A DNA stretch of 64,000 bases, taken from positions 310,001 to 374,000 of the forward strand of contig NZ_ARXU01000002.1 of the NCBI RefSeq assembly GCF_000756655.1, read 5' to 3'. Shown in pieces: positions 1 through 64,000 of this stretch (the stretch's first letter is position 1; each line of letters opens with the position of its first letter). The DNA is from Alcanivorax jadensis T9. GTDB lineage: Bacteria; Pseudomonadota; Gammaproteobacteria; Pseudomonadales; Alcanivoracaceae. A program made the translations under genes and the position numbers. Below the pieces are notes generated by a model. That model was not told the origin of the DNA. It made no database searches and saw only the letters and a list, made by a program, of their open reading frames with translations.

Positions 1-757
1 CCTGCTCGCGCCATTGCCGGTTCAGATACACAGTGCGGTCCGGCTGCAACTCCACGGATACCGCCGTACAGTTACGCGTCCATTTTCTGTCCGCCTTGAT
101 CACACGGCGACGCAGCAAACGCTGACAGGAGGCATCAAACCCCTCGCTGTTCAGCCCCCAACCCTCCATCGCTTTTTTGATCTCACGGATCAGAGGCTGC
201 TGGAAGGGGAGTTGAAACTGTACCGCCAACAAGGCCAGGTTGTTCTTCAGGGCGCGAGGGTCAAAAGACACCACTCGTTTCATTTCCCCGGCATCGATAC
301 AGTAAAGCCCCGCCTCTGACACCATGAAGTTGCCGGGGTGAAGATCCTTCTGAACCCAGCCAAGCCGGAACAACTCCCAGACCAAGTTCAGCATCCGGCC
401 AACCAGCTCCGGATCAAAACCGGCACCCAGTACGGTTTGCAGATCAGAGCCCGGCAGTTTTTCCAGTAACAAGACAGCGTGGGGGCCCTGTTGATACAGC
501 TTGAGCACACCGGGTACCGGCATCGCCTGCTCGGCGAGCATGGTCAGCGTCTCGGACTCAGGGCGGGCATGCTGGCCACCGTCATTAAAGAAAATCTTGG
601 CAACAACCGGTTGTCCCTGCCAGGTCCCGGAGGCCACCAGGCGCTTGCCCGGAACCAGGCGCAAAACCTGCTCACCGACGAAGGTCGCGCCAGCTACCGT
701 AACCTGAAACGGCGACTCATCCTCCCACTGCCGCGTCGACAACGTCTCGATATTCAT
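1..757 (-). CDS. Putative LPS-core kinase, partial (3' end outside window)
   Basis: The reading frame starts at the ATG at 757 and runs off the window edge after about 252 codons, so the C-terminus is missing. A protein-kinase-like fold is indicated by W-V-Q-K-D-L-H-P-G-N-F, the catalytic loop with its Asp and Asn present, followed by Y-C-I-D-A-G-E-M, which supplies a metal-binding Asp. This matches the small APH/RIO-like kinases found in LPS core clusters, which are thought to phosphorylate core sugars on the cytoplasmic face. The start overlaps the stop of the upstream glycosyltransferase as ATGA, so the two are probably translationally coupled. The substrate cannot be told from sequence. 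Confidence 0.7.
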   Translation of the reverse strand, partial: MNIETLSTRQWEDESPFQVTVAGATFVGEQVLRLVPGKRLVASGTWQGQPVVAKIFFNDGGQHARPESETLTMLAEQAMPVPGVLKLYQQGPHAVLLLEKLPGSDLQTVLGAGFDPELVGRMLNLVWELFRLGWVQKDLHPGNFMVSEAGLYCIDAGEMKRVVSFDPRALKNNLALLAVQFQLPFQQPLIREIKKAMEGWGLNSEGFDASCQRLLRRRVIKADRKWTRNCTAVSVELQPDRTVYLNRQWREQ

Positions 758-1650
758 GACAGCCACAGGCTCCGGAGAAAGCGACGCAAGTAACGGGGAC
801 TTAATGCCTGCAGAGGGGATACCCAGAACAACTCCCGGTAAAGGCGACCCACATCCTGGTAGCGGCCCGCCCGTTCACACAATTTGATCAGGGAGATCAG
901 TCGGCGAGCCCGGTAAGGTTTGCGCAGGGCTTCCGCCCATTGCGGCAGACCATTATCGTCGAAGATTTTTGCTTCCAGAGAGAGCCCCACCTTGAGCGCG
1001 GCATCCACATCGTGACGCATGCTGCCCGCATGCTTGTGAATCATCGCCACCGGCGTGGAGAAACAGGCCACATCGTAATTCGCCAGAATATGAGCAAAGA
1101 CCGGCAGGTCTTCGGTATGACGCAACGCCGGATCATAACTCACCGATTCAAACAGCGATCGGTGCATGGCACAGGCGCCGTTGGAAATGGTCAACTTCTT
1201 GTTCAGATAGTTGGCAAAGTTCAGCTTGCGCTCAGCGCTGGCCTCCAGCGGTGCGATAGATGTCTGCCTGTCTGTCGTGGCAGACACATGACCTCCGATC
1301 AGCAACCGCGCCGAAGGGCAAGCCGTCGCACACGCCTGATATGCCTCCAGCGCGCCGGGACACATCTCGTCATCCGCATCCAGAAAGACTAACCATGGGT
1401 AGCGACTTTCTTGCAGCCCCCGGTTGCGAACCGCCGATAACCCCTGGTTCGTCTGGGAGATATAACGCAGACGCTGATCCCCCAGCGCCACCAGTCCCCG
1501 CATCACTATATCGGTGTCGTCCGTGGAGCCGTCGTTGACAACGATCACCTCCAACGCCGGGTATGACTGATCCAGCACTGAGCGCACGGCGCGTTCTACA
1601 CAATGGCCGTAATTGAAAACCGGAATGACCACTGAGAAACCCTGGTTCAT
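754..1650 (-). CDS. Family 2 glycosyltransferase, LPS core
   Basis: This 298-residue protein begins with the GT-A opening S-V-V-I-P-V-F-N-Y-G-H. It carries V-V-N-D-G-S-T-D-D-T near residue 40 for nucleotide-sugar binding and F-L-D-A-D-D near residue 93 as the DxD metal site. There are no membrane segments, so it should act at the cytoplasmic face. Its start overlaps the waaP stop as ATGA and its stop overlaps the next kinase start as ATGA. This places it inside the LPS core operon, adding a sugar to the growing core. Donor and acceptor are unknown. Confidence 0.85.
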   Translation of the reverse strand: MNQGFSVVIPVFNYGHCVERAVRSVLDQSYPALEVIVVNDGSTDDTDIVMRGLVALGDQRLRYISQTNQGLSAVRNRGLQESRYPWLVFLDADDEMCPGALEAYQACATACPSARLLIGGHVSATTDRQTSIAPLEASAERKLNFANYLNKKLTISNGACAMHRSLFESVSYDPALRHTEDLPVFAHILANYDVACFSTPVAMIHKHAGSMRHDVDAALKVGLSLEAKIFDDNGLPQWAEALRKPYRARRLISLIKLCERAGRYQDVGRLYRELFWVSPLQALSPRYLRRFLRSLWLS

Positions 1651-2495
1651 ATATCTTTTCCCGGATGATCATTGTATTGCAGCGGAAACCCCGGCGGCTT
1701 CTCGTAATACCGACGGTAGATTTTCTCGCCTTCCCGGCGGCTGGCATTGAGCAGTCTGGCGTGACGCTTGAGCACAGCCCGCAGGTCATCACCGAAGTAC
1801 ACCTTGAGAAAGCGCAGTACGTCCCGCCGCGTCATCCCATAACGGGCAGTGGAAAAATACAAACCACCCAGGTCCTTCACTTGCCAGCGCCAGGGCACAC
1901 TGCGACGCACCTGAGAACGATGCAGATCAATCAGGTACAGCGGACCAGTAGCGTCGTGCTCGGCCGCCGCATTTTTCGGTATCAAAAAATGGGCGATATA
2001 GAAATCACGATGGTTGATGCCGGCCCGGTGCATGCGCCCGGCGATATCTGCCACCCGGCAGATCAGCTGGCGCTTGAAGCACACCGGCACCGTCCCCTCT
2101 TCCAGCCAAGACTCGCCCAGATCCTCCAGGCTCAGGGTGTGCACCAGATCCTCGGTGACGATAAAGGACTGCAGACTGGCCGGGTTGCGTCCCCGAGCCC
2201 CGTAGCCAACCACGGTCATGGTATCCAGCCCCGCCGACCGCACAGCATCCACCGCGTTGACTTCCTGCATGGCGCCCAGCACCGGCAACTTGGCCTGGGT
2301 CAGGTTCTTGATGATCTCCCGCCAGCCGATACCACCATGGTATTTGAGAAAGTAACTGGTCTCGCCCACGTGAAAACGTAAAGTTCGGCGCCCTTCCCGC
2401 TCACGGAAAATATCCCCCTGCTGACACGCCGCTTGCTCGAAAGGGTCTTTGCCTTCCCAGGCGCTAGCCAGGTCATCGCGCAGAAACAGTTGCAT
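1647..2495 (-). CDS. waaP: LPS core heptose(I) kinase WaaP
   Basis: WaaP (RfaP) phosphorylates heptose I of the LPS inner core using ATP. The 282-residue product has the family catalytic loop N-H-R-D-F-Y-I-A-H-F with Asp intact, and L-I-D-L-H-R as the metal-binding segment. It also has F-L-K-Y-H near residue 50 for the ATP-contacting Lys. The frame is open further upstream, but the start at 2495 is preferred because an AAAGGGA ribosome-binding site precedes it and family similarity begins there. It follows waaG by 13 bases, as in the Pseudomonas waaFCGP order. Confidence 0.9.
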   Translation of the reverse strand: MQLFLRDDLASAWEGKDPFEQAACQQGDIFREREGRRTLRFHVGETSYFLKYHGGIGWREIIKNLTQAKLPVLGAMQEVNAVDAVRSAGLDTMTVVGYGARGRNPASLQSFIVTEDLVHTLSLEDLGESWLEEGTVPVCFKRQLICRVADIAGRMHRAGINHRDFYIAHFLIPKNAAAEHDATGPLYLIDLHRSQVRRSVPWRWQVKDLGGLYFSTARYGMTRRDVLRFLKVYFGDDLRAVLKRHARLLNASRREGEKIYRRYYEKPPGFPLQYNDHPGKDI

Positions 2496-2508
2496 GTGGA
2501 TCCCTTTG

Positions 2509-3600
2509 TTATGCCTTGTCCGCACGGCCTTCCAGCGCCCGCACGGCATGCTCCACCAGATCGTAGATATCACCGGTACGTGAAAACGCCCGGCCTTTTT
2601 TACGCCAGGAATCCCTGGCAGTGTCGAGCAGCACCTGAGCAGCGTCAGCCAGTTCTTCTGCGCTGACGCCGTCGGCCATGACCCGCCCCATATTGGCCTG
2701 TTCAATGTAGGGGGAATAGCCACAGGCCCGTGTGGTGAGTACCGGCAAGCCGGCAATCGCGGCTTCCAACAGTACGGTACCAGTGTTTTCGGCGTAGGCC
2801 GGGTGTAGCAGCAAGTCCGCTGACCATAGCCAGTGCGGCACATTATCCTGACCGCCCATGAAATGCACCCGGTCCGCCACGCCAGCGCGCCGGGCAATAC
2901 GATCAAATCGCGCCTTGCGATCATCGCCGACAATAAACAACTGCCCACGCCCCAGCGACGCTATCATTTCAATGGCCCGGTCCAGTCCCTTGGTCCGGAA
3001 ACCAGACCCCACGAACAACAGCATGGGTTCATCGTCGTCCAGGCCCAGATTCGCCCTGAACGCCTCCCGCAACGAGGCATAATTCTCCGGCAACACCCGG
3101 TCACGGCGGATGCCCGGAGGCAGCGACACAAAGCGGTTTTCCGGTGTGCGGTAATGTTTTATGAACAGGGCCATCTGCGGTGGAGAGATGGAAAGAATCC
3201 GGGTAGGGCTGTGTTCCGAAAACACTGCTCGCTCCATAGCCAACTTGCTGCCGTAACGAGGCAGCAGACTGCGGGGAAAATGATAGCGTTCGGCAAGACA
3301 GCCATCAGCCGCATAATACCAGTCCAACCCAGGCATCTTGTTGAAGCCCACCCGCAGGTCGAATTTATCCCAACGCTGACTCACAACCTCCGCGAAGGCT
3401 TTGTCACGGCCATGATTACTGGACGCAGTGACCGGAAGCAGCTGCACTGCTATCCCCTCTGGCGCAGGGTCGCCCTGCCACTGGCGCGCAAAAACAGTCA
3501 CCTGGTGCCCTTTTTCCACGGCGCGTCGAGCAATGGAAAGCATGTCCCGTTGCAACCCGCCGTAAGGAAAATATTCAAACAAGGCAAAAGCCATCTTCAT
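2509..3600 (-). CDS. waaG: LPS core glucosyltransferase I WaaG
   Basis: WaaG (RfaG) is a GT4 enzyme that adds the first outer-core hexose to heptose II. The 363-residue product opens with the family N-terminus M-K-M-A-F-A-L-F-E-Y-F-P-Y-G-G-L-Q-R-D. The C-terminal donor domain contains L-L-F-V-G-S-G-F-R-T-K-G and H-P-A-Y-A-E-N-T-G-T-V-L-L-E-A, the E-x7-E motif of GT4. The start at 3600 is chosen over in-frame codons further upstream because it overlaps the waaC stop as ATGA and matches the family N-terminus. Confidence 0.93.
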   Translation of the reverse strand: MKMAFALFEYFPYGGLQRDMLSIARRAVEKGHQVTVFARQWQGDPAPEGIAVQLLPVTASSNHGRDKAFAEVVSQRWDKFDLRVGFNKMPGLDWYYAADGCLAERYHFPRSLLPRYGSKLAMERAVFSEHSPTRILSISPPQMALFIKHYRTPENRFVSLPPGIRRDRVLPENYASLREAFRANLGLDDDEPMLLFVGSGFRTKGLDRAIEMIASLGRGQLFIVGDDRKARFDRIARRAGVADRVHFMGGQDNVPHWLWSADLLLHPAYAENTGTVLLEAAIAGLPVLTTRACGYSPYIEQANMGRVMADGVSAEELADAAQVLLDTARDSWRKKGRAFSRTGDIYDLVEHAVRALEGRADKA

Positions 3601-4622
3601 GCAGTGCATCTCCGCAATTCGAGCCACACCTGCCTGGGCTTAAGACTGCTGAAACAGGGCGGCTCCACGCCCTTGCCCAGTTCACCGCGATAGGTGCATT
3701 TTTCCTGCACGCAGGGTGCACACGGGAAATCCGCAGCCAACGAATGGGCCTGGATGCCGCGCACCCCGGTTAATACCGGGTCTGTGGGACCATAGAGCGC
3801 CACTCCAGGCAAGCCGGCAGCAGCAGCCAGATGGGCCAGGCCGGTATCCACGGCGATAAACGCATCCCATTCGAGGAATTTATCGGTGAGTTCATCCAGT
3901 CCCATTTTCGACAGGACCTTTGCCTGACCCAGGCCTTCGCTCAGGCGTTCGGCACGGGCTTTTTCCGCCTCGCTGCCCCAGGGTAGGAAAACCCGATGGC
4001 CTTCACTGGTAGCCAATTCCAGCAACTGGCGCCAGAAGGCTTCCGGATAATGTTTGGTCGGCCAGGTGGTGCCATGGCAAAACACCAGTTGTGCCGGGCG
4101 GCTCAACGGTGTGGGCACATGGCTGCGCGGCAGGCCGTAATCCGGGGCACCATCGGGCAGGTCGTACGACAGCGCCAGCGAAAACAGTTGCCGCACCCGG
4201 TCGATGGCATGCTGCCCCTTCGCCACCCGCAGAGGGTGATCGAGAGCCTTGGCAGACAAGCCTTCCCGTGCGGACTGTTTATCCAGTCCGAATTTTTCTC
4301 CGCGCGCCAAACGGGTCACGAAGGCGCTCTTGATCAGGCCCTGGGCATCGATCACCGCATCATAGGACATTGCCTGAATGGCGGACTTGAAGGCAGACCA
4401 TTCACCGGAGCGGCGAGCCTTGAAAGGATGTTTGCGCCAGCGGCGCAGGGCACATGGGAAAACCTGATGGACCGCGGGGTGGCGACGGGCCAGGTCGGCA
4501 AAGCCCTCTTCCACCACCCAGTCCACCTGCAGATCGGGAATGGCCGACAGCGCATCGGTCAGTGCCGGCAAGGTGTGGATCACATCCCCCATGGAGGAGG
4601 TCTTGATAAGCAGCACTCGCAT
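3597..4622 (-). CDS. waaC: LPS heptosyltransferase I WaaC
   Basis: WaaC transfers L-glycero-D-manno-heptose from its ADP donor to Kdo of lipid A-Kdo2. The 341-residue GT9 protein opens with M-R-V-L-L-I-K-T-S-S-M-G-D-V-I-H-T-L-P-A, which is diagnostic for heptosyltransferase I. Later come D-A-Q-G-L-I-K-S-A near residue 94 and the nucleotide-binding V-D-T-G-L-A-H-L-A-A-A near residue 260. It lies 3 bases after the InaA-like gene and overlaps waaG. Confidence 0.95.
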   Translation of the reverse strand: MRVLLIKTSSMGDVIHTLPALTDALSAIPDLQVDWVVEEGFADLARRHPAVHQVFPCALRRWRKHPFKARRSGEWSAFKSAIQAMSYDAVIDAQGLIKSAFVTRLARGEKFGLDKQSAREGLSAKALDHPLRVAKGQHAIDRVRQLFSLALSYDLPDGAPDYGLPRSHVPTPLSRPAQLVFCHGTTWPTKHYPEAFWRQLLELATSEGHRVFLPWGSEAEKARAERLSEGLGQAKVLSKMGLDELTDKFLEWDAFIAVDTGLAHLAAAAGLPGVALYGPTDPVLTGVRGIQAHSLAADFPCAPCVQEKCTYRGELGKGVEPPCFSSLKPRQVWLELRRCTA

Positions 4623-4625
4623 GGA

Positions 4626-5399
4626 TTAGCTACCCGCTAGAGCCTTGGACTTCCTTTCTAGGCGACCGAGTAATGAGCGCCCCTGAGTGCCCAGCTTGGG
4701 CTGTACCATATAGTGATGGAGGAAACGGATTTTATCACGGGCAGAAAAACCTTCAGAGCGCCGCGCCAAGCTATCCAGGTCCCGCAATCTGGGACGCAAT
4801 GCATGATAATGAGGCCGACAGCGTTCCATATCGATAAAGCGAGCATCAAAACGCTGCATCGCCTCCGACCAAGACACAAACACATGCTTGGGGTAAAGAT
4901 TCTGATGAACCAGGCCCCGCTCATGAAGCAGACGCACTACAGCGGCAACATCCCGAATCAGGGCAAACCGGCGAGCCGTAGACAACTGATCCAACGCCAC
5001 CTGATCCAGACTCTGGAACCCAGCAAGATCGAGACTCACCAGCATGGCTTCCCTGTCTCCATTAAGGTTGCTGGCAGCAAAGAACAAAGGCTCCGCCACC
5101 GGTACCCCAGCTTGCCAGCAGCCCATCAGTGCCTTGTATTCCTGATATAAGGTAGCCTGCCCAGATAGCGGATGCAGCAAGCTACGGCGCACATAATTAC
5201 GCTGGTGCTTGATATAGACTGTTGCCTCACCACCCCATGGGTCACTCACGCGCGCCCGAAAAACCTGACTGATACCACGCCCCCTATGGTTAGGTTCATC
5301 AATCAGAGTCTTATCCAGAGCCAACCAGTCACTAATCGTTTTCAGTCCATGTCCCTGCAGCGCCAACCGCCAGTGAGGATGGAAATAGCTAGCCTTCAA
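4626..5399 (-). CDS. InaA/LPS-kinase family protein lacking the catalytic Asp
   Basis: This 257-residue protein belongs to the InaA/WaaP-like fold. It has V-Y-I-K-H-Q for the ATP Lys, L-L-H-E-R-G-L-V-H-Q-N-L-Y-P-K-H-V-F in the catalytic-loop position, and R-F-I-D-M-E-R for the metal Asp. The usual H-R-D of WaaP reads H-Q-N here, so the catalytic base is replaced by Asn. Related InaA proteins may share this, so it may be a true pseudokinase branch with a structural or regulatory role. It sits between waaF and waaC, an insertion relative to the Pseudomonas order. Two lines that I counted by eye are about 45-55% GC, below its neighbours. Confidence 0.8.
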   Translation of the reverse strand: MKASYFHPHWRLALQGHGLKTISDWLALDKTLIDEPNHRGRGISQVFRARVSDPWGGEATVYIKHQRNYVRRSLLHPLSGQATLYQEYKALMGCWQAGVPVAEPLFFAASNLNGDREAMLVSLDLAGFQSLDQVALDQLSTARRFALIRDVAAVVRLLHERGLVHQNLYPKHVFVSWSEAMQRFDARFIDMERCRPHYHALRPRLRDLDSLARRSEGFSARDKIRFLHHYMVQPKLGTQGRSLLGRLERKSKALAGS

Positions 5400-5410
5400 T
5401 TCTGTTTCGA

Positions 5411-6466
5411 TTACTCACCTCCCACCAGTTGCTCCAAAGCATCAACCACAAGTTGCGGCGGCAGTTGGCGCAGACAGTTCAGATGCCCCAGCGGGCACTC
5501 ACGCTCAAAACACGGGCTGCACTCCAGGCCTAATCGCACTACCGCTACACGATCACCCAGCGGTGGCGTAAACCCCGGCGAGGTGGAACCGTACACTGCT
5601 ACCAGTGGACGCTTGAGGGCGGCGGCAATATGCATCAGCCCGGAATCGTTGCTGACCACCGCGGTGGTGGCCGACAACAGATCCACCGCCTGCTCCAGGG
5701 AAGTATTACCCGCCAGCACCACGGCATGCTCATCCGCACTGTTATCCAGCATCTCGACGATGGTATCAGCCACGGGCTGATCCTTGCCGGAGCCGAAGAT
5801 CCATACCTGCCCACCGTGCTCAATCCAGTGCTGTGCTACCGCCGCGTAATGATGCTCCGGCCAGCGCTTGGACGGACCGAATTCGGCACCGGGACACAGG
5901 CCCAGCACCGGCCGTTGCGTATCAAGGCCATGTGTCGCGATAGCGTCTTGAAGCGAGTCTTCACTGACTTCCAGGTGCGGCGCAGTAATGGTATCCAGTT
6001 TCGGTGCCGGCGCATCCGGTGACAGCGCCAGCGCTACAAAGCGCTGCACCATCAATGGGTGGCCTTCCTTGTCCAGCTTGCGCACGTCGTTCAGCAGGCC
6101 GTAACGCATTTCCCCACGCCACCCGATACGCTGCGGGATCTTTGCCGACCAGGGCACCAACGCAGACTTGAGGGAATTGGGCAGCACATAACTCTGCTGG
6201 TACTGACCACGCAGGGATTTGCCCAGCGCATGTCGCTCACCCAGCTTCAGGTCGCCATGATCGAAAGGCAGCGATAGCGCCTCGCGCACTTCCGGCATGC
6301 GCGACAGCAACGGCCGACACCAGGCCGGCGCCAGCACATCGATGGCACAGTCCGGGTATTGGCGACGCAGTTCGGAAAAAAGGGTCTGGGCCATTACCAT
6401 GTCGCCGACCCAGGACGGGCCGACGACAAGGATGGCGGAGGGCGAGTCGGACAAGAATGCCGGCAT
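5411..6466 (-). CDS. waaF: LPS heptosyltransferase II WaaF
   Basis: WaaF adds the second heptose to the LPS inner core. The 351-residue GT9 protein carries I-L-V-V-G-P-S-W-V-G-D-M-V-M-A-Q, the diagnostic N-terminal motif, starting near residue 12. It also has L-C-P-G-A-E-F-G-P-S-K-R-W-P for donor binding and V-S-N-D-S-G-L-M-H-I-A-A. The N-terminus is about ten residues longer than usual, but no better internal start is visible before the motif. It follows ilvE by 8 bases and heads the waa genes. Confidence 0.94.
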   Translation of the reverse strand: MPAFLSDSPSAILVVGPSWVGDMVMAQTLFSELRRQYPDCAIDVLAPAWCRPLLSRMPEVREALSLPFDHGDLKLGERHALGKSLRGQYQQSYVLPNSLKSALVPWSAKIPQRIGWRGEMRYGLLNDVRKLDKEGHPLMVQRFVALALSPDAPAPKLDTITAPHLEVSEDSLQDAIATHGLDTQRPVLGLCPGAEFGPSKRWPEHHYAAVAQHWIEHGGQVWIFGSGKDQPVADTIVEMLDNSADEHAVVLAGNTSLEQAVDLLSATTAVVSNDSGLMHIAAALKRPLVAVYGSTSPGFTPPLGDRVAVVRLGLECSPCFERECPLGHLNCLRQLPPQLVVDALEQLVGGE

Positions 6467-6474
6467 GCGCCTGC

Positions 6475-7401
6475 TCAGCTCACGTAAGTGAGCCAGTCTC
6501 CGTAGTTTTCATCCTGTTTGCCGCGCACCAGGTCGAAATACACCGCCTGCAACTGCTCGGTAATCGGACCACGCTTGCCTGCGCCAATGATGCGTCCATC
6601 CAGCTCCCGAATCGGCATGACCTCTGCGGCGGTACCCGTGAAGAAAGCTTCATCGGCGATATACAGCTCATCACGAGTAATGCGTTTCTCACGCACCGGA
6701 TAACCTCGCTCTTCGGCCAACTGAATGATGGTTTTGCGGGTAATGCCGTCCAGACAGGACGTCAGCTCCGGGGTGTAAAGCACGCCGTCGCGAACCAGGA
6801 ATACGTTTTCACCGGAGCCTTCTGCCACATAGCCTTCGTTGTCCAACAACAGCGCCTCATCGGCACCGCCGGACAGGGCTTCATTAAGGGCCAACATGGA
6901 ATTCATGTAATTGCCGTTGGCCTTCGCCTTGCACATGGTGATGTTCACGTGGTGACGGGTGTAGCTGGAGGTTCGCACCTTGATGCCCAGCTCCAGGGCT
7001 TCCGGAGACATGTAGGACGGCCATTCCCAGGCTGCCACCATGACATGCACTTTCAGATTGTGGGCGCGCAGGCCCATCCCTTCGCTGCCATAAAACGCCA
7101 TCGGGCGCAGGTAAGCGTGGGGCAAATTATTTTCCCGAATAGACGACAGGTGCGCCTCGTTGATCTGCTCTTTGGTGAAGGGCAGTTTCATGTTGAGGAT
7201 ATGCGCACTGTTGAAAAAGCGGTCGGTGTGATCCTGCAGACGGAAAATCGCCGGCCCTTTTGCCGTCTCATAGGCGCGCACACCTTCGAACACACCCATG
7301 CCATAGTGCAGAGTGTGCGTGAGCACGTGAACCTTCGCGTCCTGCCAGGGAACCAGTTCGCCATCCAACCAGATAAAACCGTCTCTTACAGCCATCGACA
7401 T
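6475..7401 (-). CDS. ilvE: Branched-chain amino acid aminotransferase
   Basis: IlvE is a fold-type IV PLP enzyme that interconverts Leu, Ile and Val with their 2-oxo acids. The 308-residue protein shows H-Y-G-M-G-V-F-E-G-V-R-A-Y near residue 32, the PLP Lys region C-K-A-K-A-N-G-N-Y near residue 160, and E-G-S-G-E-N-V-F followed by F-F-T-G-T-A-A-E-V. Translation may begin at Met1 or Met3. It is 36 bases from glnE and 8 bases from waaF. The glnE-ilvE-waaF order is conserved in Pseudomonas. Confidence 0.95.
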   Translation of the reverse strand: MSMAVRDGFIWLDGELVPWQDAKVHVLTHTLHYGMGVFEGVRAYETAKGPAIFRLQDHTDRFFNSAHILNMKLPFTKEQINEAHLSSIRENNLPHAYLRPMAFYGSEGMGLRAHNLKVHVMVAAWEWPSYMSPEALELGIKVRTSSYTRHHVNITMCKAKANGNYMNSMLALNEALSGGADEALLLDNEGYVAEGSGENVFLVRDGVLYTPELTSCLDGITRKTIIQLAEERGYPVREKRITRDELYIADEAFFTGTAAEVMPIRELDGRIIGAGKRGPITEQLQAVYFDLVRGKQDENYGDWLTYVS

Positions 7402-7437
7402 GGCAGTGATACTCCCAGAGCTAAGGACCTGCAGGTG

Positions 7438-10308
7438 TCAGCCCTGCAGGTCGAACCAGTGCTTCCAGATCGCTCGCACGCCTTCACGCAAATCGCGGAA
7501 TTGAGTGTCGTCGACAATGGATTTCTCTTTGCGCAACGAGGCGCGATGAGCCGCGGATCGGTAAGCGAGGTACGCTTCCCGCAGCAGGCCGGCATCCTGT
7601 GCCGACATAATATCCAGTGCAGCCAGTGTTTCGAGCAGCCGCACATTATCGGTGAAGCGGGTCAGTTCACCGTGGGAGGAGGCCCATCTCAGAACCCCGT
7701 ATTGCACCATAAATTCGATATCAACGATACCACCCGGGTCCTGCTTGAGATGGAAGCGGTCCTCCCCTTTCTCCCCCAGGTGGTCAACCATCTTGTCGCG
7801 CATGGCCAGGACATCTTCGCGCAGCTTGTCCAGGGGACGCTCGGCGCACAGCACCTGGTGGCGGATCGCATCAAAGCGCGCCCGGGCCCGGTTGCAACCG
7901 GCAACCACGCGGGCACGCACCAAGGCCTGATGCTCCCAGGTCCAGGCTTGATTGAGCTGATACTTCTCAAAGGAATCCATGGAACTCACCAGCAGACCGG
8001 CACTGCCGGAAGGCCGCAAGCGGGTGTCCACTTCGTAGAGCTGACCGCTCATGGTACGGGTGGAAAGGATGTGGATGATGCGCTGCCCCAGGCGAGCATA
8101 GAATTGCTCGTTGGACACCGGCTTGTCGCCATCGGTCACGCCGCCGCTGGCTGCATCGTGCAGGAATACCAGATCCAGATCGGAGTTGTGGCCCAACTCG
8201 ATACCGCCCAGTTTGCCATAGCCCGCCACCACGAAATCCGGACTGCAGGGCTGGCCATCGGTCCGCGAGGGGCGGCCGTGGCGCTCCACAAGCGGCTCCC
8301 AGGCGAGCATCACCACCTGGTTGAGAATGCTTTCCGCCAGCCAGGTCAGATAGTCACTGACCTTCATCAGTGGCAGCACCTCGGTCACTTCCGAGGCAGC
8401 CACCCGCAACAGATGGGCCTGCTTGAAGTTACGCAGCACCTCCATCTGCTGTTCCAGATCATCCTCGGCCACGCGCAGCAACTGCTGACGCAGCTCGTCG
8501 TCCAGCTCTGCCCGCTCCGGTGGCGAATAGAGAGTGCGCACATCCAGCAATTCGTCCAGCAGCACCGGATGCAGAGTGAGGCGCTCGGCAATCCAGGGGC
8601 TCGCGCCGGACAGCTTCACCAGCTGGGTCAGCGCACTGGGATTTTCCACCAACAGGGCGATGTAGGCACTACGGCGCAGTACCGCTTCCACAAAGGCCAG
8701 CAGCCGCACCACGGTGGTTTCGCCATGGCCCTGATAACCCAACGCCTCCAGCAGCAAAGGCATCAGCCGGTCCAGACGCTCGCGGCCGATCGCCTGCATG
8801 TTCTGCACCGAGCGACCTTCACGGAAATTATTCAGATGGGCGTAGACCTTGTCGCCCTCCTGCACGCCGATGGCTGCCAGTTGAGCCGCAGCCTGGGCCT
8901 CATCCAGCTCGCCCAGCCACAGATCCAGCAGCTCCTGATCGGCGCCCTGGGCGGCATCGGTTTCCTGTTCCGGGTCGGCAATCACCTGGCTGAAATGATG
9001 ACGCACGCTTTCCCGGCAACGACGTAACTTGCGCTCGAAGGCGGCCCGGGCGGAGAAGCCCATGGCAAAGGTCAGACGCTGCCAGCCCAGCTCGTCGTCC
9101 GGCAGACGCTGGGTCTGCTTATCGGCTACTCCCTGTAATCGATGCTCTACGTCCCGCAGGAACAGATAGGCTTCGGTCAGCTCATCCGCCACGTCCTCGG
9201 GCAGCAATTCCAGCTCCACCAGTTGCGGCAGCACCTTGATCAGGTTCGGTTCCCGCAGGGCCGGCAGCTGGCCACCACGGATCAGCTGGAACGCCTGAAC
9301 GATAAATTCCACTTCACGGATGCCGCCGGCACCCAGCTTCACATCCGCCTGCATGCCCTTGCGGTTCACTTCCCGCTCGATCAGGGACTTCATCTCACGC
9401 AGGGAGTGGAAGGCCCCGTAGTCTATATAACGACGATAGACGAAGGGATTGAGCCGCTTGATCAGGCGTTTTCCCGCCTGCAGATCACCACCCACCGGGC
9501 GCATCTTGATCAGCGCATAACGTTCCCACTCGCGTCCCTGGGTCTCGTAATACCCTTCCATGGCATCGAAACCGATGGCCAGTACGCCGCTCTTGCCCCA
9601 GGGGCGCAGGCGCATATCCACCCTGAATACGAAACCGTCGGCGGTGGGCTGGTCCAGGGCCTTGATCAACTGCTGGCCCAGGCGCACGAAAAACTGGTGA
9701 TGGCTAAGGCTGCGTCGCTCACCCTCGATTTCGCCTTCATGCTCATAGGCGAAAATCAGATCAATGTCCGAGGACAGGTTCAGCTCCCGCGCCCCCAGCT
9801 TGCCCATGGCCAGCACCACCAGCTTCACCGGCTTGCCATCCGGCCCCACCGGGGTGCCACTTTTCTCACAGGCCCAGCCGTGCAGCACGGTCAGCGCTTC
9901 CTGTATCAGGGTATCCGCCAGCAGCGACAGATCCGCCACAGTGCTGTGATAATCCCCAATCCCGGCCAGATCCCGCCAGATGATGCGCACCATATGGCGG
10001 TGGCGCAGACGGCGCAGGGCACGCTTGAGTTCATCCTCGCTGTGACAGGCGGCCAACTGCTCCTGCACTGTCTGACGGAGCGAATCCTCAGCCAGGGCGC
10101 CACTCGGATCACTGTCCTCAAGCCACTGCCCCAGGCCCGGATCACGCTGAAATTGCTGCGCCACATAGTCGGAGCCCGCCCACACCCGGGGCAGGTCATC
10201 AAGCAGGGCGTCGGGGATACGGTGACCGGATTCCACAAAGTGTTGCCAGTGCTGGCTGACCAGCACCGACAGTTCATCCGGCAGAGCGTGATATTGGGGT
10301 TCTTTCAT
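7438..10308 (-). CDS. glnE: Bifunctional glutamine synthetase adenylyltransferase/deadenylylase
   Basis: GlnE adds AMP to, and removes it from, glutamine synthetase in response to PII proteins. The 956-residue length is normal for the family. Two nucleotidyltransferase domains are visible. The N-terminal deadenylylase has M-G-K-L-G-A-R-E-L-N-L-S-S-D-I-D-L near residue 170. The C-terminal adenylyltransferase has Y-G-K-L-G-G-I-E-L-G-H-N-S-D-L-D-L near residue 695. A Q-D-P-G-G-I-V-D-I-E-F-M-V-Q segment lies near the end. It is followed closely by ilvE. Confidence 0.96.
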   Translation of the reverse strand: MKEPQYHALPDELSVLVSQHWQHFVESGHRIPDALLDDLPRVWAGSDYVAQQFQRDPGLGQWLEDSDPSGALAEDSLRQTVQEQLAACHSEDELKRALRRLRHRHMVRIIWRDLAGIGDYHSTVADLSLLADTLIQEALTVLHGWACEKSGTPVGPDGKPVKLVVLAMGKLGARELNLSSDIDLIFAYEHEGEIEGERRSLSHHQFFVRLGQQLIKALDQPTADGFVFRVDMRLRPWGKSGVLAIGFDAMEGYYETQGREWERYALIKMRPVGGDLQAGKRLIKRLNPFVYRRYIDYGAFHSLREMKSLIEREVNRKGMQADVKLGAGGIREVEFIVQAFQLIRGGQLPALREPNLIKVLPQLVELELLPEDVADELTEAYLFLRDVEHRLQGVADKQTQRLPDDELGWQRLTFAMGFSARAAFERKLRRCRESVRHHFSQVIADPEQETDAAQGADQELLDLWLGELDEAQAAAQLAAIGVQEGDKVYAHLNNFREGRSVQNMQAIGRERLDRLMPLLLEALGYQGHGETTVVRLLAFVEAVLRRSAYIALLVENPSALTQLVKLSGASPWIAERLTLHPVLLDELLDVRTLYSPPERAELDDELRQQLLRVAEDDLEQQMEVLRNFKQAHLLRVAASEVTEVLPLMKVSDYLTWLAESILNQVVMLAWEPLVERHGRPSRTDGQPCSPDFVVAGYGKLGGIELGHNSDLDLVFLHDAASGGVTDGDKPVSNEQFYARLGQRIIHILSTRTMSGQLYEVDTRLRPSGSAGLLVSSMDSFEKYQLNQAWTWEHQALVRARVVAGCNRARARFDAIRHQVLCAERPLDKLREDVLAMRDKMVDHLGEKGEDRFHLKQDPGGIVDIEFMVQYGVLRWASSHGELTRFTDNVRLLETLAALDIMSAQDAGLLREAYLAYRSAAHRASLRKEKSIVDDTQFRDLREGVRAIWKHWFDLQG

Positions 10309-10366
10309 GGGCGGCTATTGTCGTACGGGAGGGAGAGAAAGGCTAGAGGGCAGGAAGGAGTTGCAC

Positions 10367-10581
10367 GTTGAAAGTTCAAAGCTGAAAGGCGCGGGAAGAG
10401 CCTGGACCGCTTAACTCAGGCCGTGCCCGCGATTCAAGATCGCAGGTTCGCCATGCAAGCAAGCTCCTACAGCGGCCTAATGAGTCATGCTCACAGACGG
10501 GACAGCCATGCCGCGCGAAGCGCCGCCTTTCCCGGGTGCCGCCAATCCTTTCTTCGCGCCTTTCAACTTTGAACTTTCAAC
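10367..10581. repeat. Inverted-repeat element with 7-bp-periodic arms
   Basis: The 27-bp arms at 10367-10393 and 10555-10581 are inverted copies differing at one base. Each arm begins with three heptads of the GTTGAAA type and ends in GGCGCG. The 161-bp interior holds a single REP-type arm (CTCCTAC at 10464) and no gene. It fills most of the gap between glnE and the upstream ATPase gene. It has the shape of a non-autonomous mobile element, though no target duplication is evident. Confidence 0.7.
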
Positions 10582-10592
10582 TTGCTCATTTT

Positions 10593-12389
10593 CTATCCCA
10601 GCAAAATATCCTGGGACGGCGTCACCCGCATTACCTCTTCAATGGTGGTCAGCCCCTTCGCCACTTTCATGGCACCACTGATGCGCAGGGGCTTCATACC
10701 ATTCTTGAGAGACTGACGAGTAAGCGTCTCCAGTTCGGCACCCCGGGAAATCTGCTGTTTCAGGGCGGTATTCAGCGGCATGGTTTCATAGACCCCCACG
10801 CGGCCCAAGTAGCCGGTATCCCGACATTCCAGGCAGCCCACCGGCCGATAGATGGCTTCCGGCGGCTTCATCTTGAAGGGGCGCACCAGTTCTTCCCAGG
10901 CCTGCACATCGGTCTCCGTGGCTTTCTTACAGTGAGGGCAGAGAGTGCGGATCAACCGCTGGGCCATCACCCCGAGCACCGTGGCGCTGATCATGTAGGG
11001 CGGCACCCCTAGGTCCACCAGACGGGTAATGGATGACGGCGCATCGTTGGTATGCAACGTGGACAACACCAGGTGGCCGGTAAGCGCCGCCTGAATCGCC
11101 ATGTCCGCCGTGGCCAGGTCGCGGATCTCGCCGATCATGATGATATCCGGGTCCTGGCGCAGCATGGCCTTGACCCCCTGAGCGAAACTCACGTCGATAT
11201 TGGCCTGCACCTGCATCTGGTTGAAGCTGGGCTCCACCATTTCGATGGGATCTTCAATGGTGCAGACATTCACCTCGCTGGTGGCCAGCTGCTTGAGGGT
11301 GGAATACAAGGTGGTGGTCTTGCCTGAACCAGTGGGCCCGGTGACAAAGATGATCCCATGGGGGTGGGACGTCATGCGCTGCCAGGCCTCGTAATCCTCG
11401 GTAGTAAAACCCATCTGCTCGAAACTGCGCACCAGTACATCCGGGTCGAACACCCTCATCACCATCTTCTCCCCGAAGGCGGTGGGCAGGGTGGAGAGTC
11501 GCAGCTCGATCTCATCCCCCTCCGGCGACTTGGTCTTCAAACGGCCATCCTGGGTTTTGCGCTTTTCCGCCACATTCAGGCGGCTGAGAATTTTCAGCCG
11601 GCTGGTAACTGCCGCCATGATCGCCGCCGGCAGTTCGTAAACATCGTGCAGTACGCCATCGATACGGAAGCGCATTTTGCCGGTCTCCCGGCGCGGCTCC
11701 AGGTGAATATCGCTGGCCCGCTGGGAAAACGCATACTGCAGAATCCAGTCCACGATATTGACGATGTGCTGGTCATCCGCATCGTGATGGCCCTTACCCA
11801 CTTCCAGCAACTGCTCGAAGTTGGTAATGCCGGACATTTCCTGGCCGGTGTTGCCGGAGGCCCCGGCGATAGAGCGGCTCAGGTTATAGAACTCAACCCG
11901 GTAGCGGCGCAGCTGCTCCGGATTGGCCAGCACCACCTCCAGCTCACGGTCGCGCAGCACCTGCTTGAGGTGGGCCTGCCAGTCACGCACGAAGGGCTGA
12001 TCACAGGCTACCACCACCTTGTCGCGCAGCACCTCAATCGCCACGATGCCGTGGCGCTCGGCAAAGGCGTAGCTCATCACATTGGTAACCTGGTCCACAT
12101 GCACCTTGAGTGGATCAATATGGCAGACCCGGATACCGGCTTTCTCGCCCAGCCAGCGAGTGAGAAATTCCACATCCAGCAATTGATGGGTATTACTGCG
12201 ATCGGTAAGCCGATACTTGGCCAGCACCTGAATCGGATGCCAGTTCAGCTCCTTCTTTTCCCGCGGCGTGGTGGAAATGACATTAAAATCCTCCTGACTG
12301 ACACGCCCCTCTTCCAGCAACTCGCGCATCAGCCAGCGCACATCAATCAGCAGACCATCCAGTTTGGCGGGGTTGGCGGTAGCGTTCAC
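10593..12389 (-). CDS. GspE/PilB-family secretion ATPase, solitary
   Basis: This 598-residue protein has the T2SS/T4P traffic ATPase layout. An N-terminal GspE-N domain spans roughly residues 40-175 and is followed by the ATPase core. The core shows Walker A G-P-T-G-S-G-K-T-T, Asp box I-E-D-P-I-E, Walker B I-M-I-G-E-I-R-D and His box T-L-H-T-N-D. A zinc-type C-x2-C and C-x2-C pair (C-P-H-C ... C-L-E-C) lies toward the end, as in GspE. No pilin, secretin or inner-membrane platform gene is nearby, so it must serve a machine encoded elsewhere. It could be a PilB paralog. Confidence 0.85.
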   Translation of the reverse strand: MNATANPAKLDGLLIDVRWLMRELLEEGRVSQEDFNVISTTPREKKELNWHPIQVLAKYRLTDRSNTHQLLDVEFLTRWLGEKAGIRVCHIDPLKVHVDQVTNVMSYAFAERHGIVAIEVLRDKVVVACDQPFVRDWQAHLKQVLRDRELEVVLANPEQLRRYRVEFYNLSRSIAGASGNTGQEMSGITNFEQLLEVGKGHHDADDQHIVNIVDWILQYAFSQRASDIHLEPRRETGKMRFRIDGVLHDVYELPAAIMAAVTSRLKILSRLNVAEKRKTQDGRLKTKSPEGDEIELRLSTLPTAFGEKMVMRVFDPDVLVRSFEQMGFTTEDYEAWQRMTSHPHGIIFVTGPTGSGKTTTLYSTLKQLATSEVNVCTIEDPIEMVEPSFNQMQVQANIDVSFAQGVKAMLRQDPDIIMIGEIRDLATADMAIQAALTGHLVLSTLHTNDAPSSITRLVDLGVPPYMISATVLGVMAQRLIRTLCPHCKKATETDVQAWEELVRPFKMKPPEAIYRPVGCLECRDTGYLGRVGVYETMPLNTALKQQISRGAELETLTRQSLKNGMKPLRISGAMKVAKGLTTIEEVMRVTPSQDILLG

Positions 12390-12470
12390 TCAAGACTCTC
12401 CGATTTCACTAACGGGCCGTCATGCGGCCTCATTATTTTGTCCTAGTACTGTAACCCTAACATTGAACCC

Positions 12471-12499
12471 CTGACAGCCCCGGCGGCTTTGACTATACT
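12471..12499 (+). promoter_or_regulatory. Sigma-70 promoter for the DUF47-pit operon
   Basis: A -35 box CTGACA at 12471-12476 is separated by exactly 17 bases from a -10 box TATACT at 12494-12499. Each matches consensus at five of six positions. It leaves an untranslated leader of about 145 bases before the DUF47 gene. Confidence 0.7.
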
Positions 12500-12518
12500 C
12501 GCGACCAGTTTCATGACA

Positions 12519-12533
12519 CATCTGTGACAGATG
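12519..12533. promoter_or_regulatory. Perfect 7-bp dyad just after the promoter
   Basis: CATCTGT and ACAGATG flank a single central G, forming a 15-bp palindrome some 20 bases downstream of the -10 box. The position suits a repressor operator for the phosphate-transport operon. It resembles half a Pho box but lacks the 11-bp direct-repeat spacing, so I do not call it one. The binding protein is unknown. Confidence 0.4.
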
Positions 12534-12601
12534 CACGGTCGTGCCATGACCCGAGCCCTCTCCCTCTGGGCGACCGCCCGGGAAAGTGGGACACTGATTC
12601 C

Positions 12602-12623
12602 ACCTGAAGCCTCAGCTTCAGGT
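12602..12623 (+). other. Small hairpin in the operon leader
   Basis: ACCTGAAG and CTTCAGGT form an 8-bp stem around a 6-base loop and are followed by TTT. It sits 30 bases upstream of the DUF47 start. It could be a weak attenuator or simply a leader structure. Confidence 0.35.
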
Positions 12624-12652
12624 TTTACTCTGACTCTGGATCCGAGGCGCCT

Positions 12653-13333
12653 ATGTCCTTTGGAAGCTCCATTGCCGGCCTCTTTGGCCGCTCCCCCATC
12701 AAGCCCCTGCAGCAACACTACGACACCGTTCACGATTGTGCCCGCACCCTGGCAGATTTCTTCGCCGCCGTTACCGACGGTGACTGGGACAAGGCACGCG
12801 CTGCCCGCAAGCGCATCGCCGAGCTGGAAAACCTGGCCGACGAACTGAAAAAAGAGTTCCGCCTGAACCTGCCCAAAAGTCTGTTTCTTCCCATGCCCCG
12901 TACCGATCTGCTCGATTTGATCAGCGTGCAGGACAAGGTGGCCAACAAGGCCAAGGACATCTCCGGGCTGATGCTGGGCCGGCAGATGAGCATCCCGCCG
13001 GTACTGGCTGATGTGATGCGCGACTATGTGCAGGGCGCCATCGATACCTCTGCTCAAGCCCAGAAAGCCATCAACGAGCTGGATGAGCTGATCGAGACCG
13101 GCTTCAGCGGCCGTGAAATCCAGATCGTGGAAGAGCTCATCGAAGAGCTGGACCGTCTGGAGCGCAACAACGACGAGCAGCAAATCACCATCCGCTCCAC
13201 CCTGTTCAAGCTGGAAAGCGAACTGCCCCCGGTGGATGTCATTTTTCTCTACAAGATCATCGAATGGGTAGGCGATCTCGCCGATCGCGCCCAGAAAGTG
13301 GGCGGCCGCCTGCAGATGTTGGTCGCACGCTAG
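12653..13333 (+). CDS. DUF47 (PhoU-like) partner of phosphate transporter
   Basis: This 226-residue all-helical protein matches the TIGR00153/DUF47 family, distant relatives of PhoU that accompany Pit-type transporters. It opens with F-G-S-S-I-A-G-L-F-G-R-S-P-I-K-P-L-Q-Q-H. It has acidic metal-cluster-like segments such as E-L-E-N-L-A-D-E-L and I-E-E-L-D-R-L-E-R. The pit gene follows after 10 bases, so the pair is one operon. The likely role is controlling phosphate uptake through the neighbouring permease, though the mechanism in this family is not well established. Confidence 0.88.
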   Translation: MSFGSSIAGLFGRSPIKPLQQHYDTVHDCARTLADFFAAVTDGDWDKARAARKRIAELENLADELKKEFRLNLPKSLFLPMPRTDLLDLISVQDKVANKAKDISGLMLGRQMSIPPVLADVMRDYVQGAIDTSAQAQKAINELDELIETGFSGREIQIVEELIEELDRLERNNDEQQITIRSTLFKLESELPPVDVIFLYKIIEWVGDLADRAQKVGGRLQMLVAR

Positions 13334-13343
13334 GAGCTATCTT

Positions 13344-14612
13344 ATGGAGTGGATGATTGAACACAGCTACCTGATGCTGTTGCTGGCCGGCGCGTTCGGC
13401 TTTCTGATGGCCTGGGGCGTGGGCGCCAACGACGTGGCCAACGCCATGGGCACCTCGGTGGGCTCCGGCGCCCTGACGGTCAAGCAAGCCGTGATGATCG
13501 CCATCGTCTTTGAATTCTGCGGCGCCTATCTGGCCGGTGGCGAAGTGACAGCCACCGTGCGCAAGGGCATCGTCGATGCCGGCGTCTTTGCCGAGTTCCC
13601 CCACTATCTGGTCTACGGGATGATGTCCGCCCTGCTGGCCGCCGGTATCTGGCTGATTGTCGCCTCCTGGTTCGGCTGGCCGGTCTCCACCACCCACTCC
13701 ATCGTCGGCGCCATTGTCGGCTTTGCGGCAGTGGGCGTGGGCATGGACGCGGTCAACTGGGGCAAGGTGGGCAACATCGTCGCCAGCTGGGTGACCTCAC
13801 CCTTACTGGCAGGCTTTATTTCCTTTGCCCTGATCAAGAGCGTACAGAAGCTGGTACTCAACCAGGACGACCCCTTCCAGCGGGCCAAGCGGGTGGTGCC
13901 CTTCTACATGTTCCTGGTGGGCTTCGCGATTAGCGCCGTTACCCTGCTGAAAGGTCTCAAGCATATCGGCCTGGAAATCAGCTATGGTGCCAGTCTTGGC
14001 TGGTCCGCCGTTGGCGGTCTGGTGGTCGCCGTGATCGGCGCCGCCATTCTTAGCCGCATCCAGCCCAACCCGGAAGCCGACAAGGATTTCCGCTTTCACT
14101 CCGTGGAGCGCATCTTTGCCGTATTGATGATCTTCACCGCCTGTGCTATGGCCTTCGCCCATGGCTCCAATGATGTGGCCAACGCGGTGGGACCGCTGGC
14201 CGCCATCAACAGCGTTATCGTCAACGAAGGCGTGATCGGCGGGGAAGCCGCCATGCCTGGCTGGATTCTGCTGGTCGGCGCCATGGGCATCGTCTTCGGC
14301 CTCGCCATTCTCGGCGCCAGGGTAATGGCCACGGTAGGCAAGAACATCACCGAGCTGACCCCCAGCCGCGGCTTCGCCGCCGAGCTGGGTGCCGCCGGCA
14401 CCGTGATCCTGGCCTCCGGCACCGGCCTGCCCATCTCCACCACCCACACCCTTGTGGGGGCGATCCTGGGCGTGGGCATGGCCCGGGGCATCGGCTCCCT
14501 GAACCTGCGCGTGGTCAGCACCATCTTCACCTCCTGGGTGGTGACCCTGCCGGCCGGGGCCCTGCTGTCCATTCTGTTCTTCTACTTCTTCAAGGGCCTG
14601 TTCGGGGCGTAG
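13344..14612 (+). CDS. PiT-family inorganic phosphate transporter
   Basis: This 422-residue polytopic membrane protein has the duplicated PiT signature, G-A-N-D-V-A-N-A-M-G-T near residue 27 and H-G-S-N-D-V-A-N-A-V-G near residue 273. Each sits in a half with W-P-V-S-T-T-H-S or G-L-P-I-S-T-T-H-T downstream. PiT proteins carry metal-phosphate with protons or sodium across the inner membrane. It is co-transcribed with the DUF47 gene and ends in a strong terminator. Confidence 0.93.
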   Translation: MEWMIEHSYLMLLLAGAFGFLMAWGVGANDVANAMGTSVGSGALTVKQAVMIAIVFEFCGAYLAGGEVTATVRKGIVDAGVFAEFPHYLVYGMMSALLAAGIWLIVASWFGWPVSTTHSIVGAIVGFAAVGVGMDAVNWGKVGNIVASWVTSPLLAGFISFALIKSVQKLVLNQDDPFQRAKRVVPFYMFLVGFAISAVTLLKGLKHIGLEISYGASLGWSAVGGLVVAVIGAAILSRIQPNPEADKDFRFHSVERIFAVLMIFTACAMAFAHGSNDVANAVGPLAAINSVIVNEGVIGGEAAMPGWILLVGAMGIVFGLAILGARVMATVGKNITELTPSRGFAAELGAAGTVILASGTGLPISTTHTLVGAILGVGMARGIGSLNLRVVSTIFTSWVVTLPAGALLSILFFYFFKGLFGA

Positions 14613-14645
14613 CAGCACTGACAGGCTTCACGAAGCACACTGACG

Positions 14646-14669
14646 CCGCCCTCCGGGCGGTGTTTTTTT
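14646..14669 (+). terminator. Rho-independent terminator after pit
   Basis: CCGCCC and GGGCGG form a perfect 6-bp stem with a 3-base loop at 14646-14660, followed by TG and seven T residues. Confidence 0.88.
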
Positions 14670-14671
14670 AT

Positions 14672-14739
14672 TCGCGGTCGAACGACCGCTCCCACGGGAG
14701 CCAGAACCCACCTTTGTGGGAGCGGTCGTTCGACCGCGA
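14672..14739. repeat. REP-type inverted pair
   Basis: Two inverted arms of about 23 bp are separated by a spacer. The outer ends are CGCGGTCG-type and the inner ends CTCCCAC/GTGGGAG, a GTGG variant of the GTAGGAG arm seen elsewhere in the window. It lies between the pit terminator and argA. Confidence 0.75.
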
Positions 14740-14812
14740 TTACCCACATCTGGCATCACACCACAGCCGCTGGCTATACTGGCCTGTCAGCCACCAACCG
14801 CCGAGACACGCC

Positions 14813-16141
14813 GTGCCCAGCACCACCCCCGACAATCAGGTCCACTGGTTCCGCAATTCGTCCCCGTACATCAATGCCCATCGGGGGCGCACCTTTGTGG
14901 TCATGCTTTCCGGCGAACTGCTGGACGGCCCGCGCCTGCCTACCCTGATTCACGACCTGGCCCTGCTCAACAGCCTGGGGATCAAGCTGGTACTGGTCCA
15001 CGGCGCCCGCCCGCAGATCAGCGCGCGGCTGGCGGAGTCCGGCATCGAATCCACCTTTGAACAACACATGCGCATCACTGACAGCGCCGCCCTCAACGGT
15101 GTCATGGCGGCGGTGGGTGCCCTGCGCCTGAAACTGGAAGGGTTGTTCTCCATGGGGCTGGCCAACTCCCCCATGTACAACGCCGGTATCCGCCTGATCA
15201 GCGGTAACTTCGTGGTCGCCAAACCGGTAGGGGTTCGCAACGGTTTTGACTACCAGCACACCGGCGAAGTGCGGCGCATCGAAGTGGACGCCATCCGCCA
15301 GCAACTAAGCAATGGCAATGTGGTGCTGCTGTCACCCCTGGGCTGCTCGCCCACCGGTGAACTGTTCAACGTGAACGCAGAAGAAGTCGCCTCCACCGCC
15401 GCCATCGCCCTGGGCGCCGACAAGCTCATCCTGATGGGTGACGACCTGCGCCTTGCCGACCCGGAAGGCAACCTGGTACGCGAACTCAGCCCCCAGCAGG
15501 CAGGCAAATTGCTTGCCGGCGACCAGTACCAAGACAACGGCGTGGATCGACAGCTCACCGCCGCCTGCCACGCGGCCAGCAACGGCGTCGGCCGGGCGCA
15601 CTTGATCGATGCCAACGACGACGGCGCCCTGCTCAAGGAACTGTTCACCCGTGACGGCTGCGGCACCCTGGTTACCCGGGAAACTTACGAGACTCTGCGT
15701 GGCGCCCGCATCGACGACGTGGGCGGCATCCTGGAACTGATCGAACCCCTGGAAGCGGACGGCACCCTGGTGCGCCGTTCCCGGGAACTGCTGGAAAACG
15801 AAATCCAGCGCTTCGCCATCATCGAACGCGACGGCATGGTTGTCGCCTGCGCCGCCCTCTACCCCTTCCCGGACGACAAGACCGGCGAACTGGCCTGCGT
15901 GGCCGTCCACCCCGGCTATCGCAAGGGCGAGCGCGGCGCCCAACTACTGGGCTACCTGGAACGGCGGGCTAAGGAACAGGGGCTGACCAGCCTGTTCGTG
16001 CTCACCACCCTGACCGCGCACTGGTTTCAGCAGCAGGGGTTTGAACTGGCTGGCGTGGAAGCGCTGCCGGGGGCCCGGAAGTCGCTGTATAACTGGCAGA
16101 GGAATTCGAAGGTGTTTGTGAAAAGCTTCACTGAGTCTTAG
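14813..16141 (+). CDS. argA: N-acetylglutamate synthase ArgA
   Basis: ArgA makes N-acetylglutamate from glutamate and acetyl-CoA, the first step of arginine synthesis, and is normally inhibited by arginine. The product is 442 residues from a GTG start at 14813. This equals the usual length, whereas the longer open frame reads into the REP repeat. An amino-acid-kinase-like domain (L-V-L-V-H-G-A-R-P-Q) fills the first 270 residues. A GNAT acetyltransferase domain with V-A-V-H-P-G-Y-R-K-G-E-R-G follows. A TATACT -10-like box lies 33 bases upstream of the GTG. Confidence 0.94.
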   Translation: MPSTTPDNQVHWFRNSSPYINAHRGRTFVVMLSGELLDGPRLPTLIHDLALLNSLGIKLVLVHGARPQISARLAESGIESTFEQHMRITDSAALNGVMAAVGALRLKLEGLFSMGLANSPMYNAGIRLISGNFVVAKPVGVRNGFDYQHTGEVRRIEVDAIRQQLSNGNVVLLSPLGCSPTGELFNVNAEEVASTAAIALGADKLILMGDDLRLADPEGNLVRELSPQQAGKLLAGDQYQDNGVDRQLTAACHAASNGVGRAHLIDANDDGALLKELFTRDGCGTLVTRETYETLRGARIDDVGGILELIEPLEADGTLVRRSRELLENEIQRFAIIERDGMVVACAALYPFPDDKTGELACVAVHPGYRKGERGAQLLGYLERRAKEQGLTSLFVLTTLTAHWFQQQGFELAGVEALPGARKSLYNWQRNSKVFVKSFTES

Positions 16142-16143
16142 CC

Positions 16144-16785
16144 ATGAAAAACTTTATATCCTTGCTAGCATGCAAACTCATTTCAGCTTTAACAATTGCT
16201 TCCCTAGCAATTGCTCCCACTTCGCTCTTGGCGTCGAATTTTGAAACCACAGAATTGCAGTTCTCAGACTGGACACTAACAAAGACCATCCACAAGATGG
16301 ATCACTGGGGAAAAGCTGATATTTACAGCACAAGCAAAGAAACCATCAATGGCCAGAAGTCAGTCCTTCGAATTGATTGTCACAATTACAGAACGAAAGT
16401 TATCAGTCCTTTCAAAGCCTATACCAAAGAAGCAATTAAAATTAACGGCGAAGTCACTGGCTACATCCAAAAAGGCAGAATAACAATTAATGATTCAGCA
16501 CCTAAAGAAGTTCGATTTCGATTTAAAACAACAGGCTATTCACCCATAAGCATAGATCAGTACTCCTTATTAATTGCAACGCCAAAACCTTACCAATGGA
16601 TCAAGGAAAACTTACCCAACGAAGGCGTTATACGTTTTGGAGTGCACTTCCAAGGCGATTTAGTCGAAACCGTTTTGACATTTCCTTTGACAGGCCTTAA
16701 TAAAGCACTCGCATCCTGTCCTAAAGACTTACCCAGTGAGCCCCCCCTACCGCGATCTTCCAAACCAAACACAGGGAAAAACTAA
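16144..16785 (+). CDS. AT-rich hypothetical exported protein
   Basis: I do not recognise this 213-residue protein. Residues 1-30 form a signal peptide with a hydrophobic core and a likely cleavage after L-L-A-S. The mature part is rich in beta-forming stretches, has Cys at R-I-D-C-H-N and A-S-C-P, and ends in a basic Pro/Ser tail. Two lines that I counted are about 38-40% GC against roughly 60% nearby, and codon use differs accordingly, suggesting recent acquisition. It begins 2 bases after the argA stop with no clear ribosome-binding site and is followed by a toxin-antitoxin pair on the other strand. Confidence 0.7.
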   Translation: MKNFISLLACKLISALTIASLAIAPTSLLASNFETTELQFSDWTLTKTIHKMDHWGKADIYSTSKETINGQKSVLRIDCHNYRTKVISPFKAYTKEAIKINGEVTGYIQKGRITINDSAPKEVRFRFKTTGYSPISIDQYSLLIATPKPYQWIKENLPNEGVIRFGVHFQGDLVETVLTFPLTGLNKALASCPKDLPSEPPLPRSSKPNTGKN

Positions 16786-16806
16786 GCGGCATTGTCGCCC
16801 TCAAAC

Positions 16807-17193
16807 TCAGACCTTCCTGACCGGCCCCGGATACTGCGCCACCATTTCATCCCCGGTCAGCAGTAAAAAACCCTCATACTCAGCCTGCGCAACAAGAATA
16901 CGGTCAAACGGATCGCGATGTATCGGCGGCAAATGGCTAACCCCCAGCGTGTGACTGCTGATGATCGGCAGCTCGTCATAGCCATTTTCCAATAAACCAC
17001 GCCGGAACAAATGGGGATCGACCCGAAAATCGGATCTCCCCAAGCCGTTCTTGATGGTGATTTCCCAGATACTGGCCGCACTGAAGTACACCCGGTTTTC
17101 CGCATTCGCGATTAACAACCGTACTTCTTCAGAAAGGCGTTCGGGCATCCCTGCTGCCCACAGCAGGATATGGGTGTCCAGCAGCAGGTTCAT
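16807..17193 (-). CDS. vapC: PIN-domain toxin, VapC type
   Basis: This 128-residue PIN-fold RNase carries the acidic metal site Asp6 (L-L-L-D-T-H), Glu44 (S-I-W-E-I-T), Asp97 (D-P-F-D-R-I) and Asp115 (T-G-D-E). VapC toxins cut specific RNAs, often tRNA or rRNA, and are neutralised by a co-translated antitoxin. The start ATG directly abuts the antitoxin stop (TAA then ATG), so translation is likely coupled. The RNA target is unknown. Confidence 0.88.
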   Translation of the reverse strand: MNLLLDTHILLWAAGMPERLSEEVRLLIANAENRVYFSAASIWEITIKNGLGRSDFRVDPHLFRRGLLENGYDELPIISSHTLGVSHLPPIHRDPFDRILVAQAEYEGFLLLTGDEMVAQYPGPVRKV

Positions 17194-17433
17194 TTAGCCC
17201 TCGAACATGTCGGCAATACTGTCTTCATCCAGGCGATCAAAATCGTCCGGTACCTGAATCTGGCCCTTGAGGAATCCCAACCGCCGTGCAGTAGCGGGTT
17301 CCGGCGCTTCAATGGCCGACACCCGCGCCACTGGCTTGCCTGCCCGGGCGATGATGAAAGGCTCACCCTTGGCGGCCTTGTCCACCAGTTGGGACAGCCG
17401 GGTTTTGGCGTCGTGCATGTTGATAATATCCAT
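17194..17433 (-). CDS. vapB: Phd/YefM-type antitoxin
   Basis: This 79-residue protein has the Phd/YefM N-terminal DNA-binding fold. It shows M-H-D-A-K-T-R-L-S-Q-L-V-D followed by G-E-P-F-I-I-A-R-A-G-K-P-V-A-R. The acidic C-terminus (D-D-F-D-R-L-D-E-D) is the expected toxin-binding tail. It is first in a two-gene operon with the PIN toxin and should repress its own promoter at the repeats at 17441-17466. The symbol denotes the module type, since this antitoxin family is Phd-like rather than classic VapB. Confidence 0.87.
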   Translation of the reverse strand: MDIINMHDAKTRLSQLVDKAAKGEPFIIARAGKPVARVSAIEAPEPATARRLGFLKGQIQVPDDFDRLDEDSIADMFEG

Positions 17434-17440
17434 GGGAAGC

Positions 17441-17466
17441 TCATTAGCTAATTCTCATTAGCTAAT
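17441..17466. promoter_or_regulatory. Toxin-antitoxin operator: two identical palindromes
   Basis: The 10-bp palindrome ATTAGCTAAT occurs at 17443-17452 and 17457-17466, as part of a 12-bp direct repeat with a 14-bp period. It starts 8 bases upstream of the antitoxin ATG, the usual place for cooperative autorepression by an antitoxin dimer pair. Confidence 0.75.
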
Positions 17467-17650
17467 GCTAAACGAGCTACAGCACAAAGCCAATGCAGCC
17501 AGCCCGCCACTCATCTGGTTTATCGCATCCCCCGATCCTGACATCCCGCCGAACGAAACCCTTTCGCCTTGCGAGCCAGGCTCCAACAGCGTGTGACTGT
17601 GGGTTACAATGCCGGGCTTATGTCCCGCTAGCTACCATTACGAGGTTCCC

Positions 17651-19498
17651 ATGCCGCAGTATCGCTCCCGTACCACCACCCATGGCCGTAACATGGCCGG
17701 CGCCCGTGCCCTGTGGCGCGCCACGGGCATGAAGGACGGGGACTTCGGTAAACCGATTATTGCTATCGCCAACTCCTTTACCCAGTTCGTACCGGGGCAT
17801 GTGCACCTGAAGGACATGGGCCAGCTGGTGGCCGGTGAAGTGGAGAAGGCCGGGGGCATCGCCAAGGAATTCAACACCATTGCGGTGGACGACGGCATCG
17901 CCATGGGCCACGACGGCATGCTCTATTCCCTGCCCAGCCGCGACATCATTGCCGACTCCGTGGAATACATGGTCAACGCCCACTGCGCCGACGCCATTGT
18001 CTGCATCTCCAACTGCGACAAGATCACCCCCGGCATGCTGATGGCCGCCATGCGCCTCAATATTCCGGTGATCTTCGTCTCCGGCGGCCCCATGGAAGCG
18101 GGCAAGACCAAGCTCTCCGAGGGCAAGCTGGACCTGGTGGACGCCATGGTGATGGCCGCCGACGACAGCGTGGACGAAGAAACCCTCAACGAAGTGGAGC
18201 GCTCCGCCTGCCCCACCTGCGGTTCCTGCTCCGGCATGTTCACCGCCAACTCCATGAACTGCCTCACCGAAGCGCTGGGCCTGTCTTTGCCCGGCAACGG
18301 CTCGCTGTTGGCCACCCACGCGGACCGTCGCGAACTGTTCCTGGAAGCGGGTCGTCGCATCGTGGATGTGGCCAAGCTGTATTACGAACAGGATGTGGAG
18401 GCGGTGCTGCCGCGCAACATTGCCTCGGTGAAGGCCTTCGAAAATGCCATGAGCCTGGATATCGCCATGGGTGGTTCCACCAACACTGTGCTGCACTTGC
18501 TGGCGGCCGCCCTGGAAGGCGAGATCGATTTCACCATGGAAGACATCGACCGGCTGAGCCGCAAGGTGCCGTGCCTATCGAAAGTGGCCCCGGCCACCCA
18601 GAAGTACCATATGGAAGATGTGCACCGCGCCGGTGGCGTCATGGGCATTCTTGGTGAACTGGACCGGGCCGGCCTGCTGCACCGGGACATTCCCATGGTG
18701 CATTCCGCCAGCGTGGCGGAAGCGCTGGAGCATTACGACATCATGCGCACCAGCGATGCAGGGGTGAAAAAGATGTTCACCGCCGGGCCGGCGGGAATCC
18801 CCACCCAGACCGCCTTCAGCCAGGACACCCGCTGGGACAGCCTGGATGACGACCGGGAAAACGGCTGCATCCGCAACTACGAAAACGCCTACAGCAAGGA
18901 CGGCGGCCTGGCGGTGCTGTACGGCAACATCGCCGAGCGCGGCTGTATCGTGAAGACCGCCGGGGTGGATGACTCCATCCTCACCTTCACCGGCCGCGCC
19001 CGCGTGTTCGAATCCCAGGATTCCGCCGTGCGCGCCATCCTCGGTGACCAGATCGTCGCCGGCGACGTGGTGGTAATCCGCTACGAAGGCCCGAAAGGCG
19101 GCCCGGGCATGCAGGAAATGCTCTACCCCACCAGCTACCTGAAATCCAAGGGGCTGGGCAAGCAATGCGCCCTGCTCACCGATGGTCGTTTCTCCGGCGG
19201 CACCTCCGGCCTGTCCATCGGTCATGCCTCCCCGGAAGCGGCGGAAGGCGGTGCCATTGCTCTGGTGGAAGAAGGCGACACCATCGCCATCGACATTCCC
19301 AACCGCACCATCAACCTGGACATTTCCGATGAGGAACTGGCTCATCGCCGCAGCAAGATGGAAGCCCGCGGCAAACTGGCCTACAAGCCCATGGAAATGC
19401 GCCCACGCCGGGTATCCACCGCCCTGAAAGCCTATGCGGCCCTGACCACCAGCGCCGACCGCGGCGCCGTGCGGGATCTCAGCCAGCTCAACAAGTAA
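17651..19498 (+). CDS. ilvD: Dihydroxy-acid dehydratase
   Basis: IlvD converts dihydroxy acids to 2-oxo acids in Ile/Val synthesis using an Fe-S cluster. The start at 17651 gives 615 residues, the family length; the frame is open 14 codons further up but lacks similarity there. Cluster ligands appear as C-I-S-N-C-D-K near residue 122 and [10 protein letters not shown] near residue 193. [10 protein letters not shown] is near residue 515. A TACAAT box lies 41 bases upstream. ilvE is in this window but on the other strand. Confidence 0.96.
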
Positions 19499-19505
19499 CC
19501 GACTC

Positions 19506-19529
19506 GGGCGGCTTTCGGGCCGCCCTTTT
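19506..19529 (+). terminator. Rho-independent terminator after ilvD
   Basis: GGGCGGC and GCCGCCC form a 7-bp stem with a 6-base loop, followed by four T residues. It begins 8 bases after the ilvD stop. Confidence 0.85.
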
Positions 19530-19688
19530 CGTTGGCCCCGCTTCCCATCCGCCCCTGCCGGTTTCATGACCGTTGCCGCACCTCGGTAGACAGGGTGTTG
19601 CCACACGGCGCTTTCTGAACAAGTATCGTAGGCGTGTTTTCCCGTCGGCGACCCCGGCCTGTGCCCACTTACGAGGAGCACTCTGTTA

Positions 19689-21005
19689 ATGAGTCTGAGA
19701 CAACGTTTGATGCCACTGGTGGCCAAGCTGATCACCAGCGAACGCCTGCAACAATGGCGACGGGCCTTTCGCGAATCGCGCCGCAAGCTGCAACGGCGCC
19801 CTCATCAGGCGGTGTTCTACTTCCGCATTGATGACCCCTATTCGGTGTTGATGGCCCAGGTACTACCCCGCTTTGCCCGCCACTTCGGCATCACGATTAC
19901 CCCCCGGGTCATGCTGTATCTGGATCAGCAGATGTACCCGGCGGCGGACATGCTGGAAGAACTGGCCCCCCGCGACGCCACCCAGCTGGCGCGCCTGCAC
20001 GACCTGGACTTTCCCCACAACTGGCAACTGCCGCCCCGGGAAGTGAGCCTGGCAGCGACACGCTGCCTGCTGAAACACGAGGGCGACGAGCGCTTCTGGA
20101 GCCTGGCCGCCGCCCTGGCGGATGCCCTGTGGCGCAACGACCACGACAAGCTGGAAGAGCTGCTCACCGAACACGGCCAGATGCCCGCCGACCGGGCCCA
20201 GCTGGCACTGGAAGCCCGTCGCGACCAGTTCCTCAAGGATGGCCACTACCTCACCGGCACCCTGCAGTACGAAGGTGAGTGGTACTGGAGTATCGAGCGG
20301 CTGGACCATCTGGCCCATCGTCTCAACGACCTGGGCCTGGGCAGCGCGGACTGGCCACTGCCCTACGGCCGCGCCAAACGGGCCCGTCTGAAAGAGGTCC
20401 CGGAAGGCCTGAAAGGCAAGCCGCTGGTGCTGTTTTTCTCCTTCCGCAGCCCCTACTCCTACCTGGCGCTGGCCCGCACCTATGCCATGGCGGACCATTA
20501 CGGCCTGAACCTGAAAATTCGCCCGGTCCTGCCCATGGTGATGCGCGGGCTCTCGGTCCCCAAGGCCAAGCGTTTCTACATCCTCAAGGACGCCGCCCGG
20601 GAAGCCCGTCTGCACAAGGTGCCATTTGGCAAGGTGTGCGATCCGGTCGGTGCCGGGGTGGAACGCTGTATGGCCATCTGGCCTTTCGCGGAAAAGGAAG
20701 GCCGCCTGCGCGAATGGCTGCGTGCCGCCGCCACCGGCATCTGGAGCCAGGGCATCAATGCCGCCACCGACAACGGCCTGAAGTTTCTGGTGGAAAATGC
20801 CGGGCTGGACTGGAACCGGGCCCGCCGCTGGCTGGACGACGACAGCTGGCGCGACCATGCCGAAGACAACCGCAACGCCATGATGGCCGCCGGCAGTTGG
20901 GGCGTACCCAGCTTCCTGACCGAAAACACCATGGTCTGGGGGCAGGATCGCTTTGCGGTGATCGAGGCATGCCTGCTAGCCTCACAGGCCGATGACAAAG
21001 ACTGA
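19689..21005 (+). CDS. Tandem DsbA-fold protein (HCCA isomerase-like)
   Basis: The 438-residue protein contains two copies of the DsbA/2-hydroxychromene-2-carboxylate isomerase fold. The first starts near residue 42 with F-Y-F-R-I-D-D-P-Y-S. The second starts near residue 250 with F-F-S-F-R-S-P-Y-S-Y-L-A-L-A and ends with G-S-W-G-V-P-S-F, the cis-Pro region. Neither copy has the CxxC redox pair, so a glutathione-dependent isomerase or transferase role is more likely than disulfide exchange. No signal peptide is seen. The substrate is unknown. Confidence 0.82.
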   Translation: MSLRQRLMPLVAKLITSERLQQWRRAFRESRRKLQRRPHQAVFYFRIDDPYSVLMAQVLPRFARHFGITITPRVMLYLDQQMYPAADMLEELAPRDATQLARLHDLDFPHNWQLPPREVSLAATRCLLKHEGDERFWSLAAALADALWRNDHDKLEELLTEHGQMPADRAQLALEARRDQFLKDGHYLTGTLQYEGEWYWSIERLDHLAHRLNDLGLGSADWPLPYGRAKRARLKEVPEGLKGKPLVLFFSFRSPYSYLALARTYAMADHYGLNLKIRPVLPMVMRGLSVPKAKRFYILKDAAREARLHKVPFGKVCDPVGAGVERCMAIWPFAEKEGRLREWLRAAATGIWSQGINAATDNGLKFLVENAGLDWNRARRWLDDDSWRDHAEDNRNAMMAAGSWGVPSFLTENTMVWGQDRFAVIEACLLASQADDKD

Positions 21006-21026
21006 GATAACCTAATCTTCATTCCA

Positions 21027-21102
21027 GTAGGAGCGGCACTTGAGCCGCGAAGCCCCAGAGATCTTTTCGAAGACGGCTTCGCGGCTCAAGCGCCGCTCCT
21101 AC
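21027..21102. repeat. REP-type inverted pair (GTAGGAG)
   Basis: The left arm begins GTAGGAGCGGC and the right arm ends CTCCTAC, with TTGAGCCGCGAA/TTCGCGGCTCAA internal complements. It sits between the tandem DsbA gene and the MAPEG gene. Confidence 0.8.
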
Positions 21103-21130
21103 GGCATATAAAAATCACGGAGAAAACATC

Positions 21131-21517
21131 ATGACCCTTGCCTATTGGTGCGTGCTTGCCGCCATTTTCCTGCCCTACCTGAATACCGCTTTAGCCAAAT
21201 TCCAGGGCGGCTTCGGCCCGAAGCAGAACCATAACCCGCGCGAATTCCTGGAAACCCTGGAAGGCAGCCGCAAGCGCGCCCACTGGGCCCAGCAGAATGG
21301 CTTCGAAGTCACCCCCGCCTTTGCCGCGGCCGTGATCATTGCCCACCTGGCCCAGACCGCCCCTCAACCCACCATCGACGGCATCGCCCTGGCCTTCGTG
21401 GTCAGCCGGGTCATGTTCACCGTCTGCTATATCGCCGACTGGGCCAGCGCCCGCACCCTGGTATGGGCCTTTGGCATGGGTTGTATCGTGGCGCTGTTCG
21501 TGGGCGTTGGAGCATAA
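21131..21517 (+). CDS. MAPEG-family membrane protein
   Basis: This 128-residue protein has four predicted membrane helices: residues about 2-20, 63-82, 84-102 and 108-127. It contains the MAPEG-like segment N-P-R-E-F-L-E-T-L-E-G-S-R-K-R-A-H-W-A-Q-Q-N near residue 35. MAPEG proteins are membrane glutathione-linked enzymes or relatives. Bacterial members of this short type are mostly of unknown role. A GGAGAA ribosome-binding site precedes the ATG. Confidence 0.85.
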   Translation: MTLAYWCVLAAIFLPYLNTALAKFQGGFGPKQNHNPREFLETLEGSRKRAHWAQQNGFEVTPAFAAAVIIAHLAQTAPQPTIDGIALAFVVSRVMFTVCYIADWASARTLVWAFGMGCIVALFVGVGA

Positions 21518-21525
21518 CGAGCAGG

Positions 21526-21635
21526 CAATTGATCATTGAGAATGGATAATTGATAACTTAAAACCATGAAAGCCACCGCCAGCCCTTACTGGAGGTGGTT
21601 TCCGTTATCAATTCTCAATTTTCCATTATCAATTC
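21526..21635. repeat. AT-rich inverted-repeat element with 7-bp-periodic arms
   Basis: The 32-bp arms at 21526-21557 and 21604-21635 are inverted copies, ungapped, with 26 of 32 positions equal. Each arm is four heptads of the type ATTGATA. The 46-bp interior is GC-richer. The same word family recurs at 40504-40581. It separates the MAPEG gene from the reductase gene and ends 8 bases before the preferred GTG start of the latter. Confidence 0.75.
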
Positions 21636-21643
21636 AGCAAAAC

Positions 21644-22639
21644 GTGCCCGATATCTTCACCATCACCGTCAACGGCAGGGAACGCTTCTCCTGCCATGAC
21701 GACCAGACCATCATCGAGGCCGGCCAGCAGGCCGGCTTCGGCTTTCCGGTGGCCTGCCGCAATGGTGTCTGTGAGCGCTGCATGGGAACGCTTCAAAGCG
21801 GACACGTTCAGCAAAGAAACCACACCATTCATGCGGGCGATGCCGATAGCATCCAGGTGTTATACTGCATCGCTCAGCCACTCAGCGACTGTGAGATCGA
21901 TGTGCCCGAGGTGACCGCTCCCGGCGAACTGCCGAGCCATGAAGTTCATTGCCAGATTCAGCAGATTGAAGCGCTCAATCACGATGTGAGTCGGGTCTGG
22001 TTACAGCTACCCGCCGGCAAGCGGGTGCAGTGGCATGCCGGGCAATACATGATGCTCAACCTGAACGGCGAGAGCTTCCCCTTTTCCATCGCCAACCACT
22101 GCGATGGCCGCCGCCTGGAATTACATATCCGCCACGGCGACGATAACAGTGCCGCCCAGGACATCATGGCGCACCTGACATCAGCCAGCACCGTCAGCGC
22201 CACCCTGCCCGCCGGCATGCGCTTTATCGACAGCGCCCCGGAACAGCCGGTGTGGTTTATCTGTGGCTCCACCGGTTTCGCCCCGGTAAAGGCCATGGTC
22301 GAACGCCTGATCGCCCTGGACTTCGACCACCCGGTCCGCCTGTTCTGGGGCGCCCGCACCCCGGAAGATCTCTACCTGCCGACACTCCCCTCCCAGTGGA
22401 AGATGGCACTGAAAGACTTCGATTTCACCACTGCCCTCTCCGACATCCGTCACCCGGACCACGCCGAAGGCCTGGTGCATGAGGCAGCGCTGGCGGCCCT
22501 GAACGAACCGGAGTTGCCGCTGTTCTACCTGGGCGGTTCCCCGCCCATGGCCTGGGCGGTATTCGATGCGCTGGTGGAAGAAGGCGTCCCCGCCGGCAAT
22601 ATCCACTGTGACGTGTTTGATTACGCGCCCAGGGAATAG
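21644..22639 (+). CDS. 2Fe-2S ferredoxin / FNR-type flavin reductase
   Basis: The protein has an N-terminal plant-type 2Fe-2S ferredoxin domain with C-R-N-G-V-C-E-R-C and a later L-Y-C-I-A-Q-P. This is followed by an FNR module with F-P-F-S-I-A-N-H for flavin, I-C-G-S-T-G-F-A-P-V-K for NAD(P) and a C-terminal F-D-Y-A-P-R. The order matches CDP-6-deoxy-glucoseen reductase and oxygenase reductases. It should pass electrons from NAD(P)H to an unidentified partner. The GTG at 21644 (331 residues) is chosen because upstream codons are translated from the repeat arm. An ATG at 21566 is the alternative. No strong ribosome-binding site is visible. Confidence 0.8.
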   Translation: MPDIFTITVNGRERFSCHDDQTIIEAGQQAGFGFPVACRNGVCERCMGTLQSGHVQQRNHTIHAGDADSIQVLYCIAQPLSDCEIDVPEVTAPGELPSHEVHCQIQQIEALNHDVSRVWLQLPAGKRVQWHAGQYMMLNLNGESFPFSIANHCDGRRLELHIRHGDDNSAAQDIMAHLTSASTVSATLPAGMRFIDSAPEQPVWFICGSTGFAPVKAMVERLIALDFDHPVRLFWGARTPEDLYLPTLPSQWKMALKDFDFTTALSDIRHPDHAEGLVHEAALAALNEPELPLFYLGGSPPMAWAVFDALVEEGVPAGNIHCDVFDYAPRE

Positions 22640-22645
22640 CTGCAG

Positions 22646-22815
22646 CAACGCGGGCTAAACCCGTGCCGACCGAAGAGGCCTGAGCCCGCGATGCGAGTCT
22701 AATTCGTCATTGGGCATCGAGCATTCGCCTCGAATCGCGGCCAAAACGTTCCCGGACTGGCAACAACCGAGCCCGCGTTGTAGCTTGTAGCTTGCGGCTT
22801 GTAGCTGATTACCAA
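22646..22815. repeat. Heptad tandem repeat with inverted GC flanks
   Basis: Four tandem 7-bp units of type TTGTAGC lie at 22788-22815, the third with two changes. CAACGCGGGC at 22646-22655 is inverted as GCCCGCGTTG at 22781-22790. The repeat ends 12 bases before the pqiA start codon, just ahead of its ribosome-binding site. Confidence 0.65.
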
Positions 22816-22827
22816 GGAAAGGATGCG

Positions 22828-24114
22828 ATGGCGCAGGATTCTCCGCCCACGGCGCATAACCAGACATTGCTTCTGCCTTGCCACGAATGCGACCTGGTAT
22901 GCGAAGTAGACCTTCGCCAGGAAAGCGGCTGGCTACAGTGCCCCCGTTGTCGGCACCCGCTGATGCGCCAGGCGCAGAGCGATCAACTGACTCCCGCGCT
23001 GGCCTTTACCGCGCTGATTCTGCTCGGCCTATCGTTGCTCTTCCCCTACATCGGTTTCGAAAAAAATGGCATTGAGCGCGCCATGACGGTGACCGATGCC
23101 GCCTGGGAACTGGCGGTCTATCACCACCCGTCGCTAGCGGTCATCGTGATCGCCACCATCATCGTGATCCCGGCCCTTTATCTGCTGTCGATTTGCTGGA
23201 TACACCTGAGTCTGTCCGCCCGCCGTCATCTGCCCGGCAGCCTGTTGCTGGCCCGCTGGCTGCCCCGCATGCAGCCCTGGATGATGGCAGATGTGTTTGC
23301 CATCGCCGCCCTGGTGAGCCTGGTGAAGATCGTCGCCATGGCCCATATCCAGCTGCTCTCCGCCTTCTGGACCTTTTCCGGCTACGCTTTGTTATTGCTG
23401 ATTACCGTCACCCGCATGAATACCGTGAGCCTGTGGCAGCGGTTGCTGGGTAATCTGCAGCAACCCGCCGCTACCCGCAGCGGACTCACCGCCCGCAGCC
23501 AGGGGCTGATCGGCTGCCAGCGCTGCGGGCAGTTGCAAACCCTGGGCAGTCACCATTGCCACCGCTGCCACAGCAGCCTGCATGACCGCCACCCGCTGAC
23601 CCTGCAACGGGTCTGGGCACTGCTGATCACCGCCATCCTCTGCTGCTTCCCCGCCCACCTGTTTCCGATCATGACCACCACCAGCCTGGGGCAGAACGAG
23701 CCGTCCACCATCATTGCCGGTGTCATGCTTTTCATCCGCCATGGCGACTGGCCCATTGCCCTGATCATCTTTACCGCCAGCGTGCTGGTGCCGTTCGGAA
23801 AAATCCTGGCGCTGGGCTGGCTATGCATTGCCAGCCGCCGGCGCGACACCCTGGACATGAAAAACCAGATGGCGCTCTACCGGATCACCGAATGGGTGGG
23901 GCGCTGGTCCATGATCGATGTATTCGTGGTGGCCATCATTGTCGCCCTGTTCCAGATGGGCAATATTCTTACCGTGACCCCGGGCGTGGGTGGCGTGGCC
24001 TTTTCCGCCGTGGTGATATTTACCATGCTGGCGGCCCACCAGTTTGATCCGCGCCTGATCTGGGACCAGCAGCAGAAGCTGCCCCCCAACACACAACCGG
24101 AGCATCAGCCTTGA
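22828..24114 (+). CDS. pqiA: PqiA membrane protein
   Basis: PqiA is the inner-membrane partner of PqiB in a lipid-transport system that protects the envelope. The 428-residue protein has two PqiA domains. Each begins with zinc-type Cys pairs (C-H-E-C-D-L-V-C with C-P-R-C; C-Q-R-C-G with C-H-R-C) followed by four membrane helices. The start at 22828 is preferred over the ATG 36 bases upstream because AAGGAAAGG precedes it. Its stop overlaps the pqiB TTG start. Confidence 0.92.
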   Translation: MAQDSPPTAHNQTLLLPCHECDLVCEVDLRQESGWLQCPRCRHPLMRQAQSDQLTPALAFTALILLGLSLLFPYIGFEKNGIERAMTVTDAAWELAVYHHPSLAVIVIATIIVIPALYLLSICWIHLSLSARRHLPGSLLLARWLPRMQPWMMADVFAIAALVSLVKIVAMAHIQLLSAFWTFSGYALLLLITVTRMNTVSLWQRLLGNLQQPAATRSGLTARSQGLIGCQRCGQLQTLGSHHCHRCHSSLHDRHPLTLQRVWALLITAILCCFPAHLFPIMTTTSLGQNEPSTIIAGVMLFIRHGDWPIALIIFTASVLVPFGKILALGWLCIASRRRDTLDMKNQMALYRITEWVGRWSMIDVFVVAIIVALFQMGNILTVTPGVGGVAFSAVVIFTMLAAHQFDPRLIWDQQQKLPPNTQPEHQP

Positions 24115-25727
24115 GTGATACCCAAGCCGAACCCCGCCGCACCCGGCTTTCCGCCGTCTGGCTGATCCCTCTGGCCGCTGCCCTGATCGGCCTGTGGCTG
24201 GTATTCAGTTATCTCTCCAGTCAGGGGCCGGTAATTACCCTGAAACTGACGGACGCGGAAGGCATCAACGCCGGCAAGACGCCGGTGAAAACCCGCAATG
24301 TGCAGGTCGGCCTGGTAGAAAGCGTGAGGCTGTCGGATGACATGAGCCACACACTGCTGACCGTACAGATGCAGTCAGACACCGACCGCATGCTGGCCGA
24401 GGACACCCGCTTCTGGGTGGTCAAACCCCGGATCAGCAGGGAGGGCGTGAGTGGCCTGAACACGGTACTGTCCGGCTCCTACATCGAGCTGATGCCCGGC
24501 GAAAGCGGCAAGAAGGGCAAGCGTTTTCAGGTACAGGACACGCCGCCCCCGGAAAAAACCGGCGCCGGCCTGTTCCTGAAACTGGTCAGCGAGGCAGGGA
24601 CCAATGTGGACGTGAGCGACCCGGTGCATTTTCGCAGCCTGAAAGTGGGCCGGGTGGTGGAAACCCGCTTCAATGCCAGCGACAAGCGCTTCCACCACCG
24701 CATCTTTATCCAGAAGCCCTACGACGTGCTGGTCTCGGACAGCAGCCGTTTCTGGCAGGTCAACGGGCTTGGCTTCAAGCTCGATGCCCGCGGCTTCCAG
24801 GCTCAGATCCACTCCCTGGAAGCCCTGATCGGCGGCGGCATCACCTTTGCCGTCCCTGATGGCAATATGCGCGCCGGCGACCCGGTAAAAGACGAGCGGG
24901 AGTTCACCCTGCACAACGATGAAGAAAGCGCCCGGCGGGCTCTCTACACCGACACCCTGGATTATGTGTTGCTGGTGGAGAGTAGTGTGCGGGGCCTGAA
25001 AACCGGCGCCCCGGTGGAGTATCGCGGCATCCGTGTGGGCACCGTGGAACAAGTGGCCTGGAGCTTTGCCCAATCGGGCCCGGGCACTATCAGCAGTGCT
25101 CCCATTCCGGTGCTGATCCGCCTGGAACCCCAACGCATCACTCACCAGAGCCGGGAAGATACACAGCGCTGGCGGCAGGAAATCGATCGCATGATTGATG
25201 ATGGTCTGCGCGCCAGCCTGAAGCCGGGCAACCTGCTCACTGGTGCCCTGTTTGTGGATCTGGATTTCCATGCCGACACGCCCGCTGCCAACAGTGGCGA
25301 ACGCTATGCGGATGTGGCCGTTTTCCCCACGATCGACAGCGGCGGCATCAGCAAGATCGAGGACAAGATCCAGCGGCTTCTGGATACCCTCAACAACCTG
25401 CCCATGGAATCCATTGCCGGCAACCTGAACCGCAACCTGGACAACCTGGCCGGCACCACCCAACGGCTCGAAGCCCTGCTGGCCGACCCGGCACTCAATG
25501 CCCTGCCGGAACGGCTTACCGGCACCCTCGGCGCCCTGGAAGGTACGCTGCAGGGCTGGCAGACCGGCGGCGACGGCTACCAGCAACTGCAAGGCACCCT
25601 GCAGAAACTGGATCGTCTACTCAACGACGCCGAACCGCTGCTGGATACCCTGAATCGGCAGCCCAATGCACTGATCTTCCAGCGCCAGCCGGCCCCCGAT
25701 CCGCAACCCAGAGGCTCCCGCCAATGA
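24111..25727 (+). CDS. pqiB: PqiB, MCE-domain lipid transport protein
   Basis: This 538-residue protein has one N-terminal membrane helix (residues 14-35) and repeated MCE domains, for example G-L-V-E-S-V-R-L-S-D and V-G-R-V-V-E-T-R-F and R-G-I-R-V-G-T-V-E-Q-V. The C-terminal part is helical. PqiB forms a stack spanning the periplasm through which lipids may move between membranes. Translation starts at a TTG that overlaps the pqiA stop (TTGA), and its own stop overlaps pqiC as ATGA. Confidence 0.93.
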   Translation: MSDTQAEPRRTRLSAVWLIPLAAALIGLWLVFSYLSSQGPVITLKLTDAEGINAGKTPVKTRNVQVGLVESVRLSDDMSHTLLTVQMQSDTDRMLAEDTRFWVVKPRISREGVSGLNTVLSGSYIELMPGESGKKGKRFQVQDTPPPEKTGAGLFLKLVSEAGTNVDVSDPVHFRSLKVGRVVETRFNASDKRFHHRIFIQKPYDVLVSDSSRFWQVNGLGFKLDARGFQAQIHSLEALIGGGITFAVPDGNMRAGDPVKDEREFTLHNDEESARRALYTDTLDYVLLVESSVRGLKTGAPVEYRGIRVGTVEQVAWSFAQSGPGTISSAPIPVLIRLEPQRITHQSREDTQRWRQEIDRMIDDGLRASLKPGNLLTGALFVDLDFHADTPAANSGERYADVAVFPTIDSGGISKIEDKIQRLLDTLNNLPMESIAGNLNRNLDNLAGTTQRLEALLADPALNALPERLTGTLGALEGTLQGWQTGGDGYQQLQGTLQKLDRLLNDAEPLLDTLNRQPNALIFQRQPAPDPQPRGSRQ

Positions 25728-26251
25728 AATCATTGTTCATTTCCGGCCTGCTGGTCACCCTGATGGTGTGGCTGAGCGCCTGCAGCCAGACCCCGCCGGC
25801 ACCCGCGCCGGACTACCTGCTACCCGGCGCCAGCCACAGTGGCCACAGCCCACTACAGATTCGCGTAAGCCTGGCCAGCTACCTGGACCAGGGCGGCATC
25901 GTGTTGCAACTGAGCGACACCGAACTGCACGTGGCCCGCCAGCATCGCTGGGCGGAGCCACTGGGCTCGCAACTACAGCGGGCGCTGGCGGCCACCCTGG
26001 CAAGCCAGACAACACTCCATGAACTGGGGAAACTGGATCTGCAACTCAGCCGCTTTCAGGGCGTGCAGAGCAATGGGGGTGACGTGGCCATGATCACCGG
26101 CACCTGGCAATTCACCCATGAAGAGCAAGTCCAACGGGGAACCATCGAGTGGCAGGGCCCTATTGGCGGCGAGGGCTATGCGGCACTGGTTAAAGCCCTG
26201 GATCAGGGCTGGCAGGAAGTCGGGCAGAGCATCACCCAGGCCCTGAAATAA
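25724..26251 (+). CDS. pqiC: PqiC outer-membrane lipoprotein
   Basis: This 175-residue lipoprotein has lipobox L-S-A-C at residues 17-20 and a PqiC/DUF330 body. The body includes Q-I-R-V-S-L-A-S-Y-L-D-Q-G-G-I-V-L-Q-L-S and W-A-E-P-L-G-S-Q-L-Q-R-A-L. It is thought to anchor the PqiB stack at the outer membrane. It overlaps pqiB by ATGA and closes the operon. Confidence 0.9.
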   Translation: MKSLFISGLLVTLMVWLSACSQTPPAPAPDYLLPGASHSGHSPLQIRVSLASYLDQGGIVLQLSDTELHVARQHRWAEPLGSQLQRALAATLASQTTLHELGKLDLQLSRFQGVQSNGGDVAMITGTWQFTHEEQVQRGTIEWQGPIGGEGYAALVKALDQGWQEVGQSITQALK

Positions 26252-26287
26252 CCCGCCACACCGAGCCGCAAGGGCTCGACGGGTTTT

Positions 26288-26404
26288 GTAGGAGCGCCGC
26301 TTGAGGCGCGAACAGCATTAGAAGCGAGTCACGAGGTTCGAGTTTCGAAAGTCCTTTCGTTCCTCGTAACTCGGCCCTGTTCGCGCCTCAAGCGGCGCTC
26401 CTAC
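26288..26404. repeat. REP-type pair enclosing inverted heptad repeats
   Basis: Outer arms GTAGGAGCGCCGC and its complement ending CTCCTAC enclose four heptads of type CGAGTTT at 26325-26352. These directly abut three inverted heptads at 26353-26373 (types CCTTTCG, TTCCTCG and TAACTCG). It lies between pqiC and the convergent terminator. Confidence 0.75.
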
Positions 26405-26408
26405 AGCA

Positions 26409-26442
26409 AAAAGGCCGCACCAGAAATCCGGCGCGGCCTTTT
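26409..26442. terminator. Bidirectional terminator between pqiC and hemY
   Basis: AAAAGGCCGC and GCGGCCTTTT form a perfect 10-bp stem around a 14-base loop, with T tracts on both strands. The flanking genes converge on it. Confidence 0.85.
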
Positions 26443-26465
26443 GGTTTTCGTTTGCCAATGCCGTT

Positions 26466-27695
26466 CTACAACGACTTCTCCGGCATCGGCAACGCGGGCA
26501 ACTCTCCGTCCAGTTGCTGCAGGCGACGCTCAAAGGCCTTCTGTGCCTTGCTGGTATCACCCAGCGCCTGATACAGCCGAGACAGTTCAGCCAGGGCTGT
26601 GGCGCTCTGGCTGGAGTTGGCGGCGGCCTCAAAGAAACCCTGGGCCTTGCCCCACAGACGGGCCTTGAGAGCCACTCGACCGGCCGTAATCAACACCGCT
26701 GCGTTACCCGGTCGTTCTGCCAGCCAGCCTTCCAGCACCTGTAGCAAATCATCCGGAGACATATCGTCGATGGCTTCCAGTACCGGCGGTAAGCGGTCAT
26801 CCCACTGTTGGGTCAACTGCTCACGGACCAGATTCAAGGCGCCCTTACCACCGCCCAGCTGGGCCAGAAAACCGGTATAGCGGGCCACCATGGCCGGATC
26901 ATTCTTCAAATGAACCGGCACATCCTTCCATAGCTTGCGCAGTTCCTCCCGACGGCTGTCCGCATCATTGAAGCCGGGCTTGCGCGCGGTTTCCTGCAGC
27001 AGGGCCAGCCAGGCTCGGCGTTCACGACGGGATTCCTTGCCCTCACCGAAGGCGCGCTTGAGGCGCGGCATCAGGGCGCACAGAGCCGGCCAGTCTTTCT
27101 GGCTCTCCAGCACTTCCGCATAGGTACGCAGGATGCGTTTGTTGCGCGGCGCCAGGTCCGCCAGCACCTTGAGCTCCTGGCGGGCCTGCTCCGGATAACC
27201 ATCATCCAGCGCGAAACGGGCCTTCATCAGCCCGGCCACCAATTGGCCACGGCGGTCGCTGCTGGCATTTTCCAGATACCGCTGACTGGCCTCCACGTTC
27301 TCCTGTTCCTGAGCCGCTTCCGCCGCCAGCAACCAGGCCAGCAGGGGCCAGTCACCGTCTTCTCCGGCGGCTACCAGCAGCCGCTCGGCCTTTTCTTGTT
27401 CGCCATCCACCAGTTGCAGAAGACCACTGCGCAAACGCCGGGCCGCCACGGCTTTTTTCCAGCGACGTGTAGCTCGCACCGGCTCCAGCACATTCCAGGC
27501 GGCATTGCCGAGCAGGGTAAGCACCACAATGGCCACCACCGCCAGCAGTGCCGCCAGCACCACAAAGCCCAGGGTGGTGTCTAGGGAGAAGTCATCGCGG
27601 ATTACCAGCACGTAGCCGGAATCCGACGCCATCCAGCGCCCCAGTGCCAGTGCGGCAACCAGGGCGATGACGATCAGCAGGGCGACTTTTTTCAT
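26466..27695 (-). CDS. hemY: HemY-type TPR membrane protein
   Basis: This 409-residue protein has two N-terminal membrane helices (about residues 3-20 and 42-63) followed by a helical TPR-like region, as in HemY of gammaproteobacteria. It is not the protoporphyrinogen oxidase also called HemY. The exact role near the heme pathway is unsettled. It overlaps hemX by 4 bases and ends the hemC-D-X-Y group. Confidence 0.88.
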   Translation of the reverse strand: MKKVALLIVIALVAALALGRWMASDSGYVLVIRDDFSLDTTLGFVVLAALLAVVAIVVLTLLGNAAWNVLEPVRATRRWKKAVAARRLRSGLLQLVDGEQEKAERLLVAAGEDGDWPLLAWLLAAEAAQEQENVEASQRYLENASSDRRGQLVAGLMKARFALDDGYPEQARQELKVLADLAPRNKRILRTYAEVLESQKDWPALCALMPRLKRAFGEGKESRRERRAWLALLQETARKPGFNDADSRREELRKLWKDVPVHLKNDPAMVARYTGFLAQLGGGKGALNLVREQLTQQWDDRLPPVLEAIDDMSPDDLLQVLEGWLAERPGNAAVLITAGRVALKARLWGKAQGFFEAAANSSQSATALAELSRLYQALGDTSKAQKAFERRLQQLDGELPALPMPEKSL

Positions 27696-28657
27696 GCACC
27701 GCCCTCCTTGCGTTTCAACTCTTCAATGGCAGCCAGACCCGCGCCAATCTCCGGCAGGGCCTGAGCCACACTGCTGCCACCCAGCTCTTTCAACGCCTTG
27801 CGCATTTGCGCCGCCCGCGGCTCATCCTCACGGAACCACTGGGCCAGCGTCGTGCGCGCATTATCCAGCGCCTGCTGGTAGGCCTTGGCACGTCCTTGCA
27901 TTAGAGCCAGCTGCGCCTGCTGCAGACTGCCATCCAGGGTCAGACGCACCAGTGACGCCTGCTCGGCAGACAACGGCAACGGCACAGCCCCTTCGTGATG
28001 ACGTACATTGATCGGCAGGCGGTCGAGCACGTCTTGCCACCAGGGCTGATTCACTTCAGGTAAATCCCGCTCGGGAGGGGCTTCCTCCACTGGCACCGCC
28101 AGCTCAGCGGTAATCTGACGCAGGGCGCCCAGGCGAAGCACCATGCCTTGCACATCCACCTGACCGGCACCGCTGAGTTTTTCCATGTCCATGGCCAGCG
28201 CCTGACGGGCCGGCAGCACCTTGGGATCATCAAGGCGGGCCAGGGTTTCATCCGCGGCTTTCAATAAACGCCGCGCGGCAGAGGCATCCTGGGTCAGCAG
28301 CAGTCGCTGGCTGGCCAGGCTGGCCAGTGCCCGGGCTTCGTTGACCAGCCACAGTGTTTGCCCACCACTCTGCATATCGCTGAGCACGGCGCGATCCTTG
28401 ACCATACGGGCGGACAGCTCCGCCTGTTTTTTCTCGAAGGAAGACAGCGCGCCCTGCACCTCGCTGCGCTGGCTGGCCATGGCAGCTTTCAATTCGCTGA
28501 TCTGACCGGCAAGACCGGCTTTTTCTTTCTGCATCTGCTGGAACTGTTGCCAGCCCCACCAGCCACCGGCCCCCAGGGCCGCCAGAACCACCAACACCAC
28601 CAGTACAACCCAGATGCTCTTGCCTGTCTGGCGGGAATAAAGACGTTCCTGCGTCAT
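27692..28657 (-). CDS. hemX: HemX-type membrane protein
   Basis: This 321-residue protein has one membrane helix near residues 14-36 followed by a coiled-coil stretch (Q-M-Q-K-E-K-A-G-L-A-G-Q-I-S-E-L-K). The helical body shows W-L-V-N-E-A-R-A-L-A-S-L-A-S-Q-R-L. It fits the HemX family, often labelled uroporphyrinogen-III methyltransferase by context, but there is no SAM-binding motif, so that enzymatic label is doubtful. It lies 183 bases downstream of hemD. Confidence 0.85.
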   Translation of the reverse strand: MTQERLYSRQTGKSIWVVLVVLVVLAALGAGGWWGWQQFQQMQKEKAGLAGQISELKAAMASQRSEVQGALSSFEKKQAELSARMVKDRAVLSDMQSGGQTLWLVNEARALASLASQRLLLTQDASAARRLLKAADETLARLDDPKVLPARQALAMDMEKLSGAGQVDVQGMVLRLGALRQITAELAVPVEEAPPERDLPEVNQPWWQDVLDRLPINVRHHEGAVPLPLSAEQASLVRLTLDGSLQQAQLALMQGRAKAYQQALDNARTTLAQWFREDEPRAAQMRKALKELGGSSVAQALPEIGAGLAAIEELKRKEGGA

Positions 28658-28840
28658 GTCAGCTCCATGTTCTGATTATCTGGCACCCCCAAACGGGCGA
28701 TCCTCTGCGAAAACCTTAATTGGGGCTGCGCTGAGTGTCCATTAAACAATGTAATAGGAGAGGCAAACAGGGCATGAACCCGGGAGATAGATTACAAAAC
28801 ACTACCTTGGCGATATGAAGAGATCAGTCATTCATGTTCT

Positions 28841-29539
28841 TTATGCAGAAGGCAGAGTGGCCAGCATATCTTCATCATGGGCACTGGCCGCCACTCGCAC
28901 TGGACCGGCATGTTCCGCACGGATATGAGAGGCCACTCGCTCCCCGGCAGCCACCACCCCGACGTCAGGTGGAATTTTTTCGCTGATGGCTCGCCAGCTT
29001 TCCACACTGGTCACCATGACCCAGTTGCATTGTGCAGGGCAATGAAATGCTGCGCAGGGCAAACGACGATAGAACGGCAGGGTGACAACTTCCGCTCCTC
29101 GCTCGGCAAGAGTCTGTGCCAATAATTCCCGACCGCTATCACCACGACACAACAGCACTTTTTTTTCCGTCAGTTGCTGCAGGCAGAGCAGGGATAGCAC
29201 CGCTTCGGAATTGAAACCGCCGTCAGGAACGGTGGGCTGCAGATGCCAGCGGGTAATTTCCGCCGCAGTGGCCTTGCCTACCGCCAGCCAGTGGACGCCC
29301 ACCGGCCACTGGGGCCAGATATCCGCCATGGCGGCCAGGGCCAGGCGGGCGGCATTACTGCTGGCGAAGAAAACCGCATGGAACAAATCCAGGTCCATCA
29401 GCACCCGGCGGGTCGTATCGCTGACCGGCAGCGGCTCGATATGCAGTGCGGGGCTGTGCAGCGGCTGATAGCCAGCCTGACGCAGGGCATCCATTAAGGC
29501 CTGCTGCTGCCCCCGGGGACGGGTGACCAGCACCTGCAT
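28841..29539 (-). CDS. hemD: Uroporphyrinogen-III synthase
   Basis: HemD cyclises hydroxymethylbilane to uroporphyrinogen III. The 232-residue protein starts M-Q-V-L-V-T-R-P-R-G-Q and has P-A-L-H-I-E-P-L and F-A-S-S-N-A-A-R, with low overall conservation as usual for this family. The start at 29539 is chosen because the N-terminus fits HemD and lies 5 bases after the hemC stop; the longer open frame is a hemC shadow. Confidence 0.88.
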   Translation of the reverse strand: MQVLVTRPRGQQQALMDALRQAGYQPLHSPALHIEPLPVSDTTRRVLMDLDLFHAVFFASSNAARLALAAMADIWPQWPVGVHWLAVGKATAAEITRWHLQPTVPDGGFNSEAVLSLLCLQQLTEKKVLLCRGDSGRELLAQTLAERGAEVVTLPFYRRLPCAAFHCPAQCNWVMVTSVESWRAISEKIPPDVGVVAAGERVASHIRAEHAGPVRVAASAHDEDMLATLPSA

Positions 29540-29544
29540 GACAA

Positions 29545-30477
29545 TCAGCCTTTCTCGTAGAGAGCCTTGAGGATCACATCCGCCCCCTGGGCCAGCAGTT
29601 GCTCGGCAATCTCCACACCCAGTTCGGCACCGCGCTCGCGGGGGGCGCGCCCTTCTGCACGGAGCACCTGTTTGCCGTTTTCCTCGGCAACCAGGCCACG
29701 CAGCCAGAGCTGATCGTCTTCCAGCAACGCGAAGCCGGCGATAGGCACCTGACAACCACCCTCAAGACGTCGATTCATGGCTCGTTCCGCCACTACCCGG
29801 TCCCAGGTATCCACATCACTGAGCGGACTCAGCAGTGCGATGGTGCGCTCATCGCCTTCGCGGCACTCGATGCCGACCGCACCCTGCCCCACCGCCGGCA
29901 GGGATTCCTCCGGCGGCATTTCGTAACGGATCCGCTCGTGCATCTCCAGCCGCTTGAGCCCGGCAGCGGCGAGGATAATGGCGTCGAACTCGCCGGCATC
30001 CAGCTTGCCCAGGCGGGTCTGCACATTACCGCGCAGGCTTTTCACCACCAGGTCCGGGCGGTTGGCCTGTACCTGGGCCTGACGGCGCAGGCTGGAAGTC
30101 CCCACACAGGCACCATGTGGCAGAGCAGACAGGCTGTCATGATGATTGGAGACAAAGGCATCGCGGGGATCTTCCCGCTCACAGATCACCGGCAGCGCAA
30201 AGCCTTCCGGCAATTCCATGGGTACATCCTTCATGGAATGCACGGCAATATCCGCACGGCCGTCCATGATGGCCTCTTCCAGCTCCTTCACGAACAGGCC
30301 CTTGCCACCAATCTTGGCCAGCGGGGTATCGAGAATCTTGTCACCCTGGGTCTTGATCCGAACCAGCTCCACGCTCAACCCCTCATGCAGACTTTCCAGA
30401 CGCTGCTGAACGTATTCTGCCTGCCAGATGGCAAGCGGGCTGGAGCGGGTGGCGATACGCAAGACTTCGCGGGACAT
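29545..30477 (-). CDS. hemC: Hydroxymethylbilane synthase
   Basis: HemC polymerises four porphobilinogens. The 310-residue protein shows [14 protein letters not shown] near the start, T-S-S-L-R-R-Q-A-Q near residue 128 and the dipyrromethane-cofactor Cys in L-E-G-G-C-Q-V-P-I near residue 242. It leads the hem group and is separated from the next upstream gene by a REP pair. Confidence 0.95.
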
Positions 30478-30535
30478 GGGAGATCCTGTGGTTCTGAAAT
30501 GAGGAGGACAGTTTACAGGAAGAGAAGCTCATACC

Positions 30536-30621
30536 GTAGGAGCCATGCTCGCCATGGCGAACTGAGCGCAGCGAACCATTGAGATCGCAAGCAAGTTCGC
30601 CATGGCGAGCATGGCTCCTAC
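30536..30621. repeat. REP-type inverted pair
   Basis: The arms GTAGGAGCCATGCTCGCC and its complement ending CTCCTAC are nearly perfect over about 25 bp. The variable inner part (ATGCTCGCCATGGCGAA) differs from the GCGCTTGAGCCGC type elsewhere, but the GTAGGAG end is kept. Confidence 0.78.
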
Positions 30622-30638
30622 AAATTCAAAAGGGGCAA

Positions 30639-30950
30639 TCAGTTACCGTAAACCACCACGGTAAACTCCGCCAACACCCCGAAGAAGTTCTGGGACTCGT
30701 AGTCCACATGATGGATTTCGGTGATGCCGCCGTTGCGCGCTGCGGTCTGGATGCTGGCGTCGCCGGAGGCAATGATGCCGAGAATCGAACGGGTACTGGC
30801 TCGGCCAACCCGGGTGGGTTTCTCGGTGGAAGCAGTGGCGGTGAGCGGCGCTTTCACGTTGCCGTAGAGCAGACCGGTGACCGGCATGGTGGCGGAGGCA
30901 CAACCGCTCAGTGCTGCGGCGCTGACCAGCAGAAGAAGAAGCTTTTTCAT
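30639..30950 (-). CDS. TRL-like family lipoprotein
   Basis: This 103-residue protein has a signal peptide and lipobox L-S-G-C-A-S at residues 14-19. The TRL-like body contains G-L-L-Y-G-N-V-K-A-P-L, G-I-I-A-S-G-D-A-S-I and the C-terminal H-H-V-D-Y-E-S-Q-N. The family is widespread in Gram-negatives without a firm function. It lies between hemC and algR on the same strand but with its own spacing on both sides. Confidence 0.85.
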   Translation of the reverse strand: MKKLLLLLVSAAALSGCASATMPVTGLLYGNVKAPLTATASTEKPTRVGRASTRSILGIIASGDASIQTAARNGGITEIHHVDYESQNFFGVLAEFTVVVYGN

Positions 30951-31033
30951 GGCAGGTTTCCTGTTCTTGTTATTGGATTGCTCGGAACATGGGGAGGTCC
31001 AAGGCTAGCATGCCGACAGACCTCTGTTAACGA

Positions 31034-31774
31034 CTACAGATTCTGCAGCACCCGGCGCAAGCCGGCCACATGCCGGCGGCTGACAGTGAGCCTTTCATCG
31101 ATGCCGCGCAGGCGTACCTGGTGGTGGCCGGCAGTGGCCATCTCCATACCCTCGATAAACTTCAACGCCACCAGGGCATTGCGGTGAATACGCACGAACT
31201 GGTCACCGAATTCGGTCTCCAGCTCCTTGAGGGTTTCATCGATCAGCACTTCGCCCTCGCCGGAGCAGACGGTGACGTATTTCTGGTCAGCCAGGAAATA
31301 GCGCACCTCATCCACTGGCACCAGTTCCAGACCCCGGTGGGTGCGGGCACTGATATGCCCGCGCCGGCGCGGCTTTTCTTCACTGACATCCCTGCCGATT
31401 TCCGCCAGTTGCACCCGGTTCAGGGTCCGGGCCTTGCCCAGCGCCGTGGCCAGATCATCGGCACTGACCGGCTTGAGCAGATAGTCCACCGCATGGACCT
31501 TGAAGGCCTGCAGGGCATGTTCGTCATAGGCGGTACAGAAAATCAGCGCCGGGGGATTATCCATCTTGCTGAGATGCTCGGCGGCTTCCATACCGTCCAT
31601 TTCCGGCATGCGAATATCCATCAGGATCACGTCAGGCCTGGTGATTTGAGCCTGATCCACAGCCTCGCGGCCGTTGGCCGCTTCTGCCACCACTTCAACG
31701 CCGTCGGTTTTCTCTACCAGCCGCTTGAGCCGGTCCCGAGCCAGTTGTTCGTCGTCGCACACAAGCACCCGCAT
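31034..31774 (-). CDS. algR: LytTR response regulator AlgR
   Basis: This 246-residue regulator has a receiver domain with the phospho-acceptor in I-L-M-D-I-R-M-P (Asp53), preceded by V-C-D-D-E and followed by the K-P-V switch segment. A C-terminal LytTR DNA-binding domain contains V-R-I-H-R-N-A-L-V. The start at 31774 is preferred to the ATG 9 bases upstream because AGGATGGGAATT precedes it and the protein then begins like AlgR. Position next to algZ, hemC and argH matches the Pseudomonas alginate/pilus regulator locus. Confidence 0.92.
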   Translation of the reverse strand: MRVLVCDDEQLARDRLKRLVEKTDGVEVVAEAANGREAVDQAQITRPDVILMDIRMPEMDGMEAAEHLSKMDNPPALIFCTAYDEHALQAFKVHAVDYLLKPVSADDLATALGKARTLNRVQLAEIGRDVSEEKPRRRGHISARTHRGLELVPVDEVRYFLADQKYVTVCSGEGEVLIDETLKELETEFGDQFVRIHRNALVALKFIEGMEMATAGHHQVRLRGIDERLTVSRRHVAGLRRVLQNL

Positions 31775-31789
31775 AATTCCCATCCTTTT

Positions 31790-32827
31790 TTATTGCAGCG
31801 GATATCGGATTTCGATTTCGTATTCTTTTTGTTGCGGCCGTGATTCCACCGCCACCTCGTCACCATACAACGCTTCCAGTCGATGACGAATATTCTCCAA
31901 CGCCATTCGGTTGCCGTTGTGGTGCCCGTCGCCTTCCGGCTTGGGGTTACTCACCGATAATACCAGCTCGCCATGTTCTGCCAGGGCCCGGATCGTCACC
32001 ACGCCGCCCGCAGCTAATGGTTGTATGCCATGATAAATGGCATTTTCGAGCAAGGGTTGCAAGGTTAACAGCGGAATCATCACGCTTTTTGCCTCCACGC
32101 GGATGTCCCATTCCACCTGCAGACGCTCGCCCATGCGCAATTGCTCAATATGAATATAGCGCCGACACAGCTCCAGCTCCTCATCCAGAGAGACCTCGTT
32201 GCCGATATTCTTCAGGCTGGCCCGAAACAGCACCGACAGATCCTCCACCACTTTTTCGGCGGTATCCGGGTCCACCGCAATCAGGCTGGCGATGATGTTC
32301 ATGGAATTAAACAGGAAATGCGGACGAATCCGCGATTGCAGGGCCTGTATTCTCGCCTGCAATTCCGCCTGCCCCTTCTGACGAAGCTGCTCCTGAACGT
32401 AGAAATAGCGCATCACCAGGCCGGCAATAATGGCGGCAATCAGGCCGTTGACGAGAATTTCCATGGACCACAGAGAACCCGGCATCAGGGTCCCGGTCAC
32501 CCAGCTCATCACCAGGGCAGCCACCACGCTGAACACCAGGGTGTCGACCACCACCAGCAAGACCACTGCCACCGCTGCCACGGAGGGCGCCAGGCGATTG
32601 AGCCTGGGACGTAGCTGGCAGACCAGCGCCGCCGAGGTCAGCCCCACCCATTGCACAAACAGTGAGGTGATCGCCAGCCTGCCCATGCTGAAATCACTGT
32701 AATAGGTGGCCACCAGGTTGATCACCAGAGCCATCAGCTCTGCCACGACAACGACTACCAGCACCGCGCGAGTGCTGCACAGGTCAGGCAGAAAACTGGA
32801 ATTGGGCTGCTCGTCCGTGGCCGCCAT
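31790..32827 (-). CDS. algZ: LytS-type sensor histidine kinase AlgZ/FimS
   Basis: This 345-residue sensor has four membrane helices in the first 145 residues, a short coiled coil, and a His_kinase domain with the unusual phospho-box R-I-R-P-H-F-L-F-N-S-M-N near residue 170. The ATP-binding Q-P-L-L-E-N-A-I-Y-H-G-I is near residue 255. No periplasmic sensor domain is visible. It is divergent from argH and upstream of algR, with which it should form a pair. Confidence 0.92.
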   Translation of the reverse strand: MAATDEQPNSSFLPDLCSTRAVLVVVVVAELMALVINLVATYYSDFSMGRLAITSLFVQWVGLTSAALVCQLRPRLNRLAPSVAAVAVVLLVVVDTLVFSVVAALVMSWVTGTLMPGSLWSMEILVNGLIAAIIAGLVMRYFYVQEQLRQKGQAELQARIQALQSRIRPHFLFNSMNIIASLIAVDPDTAEKVVEDLSVLFRASLKNIGNEVSLDEELELCRRYIHIEQLRMGERLQVEWDIRVEAKSVMIPLLTLQPLLENAIYHGIQPLAAGGVVTIRALAEHGELVLSVSNPKPEGDGHHNGNRMALENIRHRLEALYGDEVAVESRPQQKEYEIEIRYPLQ

Positions 32828-32934
32828 TGAATCTCCGGTCAGTAAAAATCACTAGTTACAAGCAGTTATACATTAAGCGAGCACGTCACCCAAGCAATAC
32901 CAGCAGGGCTAATGTTCAGGGGGTCCCCGGTCCC

Positions 32935-32943
32935 TGCTATACT
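32935..32943 (+). promoter_or_regulatory. Extended -10 promoter of argH
   Basis: TGCTATACT fits the TGnTATAAT extended -10 with one mismatch, 41 bases before the argH start. No convincing -35 box accompanies it, which is usual for extended -10 promoters. Confidence 0.6.
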
Positions 32944-32984
32944 GCGCGCCTCGCAAATCCGGCTTTATGCATGGGAACCGTACG

Positions 32985-34385
32985 ATGACCGACAAGCAGC
33001 AGAACAAACTCTGGGGCGGCCGCTTCAGCGAATCCACCGATCAGTTCGTTCAGGAATTCACCGCCAGCGTGAATTTCGACCGGCGCATGTACCGCCAGGA
33101 CATCTTCGGCTCCCAGGCTCATGCCACTATGCTGGCAGAAGTGGGCGTGCTCACCGATGAGGAGCGTGACGCCATCATCAACGGCCTGGCGGAAATCCAG
33201 AAAGAAATCGAAGCCGGCGAATTCCAGTGGTCCGTGGCCCTGGAAGACGTGCACATGAACATCGAGGCGCGGCTCACCGACAAGATCGGCATCACCGGCA
33301 AGAAGCTGCACACCGGCCGTAGCCGCAACGACCAGGTGGCCACCGATATCCGCCTGTGGCTCCGCGATGAAATGCTGATCATGGAAGAACAGTATCTGCA
33401 CCTGATGACCGGCCTGCTGAACCTGGCCGAACGTGAAGCGGCCACTATCATGCCCGGCTTCACCCACCTGCAGACCGCCCAGCCGGTGACCTTCGGCCAC
33501 CACCTGCTGGCCTGGTTCGAGATGCTCAAGCGCGACCGCGAACGCCTGCTGGACTGCAAGAAGCGGGTCAACCGCATGCCGCTGGGCGCCGCTGCCCTGG
33601 CTGGCACCACCTACCCGATCAACCGCGAGCGCACCTGCGAATTGCTGGGTTTTGACGGCGTCTGCGAAAACTCGCTTGATGCCGTGAGCGACCGGGACTT
33701 CGCCATCGAATTCTGTGCCCTGGCCGCCCTGACCATGACTCACCTGTCACGGATCAGCGAAGAACTGGTGCTGTGGACCAGCGCCCAGTTCAACTTTATC
33801 AACCTGCCCGACCGCTTCTGCACCGGCAGTTCCATCATGCCGCAGAAGAAAAACCCGGACGTGCCGGAGCTGGTGCGCGGCAAGACCGGCCGCGTCAACG
33901 GCCACCTGATCAGCCTGCTGACCCTGATGAAGAGCCAGCCGCTGGCCTACAACAAGGACAACCAGGAAGACAAAGAGCCGCTCTACGACGCCGTGGACAC
34001 CATCAAAGGCAGCCTGCGCGCCTTCGGCGACATGATCCCGGCCCTGGAACCCAATCGCGAGGTGATGCGCGAAGCGGCCCGTCGCGGTTTCGCCACCGCC
34101 ACCGACCTGGCCGATTACCTGGTGCGCAAGGGCATTGCCTTCCGCGACTCCCACGAAATCGTTGGCAAGGCCGTGGCCTACGGCGTAGAAAAGAAGAAGG
34201 ACCTGAGCGACATGTCCCTGTCTGAACTGAAACAGTTCAGTGATCAGATCGAAGACGACGTGTTCGACGTGCTGACCCTGGAAGGGTCGGTGAGCGCCCG
34301 TAACCATATCGGTGGCACCGCCCCGGATCAGGTGCGTGCCGCAGTTGCCCGTGCCCGGCAAGCGCTGGACAATACCGGTCACTGA
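32985..34385 (+). CDS. argH: Argininosuccinate lyase
   Basis: ArgH splits argininosuccinate to arginine and fumarate. The 466-residue protein shows L-W-G-G-R-F near the start, H-T-G-R-S-R-N-D-Q and the superfamily signature [11 protein letters not shown] near residue 280. The ATG at 32985 is chosen over one 18 bases upstream because the family N-terminus (M-T-D-K) begins there. It is divergent from algZ. Confidence 0.95.
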
Positions 34386-34394
34386 TCAACCCCG

Positions 34395-34421
34395 GGCGGA
34401 CAGGGCACAGCCCTTTCCGCC
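34395..34421 (+). other. Hairpin after argH
   Basis: GGCGGA-c-AGGGC pairs with GCCCT-t-TCCGCC around a 3-base loop, an 11-bp stem with a small mismatch, starting 10 bases after the argH stop. It lacks a solid T tract (ATCTTTC follows), so it may be an inefficient terminator or an mRNA-stabilising structure. Confidence 0.45.
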
Positions 34422-34481
34422 ATCTTTCGCCGAGGGGGGAAGCTCCACGCTATCCGCCTTCGCACGCACATTCGGAGCTTG

Positions 34482-34649
34482 ATGATGCGCATCATCGCCC
34501 TGCTATTTGTCGTTCTGCTGGCTGGCTGCGGCCAGAAAGGTCCGCTGTACTTTGCCCCACAGGAACCCGCCGCCGAGCCCGTAGAGGCAAAGGACGACAA
34601 CGCCGACCAACCCGCCGCATCCGACCAGGATGACGGTGAACAGGAATAA
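34482..34649 (+). CDS. lptM: LptM (YifL/LppL) small lipoprotein
   Basis: This 55-residue lipoprotein has lipobox L-A-G-C followed by the hallmark G-C-G-Q-K-G-P-L-Y-F. The acidic tail is low in complexity. LptM assists oxidative maturation of the LptD/LptE LPS translocon in Escherichia coli. Two adjacent ATGs (34482 and 34485) could start it. It is followed after 2 bases by lysA, the usual lppL-lysA order. Confidence 0.9.
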   Translation: MMRIIALLFVVLLAGCGQKGPLYFAPQEPAAEPVEAKDDNADQPAASDQDDGEQE

Positions 34650-34651
34650 TC

Positions 34652-35893
<1,242 letters not shown>

Positions 35894-35918
35894 CTCCAGC
35901 GAACAGCAATCACGGCAT

Positions 35919-35954
35919 AAGGCGGAATTACCTGAAAGGTATTCCGCCTTTTTT
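35919..35954 (+). terminator. Terminator after lysA
   Basis: AAGGCGGAAT-t-ACC pairs with GGTATTCCGCCTT across a 5-base loop with one bulged T, followed by a run of six T residues. Confidence 0.85.
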
Positions 35955-36039
35955 ATTGCAGCGTTTTGGCAGGGCGTCGCCAGGATTAACGGGAGGAAGA
36001 CGGCAAGGCCAGAGAAGCTTGGTTATCCTGCAGACGACT

Positions 36040-36080
36040 TCGCGTTTTCACGTGGTTCGCGGCGCAAGCTCCGCTCCTAC
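36040..36080. repeat. Single REP-type arm overlapping nhaC 3' end
   Basis: One arm with GGTTCGCGGCGCAAGCTCCGCTCCTAC ends at 36080. The minus-strand TAG stop of the antiporter gene is the TAG of its GTAGGAG end, so the repeat and the gene terminus overlap. Confidence 0.65.
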
Positions 36081-37570
36081 TGCGGCTTCGTAGAAGGCCC
36101 TGGGGGAAACCCTCCTGCCCCCGGCGGAGTCAGACGCAGCACCTTGATCCCCAGCCAGGCATACACCAGCGCCAGCAGCGGGTTGATCAGGTTGAAGAAC
36201 GCATAGAACAGATAGTCCGTCACCGGCACCAGCAGCACCGACTGCATATAGGCCCCGCAAGTATTCCAGGGAATCAGCGGGCTGGTGATGGTGCCGCCAT
36301 CTTCCAGGGCCCGGGACAGATTCACCGGCGCCAGCCCTTCCTTTTCATAGGCCTCGCGGAACATGCGCCCGGGCATGATGATGGAAATATACTGGTCCGC
36401 AGTGAGGATATTGCTGCCCAGGCAGGTGGCCAGAGTGGCCGCAATCAATCCCGCCGCCCCCTTCACCGCGGCCAGCAAACCTTCGATCAGTCTGGCCAGC
36501 AAACCGGCATGCTCCATCACCGCCCCGAAGGTCATGGCACAGAGAATCAGCCAGACCGTGTTGAGCATGGACGCCATGCCGCCACCGGACAGCAGATCAT
36601 TGAGCGCCCCATCGCCAGTCTCCACCGTGATACCGCCATAAAAGGTCTGCCATACCACTTTCAGTGACGCCGCCAGATCCGCCTGCGCCACCCCCGCCTG
36701 GGCGGCAATGGCCTCGGGCTGGAACAACAGCGCCCAGACGCCCCCCAGCAAGGCCCCCAGGAAGATCGCCGGCAGCGCCGGCATGCGCTTGAGCGCCAGC
36801 ACCAGCAACACCAGCAGGGGAATCAGATGCAGAAAGGAGATATGAAACTGATTATCCAGACCGGCCAGTAGCGGGCGGATGCGGTCCACCGTGTCACCGG
36901 CCACTTCCGCATTGAACCCCATGAACAGGAAAATCAGCAGCGCGATGACAATCGACGGCACCGTGGTCCACAGCATCAGGCGGATATGCTCGAACAGATC
37001 CGAGCCGGCCACCGCCGGTGCCAGGTTGGTGGTTTCCGACAGCGGCGAAATCTTGTCGCCGAAATAGGCGCCGGACACTACCGCCCCGGCAGCCACCGGC
37101 AACGACAACCCCAGACCGTTGGCCACCCCGATCAAGGCCACCCCCACGGTGGCCGCCACCGTCCAGCTGGAACCAATACTCAGGGCGATAATGGCGCAGA
37201 TCAGGCAGGCCGCTGCATAGAACAGGGCCGGGTTCATCAACTCCAGCCCGAAATAGATCAGCGACGGCACAATGCCGGCCAGCCGCCAGGTGCCGATCAG
37301 GGCCCCCACGCTGAGCAGAATCAGCACCGCGCCCAGGGCCACGGAAATCCCCTTGATCATGGCGGTTTCGATGTCCCGCCAGGACATACCGTTCTTGAAG
37401 GCAATCAGCGAGGCCAGCCCGGCACACAGCAACAGGGCAATCTGGTTGGGCCCGGAAGAGGCACTGTCGCCGAACAGGTACACCGCCGCCGCCAACAACG
37501 CCACCAGCACGACTATCGGCAGCAGGGCGTCGAACAGGCTGGGGCGACGATGTGAAGAGGACTGTGTCAT
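36077..37570 (-). CDS. nhaC: NhaC-family Na+/H+ antiporter
   Basis: This 497-residue membrane protein has about eleven hydrophobic segments and NhaC-family motifs. These include S-G-A-Y-F-G-D-K-I-S-P-L-S-E-T-T-N near residue 175, G-S-S-W-T-V-A-A-T-V-G, and G-T-I-T-S-P-L-I-P-W-N-T-C-G near residue 435. It should exchange sodium for protons, although NhaC-like proteins can also carry malate/lactate. The ATG at 37570 starts the conserved part. The stop lies in a repeat arm. It interrupts the lysA-dapF order found in Pseudomonas. Confidence 0.88.
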   Translation of the reverse strand: MTQSSSHRRPSLFDALLPIVVLVALLAAAVYLFGDSASSGPNQIALLLCAGLASLIAFKNGMSWRDIETAMIKGISVALGAVLILLSVGALIGTWRLAGIVPSLIYFGLELMNPALFYAAACLICAIIALSIGSSWTVAATVGVALIGVANGLGLSLPVAAGAVVSGAYFGDKISPLSETTNLAPAVAGSDLFEHIRLMLWTTVPSIVIALLIFLFMGFNAEVAGDTVDRIRPLLAGLDNQFHISFLHLIPLLVLLVLALKRMPALPAIFLGALLGGVWALLFQPEAIAAQAGVAQADLAASLKVVWQTFYGGITVETGDGALNDLLSGGGMASMLNTVWLILCAMTFGAVMEHAGLLARLIEGLLAAVKGAAGLIAATLATCLGSNILTADQYISIIMPGRMFREAYEKEGLAPVNLSRALEDGGTITSPLIPWNTCGAYMQSVLLVPVTDYLFYAFFNLINPLLALVYAWLGIKVLRLTPPGAGGFPPGPSTKPQ

Positions 37571-37579
37571 GGCAGGCTT

Positions 37580-37595
37580 ACAGACGGCCGTCTGT
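37580..37595. promoter_or_regulatory. Perfect 16-bp palindrome upstream of nhaC
   Basis: ACAGACGGCCGTCTGT reads the same on both strands and ends 9 bases upstream of the antiporter start codon. It resembles TetR-family operators in form. Because it overlaps the ribosome-binding region it could also act as an mRNA hairpin. No regulator gene is adjacent. Confidence 0.45.
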
Positions 37596-37849
37596 CCGGT
37601 TGCTCTCTTTCCCGTTATGGGCCTTCGCCGGCGAGTAAGCACTTACCGGCGGCGCGAAAAGCGGCGCAGTCTACCAGCACGCTGGCGAAGGCGCATTGCC
37701 GGTGGTCGGCCTGCGGGGCGACTGAAGGGAATCGAGAATCGGCATGCAGAACAGGACGTGAATTTTCGCTCCCTGCAACTCGCCTCTGGTAACTGACTCC
37801 CCCGCCCCGTGCGATTCACATGCCCATCGCACCCTGTTTTTTTATGCTG

Positions 37850-38692
37850 TCAGGCCTCGCCGGTCAGCTCTCTGACCAGAGTATGCCCGTTGGGCTCGCA
37901 CAGGGCATTCTTGAGCACAGGCATGGCCTGGGCCATGTGCTGGGCCAGCGTGTAAGGCGGATTGACGATCAGCATGCCGGAGCCGGTCATGCCACGACCA
38001 GAGGCATCCGGGCGCGGGCAACACTCCACTCGCAGCATGTTAGGAATCTCCGCCTTGACGAAACGGCGGATGAAACTCTCGGTGCGGTTACGATCCAGCA
38101 CCGGATACCAGATGGCATAGGTCGCAGTGGAGAAGCGCTCCATGGCCATCTGCAACGCCGGCAACAGCCCAAGGTAATCCGCTTCCATTTCATAGGAAGG
38201 ATCGATCAGCACCAACCCCCGGCGATGCTGGGGCGGCAACATGGCCTTGAACCCCTGCCAGGCATCCAGCTTTTCCACACGCACCCGCTTGTCATCGGCA
38301 AAGCGACGCTGCAACAGCTCGAAATCGGTACTGTGCAGCTCGGAACACTGCAGCCGGTCCTGCTCGCGCAACAGGCTGGCGCTGATCAGCGGCGAGCCCG
38401 GGTACTCGGTGAGCTTGCCCACCGGGTTGAGTTTTTTCACCAGCGCCACGTACTGGTCAATCACCCCTACACCGGTGCGGTTATCCAACAACCGGGCAAT
38501 GCCGTCCCGGTATTCCCCGGTCTTCTGCATGTGATCACTGGCAATGGTATAGCTGCCGGCACCGGCATGGGTATCGTGCACCGTGAAGGGTTTGTCCTTC
38601 TTTTTCAGGTACTCGATGATCGCCACCTGGACGATGTGCTTGAGAACATCGGCAAAGTTGCCGGCGTGGTAGCTGTGGCGGTAAGACAACAT
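37850..38692 (-). CDS. rlmJ: 23S rRNA A2030 N6-methyltransferase RlmJ
   Basis: RlmJ methylates adenine 2030 of 23S rRNA. The start at 38692 gives 280 residues, the length of the E. coli enzyme, with the hallmark N-terminus M-L-S-Y-R-H-S-Y-H-A-G-N-F-A-D-V-L-K-H. H-A-G-A-G-S-Y sits in the SAM region and L-I-D-P-S-Y-E-M is the catalytic DPxY motif. It lies alone on the minus strand between nhaC and dapF. Confidence 0.94.
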   Translation of the reverse strand: MLSYRHSYHAGNFADVLKHIVQVAIIEYLKKKDKPFTVHDTHAGAGSYTIASDHMQKTGEYRDGIARLLDNRTGVGVIDQYVALVKKLNPVGKLTEYPGSPLISASLLREQDRLQCSELHSTDFELLQRRFADDKRVRVEKLDAWQGFKAMLPPQHRRGLVLIDPSYEMEADYLGLLPALQMAMERFSTATYAIWYPVLDRNRTESFIRRFVKAEIPNMLRVECCPRPDASGRGMTGSGMLIVNPPYTLAQHMAQAMPVLKNALCEPNGHTLVRELTGEA

Positions 38693-38744
38693 GATCAGGG
38701 CCTGCGGGTATGTGGTGCCGCATTGTACACCCAACACCTCCTAT

Positions 38745-38823
38745 GTAGGAGCGGCGCTTGAGCCGCGAATCTGCTTGCGAACACTTTCCCAGGCACGATT
38801 CGCGGCTCAAGCGCCGCTCCTAC
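38745..38823. repeat. REP-type inverted pair (GTAGGAG)
   Basis: The arms GTAGGAGCGGCGCTTGAGCC and the inverted copy ending CTCCTAC are perfect over about 26 bp. They form the most canonical copy in the window, located between divergent rlmJ and dapF. Confidence 0.85.
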
Positions 38824-38903
38824 GGCAAGACCAAGGCGCCATCACCTGACGCCACAGGAATCCCGGAGTACAATGGCCTTTTTACCCGTACCGGACACCC
38901 CGC

Positions 38904-39755
38904 ATGAACCTGCGCTTCACCAAAATGCACGGCCTGGGCAACGATTTCATGGTCATCGACGGCATCAGCCAGTCGCTGCCAGAAACCGGCGTGCCCTTTT
39001 CCGCCGATGAGATCCGCCGCCTGGGCGACCGGCATTTCGGCGTGGGCTTTGACCAGCTGCTGATCGTGCAACCGGCCCGTTCCGCCGACGCGGATTTCCG
39101 TTACCGCATCCTCAATGCGGACGGCTCCGAGGTCAGTCAGTGTGGCAACGGCGCCCGTTGCTTTGCCCGCTTCGTGCGCGATCATGGGCTCACCGACAAG
39201 GCCGAAATCGTGGTGGAAACCGCCGACGGGCAGATGACCCTGACGGTGACCGACGACGAGCAGGTGACCGTGGATATGGGCGCACCGCGCTGGGCGCCAG
39301 AAGCAATTCCCCTGATCGCCAAGGGTGAACAGGACACCTATTTTCTGGTCGCAGGCAACAATGCCTACGAAGTCGGCGCCGTCGGCCTGGGCAATCCGCA
39401 CTGTACACTGCTGGTGGAGAATGTGGACACCGCCCCGGTGGACACCGTGGGGCCGCTGCTGGAAAGCCACGAACAGTTCCCGGAACGAGTCAACGTGGCT
39501 TTCATGCAGATCGTCAGCCGCAATGAAATCCGCCTGCGCGTCTACGAACGAGGCGCCGGGGAAACCCTGGCCTGTGGCTCCGGCGCCTGCGCCGCAGTCG
39601 TGATCGGCCAGCGACGGGGTTTTCTCGATCAGGACGTGACCGTGCACCTGCCCGGAGGCACCTTGCAGATTCGCTATACTGGCCAGGGCGGTATCCGGAT
39701 GACAGGCCCTGCCAGCCATGTCTATGATGGCAGCATTGATGTAACCAGCGCATAA
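38904..39755 (+). CDS. dapF: Diaminopimelate epimerase
   Basis: DapF converts LL- to meso-diaminopimelate using two Cys. The 283-residue protein has K-M-H-G-L-G-N-D-F near the start, the first Cys in S-Q-C-G-N-G-A-R near residue 82 and the second in L-A-C-G-S-G-A-C near residue 227. A TACAAT box lies 31 bases upstream. It leads dapF-DUF484-xerC-HAD. Confidence 0.96.
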
Positions 39756-39784
39756 CTGCGGCGGAACAAGAAGGACGCAATCCC

Positions 39785-40510
39785 ATGACGGAGAACACCA
39801 AAGCCAGCGCCGACCAGGTTGCCGCCTACCTGCGCGACAACCCGGACTACTTCCAGCATCGCCCGGAGCTGCTGGAATTGCTGCGCCTACCGGACTCCAA
39901 GGGCGAGGCTGTCTCTCTGCTGGAACGCCAGGCGTCCATTCTCCGCGACCGTAATAACGAACTGCGTGACCGCCTCAACGGCCTGCTGGACGTGGCCAGG
40001 GAAAACGATCACCTGTTCGACAAGACCCGCCGTCTGACCCTGTCCCTGCTGGAAGCACGGGGAGCCGAAAAACTGTTCCGCAACCTGCTCGCCAGCCTCG
40101 GTGACGATTTTCACTGCGATCGGGTGGCGCTGCTGCTCTACGACCGGGAACTGCCCATCCTCGGCGACCTGCGCAACCAGATTCGCTGTGTCGACAGCGA
40201 CGCCCTGCCCAGCGCCCTCAACCACCTGCTGCGCAACGGCAAGGCGGTCTGCGGCGCCATGCGCGAAGAGGAAATGCTGGCCCTGTTCCAGGAGCACGCC
40301 ACCGACATCCGCTCCGCCGCTATGGTACCGCTCGAGTACCAGGGCAAACTGGGCCTGCTGGCCATCGGCAGCAAAAGCGCCATGCACTTCCGCAGCTCCC
40401 TAGGCACCCTGTTCATTACCCACATCGGCCAGGTCCTCAGCCGCCGCCTGCACGAAGTCCTGCGGCAATACCCGCATCAGGCAGCTAAAAAGACCGGGGA
40501 AATCAATTGA
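39785..40510 (+). CDS. DUF484 (GAF-like) protein
   Basis: This 241-residue protein of the DUF484 family has an N-terminal helical part, V-A-A-Y-L-R-D-N-P-D-Y-F near residue 11, a coiled coil around residues 45-75, and a GAF-like domain after residue 100. It commonly lies between dapF and xerC, where its role is unknown. Its last codons and TGA stop fall within the AT-rich repeat element at 40504. Confidence 0.88.
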   Translation: MTENTKASADQVAAYLRDNPDYFQHRPELLELLRLPDSKGEAVSLLERQASILRDRNNELRDRLNGLLDVARENDHLFDKTRRLTLSLLEARGAEKLFRNLLASLGDDFHCDRVALLLYDRELPILGDLRNQIRCVDSDALPSALNHLLRNGKAVCGAMREEEMLALFQEHATDIRSAAMVPLEYQGKLGLLAIGSKSAMHFRSSLGTLFITHIGQVLSRRLHEVLRQYPHQAAKKTGEIN

Positions 40511-40581
40511 GAATTGATAATGGATAACGAACATCCAGCCGCTTCTGGCGCTATCAATTATCAACTATCAATTATCAATTC
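40504..40581. repeat. AT-rich heptad inverted repeat spanning the DUF484/xerC junction
   Basis: The arms at 40504-40527 and 40558-40581 are inverted copies with 20 of 24 positions equal. The right arm read on the minus strand contains four heptads ATTGATA/GTTGATA in register. The element is the same family as 21526-21635 but with a 30-bp interior. It contains the DUF484 stop and the first in-frame xerC ATG. Confidence 0.75.
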
Positions 40582-41473
40582 GTTCCTAACCCATCTGGCC
40601 TCCGAGCGCCGCCTCTCCCCGCACACCGTCAGCAACTACCAGCGTGACCTGAAAGAAGCCTTCCGCCTTACCGGGCAGCGGGACTGGGCCACGCTCACCG
40701 TGCACGACATGCGCTCGCTGGTGGCCACCCTGCACCGGCAGGGAAAAGGCGGCAAGACCATTGCCCGGCTACTGTCCACACTGCGTACTTTCTACAATTA
40801 TCTGATGCGTGAAGGGCTGGCCCGGGACAACCCGGCGGTGGATGTGCGGCCACCGAAAAGTGGCAAGCGCCTGCCCAAGGCCCTGGATGCGGACCAGGTG
40901 GGCCAGCTGCTGGACGCGGGCATGGAAAAAGGCGACCCGCTGAGCCTGCGCGACCAGGCCATCATGGAACTATTCTACGCCTGCGGCCTGCGCCTGGCAG
41001 AACTGCTGAGCCTGAATCTGGACAGCCTGGATCTGAGTGCCGGCCAGCTGCTGGTTACCGGTAAAGGTAACAAGACCCGCCAGCTACCCATCGGCAAACC
41101 GGCCCTCACTGCCGTGCGCCGCTGGCTCAAGGCCCGCACCCTGTTCATCAAGGACAGCGAAGAAAAAGCGCTCTTCCTGAGCAAGAATGGCCGTCGACTG
41201 TCGCCCTCCAGCGTGCAGCAACGCCTGAAACGCCATGCCCTGGAACGGGGCCTGGATGATCACCTGCACCCCCATAAACTACGGCATTCCTTTGCTACCC
41301 ATTTGCTGGAATCCTCCGGCGACCTGCGCGCCGTACAGGAACTGCTGGGCCATGCGGATCTGGCCACCACCCAGGTCTACACCCACCTGGACTTTCAGCA
41401 CCTGGCCCAGGTGTATGACGGTGCTCATCCAAGAGCGCAGCGCCGCAAGAGGGATGACGAGGAATCGTCCTGA
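40520..41473 (+). CDS. xerC: Site-specific tyrosine recombinase XerC
   Basis: XerC, with XerD, resolves chromosome dimers at dif. The 317-residue protein has the catalytic set: Arg in C-G-L-R-L-A-E, H-K-L-R-H-S-F-A-T-H, L-L-G-H-A and Tyr in Q-V-Y-T-H-L-D. It is about 12 residues longer at the N-terminus than E. coli XerC. Its first 20 residues, including N-Y-Q-L-S-I-I-N-S, are read from the heptad repeat. A TTG at 40514 is an alternative start. No other Met occurs before the core domain. Confidence 0.92.
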   Translation: MDNEHPAASGAINYQLSIINSFLTHLASERRLSPHTVSNYQRDLKEAFRLTGQRDWATLTVHDMRSLVATLHRQGKGGKTIARLLSTLRTFYNYLMREGLARDNPAVDVRPPKSGKRLPKALDADQVGQLLDAGMEKGDPLSLRDQAIMELFYACGLRLAELLSLNLDSLDLSAGQLLVTGKGNKTRQLPIGKPALTAVRRWLKARTLFIKDSEEKALFLSKNGRRLSPSSVQQRLKRHALERGLDDHLHPHKLRHSFATHLLESSGDLRAVQELLGHADLATTQVYTHLDFQHLAQVYDGAHPRAQRRKRDDEESS

Positions 41474-41488
41474 CGTCTACCGCTTCCT

Positions 41489-41640
41489 GTAGGAGTTCCC
41501 TTCCAGGGGACGAAGCTCGTGTAGCGAGGCACCCGAAAGGGGGACCATTTTTCAAGGAGCTATCGAGTCTGGATATCCCTGATCGCCCTATGGCCGATTC
41601 CGTGCTGCGCACGGTTCGCCCCCTGGAAGGGAGCTCCTAC
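41489..41640. repeat. REP-type pair with divergent core module
   Basis: Outer arms GTAGGAGTTCCCTTCCAGGGG and the complement ending CTCCTAC enclose a 41562-41610 stretch. That stretch resembles the 71-bp core shared by 42958 and 46983 (CGAGTCTGGATATCCCTGATCGCCCT). It lies between xerC and the HAD gene. Confidence 0.7.
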
Positions 41641-41696
41641 AGCAGCTTCATCGCCATGGTCGGGCCACAGCCCCTGCCATGCGTTACAATAGCGCC

Positions 41697-42404
41697 ATGA
41701 GCCGCCTCAAACTGATTACCTTTGATCTGGACAACACCCTCTGGCCGGTGGACGAAGTGATTCGCCGGGCGGAGAAGGCATGCAGTGACTGGATCATTGA
41801 CCGCCACCCGGAAGCCGCCCTGGCGCTGAGCGCCGAGCGGGTACGCGCGGTACGCACGGCACTACTGCGGGAGCGGCCGGATTATCTGGACAACCTGACA
41901 GCCCTGCGCCAGGACGCCATGGCCCGGGCCTTTACCGAGCATGGCTTCAGCACCAATGAGGCGCGCAAGATTGCCGAAGAAGCCTTTCTGGTTTTCCATC
42001 GCGCCCGTAATCAGGTGACGTTTTTCCCCGGTGCCCTGGGCGTGCTCGAACAACTGGCCGACAGCTATCAGCTGGGCGCCCTGACCAATGGCAACGCGGA
42101 TCTGCAACAAATCGGCATCGCCGAGCTGTTCACCTTCCACCACTCCGCGGAAACCATCGGCAAGCGCAAGCCCGCACCGGACATGTTCCTGGCGGCACTG
42201 GCATCAGCAGGTGTCGACGCCAGCCAGGCCGTCCATGTGGGCGATCATCCCCTGGAGGATGTGCATGCCGCTCGCGAACACGGCATGCATGCCATCTGGG
42301 CCAACCTGATCGATCTGGACTGGCCGGTTGATCTGGCCCACCCCCGTCACCATATTCACAACCTTCACGAACTCCCGGACCTGGTACCCCTTTTCGATGA
42401 CTAA
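41697..42404 (+). CDS. yigB: HAD-family phosphatase (YigB-like)
   Basis: This 235-residue HAD hydrolase has motif I F-D-L-D-N-T-L-W, motif II G-A-L-T-N-G-N, K-R-K-P-A-P-D as motif III and motif IV V-G-D-H-P-L-E-D. YigB-type enzymes dephosphorylate a riboflavin-pathway intermediate among other substrates. The gene follows xerC as in Pseudomonas and E. coli. A TACAAT box ends 6 bases before the ATG, so initiation may be close to the start. The next gene overlaps it by 8 bases. Confidence 0.85.
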   Translation: MSRLKLITFDLDNTLWPVDEVIRRAEKACSDWIIDRHPEAALALSAERVRAVRTALLRERPDYLDNLTALRQDAMARAFTEHGFSTNEARKIAEEAFLVFHRARNQVTFFPGALGVLEQLADSYQLGALTNGNADLQQIGIAELFTFHHSAETIGKRKPAPDMFLAALASAGVDASQAVHVGDHPLEDVHAAREHGMHAIWANLIDLDWPVDLAHPRHHIHNLHELPDLVPLFDD

Positions 42405-42711
42405 GCGCGCGCAACTTGCCAACCTTCTGGACGATCTGCAAACCGAGCTGGACCAGCAGGGCCTGTGGGAACAACAGCCCCCGGCGCCCGCTGCCTTCGA
42501 CAGCAGCACCCCCTTCTTTGCCGACACCATGGCTTTCAGCCAGTGGCTGCAGTGGGTATTTATCGGCCGCTTCCGCGCCATCCTCGACGCCGACCATCCC
42601 CTGCCCGGCCAGTGCGACGTGAGCCCCATGGCAGAAGAGGCTCTGAAGGGAATGGAGCAAGATGTCAGCGAGATCATTGATCTGCTCAAGCGTTTCGACG
42701 AGCACTTTTGA
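42397..42711 (+). CDS. yqcC: YqcC-like DUF446 protein
   Basis: This 104-residue protein has the DUF446 signature: L-L-D-D-L-Q-T-E-L, F-F-A-D-T-M-A-F-S-Q-W-L-Q-W-V-F-I, and a helical tail. YqcC homologs are often paired with the tRNA pseudouridine synthase TruC, but no truC is seen here. The ATG at 42397 overlaps the HAD stop (ATGACTAA). Confidence 0.85.
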   Translation: MTKRAQLANLLDDLQTELDQQGLWEQQPPAPAAFDSSTPFFADTMAFSQWLQWVFIGRFRAILDADHPLPGQCDVSPMAEEALKGMEQDVSEIIDLLKRFDEHF

Positions 42712-42738
42712 GGTAGTGGCAAGCGGCAACGCGCATCC

Positions 42739-43042
42739 GTAGGAGACTGCTTGCAGGCGAACCCACACACTGTAGGAGCGTCGCTGGCGGCGCGATTCAG
42801 GCCTTAGCGAGGATTTGAGATTCAATGTAGGAACGGAGCGTAGCGAAGTAACGCACGTAGTTCCGTGCGGCCCGAGGGGTGAGCGAAGCGAATAACACCG
42901 CTTGAGATGCGAACCGAGCGTAGCGAGGGGACAGAGACGAGGGCTGCTGCATTGTTTGAAACCTGTCGAGCTCTGATATCCCTGATCACCCTGCGGGCGA
43001 TTTCCGCGCAAGCGCGGTTCGCACCTCAAGAGGTGCTCCTAC
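42739..43042. repeat. Composite REP array, about 300 bp, without genes
   Basis: This fills the 402-base gap between yqcC and hemS. GTAGGA ends occur at 42739, 42772 and 42827, and the inverted CTCCTAC ends at 43042. Two larger modules are shared with 46920-47129. An 87-bp unit at 42827-42913 is inverted there, with 73 of 87 positions equal. A 71-bp core at 42958-43028 is in the same orientation, with 68 of 71 equal. The core contains two strong small hairpins. Confidence 0.75.
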
Positions 43043-43113
43043 AGCGACTGCGAAGAGAGCTCGGAGGTTGAGGAACTTTTAGCCTTTCCCAATCCAATCG
43101 AGCGCAGCTCGAG

Positions 43114-44076
43114 CTACCGAATCACGCTATCCCTTAATAACGCCCGCCAGTCTGACTCCGCTTCGCCGGCCGACAGTGTCCACAACCAGTTGCCGTTTTT
43201 ATCCAGGGCTTCAAGGGCCGTGATCACCTGTCCCTCACCGGGCTTACGCAGACGCCACAGGCTGTGCATCTTTGCCATGTCCAACGATACCAACGCGCCG
43301 TTGTGGGCCAGATGACAATGGCTGCCCTGCCAGCGTGGCGACGACCAGGGTGCGGTCATACACAAACGCACCCCCTGGTTGCCCACACACAAGGTGGTCG
43401 CATTATCGCGACGTGATGCTTCCGCCAGCACCGCCGGCAGGGTTTCCGGGCGCACCATGCAAGCAAAGCTGTCACGCACCGACCGATACAGCACGGCGCG
43501 CTGGTTGTGGCAGCGCTGCAACAGCTGGGAGAAATCCTCCTCGTCGGCACTGCCGGCCCAGTCGCGCTCCAGTTGCGATAGCGACCCTAACTCACCCGCC
43601 ACAATGCGAGGCAGACCGGCAGGCGGATTCAGCGTCTGCTGATCCGGGTGCAGCATGGCACAGACCAGTTCCTCGAATGCCAGGCCACCACTGTCCGGCG
43701 CCACCGCCATCTGTTGCAGCGGTTGCCCCTGGCGGTCGAAAAACACCAGACTGCGGGCCGGCAAGGCGCCGGTGGGTTCCAGCACTGCCAGTACCGAATG
43801 CCATTGGGACACCTGCAGGCTTTGCCGTAACCGGCAACGGTCACCCACTGACTCCAGCCACCACTCGCCCTCATGGAAAGCCGGGTAGTGCATGTTCTGG
43901 GATACCCGGGAACCACTGGTAAAGGTCGTCACCACCAGGGAGCCAAGCCGGTACAGGGCCTTGAGAATGGCCAGCGGCTCGTCCTGCAATCGTAAAACCC
44001 GATCACCGAGGGCTGCGCCGCACTGACGAAGCAGAGGGGATGCCGCCGGCGCCGGGGACCACGCCATCACTGACAT
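43114..44076 (-). CDS. hemS: HemS/ChuS-family heme-handling protein
   Basis: This 320-residue protein shows the duplicated HemS/ChuS layout. The first half has V-F-F-D-R-Q-G-Q-P-L. The second has F-S-Q-L-L-Q-R-C-H-N-Q-R near residue 190, where ChuS has its heme His, then C-V-G-N-Q-G-V-R-L and H-L-A-H-N-G-A-L-V. The family stores or degrades heme in the cytoplasm. Overall similarity is modest. The ATG at 44076 has GGAGGT upstream and is preferred to one 24 bases earlier. Confidence 0.75.
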   Translation of the reverse strand: MSVMAWSPAPAASPLLRQCGAALGDRVLRLQDEPLAILKALYRLGSLVVTTFTSGSRVSQNMHYPAFHEGEWWLESVGDRCRLRQSLQVSQWHSVLAVLEPTGALPARSLVFFDRQGQPLQQMAVAPDSGGLAFEELVCAMLHPDQQTLNPPAGLPRIVAGELGSLSQLERDWAGSADEEDFSQLLQRCHNQRAVLYRSVRDSFACMVRPETLPAVLAEASRRDNATTLCVGNQGVRLCMTAPWSSPRWQGSHCHLAHNGALVSLDMAKMHSLWRLRKPGEGQVITALEALDKNGNWLWTLSAGEAESDWRALLRDSVIR

Positions 44077-44375
44077 GCTACCTCCAGATCGCCGCACCAC
44101 CGGTTAAGACACCTCTGATGCCCTGTTCAGAAAGGGTTATTCAGAAGCGCCTTAATGGTCGGCGGTGCTTGTTATTAGGTGTGGAAAGCTGGCGACGGCT
44201 GGCGATCCACGTCAGGGAGAAATTGAGACGCTGCATGCAACACGGGACACGCATCAACACGAAGAAATGCTTTTCATTGTGACTGGCCCCGCCCGGAAAC
44301 CTGATACGCGTCCTGCTGGCCAGAAAATCTGAAAGCCGATACCGCGTTGTTGCGTAAAGCGTGTTGCGCGCCGCG

Positions 44376-44552
44376 TTACTTGGTCAGAATTAGCCGATTA
44401 TTGGAGGTGCGTCGCAACTGGTAACGCTCACCGGCATGCTCAATCCAGAGCTTGCCCTGATGATTGAGCAGCAAGCTGCTGGCAACACTGCTTTCTGCAT
44501 TGATCGCAACCCGGCGGGTAGTCGTGGTGACGTTCTTCTTGAGCTGAGTCAT
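44376..44552 (-). CDS. hemP: Hemin uptake protein HemP
   Basis: This is a 58-residue small protein. The family signature S-S-L-L-L-N-H-Q-G-K-L-W-I-E-H-A-G-E is followed by Y-Q-L-R-R-T-S-N-N-R-L-I-L-T-K. HemP genes precede heme receptors or HemS-type genes and are iron regulated. AAGGAGG is an excellent ribosome-binding site just upstream. It lies 300 bases ahead of hemS on the same strand. Confidence 0.9.
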   Translation of the reverse strand: MTQLKKNVTTTTRRVAINAESSVASSLLLNHQGKLWIEHAGERYQLRRTSNNRLILTK

Positions 44553-44574
44553 GCTGGCCTCCTTGTCTTCATAT

Positions 44575-44610
44575 GAGAATCATTATCATTATTGATTGAA
44601 GGGCCGTCAA
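44575..44610 (-). promoter_or_regulatory. Fur-box-overlapped promoter of hemP
   Basis: On the minus strand a -35 TTGACG (44605-44610), a 17-base spacer and a -10 GATAAT (44582-44587) form a good sigma-70 promoter. A 19-bp site at 44575-44593 matches the Fur consensus at 16 positions and covers the -10 box. Iron-replete Fur should block transcription of hemP. Confidence 0.85.
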
Positions 44611-44825
44611 TGCTCTTTCCTGATTTTCTGATGGGGGTCACAACGCAGCCCTGACGCCAGCCAGCATTAATGGATCTTTCCACGTTAACCCTTCTCCCTT
44701 TCTGGCGCCCACCATCGGACTTCTGCGCGCTTTGCTTTTCTTTGTCCGCCGTCCTGCATGCCATCCGGCAAGTGTTTTTACGTTCCCCTATCGAAAGCCC
44801 TGCACAACCGCGCTAGACTGAATTC

Positions 44826-45344
44826 ATGAATACCGCGATGGCACACCCCATGACTGAATCCCCCCAGGAACGTCTGGCCGCTATCCTGGATAGCCACCAG
44901 CCTTCCTCCATTGTTACCGTCAGCCTCAACCCCATCCCCGTCGTCAGCCAATGGTGCAAGGACCACGACTGCAACCTGGTGGAAATCCAGGAGCAGGATC
45001 CCTTTGCGGCACTGGATGATATCGAGCGGGTAGATATGGCGATTGTGGCCGACCAGCTGGAATACATGAGCCAGCGGGACGGCGAGGCACTGATGGGCCT
45101 GCTGCGAAACCTGCACACCGATTCCATGGTGGCGGTGTACCAGCCCACCCTGGCCCCGCAGAAACTACGCTGGCCCAGCAATGGATTTCTGGCACTGGGT
45201 TGCCGGGAACAGGGACACTTTGCCCAGGATGGCCGCGAGCTGAACATCTACAGCTACGACCTGGACAACTACAACTTTGAGCGCAAATGGAACAACCCGC
45301 GCTTCTGGGCCAACCCGGAAAACTGGGGCAAGTACTGGTGGTGA
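44826..45344 (+). CDS. Conserved hypothetical protein (DUF6231-like)
   Basis: This 172-residue protein has V-D-M-A-I-V-A-D-Q-L-E-Y-M and ends in the distinctive aromatic tail N-N-P-R-F-W-A-N-P-E-N-W-G-K-Y-W-W. I associate that tail with a Pseudomonas family of unknown function. The fold looks like a degraded methyltransferase (Rossmann-like alternation), but no SAM motif is clear. Starts at 44838 and 44850 are alternatives, the latter fitting the family N-terminus best. A weak TAGACT box lies just upstream. Confidence 0.7.
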   Translation: MNTAMAHPMTESPQERLAAILDSHQPSSIVTVSLNPIPVVSQWCKDHDCNLVEIQEQDPFAALDDIERVDMAIVADQLEYMSQRDGEALMGLLRNLHTDSMVAVYQPTLAPQKLRWPSNGFLALGCREQGHFAQDGRELNIYSYDLDNYNFERKWNNPRFWANPENWGKYWW

Positions 45345-45356
45345 CCCGGCTGTGCC

Positions 45357-45507
45357 GTAGGGTGGATTAGCCGAAGGCGTAATCCACAATCCTGCCTCTG
45401 CCGATGGCTCAAGGGCATGAAGGTATTTAACTCGCCGATCGGTGTTAATTGGGTTTCTCTTCACGGTGGTGGAAAGGTGGATTACCCCTTCGGCTAATCC
45501 ACCCTAC
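45357..45507. repeat. Inverted repeat of the GTAGGGTGGATTA type
   Basis: GTAGGGTGGATTAGCCGAAGG-type arms at 45357-45387 and 45476-45507 are inverted copies over about 31 bp. It starts with GTAG like the other REPs but carries a different palindrome. It lies between the aromatic-tail protein and the membrane protein gene. Confidence 0.75.
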
Positions 45508-45622
45508 CTGCAACCAGCCCCACCACCATCAACGCCCCACTAACGAATATTGCCCCTTTCCCTGTGCACATCCCGCCCGCTGTGGTGAAATAGCGCCTTT
45601 CCCGCTACACCTTACAGCCAAT

Positions 45623-46303
45623 ATGATCAGCCAACGTTTTCGCGAAATTCTCTTTTTCTGGTGGCGCAACCTTGGCCCGATCTTTCTGGTCACCGCGCCG
45701 TTTGCCCTGCTCACCGAAGCCAGTCAATGGCTGTTTGGCCCCAGCTTTGTATTTCCGGAAGAGGCCGGCGGCGCCCTGCAGTTCAGCGGCATCAGCCTGG
45801 CCATTGTGCTGCTCAGCCGCCCCCTGGCCGAAGGCGCACTGATCGCTCAGCTCGCTGCCACCCGCACCGGCAAACCCGCAGGCCTGCTGCAATGCCTTGC
45901 CGCCGCCTTGCTGGTCTATCCAATGCTGCTGGCCACCTACGCCATCATGGCCGTTGGTGTCTCGCTGGGTTGGCTGGCATTTTTCTTCCCGGCGCTATGG
46001 GTCTACACCCGCCTGTGTTTCGCGCCTTTCCTGGTTGTCCTGAAACGCCGCAACCCCATTGACGCCCTGCGCCAATCCTTCGCCATGACAGAAGCCCAGC
46101 AGTGGCCGCTGATGCTGATACTGGTGCTGGTGTTTCTCGCCTACCTGATGATGAGCAGCATCCTGGCCAGCCTGGTGACCTCCGTCATCAGCCAGCCCCA
46201 GGCTACCGCCCTGCTAGTGGGCGTGCCGGTCAGCCTGATGAGCGCGCTGGTGAATGTGGCCGTGTTCCGCTATTGGGAAATGGCCCAGGACAGTGCCACC
46301 TAG
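45623..46303 (+). CDS. YciC-like integral membrane protein
   Basis: This 226-residue polytopic protein has about six helices. It starts I-S-Q-R-F-R-E-I-L-F-F-W-W-R-N-L-G and later has F-P-A-L-W-V-Y-T-R-L-C-F-A-P and N-P-I-D-A-L-R-Q-S-F-A-M-T, features shared with the YciC/UPF0259 envelope proteins. The role is unknown. The start at 45623 is chosen because the longer frame reads through the upstream repeat. Confidence 0.72.
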   Translation: MISQRFREILFFWWRNLGPIFLVTAPFALLTEASQWLFGPSFVFPEEAGGALQFSGISLAIVLLSRPLAEGALIAQLAATRTGKPAGLLQCLAAALLVYPMLLATYAIMAVGVSLGWLAFFFPALWVYTRLCFAPFLVVLKRRNPIDALRQSFAMTEAQQWPLMLILVLVFLAYLMMSSILASLVTSVISQPQATALLVGVPVSLMSALVNVAVFRYWEMAQDSAT

Positions 46304-46496
46304 TGGTGGCGGTAACGTTTTCACCACTTTCCCGCCACCGCCACCTGCCGCTGTTCTGCCCTGCCAGCGCTCTCCTTCCGGATACAACCGACACCGCCCG
46401 CTGACGTTTTGTCACCGACTTCGACCAAAGCCGCCATGGCAAGTGGCTGTTTTGATGGCATACTGCCCTGAAGAATAAACCAACCGGGGATATCTC

Positions 46497-46916
46497 GTGC
46501 CACAACACACTATGCATCTGAGCTGGAGCACCCACGGCGAGGATCACTACCTCTGGCACCTGGCCGATGGCAATGAAGTCCGTGTGGTGGATGGCCATCA
46601 TGGTCAGCAGGAATTCATGGAACCGGAAGAGGCCTTTATTGCCTCCCTGGCCAGTTGTCACCTGCTGTCATTCCTCACCGAAGCCGCCCGCGAAGGCTTG
46701 TCCGTCACCAGCTACGATGATGCCCCCGAAGCCATCCTCGGCCAGAATGAAAAAGCGATGATCTATGTGCGGCAGGTATTGCTGCAGCCCCTGGCCACCT
46801 TCAGCGGCGAACAACCGGATGCTGGCAAGATCCAGGCCCTGCACCAGCGCGCCCACGAGAAATGCTTTATTGCGCAGTCTGTGAAGAGTGAAGTATTGAT
46901 CAAGCCGAGGGGGTGA
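46497..46916 (+). CDS. OsmC-family peroxidase-like protein
   Basis: This 139-residue OsmC-fold protein has the peroxidatic Cys in A-S-L-A-S-C-H-L-L near residue 54 and a second Cys in H-E-K-C-F-I-A near residue 123. OsmC proteins reduce organic peroxides. The GTG at 46497 has GGGGA upstream; an ATG five codons later is possible. Expression control is not evident. Confidence 0.85.
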   Translation: MPQHTMHLSWSTHGEDHYLWHLADGNEVRVVDGHHGQQEFMEPEEAFIASLASCHLLSFLTEAAREGLSVTSYDDAPEAILGQNEKAMIYVRQVLLQPLATFSGEQPDAGKIQALHQRAHEKCFIAQSVKSEVLIKPRG

Positions 46917-46919
46917 CTT

Positions 46920-47129
46920 GTAGGAGCACCGCTTGAGGTACGATTTGGGCGTCTGCTCCAGCTTCTTATTTTGCTGGTTAGCGAAACCTGTCGAGCTCTG
47001 AGATTCCTGATCGCCCTGCGGGCGATTTCCGCGCAAGCGCGGTTCGCACCTCACGAGGTAGTATTCGCTACGCTCACCCTTCGTGCCGCACTGCACTACG
47101 TGCGCTACTCCGCTGCGCTGCGTTCCTAC
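46920..47129. repeat. Composite REP element sharing modules with 42739-43042
   Basis: It begins GTAGGAG at 46920 and ends CGTTCCTAC at 47129. The 71-bp core (46983-47053) equals the other copy at 68 positions. The 87-bp module (47043-47129, minus orientation) equals 42827-42913 at 73 positions without gaps. It fills the region between osmC and folA. Confidence 0.75.
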
Positions 47130-47186
47130 AGCGGCTTCGTAGAGGTGCCTAGGTCAGCCCCCTATCCAACCGAGTGTAGCTCGCCC

Positions 47187-47696
47187 CTATTTCCTCTCGT
47201 ACACCACGAACGAATAATCGTAGGGGTTCGGCCCTTCCGCCGGGAAATCCTCCCGGCCGATCTCTTTCCATTCAGACGTGTCGTATTCCGGGAACCAGGT
47301 ATCCCCTTCCACTTCCGCATGGACTTCGGTGAGATAGAGCCGGTCCGTTTTCGGTAACGCCAGCGCATAGATCTCTGAGCCCCCCATCACCACCGCTTCG
47401 TCCTGGCCTTCGATAAAGGCCACGTTCTCCGCCATGGTCACCGCCTCTTCCAGCGTCGCCACCACTTTGGCGCCTTCCGCCTGAAAATCCGGCTGCCGGG
47501 TGATGACGATATTGGTACGGCCGGGTAACGGCTTGCCCAGAGAGTCCCAGGTCTTGCGGCCCATGATCACTGGCTTGCCAAAGGTGACCTGCTTGAAGTA
47601 CTTCAGGTCGTTGGGCAGATACCAGGGCAGCTTGTTATTGCGGCCGATCACATTATTGCTGGCCTTGGCGACCATCAGGGAAAGACGAATGGACAT
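47187..47696 (-). CDS. folA: Dihydrofolate reductase
   Basis: FolA reduces dihydrofolate with NADPH. The 169-residue protein has I-G-R-N-N-K-L-P-W-Y-L-P-N-D-L-K-Y-F with the catalytic acid, I-M-G-R-K-T-W-D-S-L-G and V-M-G-G-S-E-I-Y. The start at 47696 is chosen by family N-terminus; the longer frame reads into a repeat. It lies 78 bases after thyA, matching their metabolic link. Confidence 0.95.
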   Translation of the reverse strand: MSIRLSLMVAKASNNVIGRNNKLPWYLPNDLKYFKQVTFGKPVIMGRKTWDSLGKPLPGRTNIVITRQPDFQAEGAKVVATLEEAVTMAENVAFIEGQDEAVVMGGSEIYALALPKTDRLYLTEVHAEVEGDTWFPEYDTSEWKEIGREDFPAEGPNPYDYSFVVYERK

Positions 47697-47718
47697 GCAA
47701 ACCTCGCTGACACGCAGC

Positions 47719-47770
47719 ACGCTTGCATGCACCACGCGTGTCGGCGTGTTGCGTGAAAGCGTGCAAGCGT
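47719..47770. repeat. ACGC-rich inverted repeat between thyA and folA
   Basis: ACGCTTGCA (47719-47727) and TGCAAGCGT (47762-47770) are a 9-bp inverted pair. The interior repeats the words ACGC/GCGT, including the 12-mer GCGTGTTGCGTG at 47744. Close relatives of that 12-mer occur at 44358 and, inverted, at 61764. Confidence 0.4.
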
Positions 47771-47774
47771 TTTT

Positions 47775-48608
47775 CTAAATCGCCACCGGCGCCTTGATGT
47801 GGGCGTGGGGCTCGTAATCGCTCAGGGTGAAATCCTCGAAGGTAAAGGCAAACAGATCCTTCACCTCCGGGTTCAGGGTCATGGTAGGCAATGGGCGCGG
47901 GTCGCGGGCCAGCTGGGTATCCGCCTGCTCCAGATGATTGGAATACAGGTGCGCATCACCCAGGGTATGCACGAAATCGCCGGGCTCCAGACCACAGACC
48001 TGCGCCATCATCAACGTCAGCAACGCATAGGAGGCGATGTTGAACGGCACGCCCAGAAAGATATCGCCGCTGCGCTGATACAGCTGACAGCTCAACTTGC
48101 CGTCCGCCACATAGAACTGGAACAGGCAGTGGCACGGTGGCAGTGCCTGCTTGCCGGCAGCGGCATTGGCGTCCGGGGAAATGGACGGGTCCGGCAGCAC
48201 CGCCGGGTTCCAGGCACTGACCACCAGGCGGCGGGAATCCGGGTTACGCTTGATCTCCGCCAGCACCTCGCTGATCTGGTCAATCACCTGGCCATCGTGG
48301 GTTTTCCAGCTACGCCACTGCTCGCCGTAGACCGGGCCCAGCTCACCTTCCGGGGTCGCCCATCCATCCCAGATCGACACTCCGTTTTCCTTCAGATAAC
48401 GGATGTTGGTGTCGCCGGACAGAAACCACAGCAGCTCGTGAATGATGGAGCGCAGGTGCAGCTTCTTGGTGGTGACCATGGGGAAGCCTTCGCTCAGATC
48501 AAAACGCATCTGATGGCCGAACACCGCATAGGTGCCGGTACCGGTACGGTCTTCCTTGAAAGTGCCATGCTCACGCACCTGGCGCAGCAGATCGAGATAT
48601 TGCTTCAT
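47775..48608 (-). CDS. thyA: Thymidylate synthase ThyA
   Basis: ThyA methylates dUMP using methylene-tetrahydrofolate and yields dihydrofolate for FolA. The 277-residue protein shows G-P-V-Y-G-E-Q-W-R, the catalytic Cys in [10 protein letters not shown] and [12 protein letters not shown]. An insertion around residue 150 (D-A-N-A-A-A-G-K-Q) accounts for its extra length over E. coli. Its start overlaps the lgt stop as ATGA. Confidence 0.95.
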
Positions 48609-49417
48609 GAACGACTCCCGGAAGGGGTGGCGGCACGATCATCATGGCGGTAGGCCCACACCATCATGGCGGCACCGAGAAGTATCATCGGGATGCTCAA
48701 CAACATCCCCATGGTCAGCCAGCCACCGCTCAGGTAACCGAGGTGGGCATCCGGTTCACGGAAAAACTCCACAAAGGTTCGGCCCAGACCATAGCCAACC
48801 CCGAACAGCCCGGTCACCGCCCCGGCCGGCCGCGGCTTCGCCGAATAGAACCACAACACGAGAAACAGCAGCACCCCTTCCAGGGCAAACTCGTACAGCT
48901 GGGAAGGGTGCCGTGGCAGGCGGTCCGGATCGGTGGGAAACACCATGGCCCAGGGCGCATCACTGGTGCGACCCCACAGCTCTGCATTGATGAAATTACC
49001 CAGGCGTCCGGTGGCCAGGCCGATCGGCACCATGGGCACCATGAAATCTGCCACCTGGAAAAACCGTTTGTTGGTCTTGCGGCCGAACAACCAGAACGCC
49101 ACCAGCACACCAATGGCGCCGCCGTGGAAGCTCATGCCGCCGTCCCACAGCTTGAACAGCCAGATCGGATCATCGAGAAACTTGCCGAAGTTATAGAACA
49201 GCACATAACCCAGCCGGCCACCCAGGATCACCCCCATGGCGCCATAGAAGACCAGGTCGCCCACCTGATCCTTGGTCCAGCCCGAGTTCGGTTGTTTGGC
49301 GCGGTATACCCCCAGCAACCAGGCGGCGGCAAAGCCGATCATGTACATCAGGCCGTACCAGTGCACCTGAAGGGGACCAATGGCAATCGCCACCGGATCA
49401 ATCTGCGGAAATTCCAT
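48605..49417 (-). CDS. lgt: Prolipoprotein diacylglyceryl transferase
   Basis: Lgt attaches diacylglycerol to the lipobox Cys of prolipoproteins in the inner membrane. The 270-residue protein has seven predicted helices, S-F-H-G-G-A-I-G near residue 103 and the signature [14 protein letters not shown] near residue 141. The ATG at 49417 begins M-E-F-P-Q-I-D-P and lies 5 bases after the TauE stop. lgt-thyA-folA form one unit. Confidence 0.95.
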
Positions 49418-49422
49418 AATGC

Positions 49423-50226
49423 CTATCCCAAAACCAGCCTGAGGCCGATGACAAACAACACCACCGCGAACACCTTTTTCAGCATCGCTGAAGGAAGCCG
49501 GTGGCTGAGTCGCGCCGCCAGTCGCGCGAACGGAAAACTGGTGAGCACTATACCGGCTGTGGCCGGCAAAAACACATAGCCCAGCGCCCCCTCGGGGAGC
49601 CGGGTTTCCTGCCAGCCGGCCACCGCAAAACCCAGGGTGCCGGCAATGGCGATGGGCAGACCACAGGCGGAGGCGATGGCCACCGCCTCCTGCATTTTCA
49701 GGCGACACCAGCTCAGGAACGGCACCGTCAACGAACCGCCGCCAATACCAAAAATGGCGGACCCGGTACCGATCAACACCCCGGCCACACCCAACCCCAC
49801 CGCCCCGGGCACCCGTTCCGGCAGGTTGCCGTCTGGCGCTTTGCGGCCCGTCAGTGCCATCTGCAAGGCAATCACCATGGCAAACAGACCAAACAACCGG
49901 GTCAGCAGTTCCCCTTTCATGGCATCGGCAATAAAGGCACCCGCGAAGGCCCCCAGCACAATGCCCACGCCCAGCCGCAACACCACCGGCCAGCGCACAA
50001 AGCCGGCCTTGTGATGGGTACGCACCGCGCTGATAGAGGTGATCATGATGGTGCTCAGAGAGGTGGCCACCGCCATCTTCGCCACCAGATCAGCGGGGAA
50101 ACCGAGCCCGTGAAACAGAAAGATCAGCGCCGGCACAATCACCACACCACCGCCCAGGCCCAGCGCCCCGGCCAGCAGCCCGGCACCCACACCAACCCCC
50201 AGACAAATCAGAAACAGTTCCCACAT
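49423..50226 (-). CDS. TauE/SafE-family sulfite/anion exporter
   Basis: This 267-residue membrane protein has eight hydrophobic segments. The duplicated TauE motifs are [13 protein letters not shown] near residue 20 and [17 protein letters not shown] near residue 155. Members export sulfite or sulfonates; the substrate here is unknown. It is the first gene of the unit leading to lgt. Confidence 0.88.
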
Positions 50227-50380
50227 TGGCCAGCCCTTAGCGCCGGTTCATAATCTATACGCAAGGCAGGTATGCTAGCACGCTACAAGTGCCACACGCT
50301 GGCGGGATTACCCTTCCCGTTGGAGCCTTGCTAGCAAGGCGAAGGCACCAGCCCATACCCTTTATTGACTGGCAACATTC

Positions 50381-51124
50381 ATGTGCATTGTGCTTTTCGA
50401 CTGGCAACCAGATTCAGCTACCCCCTTGCGGATGGCCGCCAACCGGGATGAATTCCACGCCCGCCCCGCCGAACCCGCCCGCTGGCGTGGCGATATCTTT
50501 TGTGGTCTGGACCTGACCGCCGGCGGTACCTGGCTGGGCATCCACCGCAATGGCCGTGTCGCCGTGGTCACCAACTACCGCGAGCCCATCGCCGGCCGAC
50601 AAAGCGGCGAACGCTCCCGGGGCCTGCTGCCCCTGGCCTTCCTGGAAGGCAGCCAGTCGCCGGAACAGTTCTGCCGGGAACTGGCCGAACAACAGCACCA
50701 CTACGGCGCCTTCAACCTGCTGGTAGGCACCCCCGACAGCCTCTGGTACCTGGGCAACCGCGGCGCCGCTCCGCAAGCGGTCACCCCCGGCATTCACGGC
50801 CTGTGCAACGGCCTGCTGGACGATCCCTGGCCCAAGGTGCAACGGGCCAAACAACATCTGGCCAACGCCATCACCGCCGACTGCAGCACAGAACAGCTCA
50901 TGGAAGTGGTCGACGACCACTTCCAGCCCCCGGACAGCGAACTTCCCGACACCGGCGTCGGTCTGGACCTGGAACGTCTGGTGGCCCCGGTCTTTATCCA
51001 GTCCCCCACCTACGGCACCCGCGCCAGCAGTGTGGTCGAACTGCATCGCGACCGTGACCCGATCATGCTGGAACAGGGCTGGCTGCCGGACGGCTCAGCC
51101 AGCGGATCTCTGCAGCGCAGTTAA
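50381..51124 (+). CDS. NRDE/TANGO2-family protein
   Basis: This 247-residue protein opens with M-C-I-V-L-F-D-W and carries A-A-N-R-D-E-F near residue 18, which gives the family its name. It also has G-G-T-W-L-G-I near residue 47. Cys2 would be exposed after Met removal, as expected of Ntn-like folds. The bacterial function is not established; the animal homolog TANGO2 is linked to heme or lipid handling. It converges on the M20 peptidase gene. Confidence 0.88.
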   Translation: MCIVLFDWQPDSATPLRMAANRDEFHARPAEPARWRGDIFCGLDLTAGGTWLGIHRNGRVAVVTNYREPIAGRQSGERSRGLLPLAFLEGSQSPEQFCRELAEQQHHYGAFNLLVGTPDSLWYLGNRGAAPQAVTPGIHGLCNGLLDDPWPKVQRAKQHLANAITADCSTEQLMEVVDDHFQPPDSELPDTGVGLDLERLVAPVFIQSPTYGTRASSVVELHRDRDPIMLEQGWLPDGSASGSLQRS

Positions 51125-51143
51125 CCCTGACTACGCAGATCCG

Positions 51144-52574
51144 TTACTGCCCCAACATCAGCCCCGCATAAAACCGCACCATGTGCGGATACTGCTTGCG
51201 GGGCAGACGTTCGTTGTGGCCGTGGAAGCGGGCCAGATCGTCCTGGCCCAGGGAGACCGGCATAAAGCGGAATACCTGGTCGGACAGGTGCTGGTAGTGA
51301 CGGGCATCGGTGCCGGCGATAAGCAGGTAGGGGGCCACCACCGGCTGTTCCGGTAACGCCCGCGCCAGCGCGGCCAGTCGATCGAAGCTGGCGGAGGGGA
51401 TGTCGGTGACGGCGGATGGATCGGACAGGAAAGCGCCCTTCGAGGTGACGCTGATATTGTCCGGTAATTCGTTTTGCAGATAGGCCCGTAGACTGTCGCG
51501 GGTTTCTCCTGGCGCAAGCCGGAAGTTCAGGGTGGCGTTGGCGGTAGCCGGCAGCACATTTTCCTTTACCCCGGCCTCCAGCAAGGTGGGCGCCATGGTG
51601 GTGCGCAGCAGGGCATTGGTTTCCGGTTTGCCTTCCAGCTGGCGAATAATCAGCGGCTCGAACAGCCACAGATTGGCAAACACCAGCCGCTTGGCAAACG
51701 ATTGATGAGGCGCCACCTGTTCCAGCATCTTCCGGGTGGGCAGACTCAAAGATGCCGGTCTGGGGTGCGTCTGCAAGTGATGAATCGCCGCAGCCAGATC
51801 ACCGATGGCCGTTCTCTCCGGCGGCCGGGAGGAATGCCCCGGTTCAGCTTCCGCCTGCAGTTCCACTGTCATGTAACCCTTCTCGGCAATCCCCATTAAC
51901 GCCACCGGACGATCCATACCCAGGGTGCTGCCCGGCAGCATCATGCCTCCCTCATCCAGAATCAGGGCAAACCGCAGGTTCTGCTGTTCCAGCCAGGCAG
52001 CCATTTTCACCGCGCCCTCGCGGCCACCGATTTCCTCATCGTGACCGAACGCCAGATACACATCACAGGCGGGAGCCTGACCGCTTTGCAGCAAGGCTTC
52101 CGTGGCTTCCAGAATCGCCATCAGGCTGCCCTTGTCATCCAGGGCACCGCGGCCCCAGACAAAGTCGTCATCAACGACGCCGGCAAAAGGAGGCTTCTGC
52201 CATTTTTCCGGGGAGGACACTGGCACCACATCCTGATGGGCCAGCAGCAATTGTGGCGGGCAGTCGTTCTTGCTGTCCCAGTGATACAGCAGACTATGGC
52301 CGAAGGCCTTTAACGAAAGGGTCTGGTGGGTCAGCGGAAAGCTGTCGCGCAGAAAATCATGGAAGCCGACGAAGGCATCCGGCTGGTCCGGCAGGGTGGG
52401 AAAACGCAGAGCCGCGGCCAACCGCCCAACCATGGCGTCTTCATCCATGGCTTGCGGCAAATCGGGCAGCTCGGCAACGCGGCTGTCTGCCTGCGGCAAG
52501 GTCAGGGTGTGATAGAGCAGCACCGCGAGCAGGATAAGCACAGCTAGCGCCAGCAATTGCAGCAAGCGTTTCAT
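51144..52574 (-). CDS. Membrane-anchored M20 peptidase (PM20D1-like)
   Basis: This 476-residue zinc peptidase has an N-terminal signal anchor (residues 4-24). M20 metal motifs follow: L-A-H-Q-D-V-V-P-V, G-R-G-A-L-D-D-K-G, F-G-H-D-E-E-I-G-G, L-I-L-D-E-G-G and a C-terminal H-G-H-N-E-R. It resembles the carboxypeptidase S/PM20D1 group that makes or cleaves N-acyl amino acids. It should face the periplasm. The substrate is unknown. Confidence 0.87.
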   Translation of the reverse strand: MKRLLQLLALAVLILLAVLLYHTLTLPQADSRVAELPDLPQAMDEDAMVGRLAAALRFPTLPDQPDAFVGFHDFLRDSFPLTHQTLSLKAFGHSLLYHWDSKNDCPPQLLLAHQDVVPVSSPEKWQKPPFAGVVDDDFVWGRGALDDKGSLMAILEATEALLQSGQAPACDVYLAFGHDEEIGGREGAVKMAAWLEQQNLRFALILDEGGMMLPGSTLGMDRPVALMGIAEKGYMTVELQAEAEPGHSSRPPERTAIGDLAAAIHHLQTHPRPASLSLPTRKMLEQVAPHQSFAKRLVFANLWLFEPLIIRQLEGKPETNALLRTTMAPTLLEAGVKENVLPATANATLNFRLAPGETRDSLRAYLQNELPDNISVTSKGAFLSDPSAVTDIPSASFDRLAALARALPEQPVVAPYLLIAGTDARHYQHLSDQVFRFMPVSLGQDDLARFHGHNERLPRKQYPHMVRFYAGLMLGQ

Positions 52575-52618
52575 GTTCAGCCCTCACGTCTTGTTGTTCT
52601 GACAGGCTCGCTGTTTCG

Positions 52619-54895
52619 TCAGACCAGCGCCTTGCGATTGCGCAGCAGCTCGCCCAGCCCAGCCTTGTCCAATTGCAGGTCCACGTAGGCGGCGATGACT
52701 TCGCCGTTGTCCATGGCCAGCACTTCGTTGAGCAACTGGCGGGTAAAGCTGGCTTTGACCTGGCGGACGGCGGCTTTCACCTTGAGCAGGTTGGAGGCAT
52801 TCATGGACAGAGCGTTAACGCCCATGGCCATCAACAGCAACGCCGAGCCCACTTCCCCGGCCATCTCCCCGCACACGGATACCGGCACGCCTTCCTCATG
52901 AGCCTGCTCGACCACATGCAAAATGGCATGCAGCACCGCCGGGTGATAGGAGTTGTACAGGGATGCCACCTGACGGTTGTTGCGGTCCACCGCCAACAGG
53001 TACTGGGTCAGGTCGTTGGTGCCGATGGACAGAAAGTCGACTCGCTGTGCCAGCGCCCGGGCCTGGTAGACGGCCGCGGGGACTTCGATCATCACCCCCA
53101 CCTGAGGCATGGCAATGTCGAGGCCTTCATCACGAACTTCCAGCCAGGCACGGTGAATCAGATGCTGGGCTTCTTCCGCCTCGATCACACTGGTGACCAT
53201 GGGCAGCATGATGCGCAGGTTGTCCAGGCCGTCGCTGGCCTTGAGCATGGCCCGCACCTGCACCATGAAAATTTCCGGGTGATCCAGGGTGACGCGGATA
53301 CCCCGCCAACCCAGGAAGGGGTTTTCCTCTTCGATGGGGAAATAGCTCAGCGATTTGTCGCCACCGATATCCAGGGTGCGCATGGTCACCGGGTGCGGCG
53401 CAAAGGCGGCAAGCTGCTCCCGGTAGATCACCCGCTGCTCCTCTTCAGAAGGAAAGCGGTCGCGGACCATGAAGGGAATTTCCGTGCGATACAGCCCCAC
53501 CCCTTCGGCACCACGCTCGATGGAGCGGTTGATGTCGGTCATCAGGCCGGTGTTCACCTGCAGGGGAATGCGGACACCGTCCAGGGTTTCTGCCGGTTCA
53601 TCGCGCAGCTTTTCCAGGCCCGCTTGGAGATTGGCCTCCTCGGCGATGATTTCTTCGAACTGCTCCTTGAGCTCCGGTGAGGCATTGGCCACCACCCGGC
53701 CACGGAAACCATCAACGATGATTTCCTTGTCATCCATCTTCTTGAGCGGCAGGTTCTGGGCTCCCACCACGGTGGGGATGCCCATGGCGCGGGCGACGAT
53801 GGCCATGTGTGAGTTGCGCGAGCCACGGGTCGTCACGATGCCGCGAATCCGCTCGCGGGGAACTTCCATCAGCATGGGCGCGGAAATATCTTCGCCCAAC
53901 AGAATGCAGTCATCCGGGAACACGATATGCCGGCGGTTCTGGCTCTGCAGTTGCGCCAGTACCCGTCGCCCCAGATCGCGCACATCCGCCGCCCGTTCGC
54001 GCAGATAGGGGTCATCCATCATCTCGAAGTTGCGCACGTGGGCATCCACCACGGTGCGCAGGGCCCCCTGGGCCCACTGGCCCTCGCGAATATGCACAAT
54101 CACTTCGGCGGGTAACGCATGCCGATCCAGCATGCGCAGATAAACATCAAACAACGCCTGCTCTTCGGTCCCCAGGCTCTTGGACGCTCGCTCGGCCAAG
54201 TCTCGCACTTCCTGACGTACGCGCACCAGCGCATCATCCAGGCGGGCGATTTCCGCGCTGACATCTTCCACCTGACGATCCGGCACGGCAGACAGATCCG
54301 CCGCCGGGAACAACAGCACGCCGAAGCCGATGGCCGCACCAGGGCAGCCGGGCAGACCATCATAAAAACTGGGCAGGTCCGGCCCTCCCGGATCCAGCTG
54401 ATCGAACAGCACCCCGGAGGCATGGGCGTGGGCAATCACCGCCGACAACTGGGCGGAGATAGTCACCAGAAAGGCTTCTTCACTCTGATCGAAACGGCGC
54501 ACATCACGCTGCTGCACCACCATCACCCCGAGCACCTTGCCATGATGCATCACCGGCACGCCGAGAAAGGCGTGAAACGGATCTTCGCCGGTTTCCGCCA
54601 GGTAATGGAATTTGGGATGGCTGAAGGCATCTTCCAGGTTCACCGGCTCTTCGCGCAGGCCTACCTGACCCACCAGGCCTTCCGACAGCCCCAGACTGAC
54701 ATGACCCACCGCTTCCTGCTTGAGGCCTTCGGATGCCATCAACACATAACGCTGCTCTTCTTCGTGACGTAGATAAATGGAGCACACCTCGGTGCCCATG
54801 GCATCACGAACCCGCTTGGCCATCAGGTTCAGCGCGGAGGGGATATCCGCCGCGTTGTTCACTTCCTGGACAATGCGTCGCAGGGTATCAAGCAT
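52619..54895 (-). CDS. ptsP: PTS-Ntr enzyme I (PtsP)
   Basis: PtsP passes phosphate from PEP to NPr in the nitrogen-linked PTS. The 758-residue protein has an N-terminal GAF domain (residues about 17-150) and a phospho-His segment [14 protein letters not shown]. The C-terminal PEP-binding domain has D-I-G-G-D-K, L-G-W-R-G-I-R and S-V-C-G-E-M-A. It overlaps rppH by 8 bases, an arrangement also seen in Pseudomonas. Confidence 0.95.
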
Positions 54896-55430
54896 TGGGG
54901 TTGTCTCCCGGTGAAATCCGGTTCTTTTCCTGCTCTTCCCGTTCCCCCTTCAGGGCCGGGGCAAGTTCGCGCAGGGCACGGGCATAAACGCCGCGTTTGA
55001 AATGCACTACCTTGCGAATCGGATACCAGTAATTAACCCAGCGCCAGGCCTTGAATTCGGGGCTGTCGCTGGCGAACAGATCAATGGCAGCCTCTTCCGC
55101 CGTCAGCCGCAGCAGAAACCACTTCTGCCGCTGACCGATACAATGGGGGCGATTGCGAGGCCGACGTAGAAAACGGCGCGGCAGACGATAGGTCAGCCAC
55201 CCTTCGGTACTGGCAACAATCTCAACGTGTTCAGGACGCAGACCGACCTCTTCTTCCAGCTCGCGAAAAAGCGTTTCCTCCGGGGTTTCTCCGGGCATCA
55301 TGCCCCCCTGGGGAAATTGCCAGGCATCACGGTTACCTACCCGTCGACCCCAGAATACCCGGCCATCCTCGCCGGCAATGATGATCCCGACGTTCAGCCG
55401 GAATCCCTTGTCATCAATAATGCCTGTCAT
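54888..55430 (-). CDS. rppH: RNA pyrophosphohydrolase RppH
   Basis: RppH removes pyrophosphate from mRNA 5' ends to allow RNase E decay. The 180-residue Nudix protein has [22 protein letters not shown] as the Nudix box. It also carries Q-K-W-F-L-L and [13 protein letters not shown]. The ATG at 55430 fits the family ([11 protein letters not shown]). It precedes ptsP, overlapping it. Confidence 0.94.
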
Positions 55431-55632
55431 GGTGTCTCTACGAGCCGGCACACCATTGCCGACTCTGGCTCCTTGTTGGCCCATTAAACCTTGCCGGGCA
55501 ACCCGCAATCAATGCACAACCGTGCAACATCTGGTCCAGAAACGCAGTCAGCAAGGCTCTATACCGCCCCGCAGCTCCCTATAACTTGTCATTCGCTTCG
55601 CATAAAATGTGCCGTTCATGTAAGGAGAGGCC

Positions 55633-56286
55633 ATGACGCTCGCAATTTTTGACCTGGATAACACCCTGATCGCCGGCGATTCCGACCACTTGTGGGGGGA
55701 CTGGCTGGTAGAAAAAGGCATTGTCGACCAGCAGCATTACAAGGACACCAACGACCAATTCTACGTGGATTACCAGAACGGCCGTCTGGACATCATGGCT
55801 TACCTGCGTTTTTCCCTGAAAGTGCTGGCCGAGCATGACATGGCACAGCTGCATTTCTGGCGTGAGCAGTTCCTGGCGGAAACACTGGAGACCATGTGGC
55901 TGCCCAAGGCCGAGAGTCTTCTGCAAAAGCACCGGGACCAGGGCCATACCCTGATGATCATCACCGCCACCAACGATTTCGTCACCGCACCACTGGCGGA
56001 CCGCCTGGGCGTGGATCACCTGATCGCCACCGTGGCCGAGTGCAAGCGCGAGCGCTATACCGGTAACGTGGCCGGCACACCCAGCTACCGGGACGGCAAG
56101 GTGGAACGGCTGGCAGAATGGCTGCGCACCAACGACGAAACACTGGCCGGCAGCTGGTTCTACAGCGACTCCCACAACGACCTGCCGTTACTCAGAAAAG
56201 TGGACAACCCGGTGGCGGTGGATCCGGATGCCACCCTGGACCGGGAAGCACGGGAACAAGGCTGGCCAGTCATCAGCCTGCGCTGA
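55633..56286 (+). CDS. HAD-IB hydrolase, SerB-like
   Basis: This 217-residue protein has motif I I-F-D-L-D-N-T-L-I, T-A-T-N-D-F-V-T as motif II, and motif IV Y-S-D-S-H-N-D-L-P-L. Similar genes neighbour rppH-ptsP in Pseudomonas. It could dephosphorylate phosphoserine or a related metabolite, but its cap differs from true SerB. A TAAGGAGAGG ribosome-binding site is evident. It is divergent from rppH. Confidence 0.87.
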   Translation: MTLAIFDLDNTLIAGDSDHLWGDWLVEKGIVDQQHYKDTNDQFYVDYQNGRLDIMAYLRFSLKVLAEHDMAQLHFWREQFLAETLETMWLPKAESLLQKHRDQGHTLMIITATNDFVTAPLADRLGVDHLIATVAECKRERYTGNVAGTPSYRDGKVERLAEWLRTNDETLAGSWFYSDSHNDLPLLRKVDNPVAVDPDATLDREAREQGWPVISLR

Positions 56287-56312
56287 GACTCATAAAAAGG
56301 GGAAGGGGAACC

Positions 56313-57227
56313 ATGCGTTATTTTCTGGCCGCGCTGCTGGCACTGGCGTTAAGCGGCTGCGACAACAACACACCGGAACCGGAATCGGCGCCGGGCGAAG
56401 TCACTGATATGTCGGCCGCCGTGGCAGATATTCCCGCCACCGACTGGCAGAACAACGCGGACCAGACCTTCCAGAATGGTGCCGCCGCCTGGCAACAGGC
56501 TATGAACGATTTCGAACAGAACCGTGAGCAGGCGCAACTGGACGCGCTGCGTGAGCAGCTGGAAAGCTGGTATGCCGCCTTTGTGGATCACTACCTGCTC
56601 GCTGCCAGCCGGGCCTGCCAGCTCAATCAACAGGAATTGCTCAACCGCATGGATACTTGGCCGCTCTACCCCGGCTACCTGGATGCCCTGCCGGAATGGC
56701 CCGAGTCCGGGTTGATCAGTGATCCCTATCTGGAAATGACGCGTAAATCCCTGCGCACCCAGCACGGCGCCACCGATGCCAGCGAAGCCAGCCTGGGCTT
56801 TGCCGCCCTGTTTGTGGCACTCAATGGCACCGAAGAAACCCCCAAGGCACTGCCCCTGCTGGCCGGCGATGACGAGATCGCCCTGCGTCGGCGAGAGTAT
56901 CTTCAGCTTGCCACCGAGCTGCTGCTGACCGATGCCAAACTGCTATCCGTGGAGGCGCCCCTTGATTCACAGGCCCTGAAATGCGGCCTGGAACACACCC
57001 TGGCTCGCGACGCCCGCAAAGCCAGCACCGACCTGGAAGCGGAAGGCCTGTTTATCCCGGCAACCGTGCGCGAAGTGAATGCGGAACGGTTGTTGAAGGG
57101 TGTGCGCAATATGGATCAGACCGCACTGGAAGCCTGGGCAGAAAAAGCGCCGGGCATTGAGGAGGCCCTAGCAGCATCGAAAAAAGAAGGCCCTGACGCG
57201 CTGGCAACCTGGCTGAATCAGCCCTGA
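56313..57227 (+). CDS. Hypothetical helical lipoprotein
   Basis: I do not recognise this 304-residue protein. It has signal peptide and lipobox L-S-G-C-D at residues 13-17, then an acidic linker and an all-helical body with F-V-D-H-Y-L-L-A-A-S-R-A-C near residue 90. Two further Cys are C-Q and C-G. An imelysin-like (EfeO/M75) fold is conceivable, but the G-x-H-x2-E motif is absent. The ATG at 56313 follows the HAD gene by 26 bases with GGAAGGGGAA upstream. Confidence 0.7.
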   Translation: MRYFLAALLALALSGCDNNTPEPESAPGEVTDMSAAVADIPATDWQNNADQTFQNGAAAWQQAMNDFEQNREQAQLDALREQLESWYAAFVDHYLLAASRACQLNQQELLNRMDTWPLYPGYLDALPEWPESGLISDPYLEMTRKSLRTQHGATDASEASLGFAALFVALNGTEETPKALPLLAGDDEIALRRREYLQLATELLLTDAKLLSVEAPLDSQALKCGLEHTLARDARKASTDLEAEGLFIPATVREVNAERLLKGVRNMDQTALEAWAEKAPGIEEALAASKKEGPDALATWLNQP

Positions 57228-57242
57228 AAGAGTAAAACCTTT

Positions 57243-57340
57243 GTAGGAGCGGCGCTTGAGCCGCGAACCGAGCGAAGCGAGGGGGAACAGATTCACCAGC
57301 GTTTTCGCAAGCAGGTTCGCGGCTCAAGCGCCGCTCCTAC
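57243..57340. repeat. REP-type inverted pair (GTAGGAG)
   Basis: GTAGGAGCGGCGCTTGAGCC and its complement ending CTCCTAC are near-identical in sequence to the copies at 38745 and 21027. It lies just before a terminator. Confidence 0.85.
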
Positions 57341-57380
57341 AAATGCAATCAACACAGGGCAACACGCGGGCCCCAGTCAC

Positions 57381-57420
57381 AAAAAAAGCCCGTCGGATTT
57401 TCACCCGGCGGGCTTTTTTT
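57381..57420. terminator. Bidirectional terminator
   Basis: Seven A residues and GCCCGTCGG pair with CCGGCGGGC and seven T residues across a short loop. It serves the converging lipoprotein and outer-membrane protein genes. Confidence 0.88.
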
Positions 57421-57433
57421 GTGCTGAACGCTA

Positions 57434-58045
57434 TTAGAAGTTGTAGCGGCCAAACACACCGTAGGTATCACGGTCGCCACCGACAACAACGCGGGCGCCC
57501 AGATCCACCACCGGGGTCAGCTTGAACAGACCCTGGCCGTAAACCCCCAGATCATCGTCGTACAGATCCATGTAGGTCAGGCCACCGGACAGTTCCAGCT
57601 GTTCAGTAGTGGCATGACGCAGACCACCACGCAGCTCGAAACCGATCTCGTCATCGGAATTGCCCGGATCAAAATCACGGTCATCGTAGATGATGTCGGC
57701 AGTCGTCACGAAGTCCAGGCCCCGCTGCAACGGCGTGTGGAAGCCGGCACCTGCGGAAAGGCGAGTGCCATCCACATCACCATCACGGAACGGACCAAAA
57801 TCATAATCACCGTCAAAGAAGCCCAGGCTGCCACGCAGGAAGATGTGCTCGTCGAGGGCAAATGAGCCCTCTGCGGTCAGCGCATCCACGTCCACATCGT
57901 TATCCAGATCCCAACGATCATAGGCCAGCTGGCCGTAGGTGTAGGAAAAACCGTTATCACGGACCATGGACGTCCGCTGCTCAGCCATGGCCGGTGCAGC
58001 AACAGCCAGGGCAATTCCTGACACAAGCAAAGTTTTCTTAAACAT
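57434..58045 (-). CDS. Putative outer-membrane beta-barrel protein
   Basis: The 203-residue product has a signal peptide with cleavage near A-M-A-E at residues 20-23. The body shows alternating short beta-strands with many Asp and Gly, such as Y-G-Q-L-A-Y-D-R-W and L-R-G-G-L-R-H, and the C-terminal strand ends V-F-G-R-Y-N-F. The terminal Phe is the usual outer-membrane sorting signal. The function is unknown. Divergent from the copper operon. The ATG at 58045 follows an AGGACC ribosome-binding site. Confidence 0.8.
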   Translation of the reverse strand: MFKKTLLVSGIALAVAAPAMAEQRTSMVRDNGFSYTYGQLAYDRWDLDNDVDVDALTAEGSFALDEHIFLRGSLGFFDGDYDFGPFRDGDVDGTRLSAGAGFHTPLQRGLDFVTTADIIYDDRDFDPGNSDDEIGFELRGGLRHATTEQLELSGGLTYMDLYDDDLGVYGQGLFKLTPVVDLGARVVVGGDRDTYGVFGRYNF

Positions 58046-58189
58046 AGAAAAGGTCCTCTCAATATTGATAAACGGCATCAATGTGCTGGTACTGTAGTGG
58101 TGATATGGAGTCGCCGGCGCACGAACAGTTCCGCCTTTTTGACAGTTTTATAAAAATTTTCAATGCCGCCGGCAACTTATAGCACAGGG

Positions 58190-58221
58190 TTGACCTTGGG
58201 GTTACCCTGAAGTTTGACAAT
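58190..58221 (+). promoter_or_regulatory. MerR/CueR-type operator-promoter of copA
   Basis: TTGACC (-35) is followed by a 19 to 20 base spacer carrying ACCTTGGGG-TT-ACCCTGAAG, an imperfect dyad, then TGACAAT as the -10 region. Long 19-20 base spacers with a central dyad are the hallmark of promoters activated by MerR-family metal sensors. No cueR gene is inside the window. Confidence 0.72.
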
Positions 58222-58269
58222 CTGTGACGACAGGAATGGTTACGCCCACACCGGCCAAAGGAGATCCTG

Positions 58270-60744
58270 ATGCAGACACAGAGGTTCGATATTCAGGGCG
58301 CCAGCTGCCAGAGCTGCGTCCGCAAGATTCGCGAGGCGCTGTCCGCCATCGCAGGCATCGACGATGTGCAGGTGGATCTGGATGCCCAGCAGGTGACCGT
58401 CACCGGCACCGCCGACAGTGCCGACGTGCAGGCCGCCCTGGCCAAGGCGGGTTATGCCGTCGAAGACACGCCGCCTCACACTGCATCAGCATCGCCCGCC
58501 AGCACCGATCAGGAACAGCAGCTTGCCATTACCGGTGCCACCTGCGCCGCCTGCGTACGCACCATCGAAAACGCCCTGCGCAACACCGCGGGGGTCAACC
58601 AGGCACAGATGAACTTTGCCGACCGCACCGCCAGAGTCAGCGGCACGGCGGATACCCAATCCCTGATCGACGCAGTAGAGAAGGCGGGCTATGGCGCCAG
58701 CCCAGTGGACGACAACGATGATGATGGCGCCCGCGAACAACAGGAGCAGCAACACTATCGCCGCCTGCTGCGTCATACCTGGCTGGGCCTGGGGCTGGGC
58801 GTACCGCTGATGGCCTGGGGACTGCTGGGCGGCAACATGATGGTTCAACCCGGCACCGCCAGTCAGTGGATCTGGCTGGCTATCGGCCTGCTGACCCTGG
58901 CGGTGCTGGCCACCGCCGGGCGCCATTTCTTTGTCGGTGCCTGGAAGGCGTTTCGCAATCACAACGCCAACATGGATACCCTGATTGCTCTGGGCACCGG
59001 TGCCGCCTGGCTCTACTCCATGGCCGTGGTACTGATTCCCGCGGCGCTCCCGGAAGCCGCCCGCCATGTGTACTTCGAAGCCAGTGCCATGATCATCGGC
59101 CTGATCAACCTGGGCCAGGCCCTGGAAGTGCGGGCCCGGGGCAAAACCAGCGAAGCGGTAAAACGGCTACTGGACCTGGGCGCCAAAACCGCCCGGGTGG
59201 TTCGCGACGGCCCGAATCACGAAAAAAGGGAGCAGGACATCCCGGTGGAGCAGGTGCAGACCGATGACATCCTGCGCGTACGCCCCGGGGAAAAAATTGC
59301 CGTGGACGGCATCGTCGAAGAAGGCGAAAGCCGCCTGGATGAGTCCATGCTCACCGGCGAACCCATGCCGGTGAGCAAGACCATCGGTGATACGGTCAGC
59401 GCCGGCACCCTGAACGAAGGAGGCACCTTGCTCTACCGGGCCACCGCCGTGGGCAAGGACACCGCCCTGTCACGCATCGTGGCGCTGGTGAAAAAGGCCC
59501 AGGGCAGCAAGCCGCCCATCGGTCGCCTGGCCGACGACGTCTCCGCCGTCTTCGTTCCCACCATCATGCTGATCGCCGTGGTCGCTGCCATGGCCTGGTT
59601 CAATTTGGGGCCGGAGCCGCGTATCACCCACATGCTGATCAGCGCCACCACGGTACTGATCATTGCCTGCCCCTGCGCGCTGGGGCTGGCCACGCCCATG
59701 TCGGTGATGGTCGGCGTCGGCAAGGCCGCCGAGCACGGCATTCTGATTCGTGAAGGTGACGCCCTGCAGACCAGCAGCAAGCTGGACACCATTGTCCTCG
59801 ACAAGACCGGCACCATCACCGAAGGCAAACCGGCGCTCACCGATATTCTCTGCGCCGAGGGTCAGCAGGAAGACCACCTGCTGCAACTGGCCGCCAGCCT
59901 GGAAAGCGGCTCCGAGCATCCGCTGGCCCGCGCCATTCTAGAAGCCGCTCAACAACGTGACATCAGCCCGGACCGGGCCGACAATTTCCATGCCCTCAAC
60001 GGCAAGGGCGTCAGCGCCACCCTGAACGGCAAATCATACCGGCTCGGCAACCGCCGCTGGCTGGAAAGCGAAGGGATTACGGCCAACCTGGACAGCAGCT
60101 CGCTCACCGAGCGTGGCGCCACCCCCCTGTTCCTGGCTGAGGGAAATACCCTGCTGGGTATCCTCGGCGTGGCCGATCGCATCAAGGAAGACTCCCGGGA
60201 CGCCATTGCCCGCCTGAAGGACCAAGGCCTCACTGTGGTGATGATTACCGGTGATATTCAGGCCAGTGCCGATGCCATCGCCAAACAGGTGGGCGTGGAC
60301 CAGGTGATGGCGGAGGTGCTGCCCGAGGACAAGGCGAAAAAAGTGAAAGCGCTGCAGGATAAGGGCCGCATCGTGGCCATGGTTGGCGACGGCATCAACG
60401 ATGCCCCGGCGCTGGCCCAGGCGGATGTGGGCTTTGCCATCGGCACTGGCACCGACGTGGCGATCGAATCCGCCGCCATCACCCTGATGGGCGGCTCCCT
60501 GCACGGTGTCGCCGATGCCATGGCGATCTCATCGGCCACGGTACGCAACATCAAGCAAAACCTGTTCGGTGCCTTTATCTACAACAGCCTTGGCGTGCCA
60601 GTGGCTGCCGGGGTGCTCTACCCCCTCACCGGCAGTCTGCTCAGCCCGGTGATTGCCGGCGCCGCCATGTCGCTCAGCTCGGTGACCGTGGTCAGCAATG
60701 CCAACCGGTTGCGACTGTTCAAACCCCAGCGAGGTAAGTCATGA
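58270..60744 (+). CDS. copA: Cu(I) P1B-type ATPase CopA
   Basis: CopA pumps cytoplasmic Cu(I) to the periplasm. The 824-residue protein has two N-terminal HMA domains with C13-Q-S-C16 and C92-A-A-C95, six to eight membrane helices and C-P-C at 467-469. The phosphorylated Asp511 lies in D-K-T-G-T. G-S-E-H-P-L and M-V-G-D-G-I-N-D are also present. A CCAAAGGAG ribosome-binding site precedes the ATG. It is first in an operon with overlapping downstream genes. Confidence 0.96.
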
Positions 60745-61391
60745 CGCCAGAACAACTGGCCGCCCAGCTGCGCTGCCCCAGCGGCGATGACGGCGCTCAG
60801 GTCGCCGACAACATGAATCAGCATAACCAGCCGATCATCGCGGCCAGCTACCAGGCGTTAGCGCCGTCCGCCGGCGACCATATCGTGGAAGTGGGCCCCG
60901 GCACGGCAGGCCATCTACCGGACCTGCTGGCCATGGCGGACGATCTGCACTACACCGGTCTGGATCTGTCCGCGGATATGGTCAGCGCTGCCGGGGCCCT
61001 CCATGGCCACCGGCAACAGGTGCGTTTCCTGCAAGGCGATCTGCACAATCCTCCCCTGCCCGAGGGCAGCGCGGACCATCTGGTCGCCATCAATGTAGTC
61101 TACTTCTGGAACCCGCTGCGGCCGGCGTTAAATGCCATTCGCAAACTGCTACGCCCTGGCGGCAAGCTTTGTCTGGGCCTGCGCGACAGAAACAGCATGG
61201 CCACCATGCCGGTTTTTCAACACGGCTTTGTCACCTATGAAGGGCCGGATCTGCAACAGGCGTTGGCCACTGCGGGATTTGTCGACGTACAGCAACAGGT
61301 GGTTCCGGAACAAAGTATCAACGTTATGGGCCAGGTCATGCACAAGACCGGCCTGGTCATCACCGCCCGCAACCCGGAGGTCGTACCATGA
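60741..61391 (+). CDS. Class I SAM methyltransferase in the copper operon
   Basis: This 216-residue methyltransferase has motif [11 protein letters not shown] near residue 50, G-L-D-L-S-A-D-M near 75, L-Q-G-D-L near 98 and L-R-P-G-G-K-L near 134, the UbiE-like class. It overlaps copA and the cupredoxin gene each by ATGA, so it is co-translated with both. The substrate is unknown. One Cys occurs in the N-terminal L-R-C-P-S and another in G-G-K-L-C-L. It might methylate a small metabolite, lipid or a metal-binding ligand. Confidence 0.85.
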
Positions 61392-61750
61392 CACTGCTGA
61401 TCAATCTTGCCGGCCTGCTACTGATGGTGGGGATCGTCTGGTGGTTCTGGCTGTCCAAATCCACAACACAGAGCCAGAACGTCAGCGATCAGGGCACCAC
61501 CATCGTGGTCGCCGACGGCGTCTACAGCCCGGCCACCCTGCGCGCCAAAGCCGGGGAGACGCTGACCCTGCACTTCGACCGACGGGACCCCTCCCCCTGC
61601 GCCGAGCAGGTGGTGTTCCACGGGCTCGACGTGAGCGAGTTTCTGGAAACGGGTACCATTACCACCGTGACCCTGAACAATCCGCCCGCCGGCGAATACC
61701 GTTTCACCTGCCAGATGCAGATGTATCAGGGCAGATTGATTGTAAGCTGA
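61388..61750 (+). CDS. Membrane-anchored cupredoxin-like protein
   Basis: This 120-residue protein has an N-terminal membrane anchor (residues 5-21) and a cupredoxin fold. Potential copper ligands are Cys in D-P-S-P-C-A-E-Q, His in V-F-H-G-L-D-V and Cys/Met in F-T-C-Q-M-Q-M, near the end. It likely faces the periplasm and receives or buffers copper exported by CopA. It overlaps the methyltransferase gene by ATGA. Confidence 0.82.
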   Translation: MTLLINLAGLLLMVGIVWWFWLSKSTTQSQNVSDQGTTIVVADGVYSPATLRAKAGETLTLHFDRRDPSPCAEQVVFHGLDVSEFLETGTITTVTLNNPPAGEYRFTCQMQMYQGRLIVS

Positions 61751-61799
61751 CGCTGGCAGGCCCCACGCAACACGCCATACGCATGGAAGAGGAAACACG

Positions 61800-62303
61800 A
61801 TGAAAGTATTTGCGGCATTTCTGCTGGCTTTTCTGGTAGCCGCCTGTGGCGATGATGGGCCGCCCCAGCCCCAGGCCACCGAAGCGGCCCCTGCGGCCAC
61901 TGAAGAAGCCAAAACCGCCAGCACCGACAAGGTGATGGAAGTGTACAAATCGCCCACCTGTGGCTGCTGTGGCGCCTGGGTGGATCACATGAAAGACAAT
62001 GGCTACCAAGTGGTCGTCCACGAACAGCAGAACCTGCAATCCATCAAGGAAAAGGCCGGCATCCTCCCGGGGCAGGGCTCCTGTCATACCGCCTTTATTG
62101 GCGACTACGTCATCGAAGGTCATGTGCCCGCCAGCGACGTGGACCGTCTGCTCGCCGAGCGACCCGATGCCAAAGGGCTTACCGTCCCCGGCATGCCCGT
62201 CGGCTCCCCCGGCATGGAAATGGGCGACCGCAAAGATGCCTATGATGTGCTGTTGTTCGATGAAGACGGCACCCAGGTCTTCAGCCACCATCCCGGCAAC
62301 TGA
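61800..62303 (+). CDS. DUF411 (CopG-type) copper-binding lipoprotein
   Basis: This 167-residue lipoprotein has lipobox V-A-A-C near residue 16 and a Thr/Ala-rich linker. The DUF411 core is K-S-P-T-C-G-C-C-G-A-W, a C-x-C-C thioredoxin-like site, with a later G-S-C-H-T-A. CopG, a DUF411 protein, binds copper clusters in the periplasm and may convert copper redox states. The ATG at 61800 follows a GAGGAAAC ribosome-binding site, 49 bases after the cupredoxin gene. Confidence 0.87.
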   Translation: MKVFAAFLLAFLVAACGDDGPPQPQATEAAPAATEEAKTASTDKVMEVYKSPTCGCCGAWVDHMKDNGYQVVVHEQQNLQSIKEKAGILPGQGSCHTAFIGDYVIEGHVPASDVDRLLAERPDAKGLTVPGMPVGSPGMEMGDRKDAYDVLLFDEDGTQVFSHHPGN

Positions 62304-62310
62304 TCCCCCT

Positions 62311-62412
62311 GTAGGAGCAACTCTCGAGGTGCGAACCCGAGCTCAGGCGAGGTAAATTTATCTGGTAACGTCAAACCTGTTAACCGGTTAGCACCTCAAG
62401 GGGTGCTCCTAC
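62311..62412. repeat. REP-type inverted pair in the copper region
   Basis: It begins GTAGGAGCAACTCTCGAGGTGCGAA and ends with GCACCTCAAGGGGTGCTCCTAC. The arms are less perfect than in the 38745 copy, with an AT-rich centre. It separates the DUF411 gene from lysE. Confidence 0.7.
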
Positions 62413-62499
62413 AGGGGCTTCGTAGCCCACTTGTCGGCTCTTCAACCTGTCACACCAACCCGTTACAGTCTCTCCCTTTTGCGTGTAACGAGATACTGA

Positions 62500-63123
62500 A
62501 TGCTCCCTCTTCACGACTGGCTACTGTTGGCCAGCGTCTGCGCCCTGGGTGCCATGGCGCCCGGCATCAGCCTGGCGGTGATCACCCGCCACACCCTCCA
62601 TGGCGGCCCCCGAGCCGGGGCCATCGCCGGGGTTACCCATGCCCTGGGAATCGGTATCTGGGCCACCGCCACCGTCACCGGGCTGGCGGTATTGTTTCAC
62701 CGCTACCCGTCACTGGAATTATTCTTCAGCCTGAGTGGCGCCCTCTTCCTGCTGTGGATGGCATGGAAAAGCTGGCAGGCGGGCAAGCAACCGCTGGCGC
62801 CCATGGATGCCTCCAGCCAATTCAACGTCCTGCACGGCGCCGCCCGCGACGGCTTTCTGGTGGCGTTCCTGAATCCGAAAGTGGCCCTGTTTTTCCTGGC
62901 CCTGTTCAGCCAGTTCCTGCAAACGGACATGGCCCAGGCCGCCCGCATCCAGATGGTGCTGACCTCCATGTTCATCGATGGCGGCTGGTATGTGCTGGTG
63001 GCCCTATTACTGGGTCGCAGCCGTTTTCTACCCTGGCTGCGCGCCCACCATCACTGGGTGGAAAAAGGCACCGCCGTGTTGCTGGTCGTTATCGCCGCCA
63101 GCGTGGTGTGGCAGGTGGCGTGA
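62500..63123 (+). CDS. LysE-family exporter
   Basis: This 207-residue protein has five to six membrane helices and the LysE/RhtB opening A-M-A-P-G-I-S-L-A-V-I-T-R near residue 18, then L-N-P-K-V-A-L-F-F-L-A-L-F near residue 125. Members export amino acids or homoserine lactones. It may be unrelated to copper, lying between two copper units with its own start. The specificity is unknown. Confidence 0.88.
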   Translation: MLPLHDWLLLASVCALGAMAPGISLAVITRHTLHGGPRAGAIAGVTHALGIGIWATATVTGLAVLFHRYPSLELFFSLSGALFLLWMAWKSWQAGKQPLAPMDASSQFNVLHGAARDGFLVAFLNPKVALFFLALFSQFLQTDMAQAARIQMVLTSMFIDGGWYVLVALLLGRSRFLPWLRAHHHWVEKGTAVLLVVIAASVVWQVA

Positions 63124-63147
63124 CGTCAGGCATGCGTCAATTCCCCT

Positions 63148-63178
63148 TTGACCTTGGGGTAACCCGCAGGTTAATAAT
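63148..63178 (+). promoter_or_regulatory. Second MerR/CueR-type operator-promoter
   Basis: TTGACC, a 19-base spacer and AATAAT match the MerR-family pattern, with ACCTTGGGGT-A-ACCCGCAGGT as the dyad. Its left half (TTGACCTTGGGGT) is identical to the operator before copA at 58190. The -10 ends 6 bases before the next ATG. Confidence 0.72.
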
Positions 63179-63184
63179 GGTTCC

Positions 63185-63544
63185 ATGAAACGATATCTGC
63201 GCCTCGATTACCGGTCCTTGCTGGCCGGCCTGCTCGCCACCCTGATGCTGGTGGTGACGAGCAATTTGTCGGCGCAGGTTTCCGTGGGCCATCTGGATAG
63301 CGCTCCACAGACCCACTGCCATCACCATGCCGAGATGGCACAGCCCGACCATGGCGACAGCCAGCACTGCCCCCAGGATGACGGTTGCCAGTGCCTGACC
63401 CTGTGCCAGATCAGTGCCACCACCGTCGCCCTGTTCAGCGGGCAGACGGATATCCCCGAGCACCCCTGGCACCCCAGCCTGGAGACCCGCCTTCACGATG
63501 GCATCCACCACCTGCCGTTACGGCCACCGTCCCTGACTGTTTGA
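63185..63544 (+). CDS. CopL/DUF2946-like Cys/His-rich protein
   Basis: This 119-residue protein has a hydrophobic N-terminus (residues 12-28) and a His/Cys-rich segment H-C-H-H-H-A-E-M and H-C-P-Q-D-D-G-C-Q-C-L-T-L-C near residues 45-75. It resembles CopL/DUF2946 proteins found upstream of copA multicopper oxidase genes in Xanthomonas and others. The likely role is periplasmic copper binding or sensing. Because the promoter -10 ends 6 bases upstream, translation may be leaderless or start at an internal codon. Confidence 0.72.
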   Translation: MKRYLRLDYRSLLAGLLATLMLVVTSNLSAQVSVGHLDSAPQTHCHHHAEMAQPDHGDSQHCPQDDGCQCLTLCQISATTVALFSGQTDIPEHPWHPSLETRLHDGIHHLPLRPPSLTV

Positions 63545-63580
63545 GTTCGCTGTTCCACTCAAACAATCAGGAGATCCATC

Positions 63581-64000
63581 ATGAAAACCGCACCCCCGTT
63601 TTCCCTGCCACGACGCCGTTTCGTGCAGGGCCTGGCGCTCGGAGCCACTGGTCTGGGGCTGGGTCTGACATCCGCCCAGCTGCTGGCCCGTCAGGGCCAC
63701 ACCGGCGCCCCCACGCTTACCGGTGACACCTTCCACCTGACTCTGGGTGGCGCCGACGTCAACATCACCGGCAAGACCCGCCCGGCAACCACCATCAATG
63801 GCATCGTCCCCGGCCCCACCCTGCGCTGGCGCGAAGGCGACACCGTCACACTCAAGGTCACCAACCTGCTGCCGGAAACCAGCTCCATCCACTGGCATGG
63901 CCTGCTGCTGCCGTTTGAAATGGACGGCGTACCGGGGCTGTCATTTGATGGCATCAAACCGGGAGAAACCTTTACCTACCGCTTTCCGATCAAGCAGAAC
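63581..64000 (+). CDS. CopA-type multicopper oxidase, partial
   Basis: The first 140 residues of a multicopper oxidase are present; the gene continues past the window. A Tat signal R-R-R-F-V-Q-G at residues 11-17 directs folded export. The first copper motif I-H-W-H-G appears near residue 105, after N-G-I-V-P-G-P-T-L-R. This type of protein (PcoA/CopA) oxidises and binds Cu(I) in the periplasm. A CAGGAGA ribosome-binding site is present 36 bases after the CopL-like gene. Confidence 0.9.
   Translation, partial: MKTAPPFSLPRRRFVQGLALGATGLGLGLTSAQLLARQGHTGAPTLTGDTFHLTLGGADVNITGKTRPATTINGIVPGPTLRWREGDTVTLKVTNLLPETSSIHWHGLLLPFEMDGVPGLSFDGIKPGETFTYRFPIKQN

Follow-up and report, generated by a model that had tools for sequence, protein, structure and literature searches.

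Why does a gene for a SAM-dependent methyltransferase stand between the pump gene and the cupredoxin gene of a copper-export operon in Alcanivorax jadensis T9, and does its product serve that operon? The locus was studied within a 64,000-nucleotide stretch of the genome (here called the window), and its features are collected in Table 1. The copA/methyltransferase border reads ...AAGTCATGACG... and the methyltransferase/cupredoxin border reads ...GTACCATGACACTG..., each containing ATGA as a 4-base overlap. The original prediction of such overlaps on both flanks can therefore be seen directly in the sequence, and the 49 bases that it gave between the cupredoxin gene and the DUF411 lipoprotein gene agree with our measurement. 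Pfam matches identify the cupredoxin (Cupredoxin_1, 1.6e-25) and the DUF411 protein (1.2e-27), the latter of which we take to be CopG. The methyltransferase gene is present as a single copy in its own genome, where one partial match of 31% identity was found elsewhere (E <= 0.001).

Table 1. Features of the copper locus, with positions in the window.
Feature	Position	Strand	Basis
MerR/CueR-type promoter-operator, begins TTGACCTTGGGGTTACCC, 80 bases before copA	58190..58225	+	pattern search
copA, Cu(I)-type P1B ATPase, two HMA domains	58270..60744	+	ORF call, domain matches
Class I SAM-dependent methyltransferase, 216 aa	60741..61391	+	ORF call, domain and structure matches, alignments, tree
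Small cupredoxin, N-terminal hydrophobic stretch (by eye)	61388..61750	+	ORF call, Pfam
DUF411 protein, lipobox-like N-terminus (by eye)	61800..62303	+	ORF call, Pfam
Inverted repeat, 32-nt arms, 88% complementary, CCCCTGTAGGAGCA...TGCTCCTACAGGGG, between DUF411 and lysE-type gene	62306..62417	.	
LysE/RhtB-type transporter gene	62500..63123	+	
Second MerR/CueR-type site, before His-rich copL-like gene and multicopper oxidase gene	63148..63183	+	pattern search
CopL-like His-rich protein, match below family cut-off	63185..63544	+	
Copper-resistance multicopper oxidase gene, start; runs off the window	63581..64000	+	

Close relatives of the methyltransferase were found between copA and a cupredoxin gene in 22 of 22 loci, which come from 21 genomes of three genera and span two families belonging to different orders. 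They occur in 12 of 17 Alcanivorax genomes (57-100% identity), in 5 of 13 genomes of the sister genus g2 (50-53% identity) and in 4 of 5 genomes of a genus from another order (g307). Alcanivorax and g2 together contribute 18 of these loci, two of them from a single genome (G012), each with the gene in the same position. The assignment of the methyltransferase to a copper operon in the original prediction is supported, since this close subfamily was found solely there. In G012, an Alcanivorax genome, the region from copA to the multicopper oxidase gene is present twice (L039 and L040), the two copies lying ~186 kb apart and encoding identical methyltransferases.

The copA/methyltransferase overlap measures 4 bases in 12 of the 13 Alcanivorax loci and also in L154 of G604 (copA ends at 5581 of that locus, the methyltransferase starts at 5578), while the five g2 loci have overlaps of 11-14 bases that depend on script-chosen, unsure start codons. 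The thirteenth Alcanivorax locus is that of G011, where a broken methyltransferase gene was considered and rejected because a stretch of N in the assembled sequence spans the copA/methyltransferase border. At the methyltransferase/cupredoxin border the genes share 4 bases at 18 of 22 loci and 7 bases at three g307 loci, and G003 has a 2-base gap.

Wider genome sets were covered by profile searches that may have missed some members, as the number of candidates scored in each genome was limited. Among 398 genomes of the phylum, six contained a match; one of these (G604, from another order of the same class) shows the gene order of the window, and in four others (G319, G695, G786 and G694) the homologue is not flanked by a copA match. 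Ten of 197 genomes from the order of G604 matched, four of which, all from its genus, have the copper arrangement. Of 390 genomes from the order to which the window belongs, 14 matched, six being copper-linked genomes already counted. These context counts leave out weaker methyltransferase matches (E ~1e-5). Relatives retrieved by plasmid searches (14 and 11 records) were all below 60% identity and were mostly annotated as class I methyltransferase or not at all.

The same operon also exists without the methyltransferase. In 13 of 30 genomes from the two Alcanivoracaceae genera copA is paired with the cupredoxin gene alone, and the copA/cupredoxin border is an ATGA overlap in all 13 such loci; the original wording, that the methyltransferase is locked into the operon, is too strong. 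The 19 cupredoxin loci retrieved in the family besides those with the methyltransferase (these 13 genomes of Alcanivorax or g2, five from other genera, and G004 with a second copy) all show copA upstream, and none shows a methyltransferase match. Across 369 genomes of the class, the cupredoxin was detected in 33, the window's included, with 37 matches outside the window's genome. Of these 37 loci 29 were examined, and copA was directly upstream in 28 and a methyltransferase match present in none. Because the methyltransferase is missing from 13 of 30 genomes and from all 29 class loci, copper export does not depend on it, a point against a dedicated role.

The genome G015 illustrates how the two forms of the operon are related. 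Its CopA is 92% identical to that of the window, the methyltransferase is absent, and its border joins the left half of the copA/methyltransferase border seen in G003 to the start of the cupredoxin gene. This match, together with the ATGA retained at loci lacking the methyltransferase, shows that the gene comes and goes while the overlap is left undisturbed. On a copA tree, in which the row for L154 ran from the preceding chaperone gene to beyond the copA stop, the presence of the methyltransferase changes at least eight times, or seven without the four g307 rows, with gains and losses pooled. In G025 the CopA protein groups with relatives from operons without the methyltransferase, whereas the methyltransferase groups with those of other g2 genomes, a conflict which indicates that the histories of the two genes are not shared throughout. 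The patchy presence, and junctions that are clean whether the gene is there or not, are what would be expected of a translation-compatible passenger, that is, a generic methyltransferase drifting in and out of the operon with no role in copper handling.

We nevertheless consider a passenger unlikely, because the methyltransferase is under purifying selection, falls, among the sequences compared, in a single clade of copper-linked members only, and holds the same place in two families that belong to separate orders. Pairwise dN/dS values were 0.10-0.24 in eight of eight pairs tried, being higher than those of copA in four pairs and lower in four, while at the protein level the methyltransferase is less conserved than CopA. 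An unvarying position in all 22 close loci, taken with these dN/dS values, argues that the arrangement is beyond chance. In a tree of 35 methyltransferase rows, 21 copper-linked rows fell on one side and 14 others on the other (support 100/99.9), such that copper linkage requires a single change of state. The long-branch homologues G204, G302 and G031 were dropped from this tree; when they were kept, support for the copper clade was 92/92, which counts against the view of a dedicated accessory. Both trees were built without the G011 fragment and the distant loci L060, L061, L157 and L182-L186.

Distant homologues (~27-39% identity) are alignable over most of their length and share the N-terminal motif P...V...M..N with the copper-linked enzymes. 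A copA match was found beside none of 25 such loci, some of which have short flanks: twenty (L051-L061, L155-L157, L170-L175) mostly have ~6 kb on each side and five (L182-L186) have flanks of at most 1.5 kb. Little weight is placed on the absence of copA at L059 and L185, since the upstream sequence there is only ~300 and ~100 bases. As its close relatives are found solely in the copA/cupredoxin position, the methyltransferase is probably a dedicated, optional helper in copper defence. That it is a dedicated enzyme of the copper operon seems to us likely; that it is an optional yet dedicated accessory of a copA-methyltransferase-cupredoxin-DUF411 efflux operon, the proposed copper-linked role included, is reasonably probable. 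The latter estimate overlaps with the possibility of a protein substrate considered below, and the likelihoods given here do not sum to one.

What the enzyme methylates was approached through its sequence relatives. The protein matches Methyltransf_11 (1.4e-16, 61.3 bits against a curated Pfam cut-off of 21.2), placing it in that family, and no signal peptide is visible by eye. An E-x-G-x-G motif and an acidic residue at the end of strand 2 form the SAM-binding motif of such enzymes, and the corresponding residues E50, G52, P53, G54 and D75 are invariant in 21 of 21 aligned rows of the copper clade. R148, F159, G168 and P169 are also identical in all 21 and H58 in 20; these five are changed in most of the 17 non-copper homologues compared. 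Relatives of solved structure, among the 60 of 77 matches listed, align over the SAM-binding core (approximately residues 40-147), from which a Rossmann-like fold is predicted; AlphaFold, given an alignment of three sequences only (window, L003, L004), returned a pLDDT of 41.9. The best two, both phosphoethanolamine N-methyltransferases, align to approximately residue 202.

No family model that names a substrate scored above its cut-off. The best was the fatty-acid O-methyltransferase Mtf2 (43.7 against 400), and the ubiquinone/menaquinone methyltransferase UbiE reached 21.6 bits, below its cut-off of 158.35. Weak arsenite-methyltransferase matches (7.4e-6 and 3.7e-5, far below the cut-offs) would fit an enzyme that rides in a metal island and detoxifies another metal or metalloid, such as arsenic, tellurium or selenium, by methylation. 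ArsM, however, needs several conserved, arsenic-binding cysteines. No invariant cysteine exists across 16 aligned orthologues, the ArsM model gave 25.6 bits against a cut-off of 263, and no arsenic or tellurium family was found by Pfam among the seven window proteins scanned. Arsenite-type methylation is set aside on account of the missing conserved cysteines and the low scores, and detoxification of another metal is, more broadly, very improbable.

Besides a passenger, the main alternative to the small-molecule substrate that we favour is a protein of the operon itself: the enzyme might methylate a metal-binding domain of CopA, or the cupredoxin before its export, and so tune copper binding. 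The neighbours common to both families are indeed copA and the cupredoxin gene, a DUF411 match being found in none of the four loci of the second genus. Against this, the named relatives of solved structure among those listed are mostly small-molecule enzymes, despite the presence of an mRNA cap enzyme and a peptide-modifying enzyme, operons that lack the methyltransferase contain the same partners, and no target site was identified; the chances of such a protein substrate are low. A small molecule tied to copper toxicity is a tentative proposal, a little short of an even chance, and any single named substrate would be a poor bet. This includes the copper ligand, lipid or quinone that the original prediction put forward as a possible target under copper stress.

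A MerR/CueR-type site upstream of copA makes copper-dependent co-expression of these genes plausible. The sequence TTGACCTTGGGGTWACCC has two matches in the window, before copA and at 63148, where 0.01 would be expected by chance; the sites before copA and the copL-like gene resemble MerR/CueR promoters. Comparable sites lie ahead of copA at 13 of 18 Alcanivoracaceae loci with the methyltransferase and at 11 of 18 without it, and three of four g307 loci have a different version before copA or the chaperone gene. None of eight MerR-type matches in the genome scored above the CueR cut-off, which counts against the proposed regulation; the match ranked second contains a CX7C loop but by eye lies near a cation-efflux-like gene.

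These observations are consistent with a model in which a MerR/CueR-type regulator would switch the operon on in response to copper, and a soluble, cytosolic methyltransferase would be made alongside the pump. Much less certainly, the enzyme might then act in the cytosol on a small molecule that either binds Cu(I) or undergoes redox cycling with copper (a catechol, quinol, thiol or lipid, for instance), so that methylation would lower copper damage. Meanwhile CopA would pump, and the cupredoxin and the DUF411 protein would deal with copper outside. In the broadest form of this proposal, a subfamily of methyltransferases devoted to copper efflux would modify CopA, the cupredoxin, or a metabolite that binds Cu(I) or redox-cycles. 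Methylation would then be an undescribed layer of bacterial copper defence, which lineages toggle through gain or loss of one translationally coupled gene; we regard this as conceivable but rather doubtful. If the methyltransferase does act in copper defence, it would connect SAM-dependent methylation with metal export and suggest that copper toxicity has a target not yet recognised. Closely related genomes that differ in the gene, such as G015, make the question directly testable.

How far does this operon depart from those already known? The original prediction held that none of the well-known copper operons includes a methyltransferase. For the classical operons this stands, to our knowledge, and we likewise know of none in CopG and CopL/PcoA-type systems, whose counterparts (DUF411 and the copper resistance genes) lie downstream in the island of the window. 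Adjacent pump and cupredoxin genes, as in the window, are also found in the copA-cupredoxin pairs of other Gammaproteobacteria, which differ in lacking a methyltransferase match (29 of 29 examined loci). The window's enzyme also has generic class I homologues in the Methyltransf_11 group (~27-39% identity), which differ in having no copA match beside them at the 25 loci compared. Isoprenylcysteine carboxyl methyltransferases, by comparison, constitute a membrane family. One such enzyme limits the original claim: PMC8478169 (2021) describes marine merR-copA-cupredoxin clusters, in Alteromonas and further genera, that include a gene annotated as isoprenylcysteine methyltransferase, and its abstract states copper induction for genes of both systems studied. 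In the passages concerned, these clusters resemble the window in that a cupredoxin gene comes after the Cu(I) ATPase gene and a methyltransferase is annotated in the cluster. They differ in that their methyltransferase follows the cupredoxin and a DUF2933 or hypothetical small protein, whereas the class I enzyme of the window stands between copA and the cupredoxin gene, and the distinction between the two enzymes is one of annotated family. Neither PMC11371751 nor PMC6444534 uses the word methyltransferase in its main text. The copA-methyltransferase-cupredoxin arrangement is a variation on an operon type that is already known, and no description of a class I methyltransferase in this position was found in the open-licence literature searched.

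Downstream of the DUF411 gene, the inverted repeat may mark the end of the operon or be a REP-like element. In L154 (G604) the position of the window's DUF411 gene is taken by a TspO/MBR gene (6623-7105 of that locus). Whether or not the methyltransferase is present, a LysE/RhtB-type gene is found no more than ~6 kb from the copper operon at 29 of 31 loci of Alcanivorax and g2, counting the window. In five genomes of another genus (L170-L174) ~0.7-1.0 kb separates a distant methyltransferase homologue from a LysE-type gene, and these LysE-type genes show 24-28% identity to that of the window.
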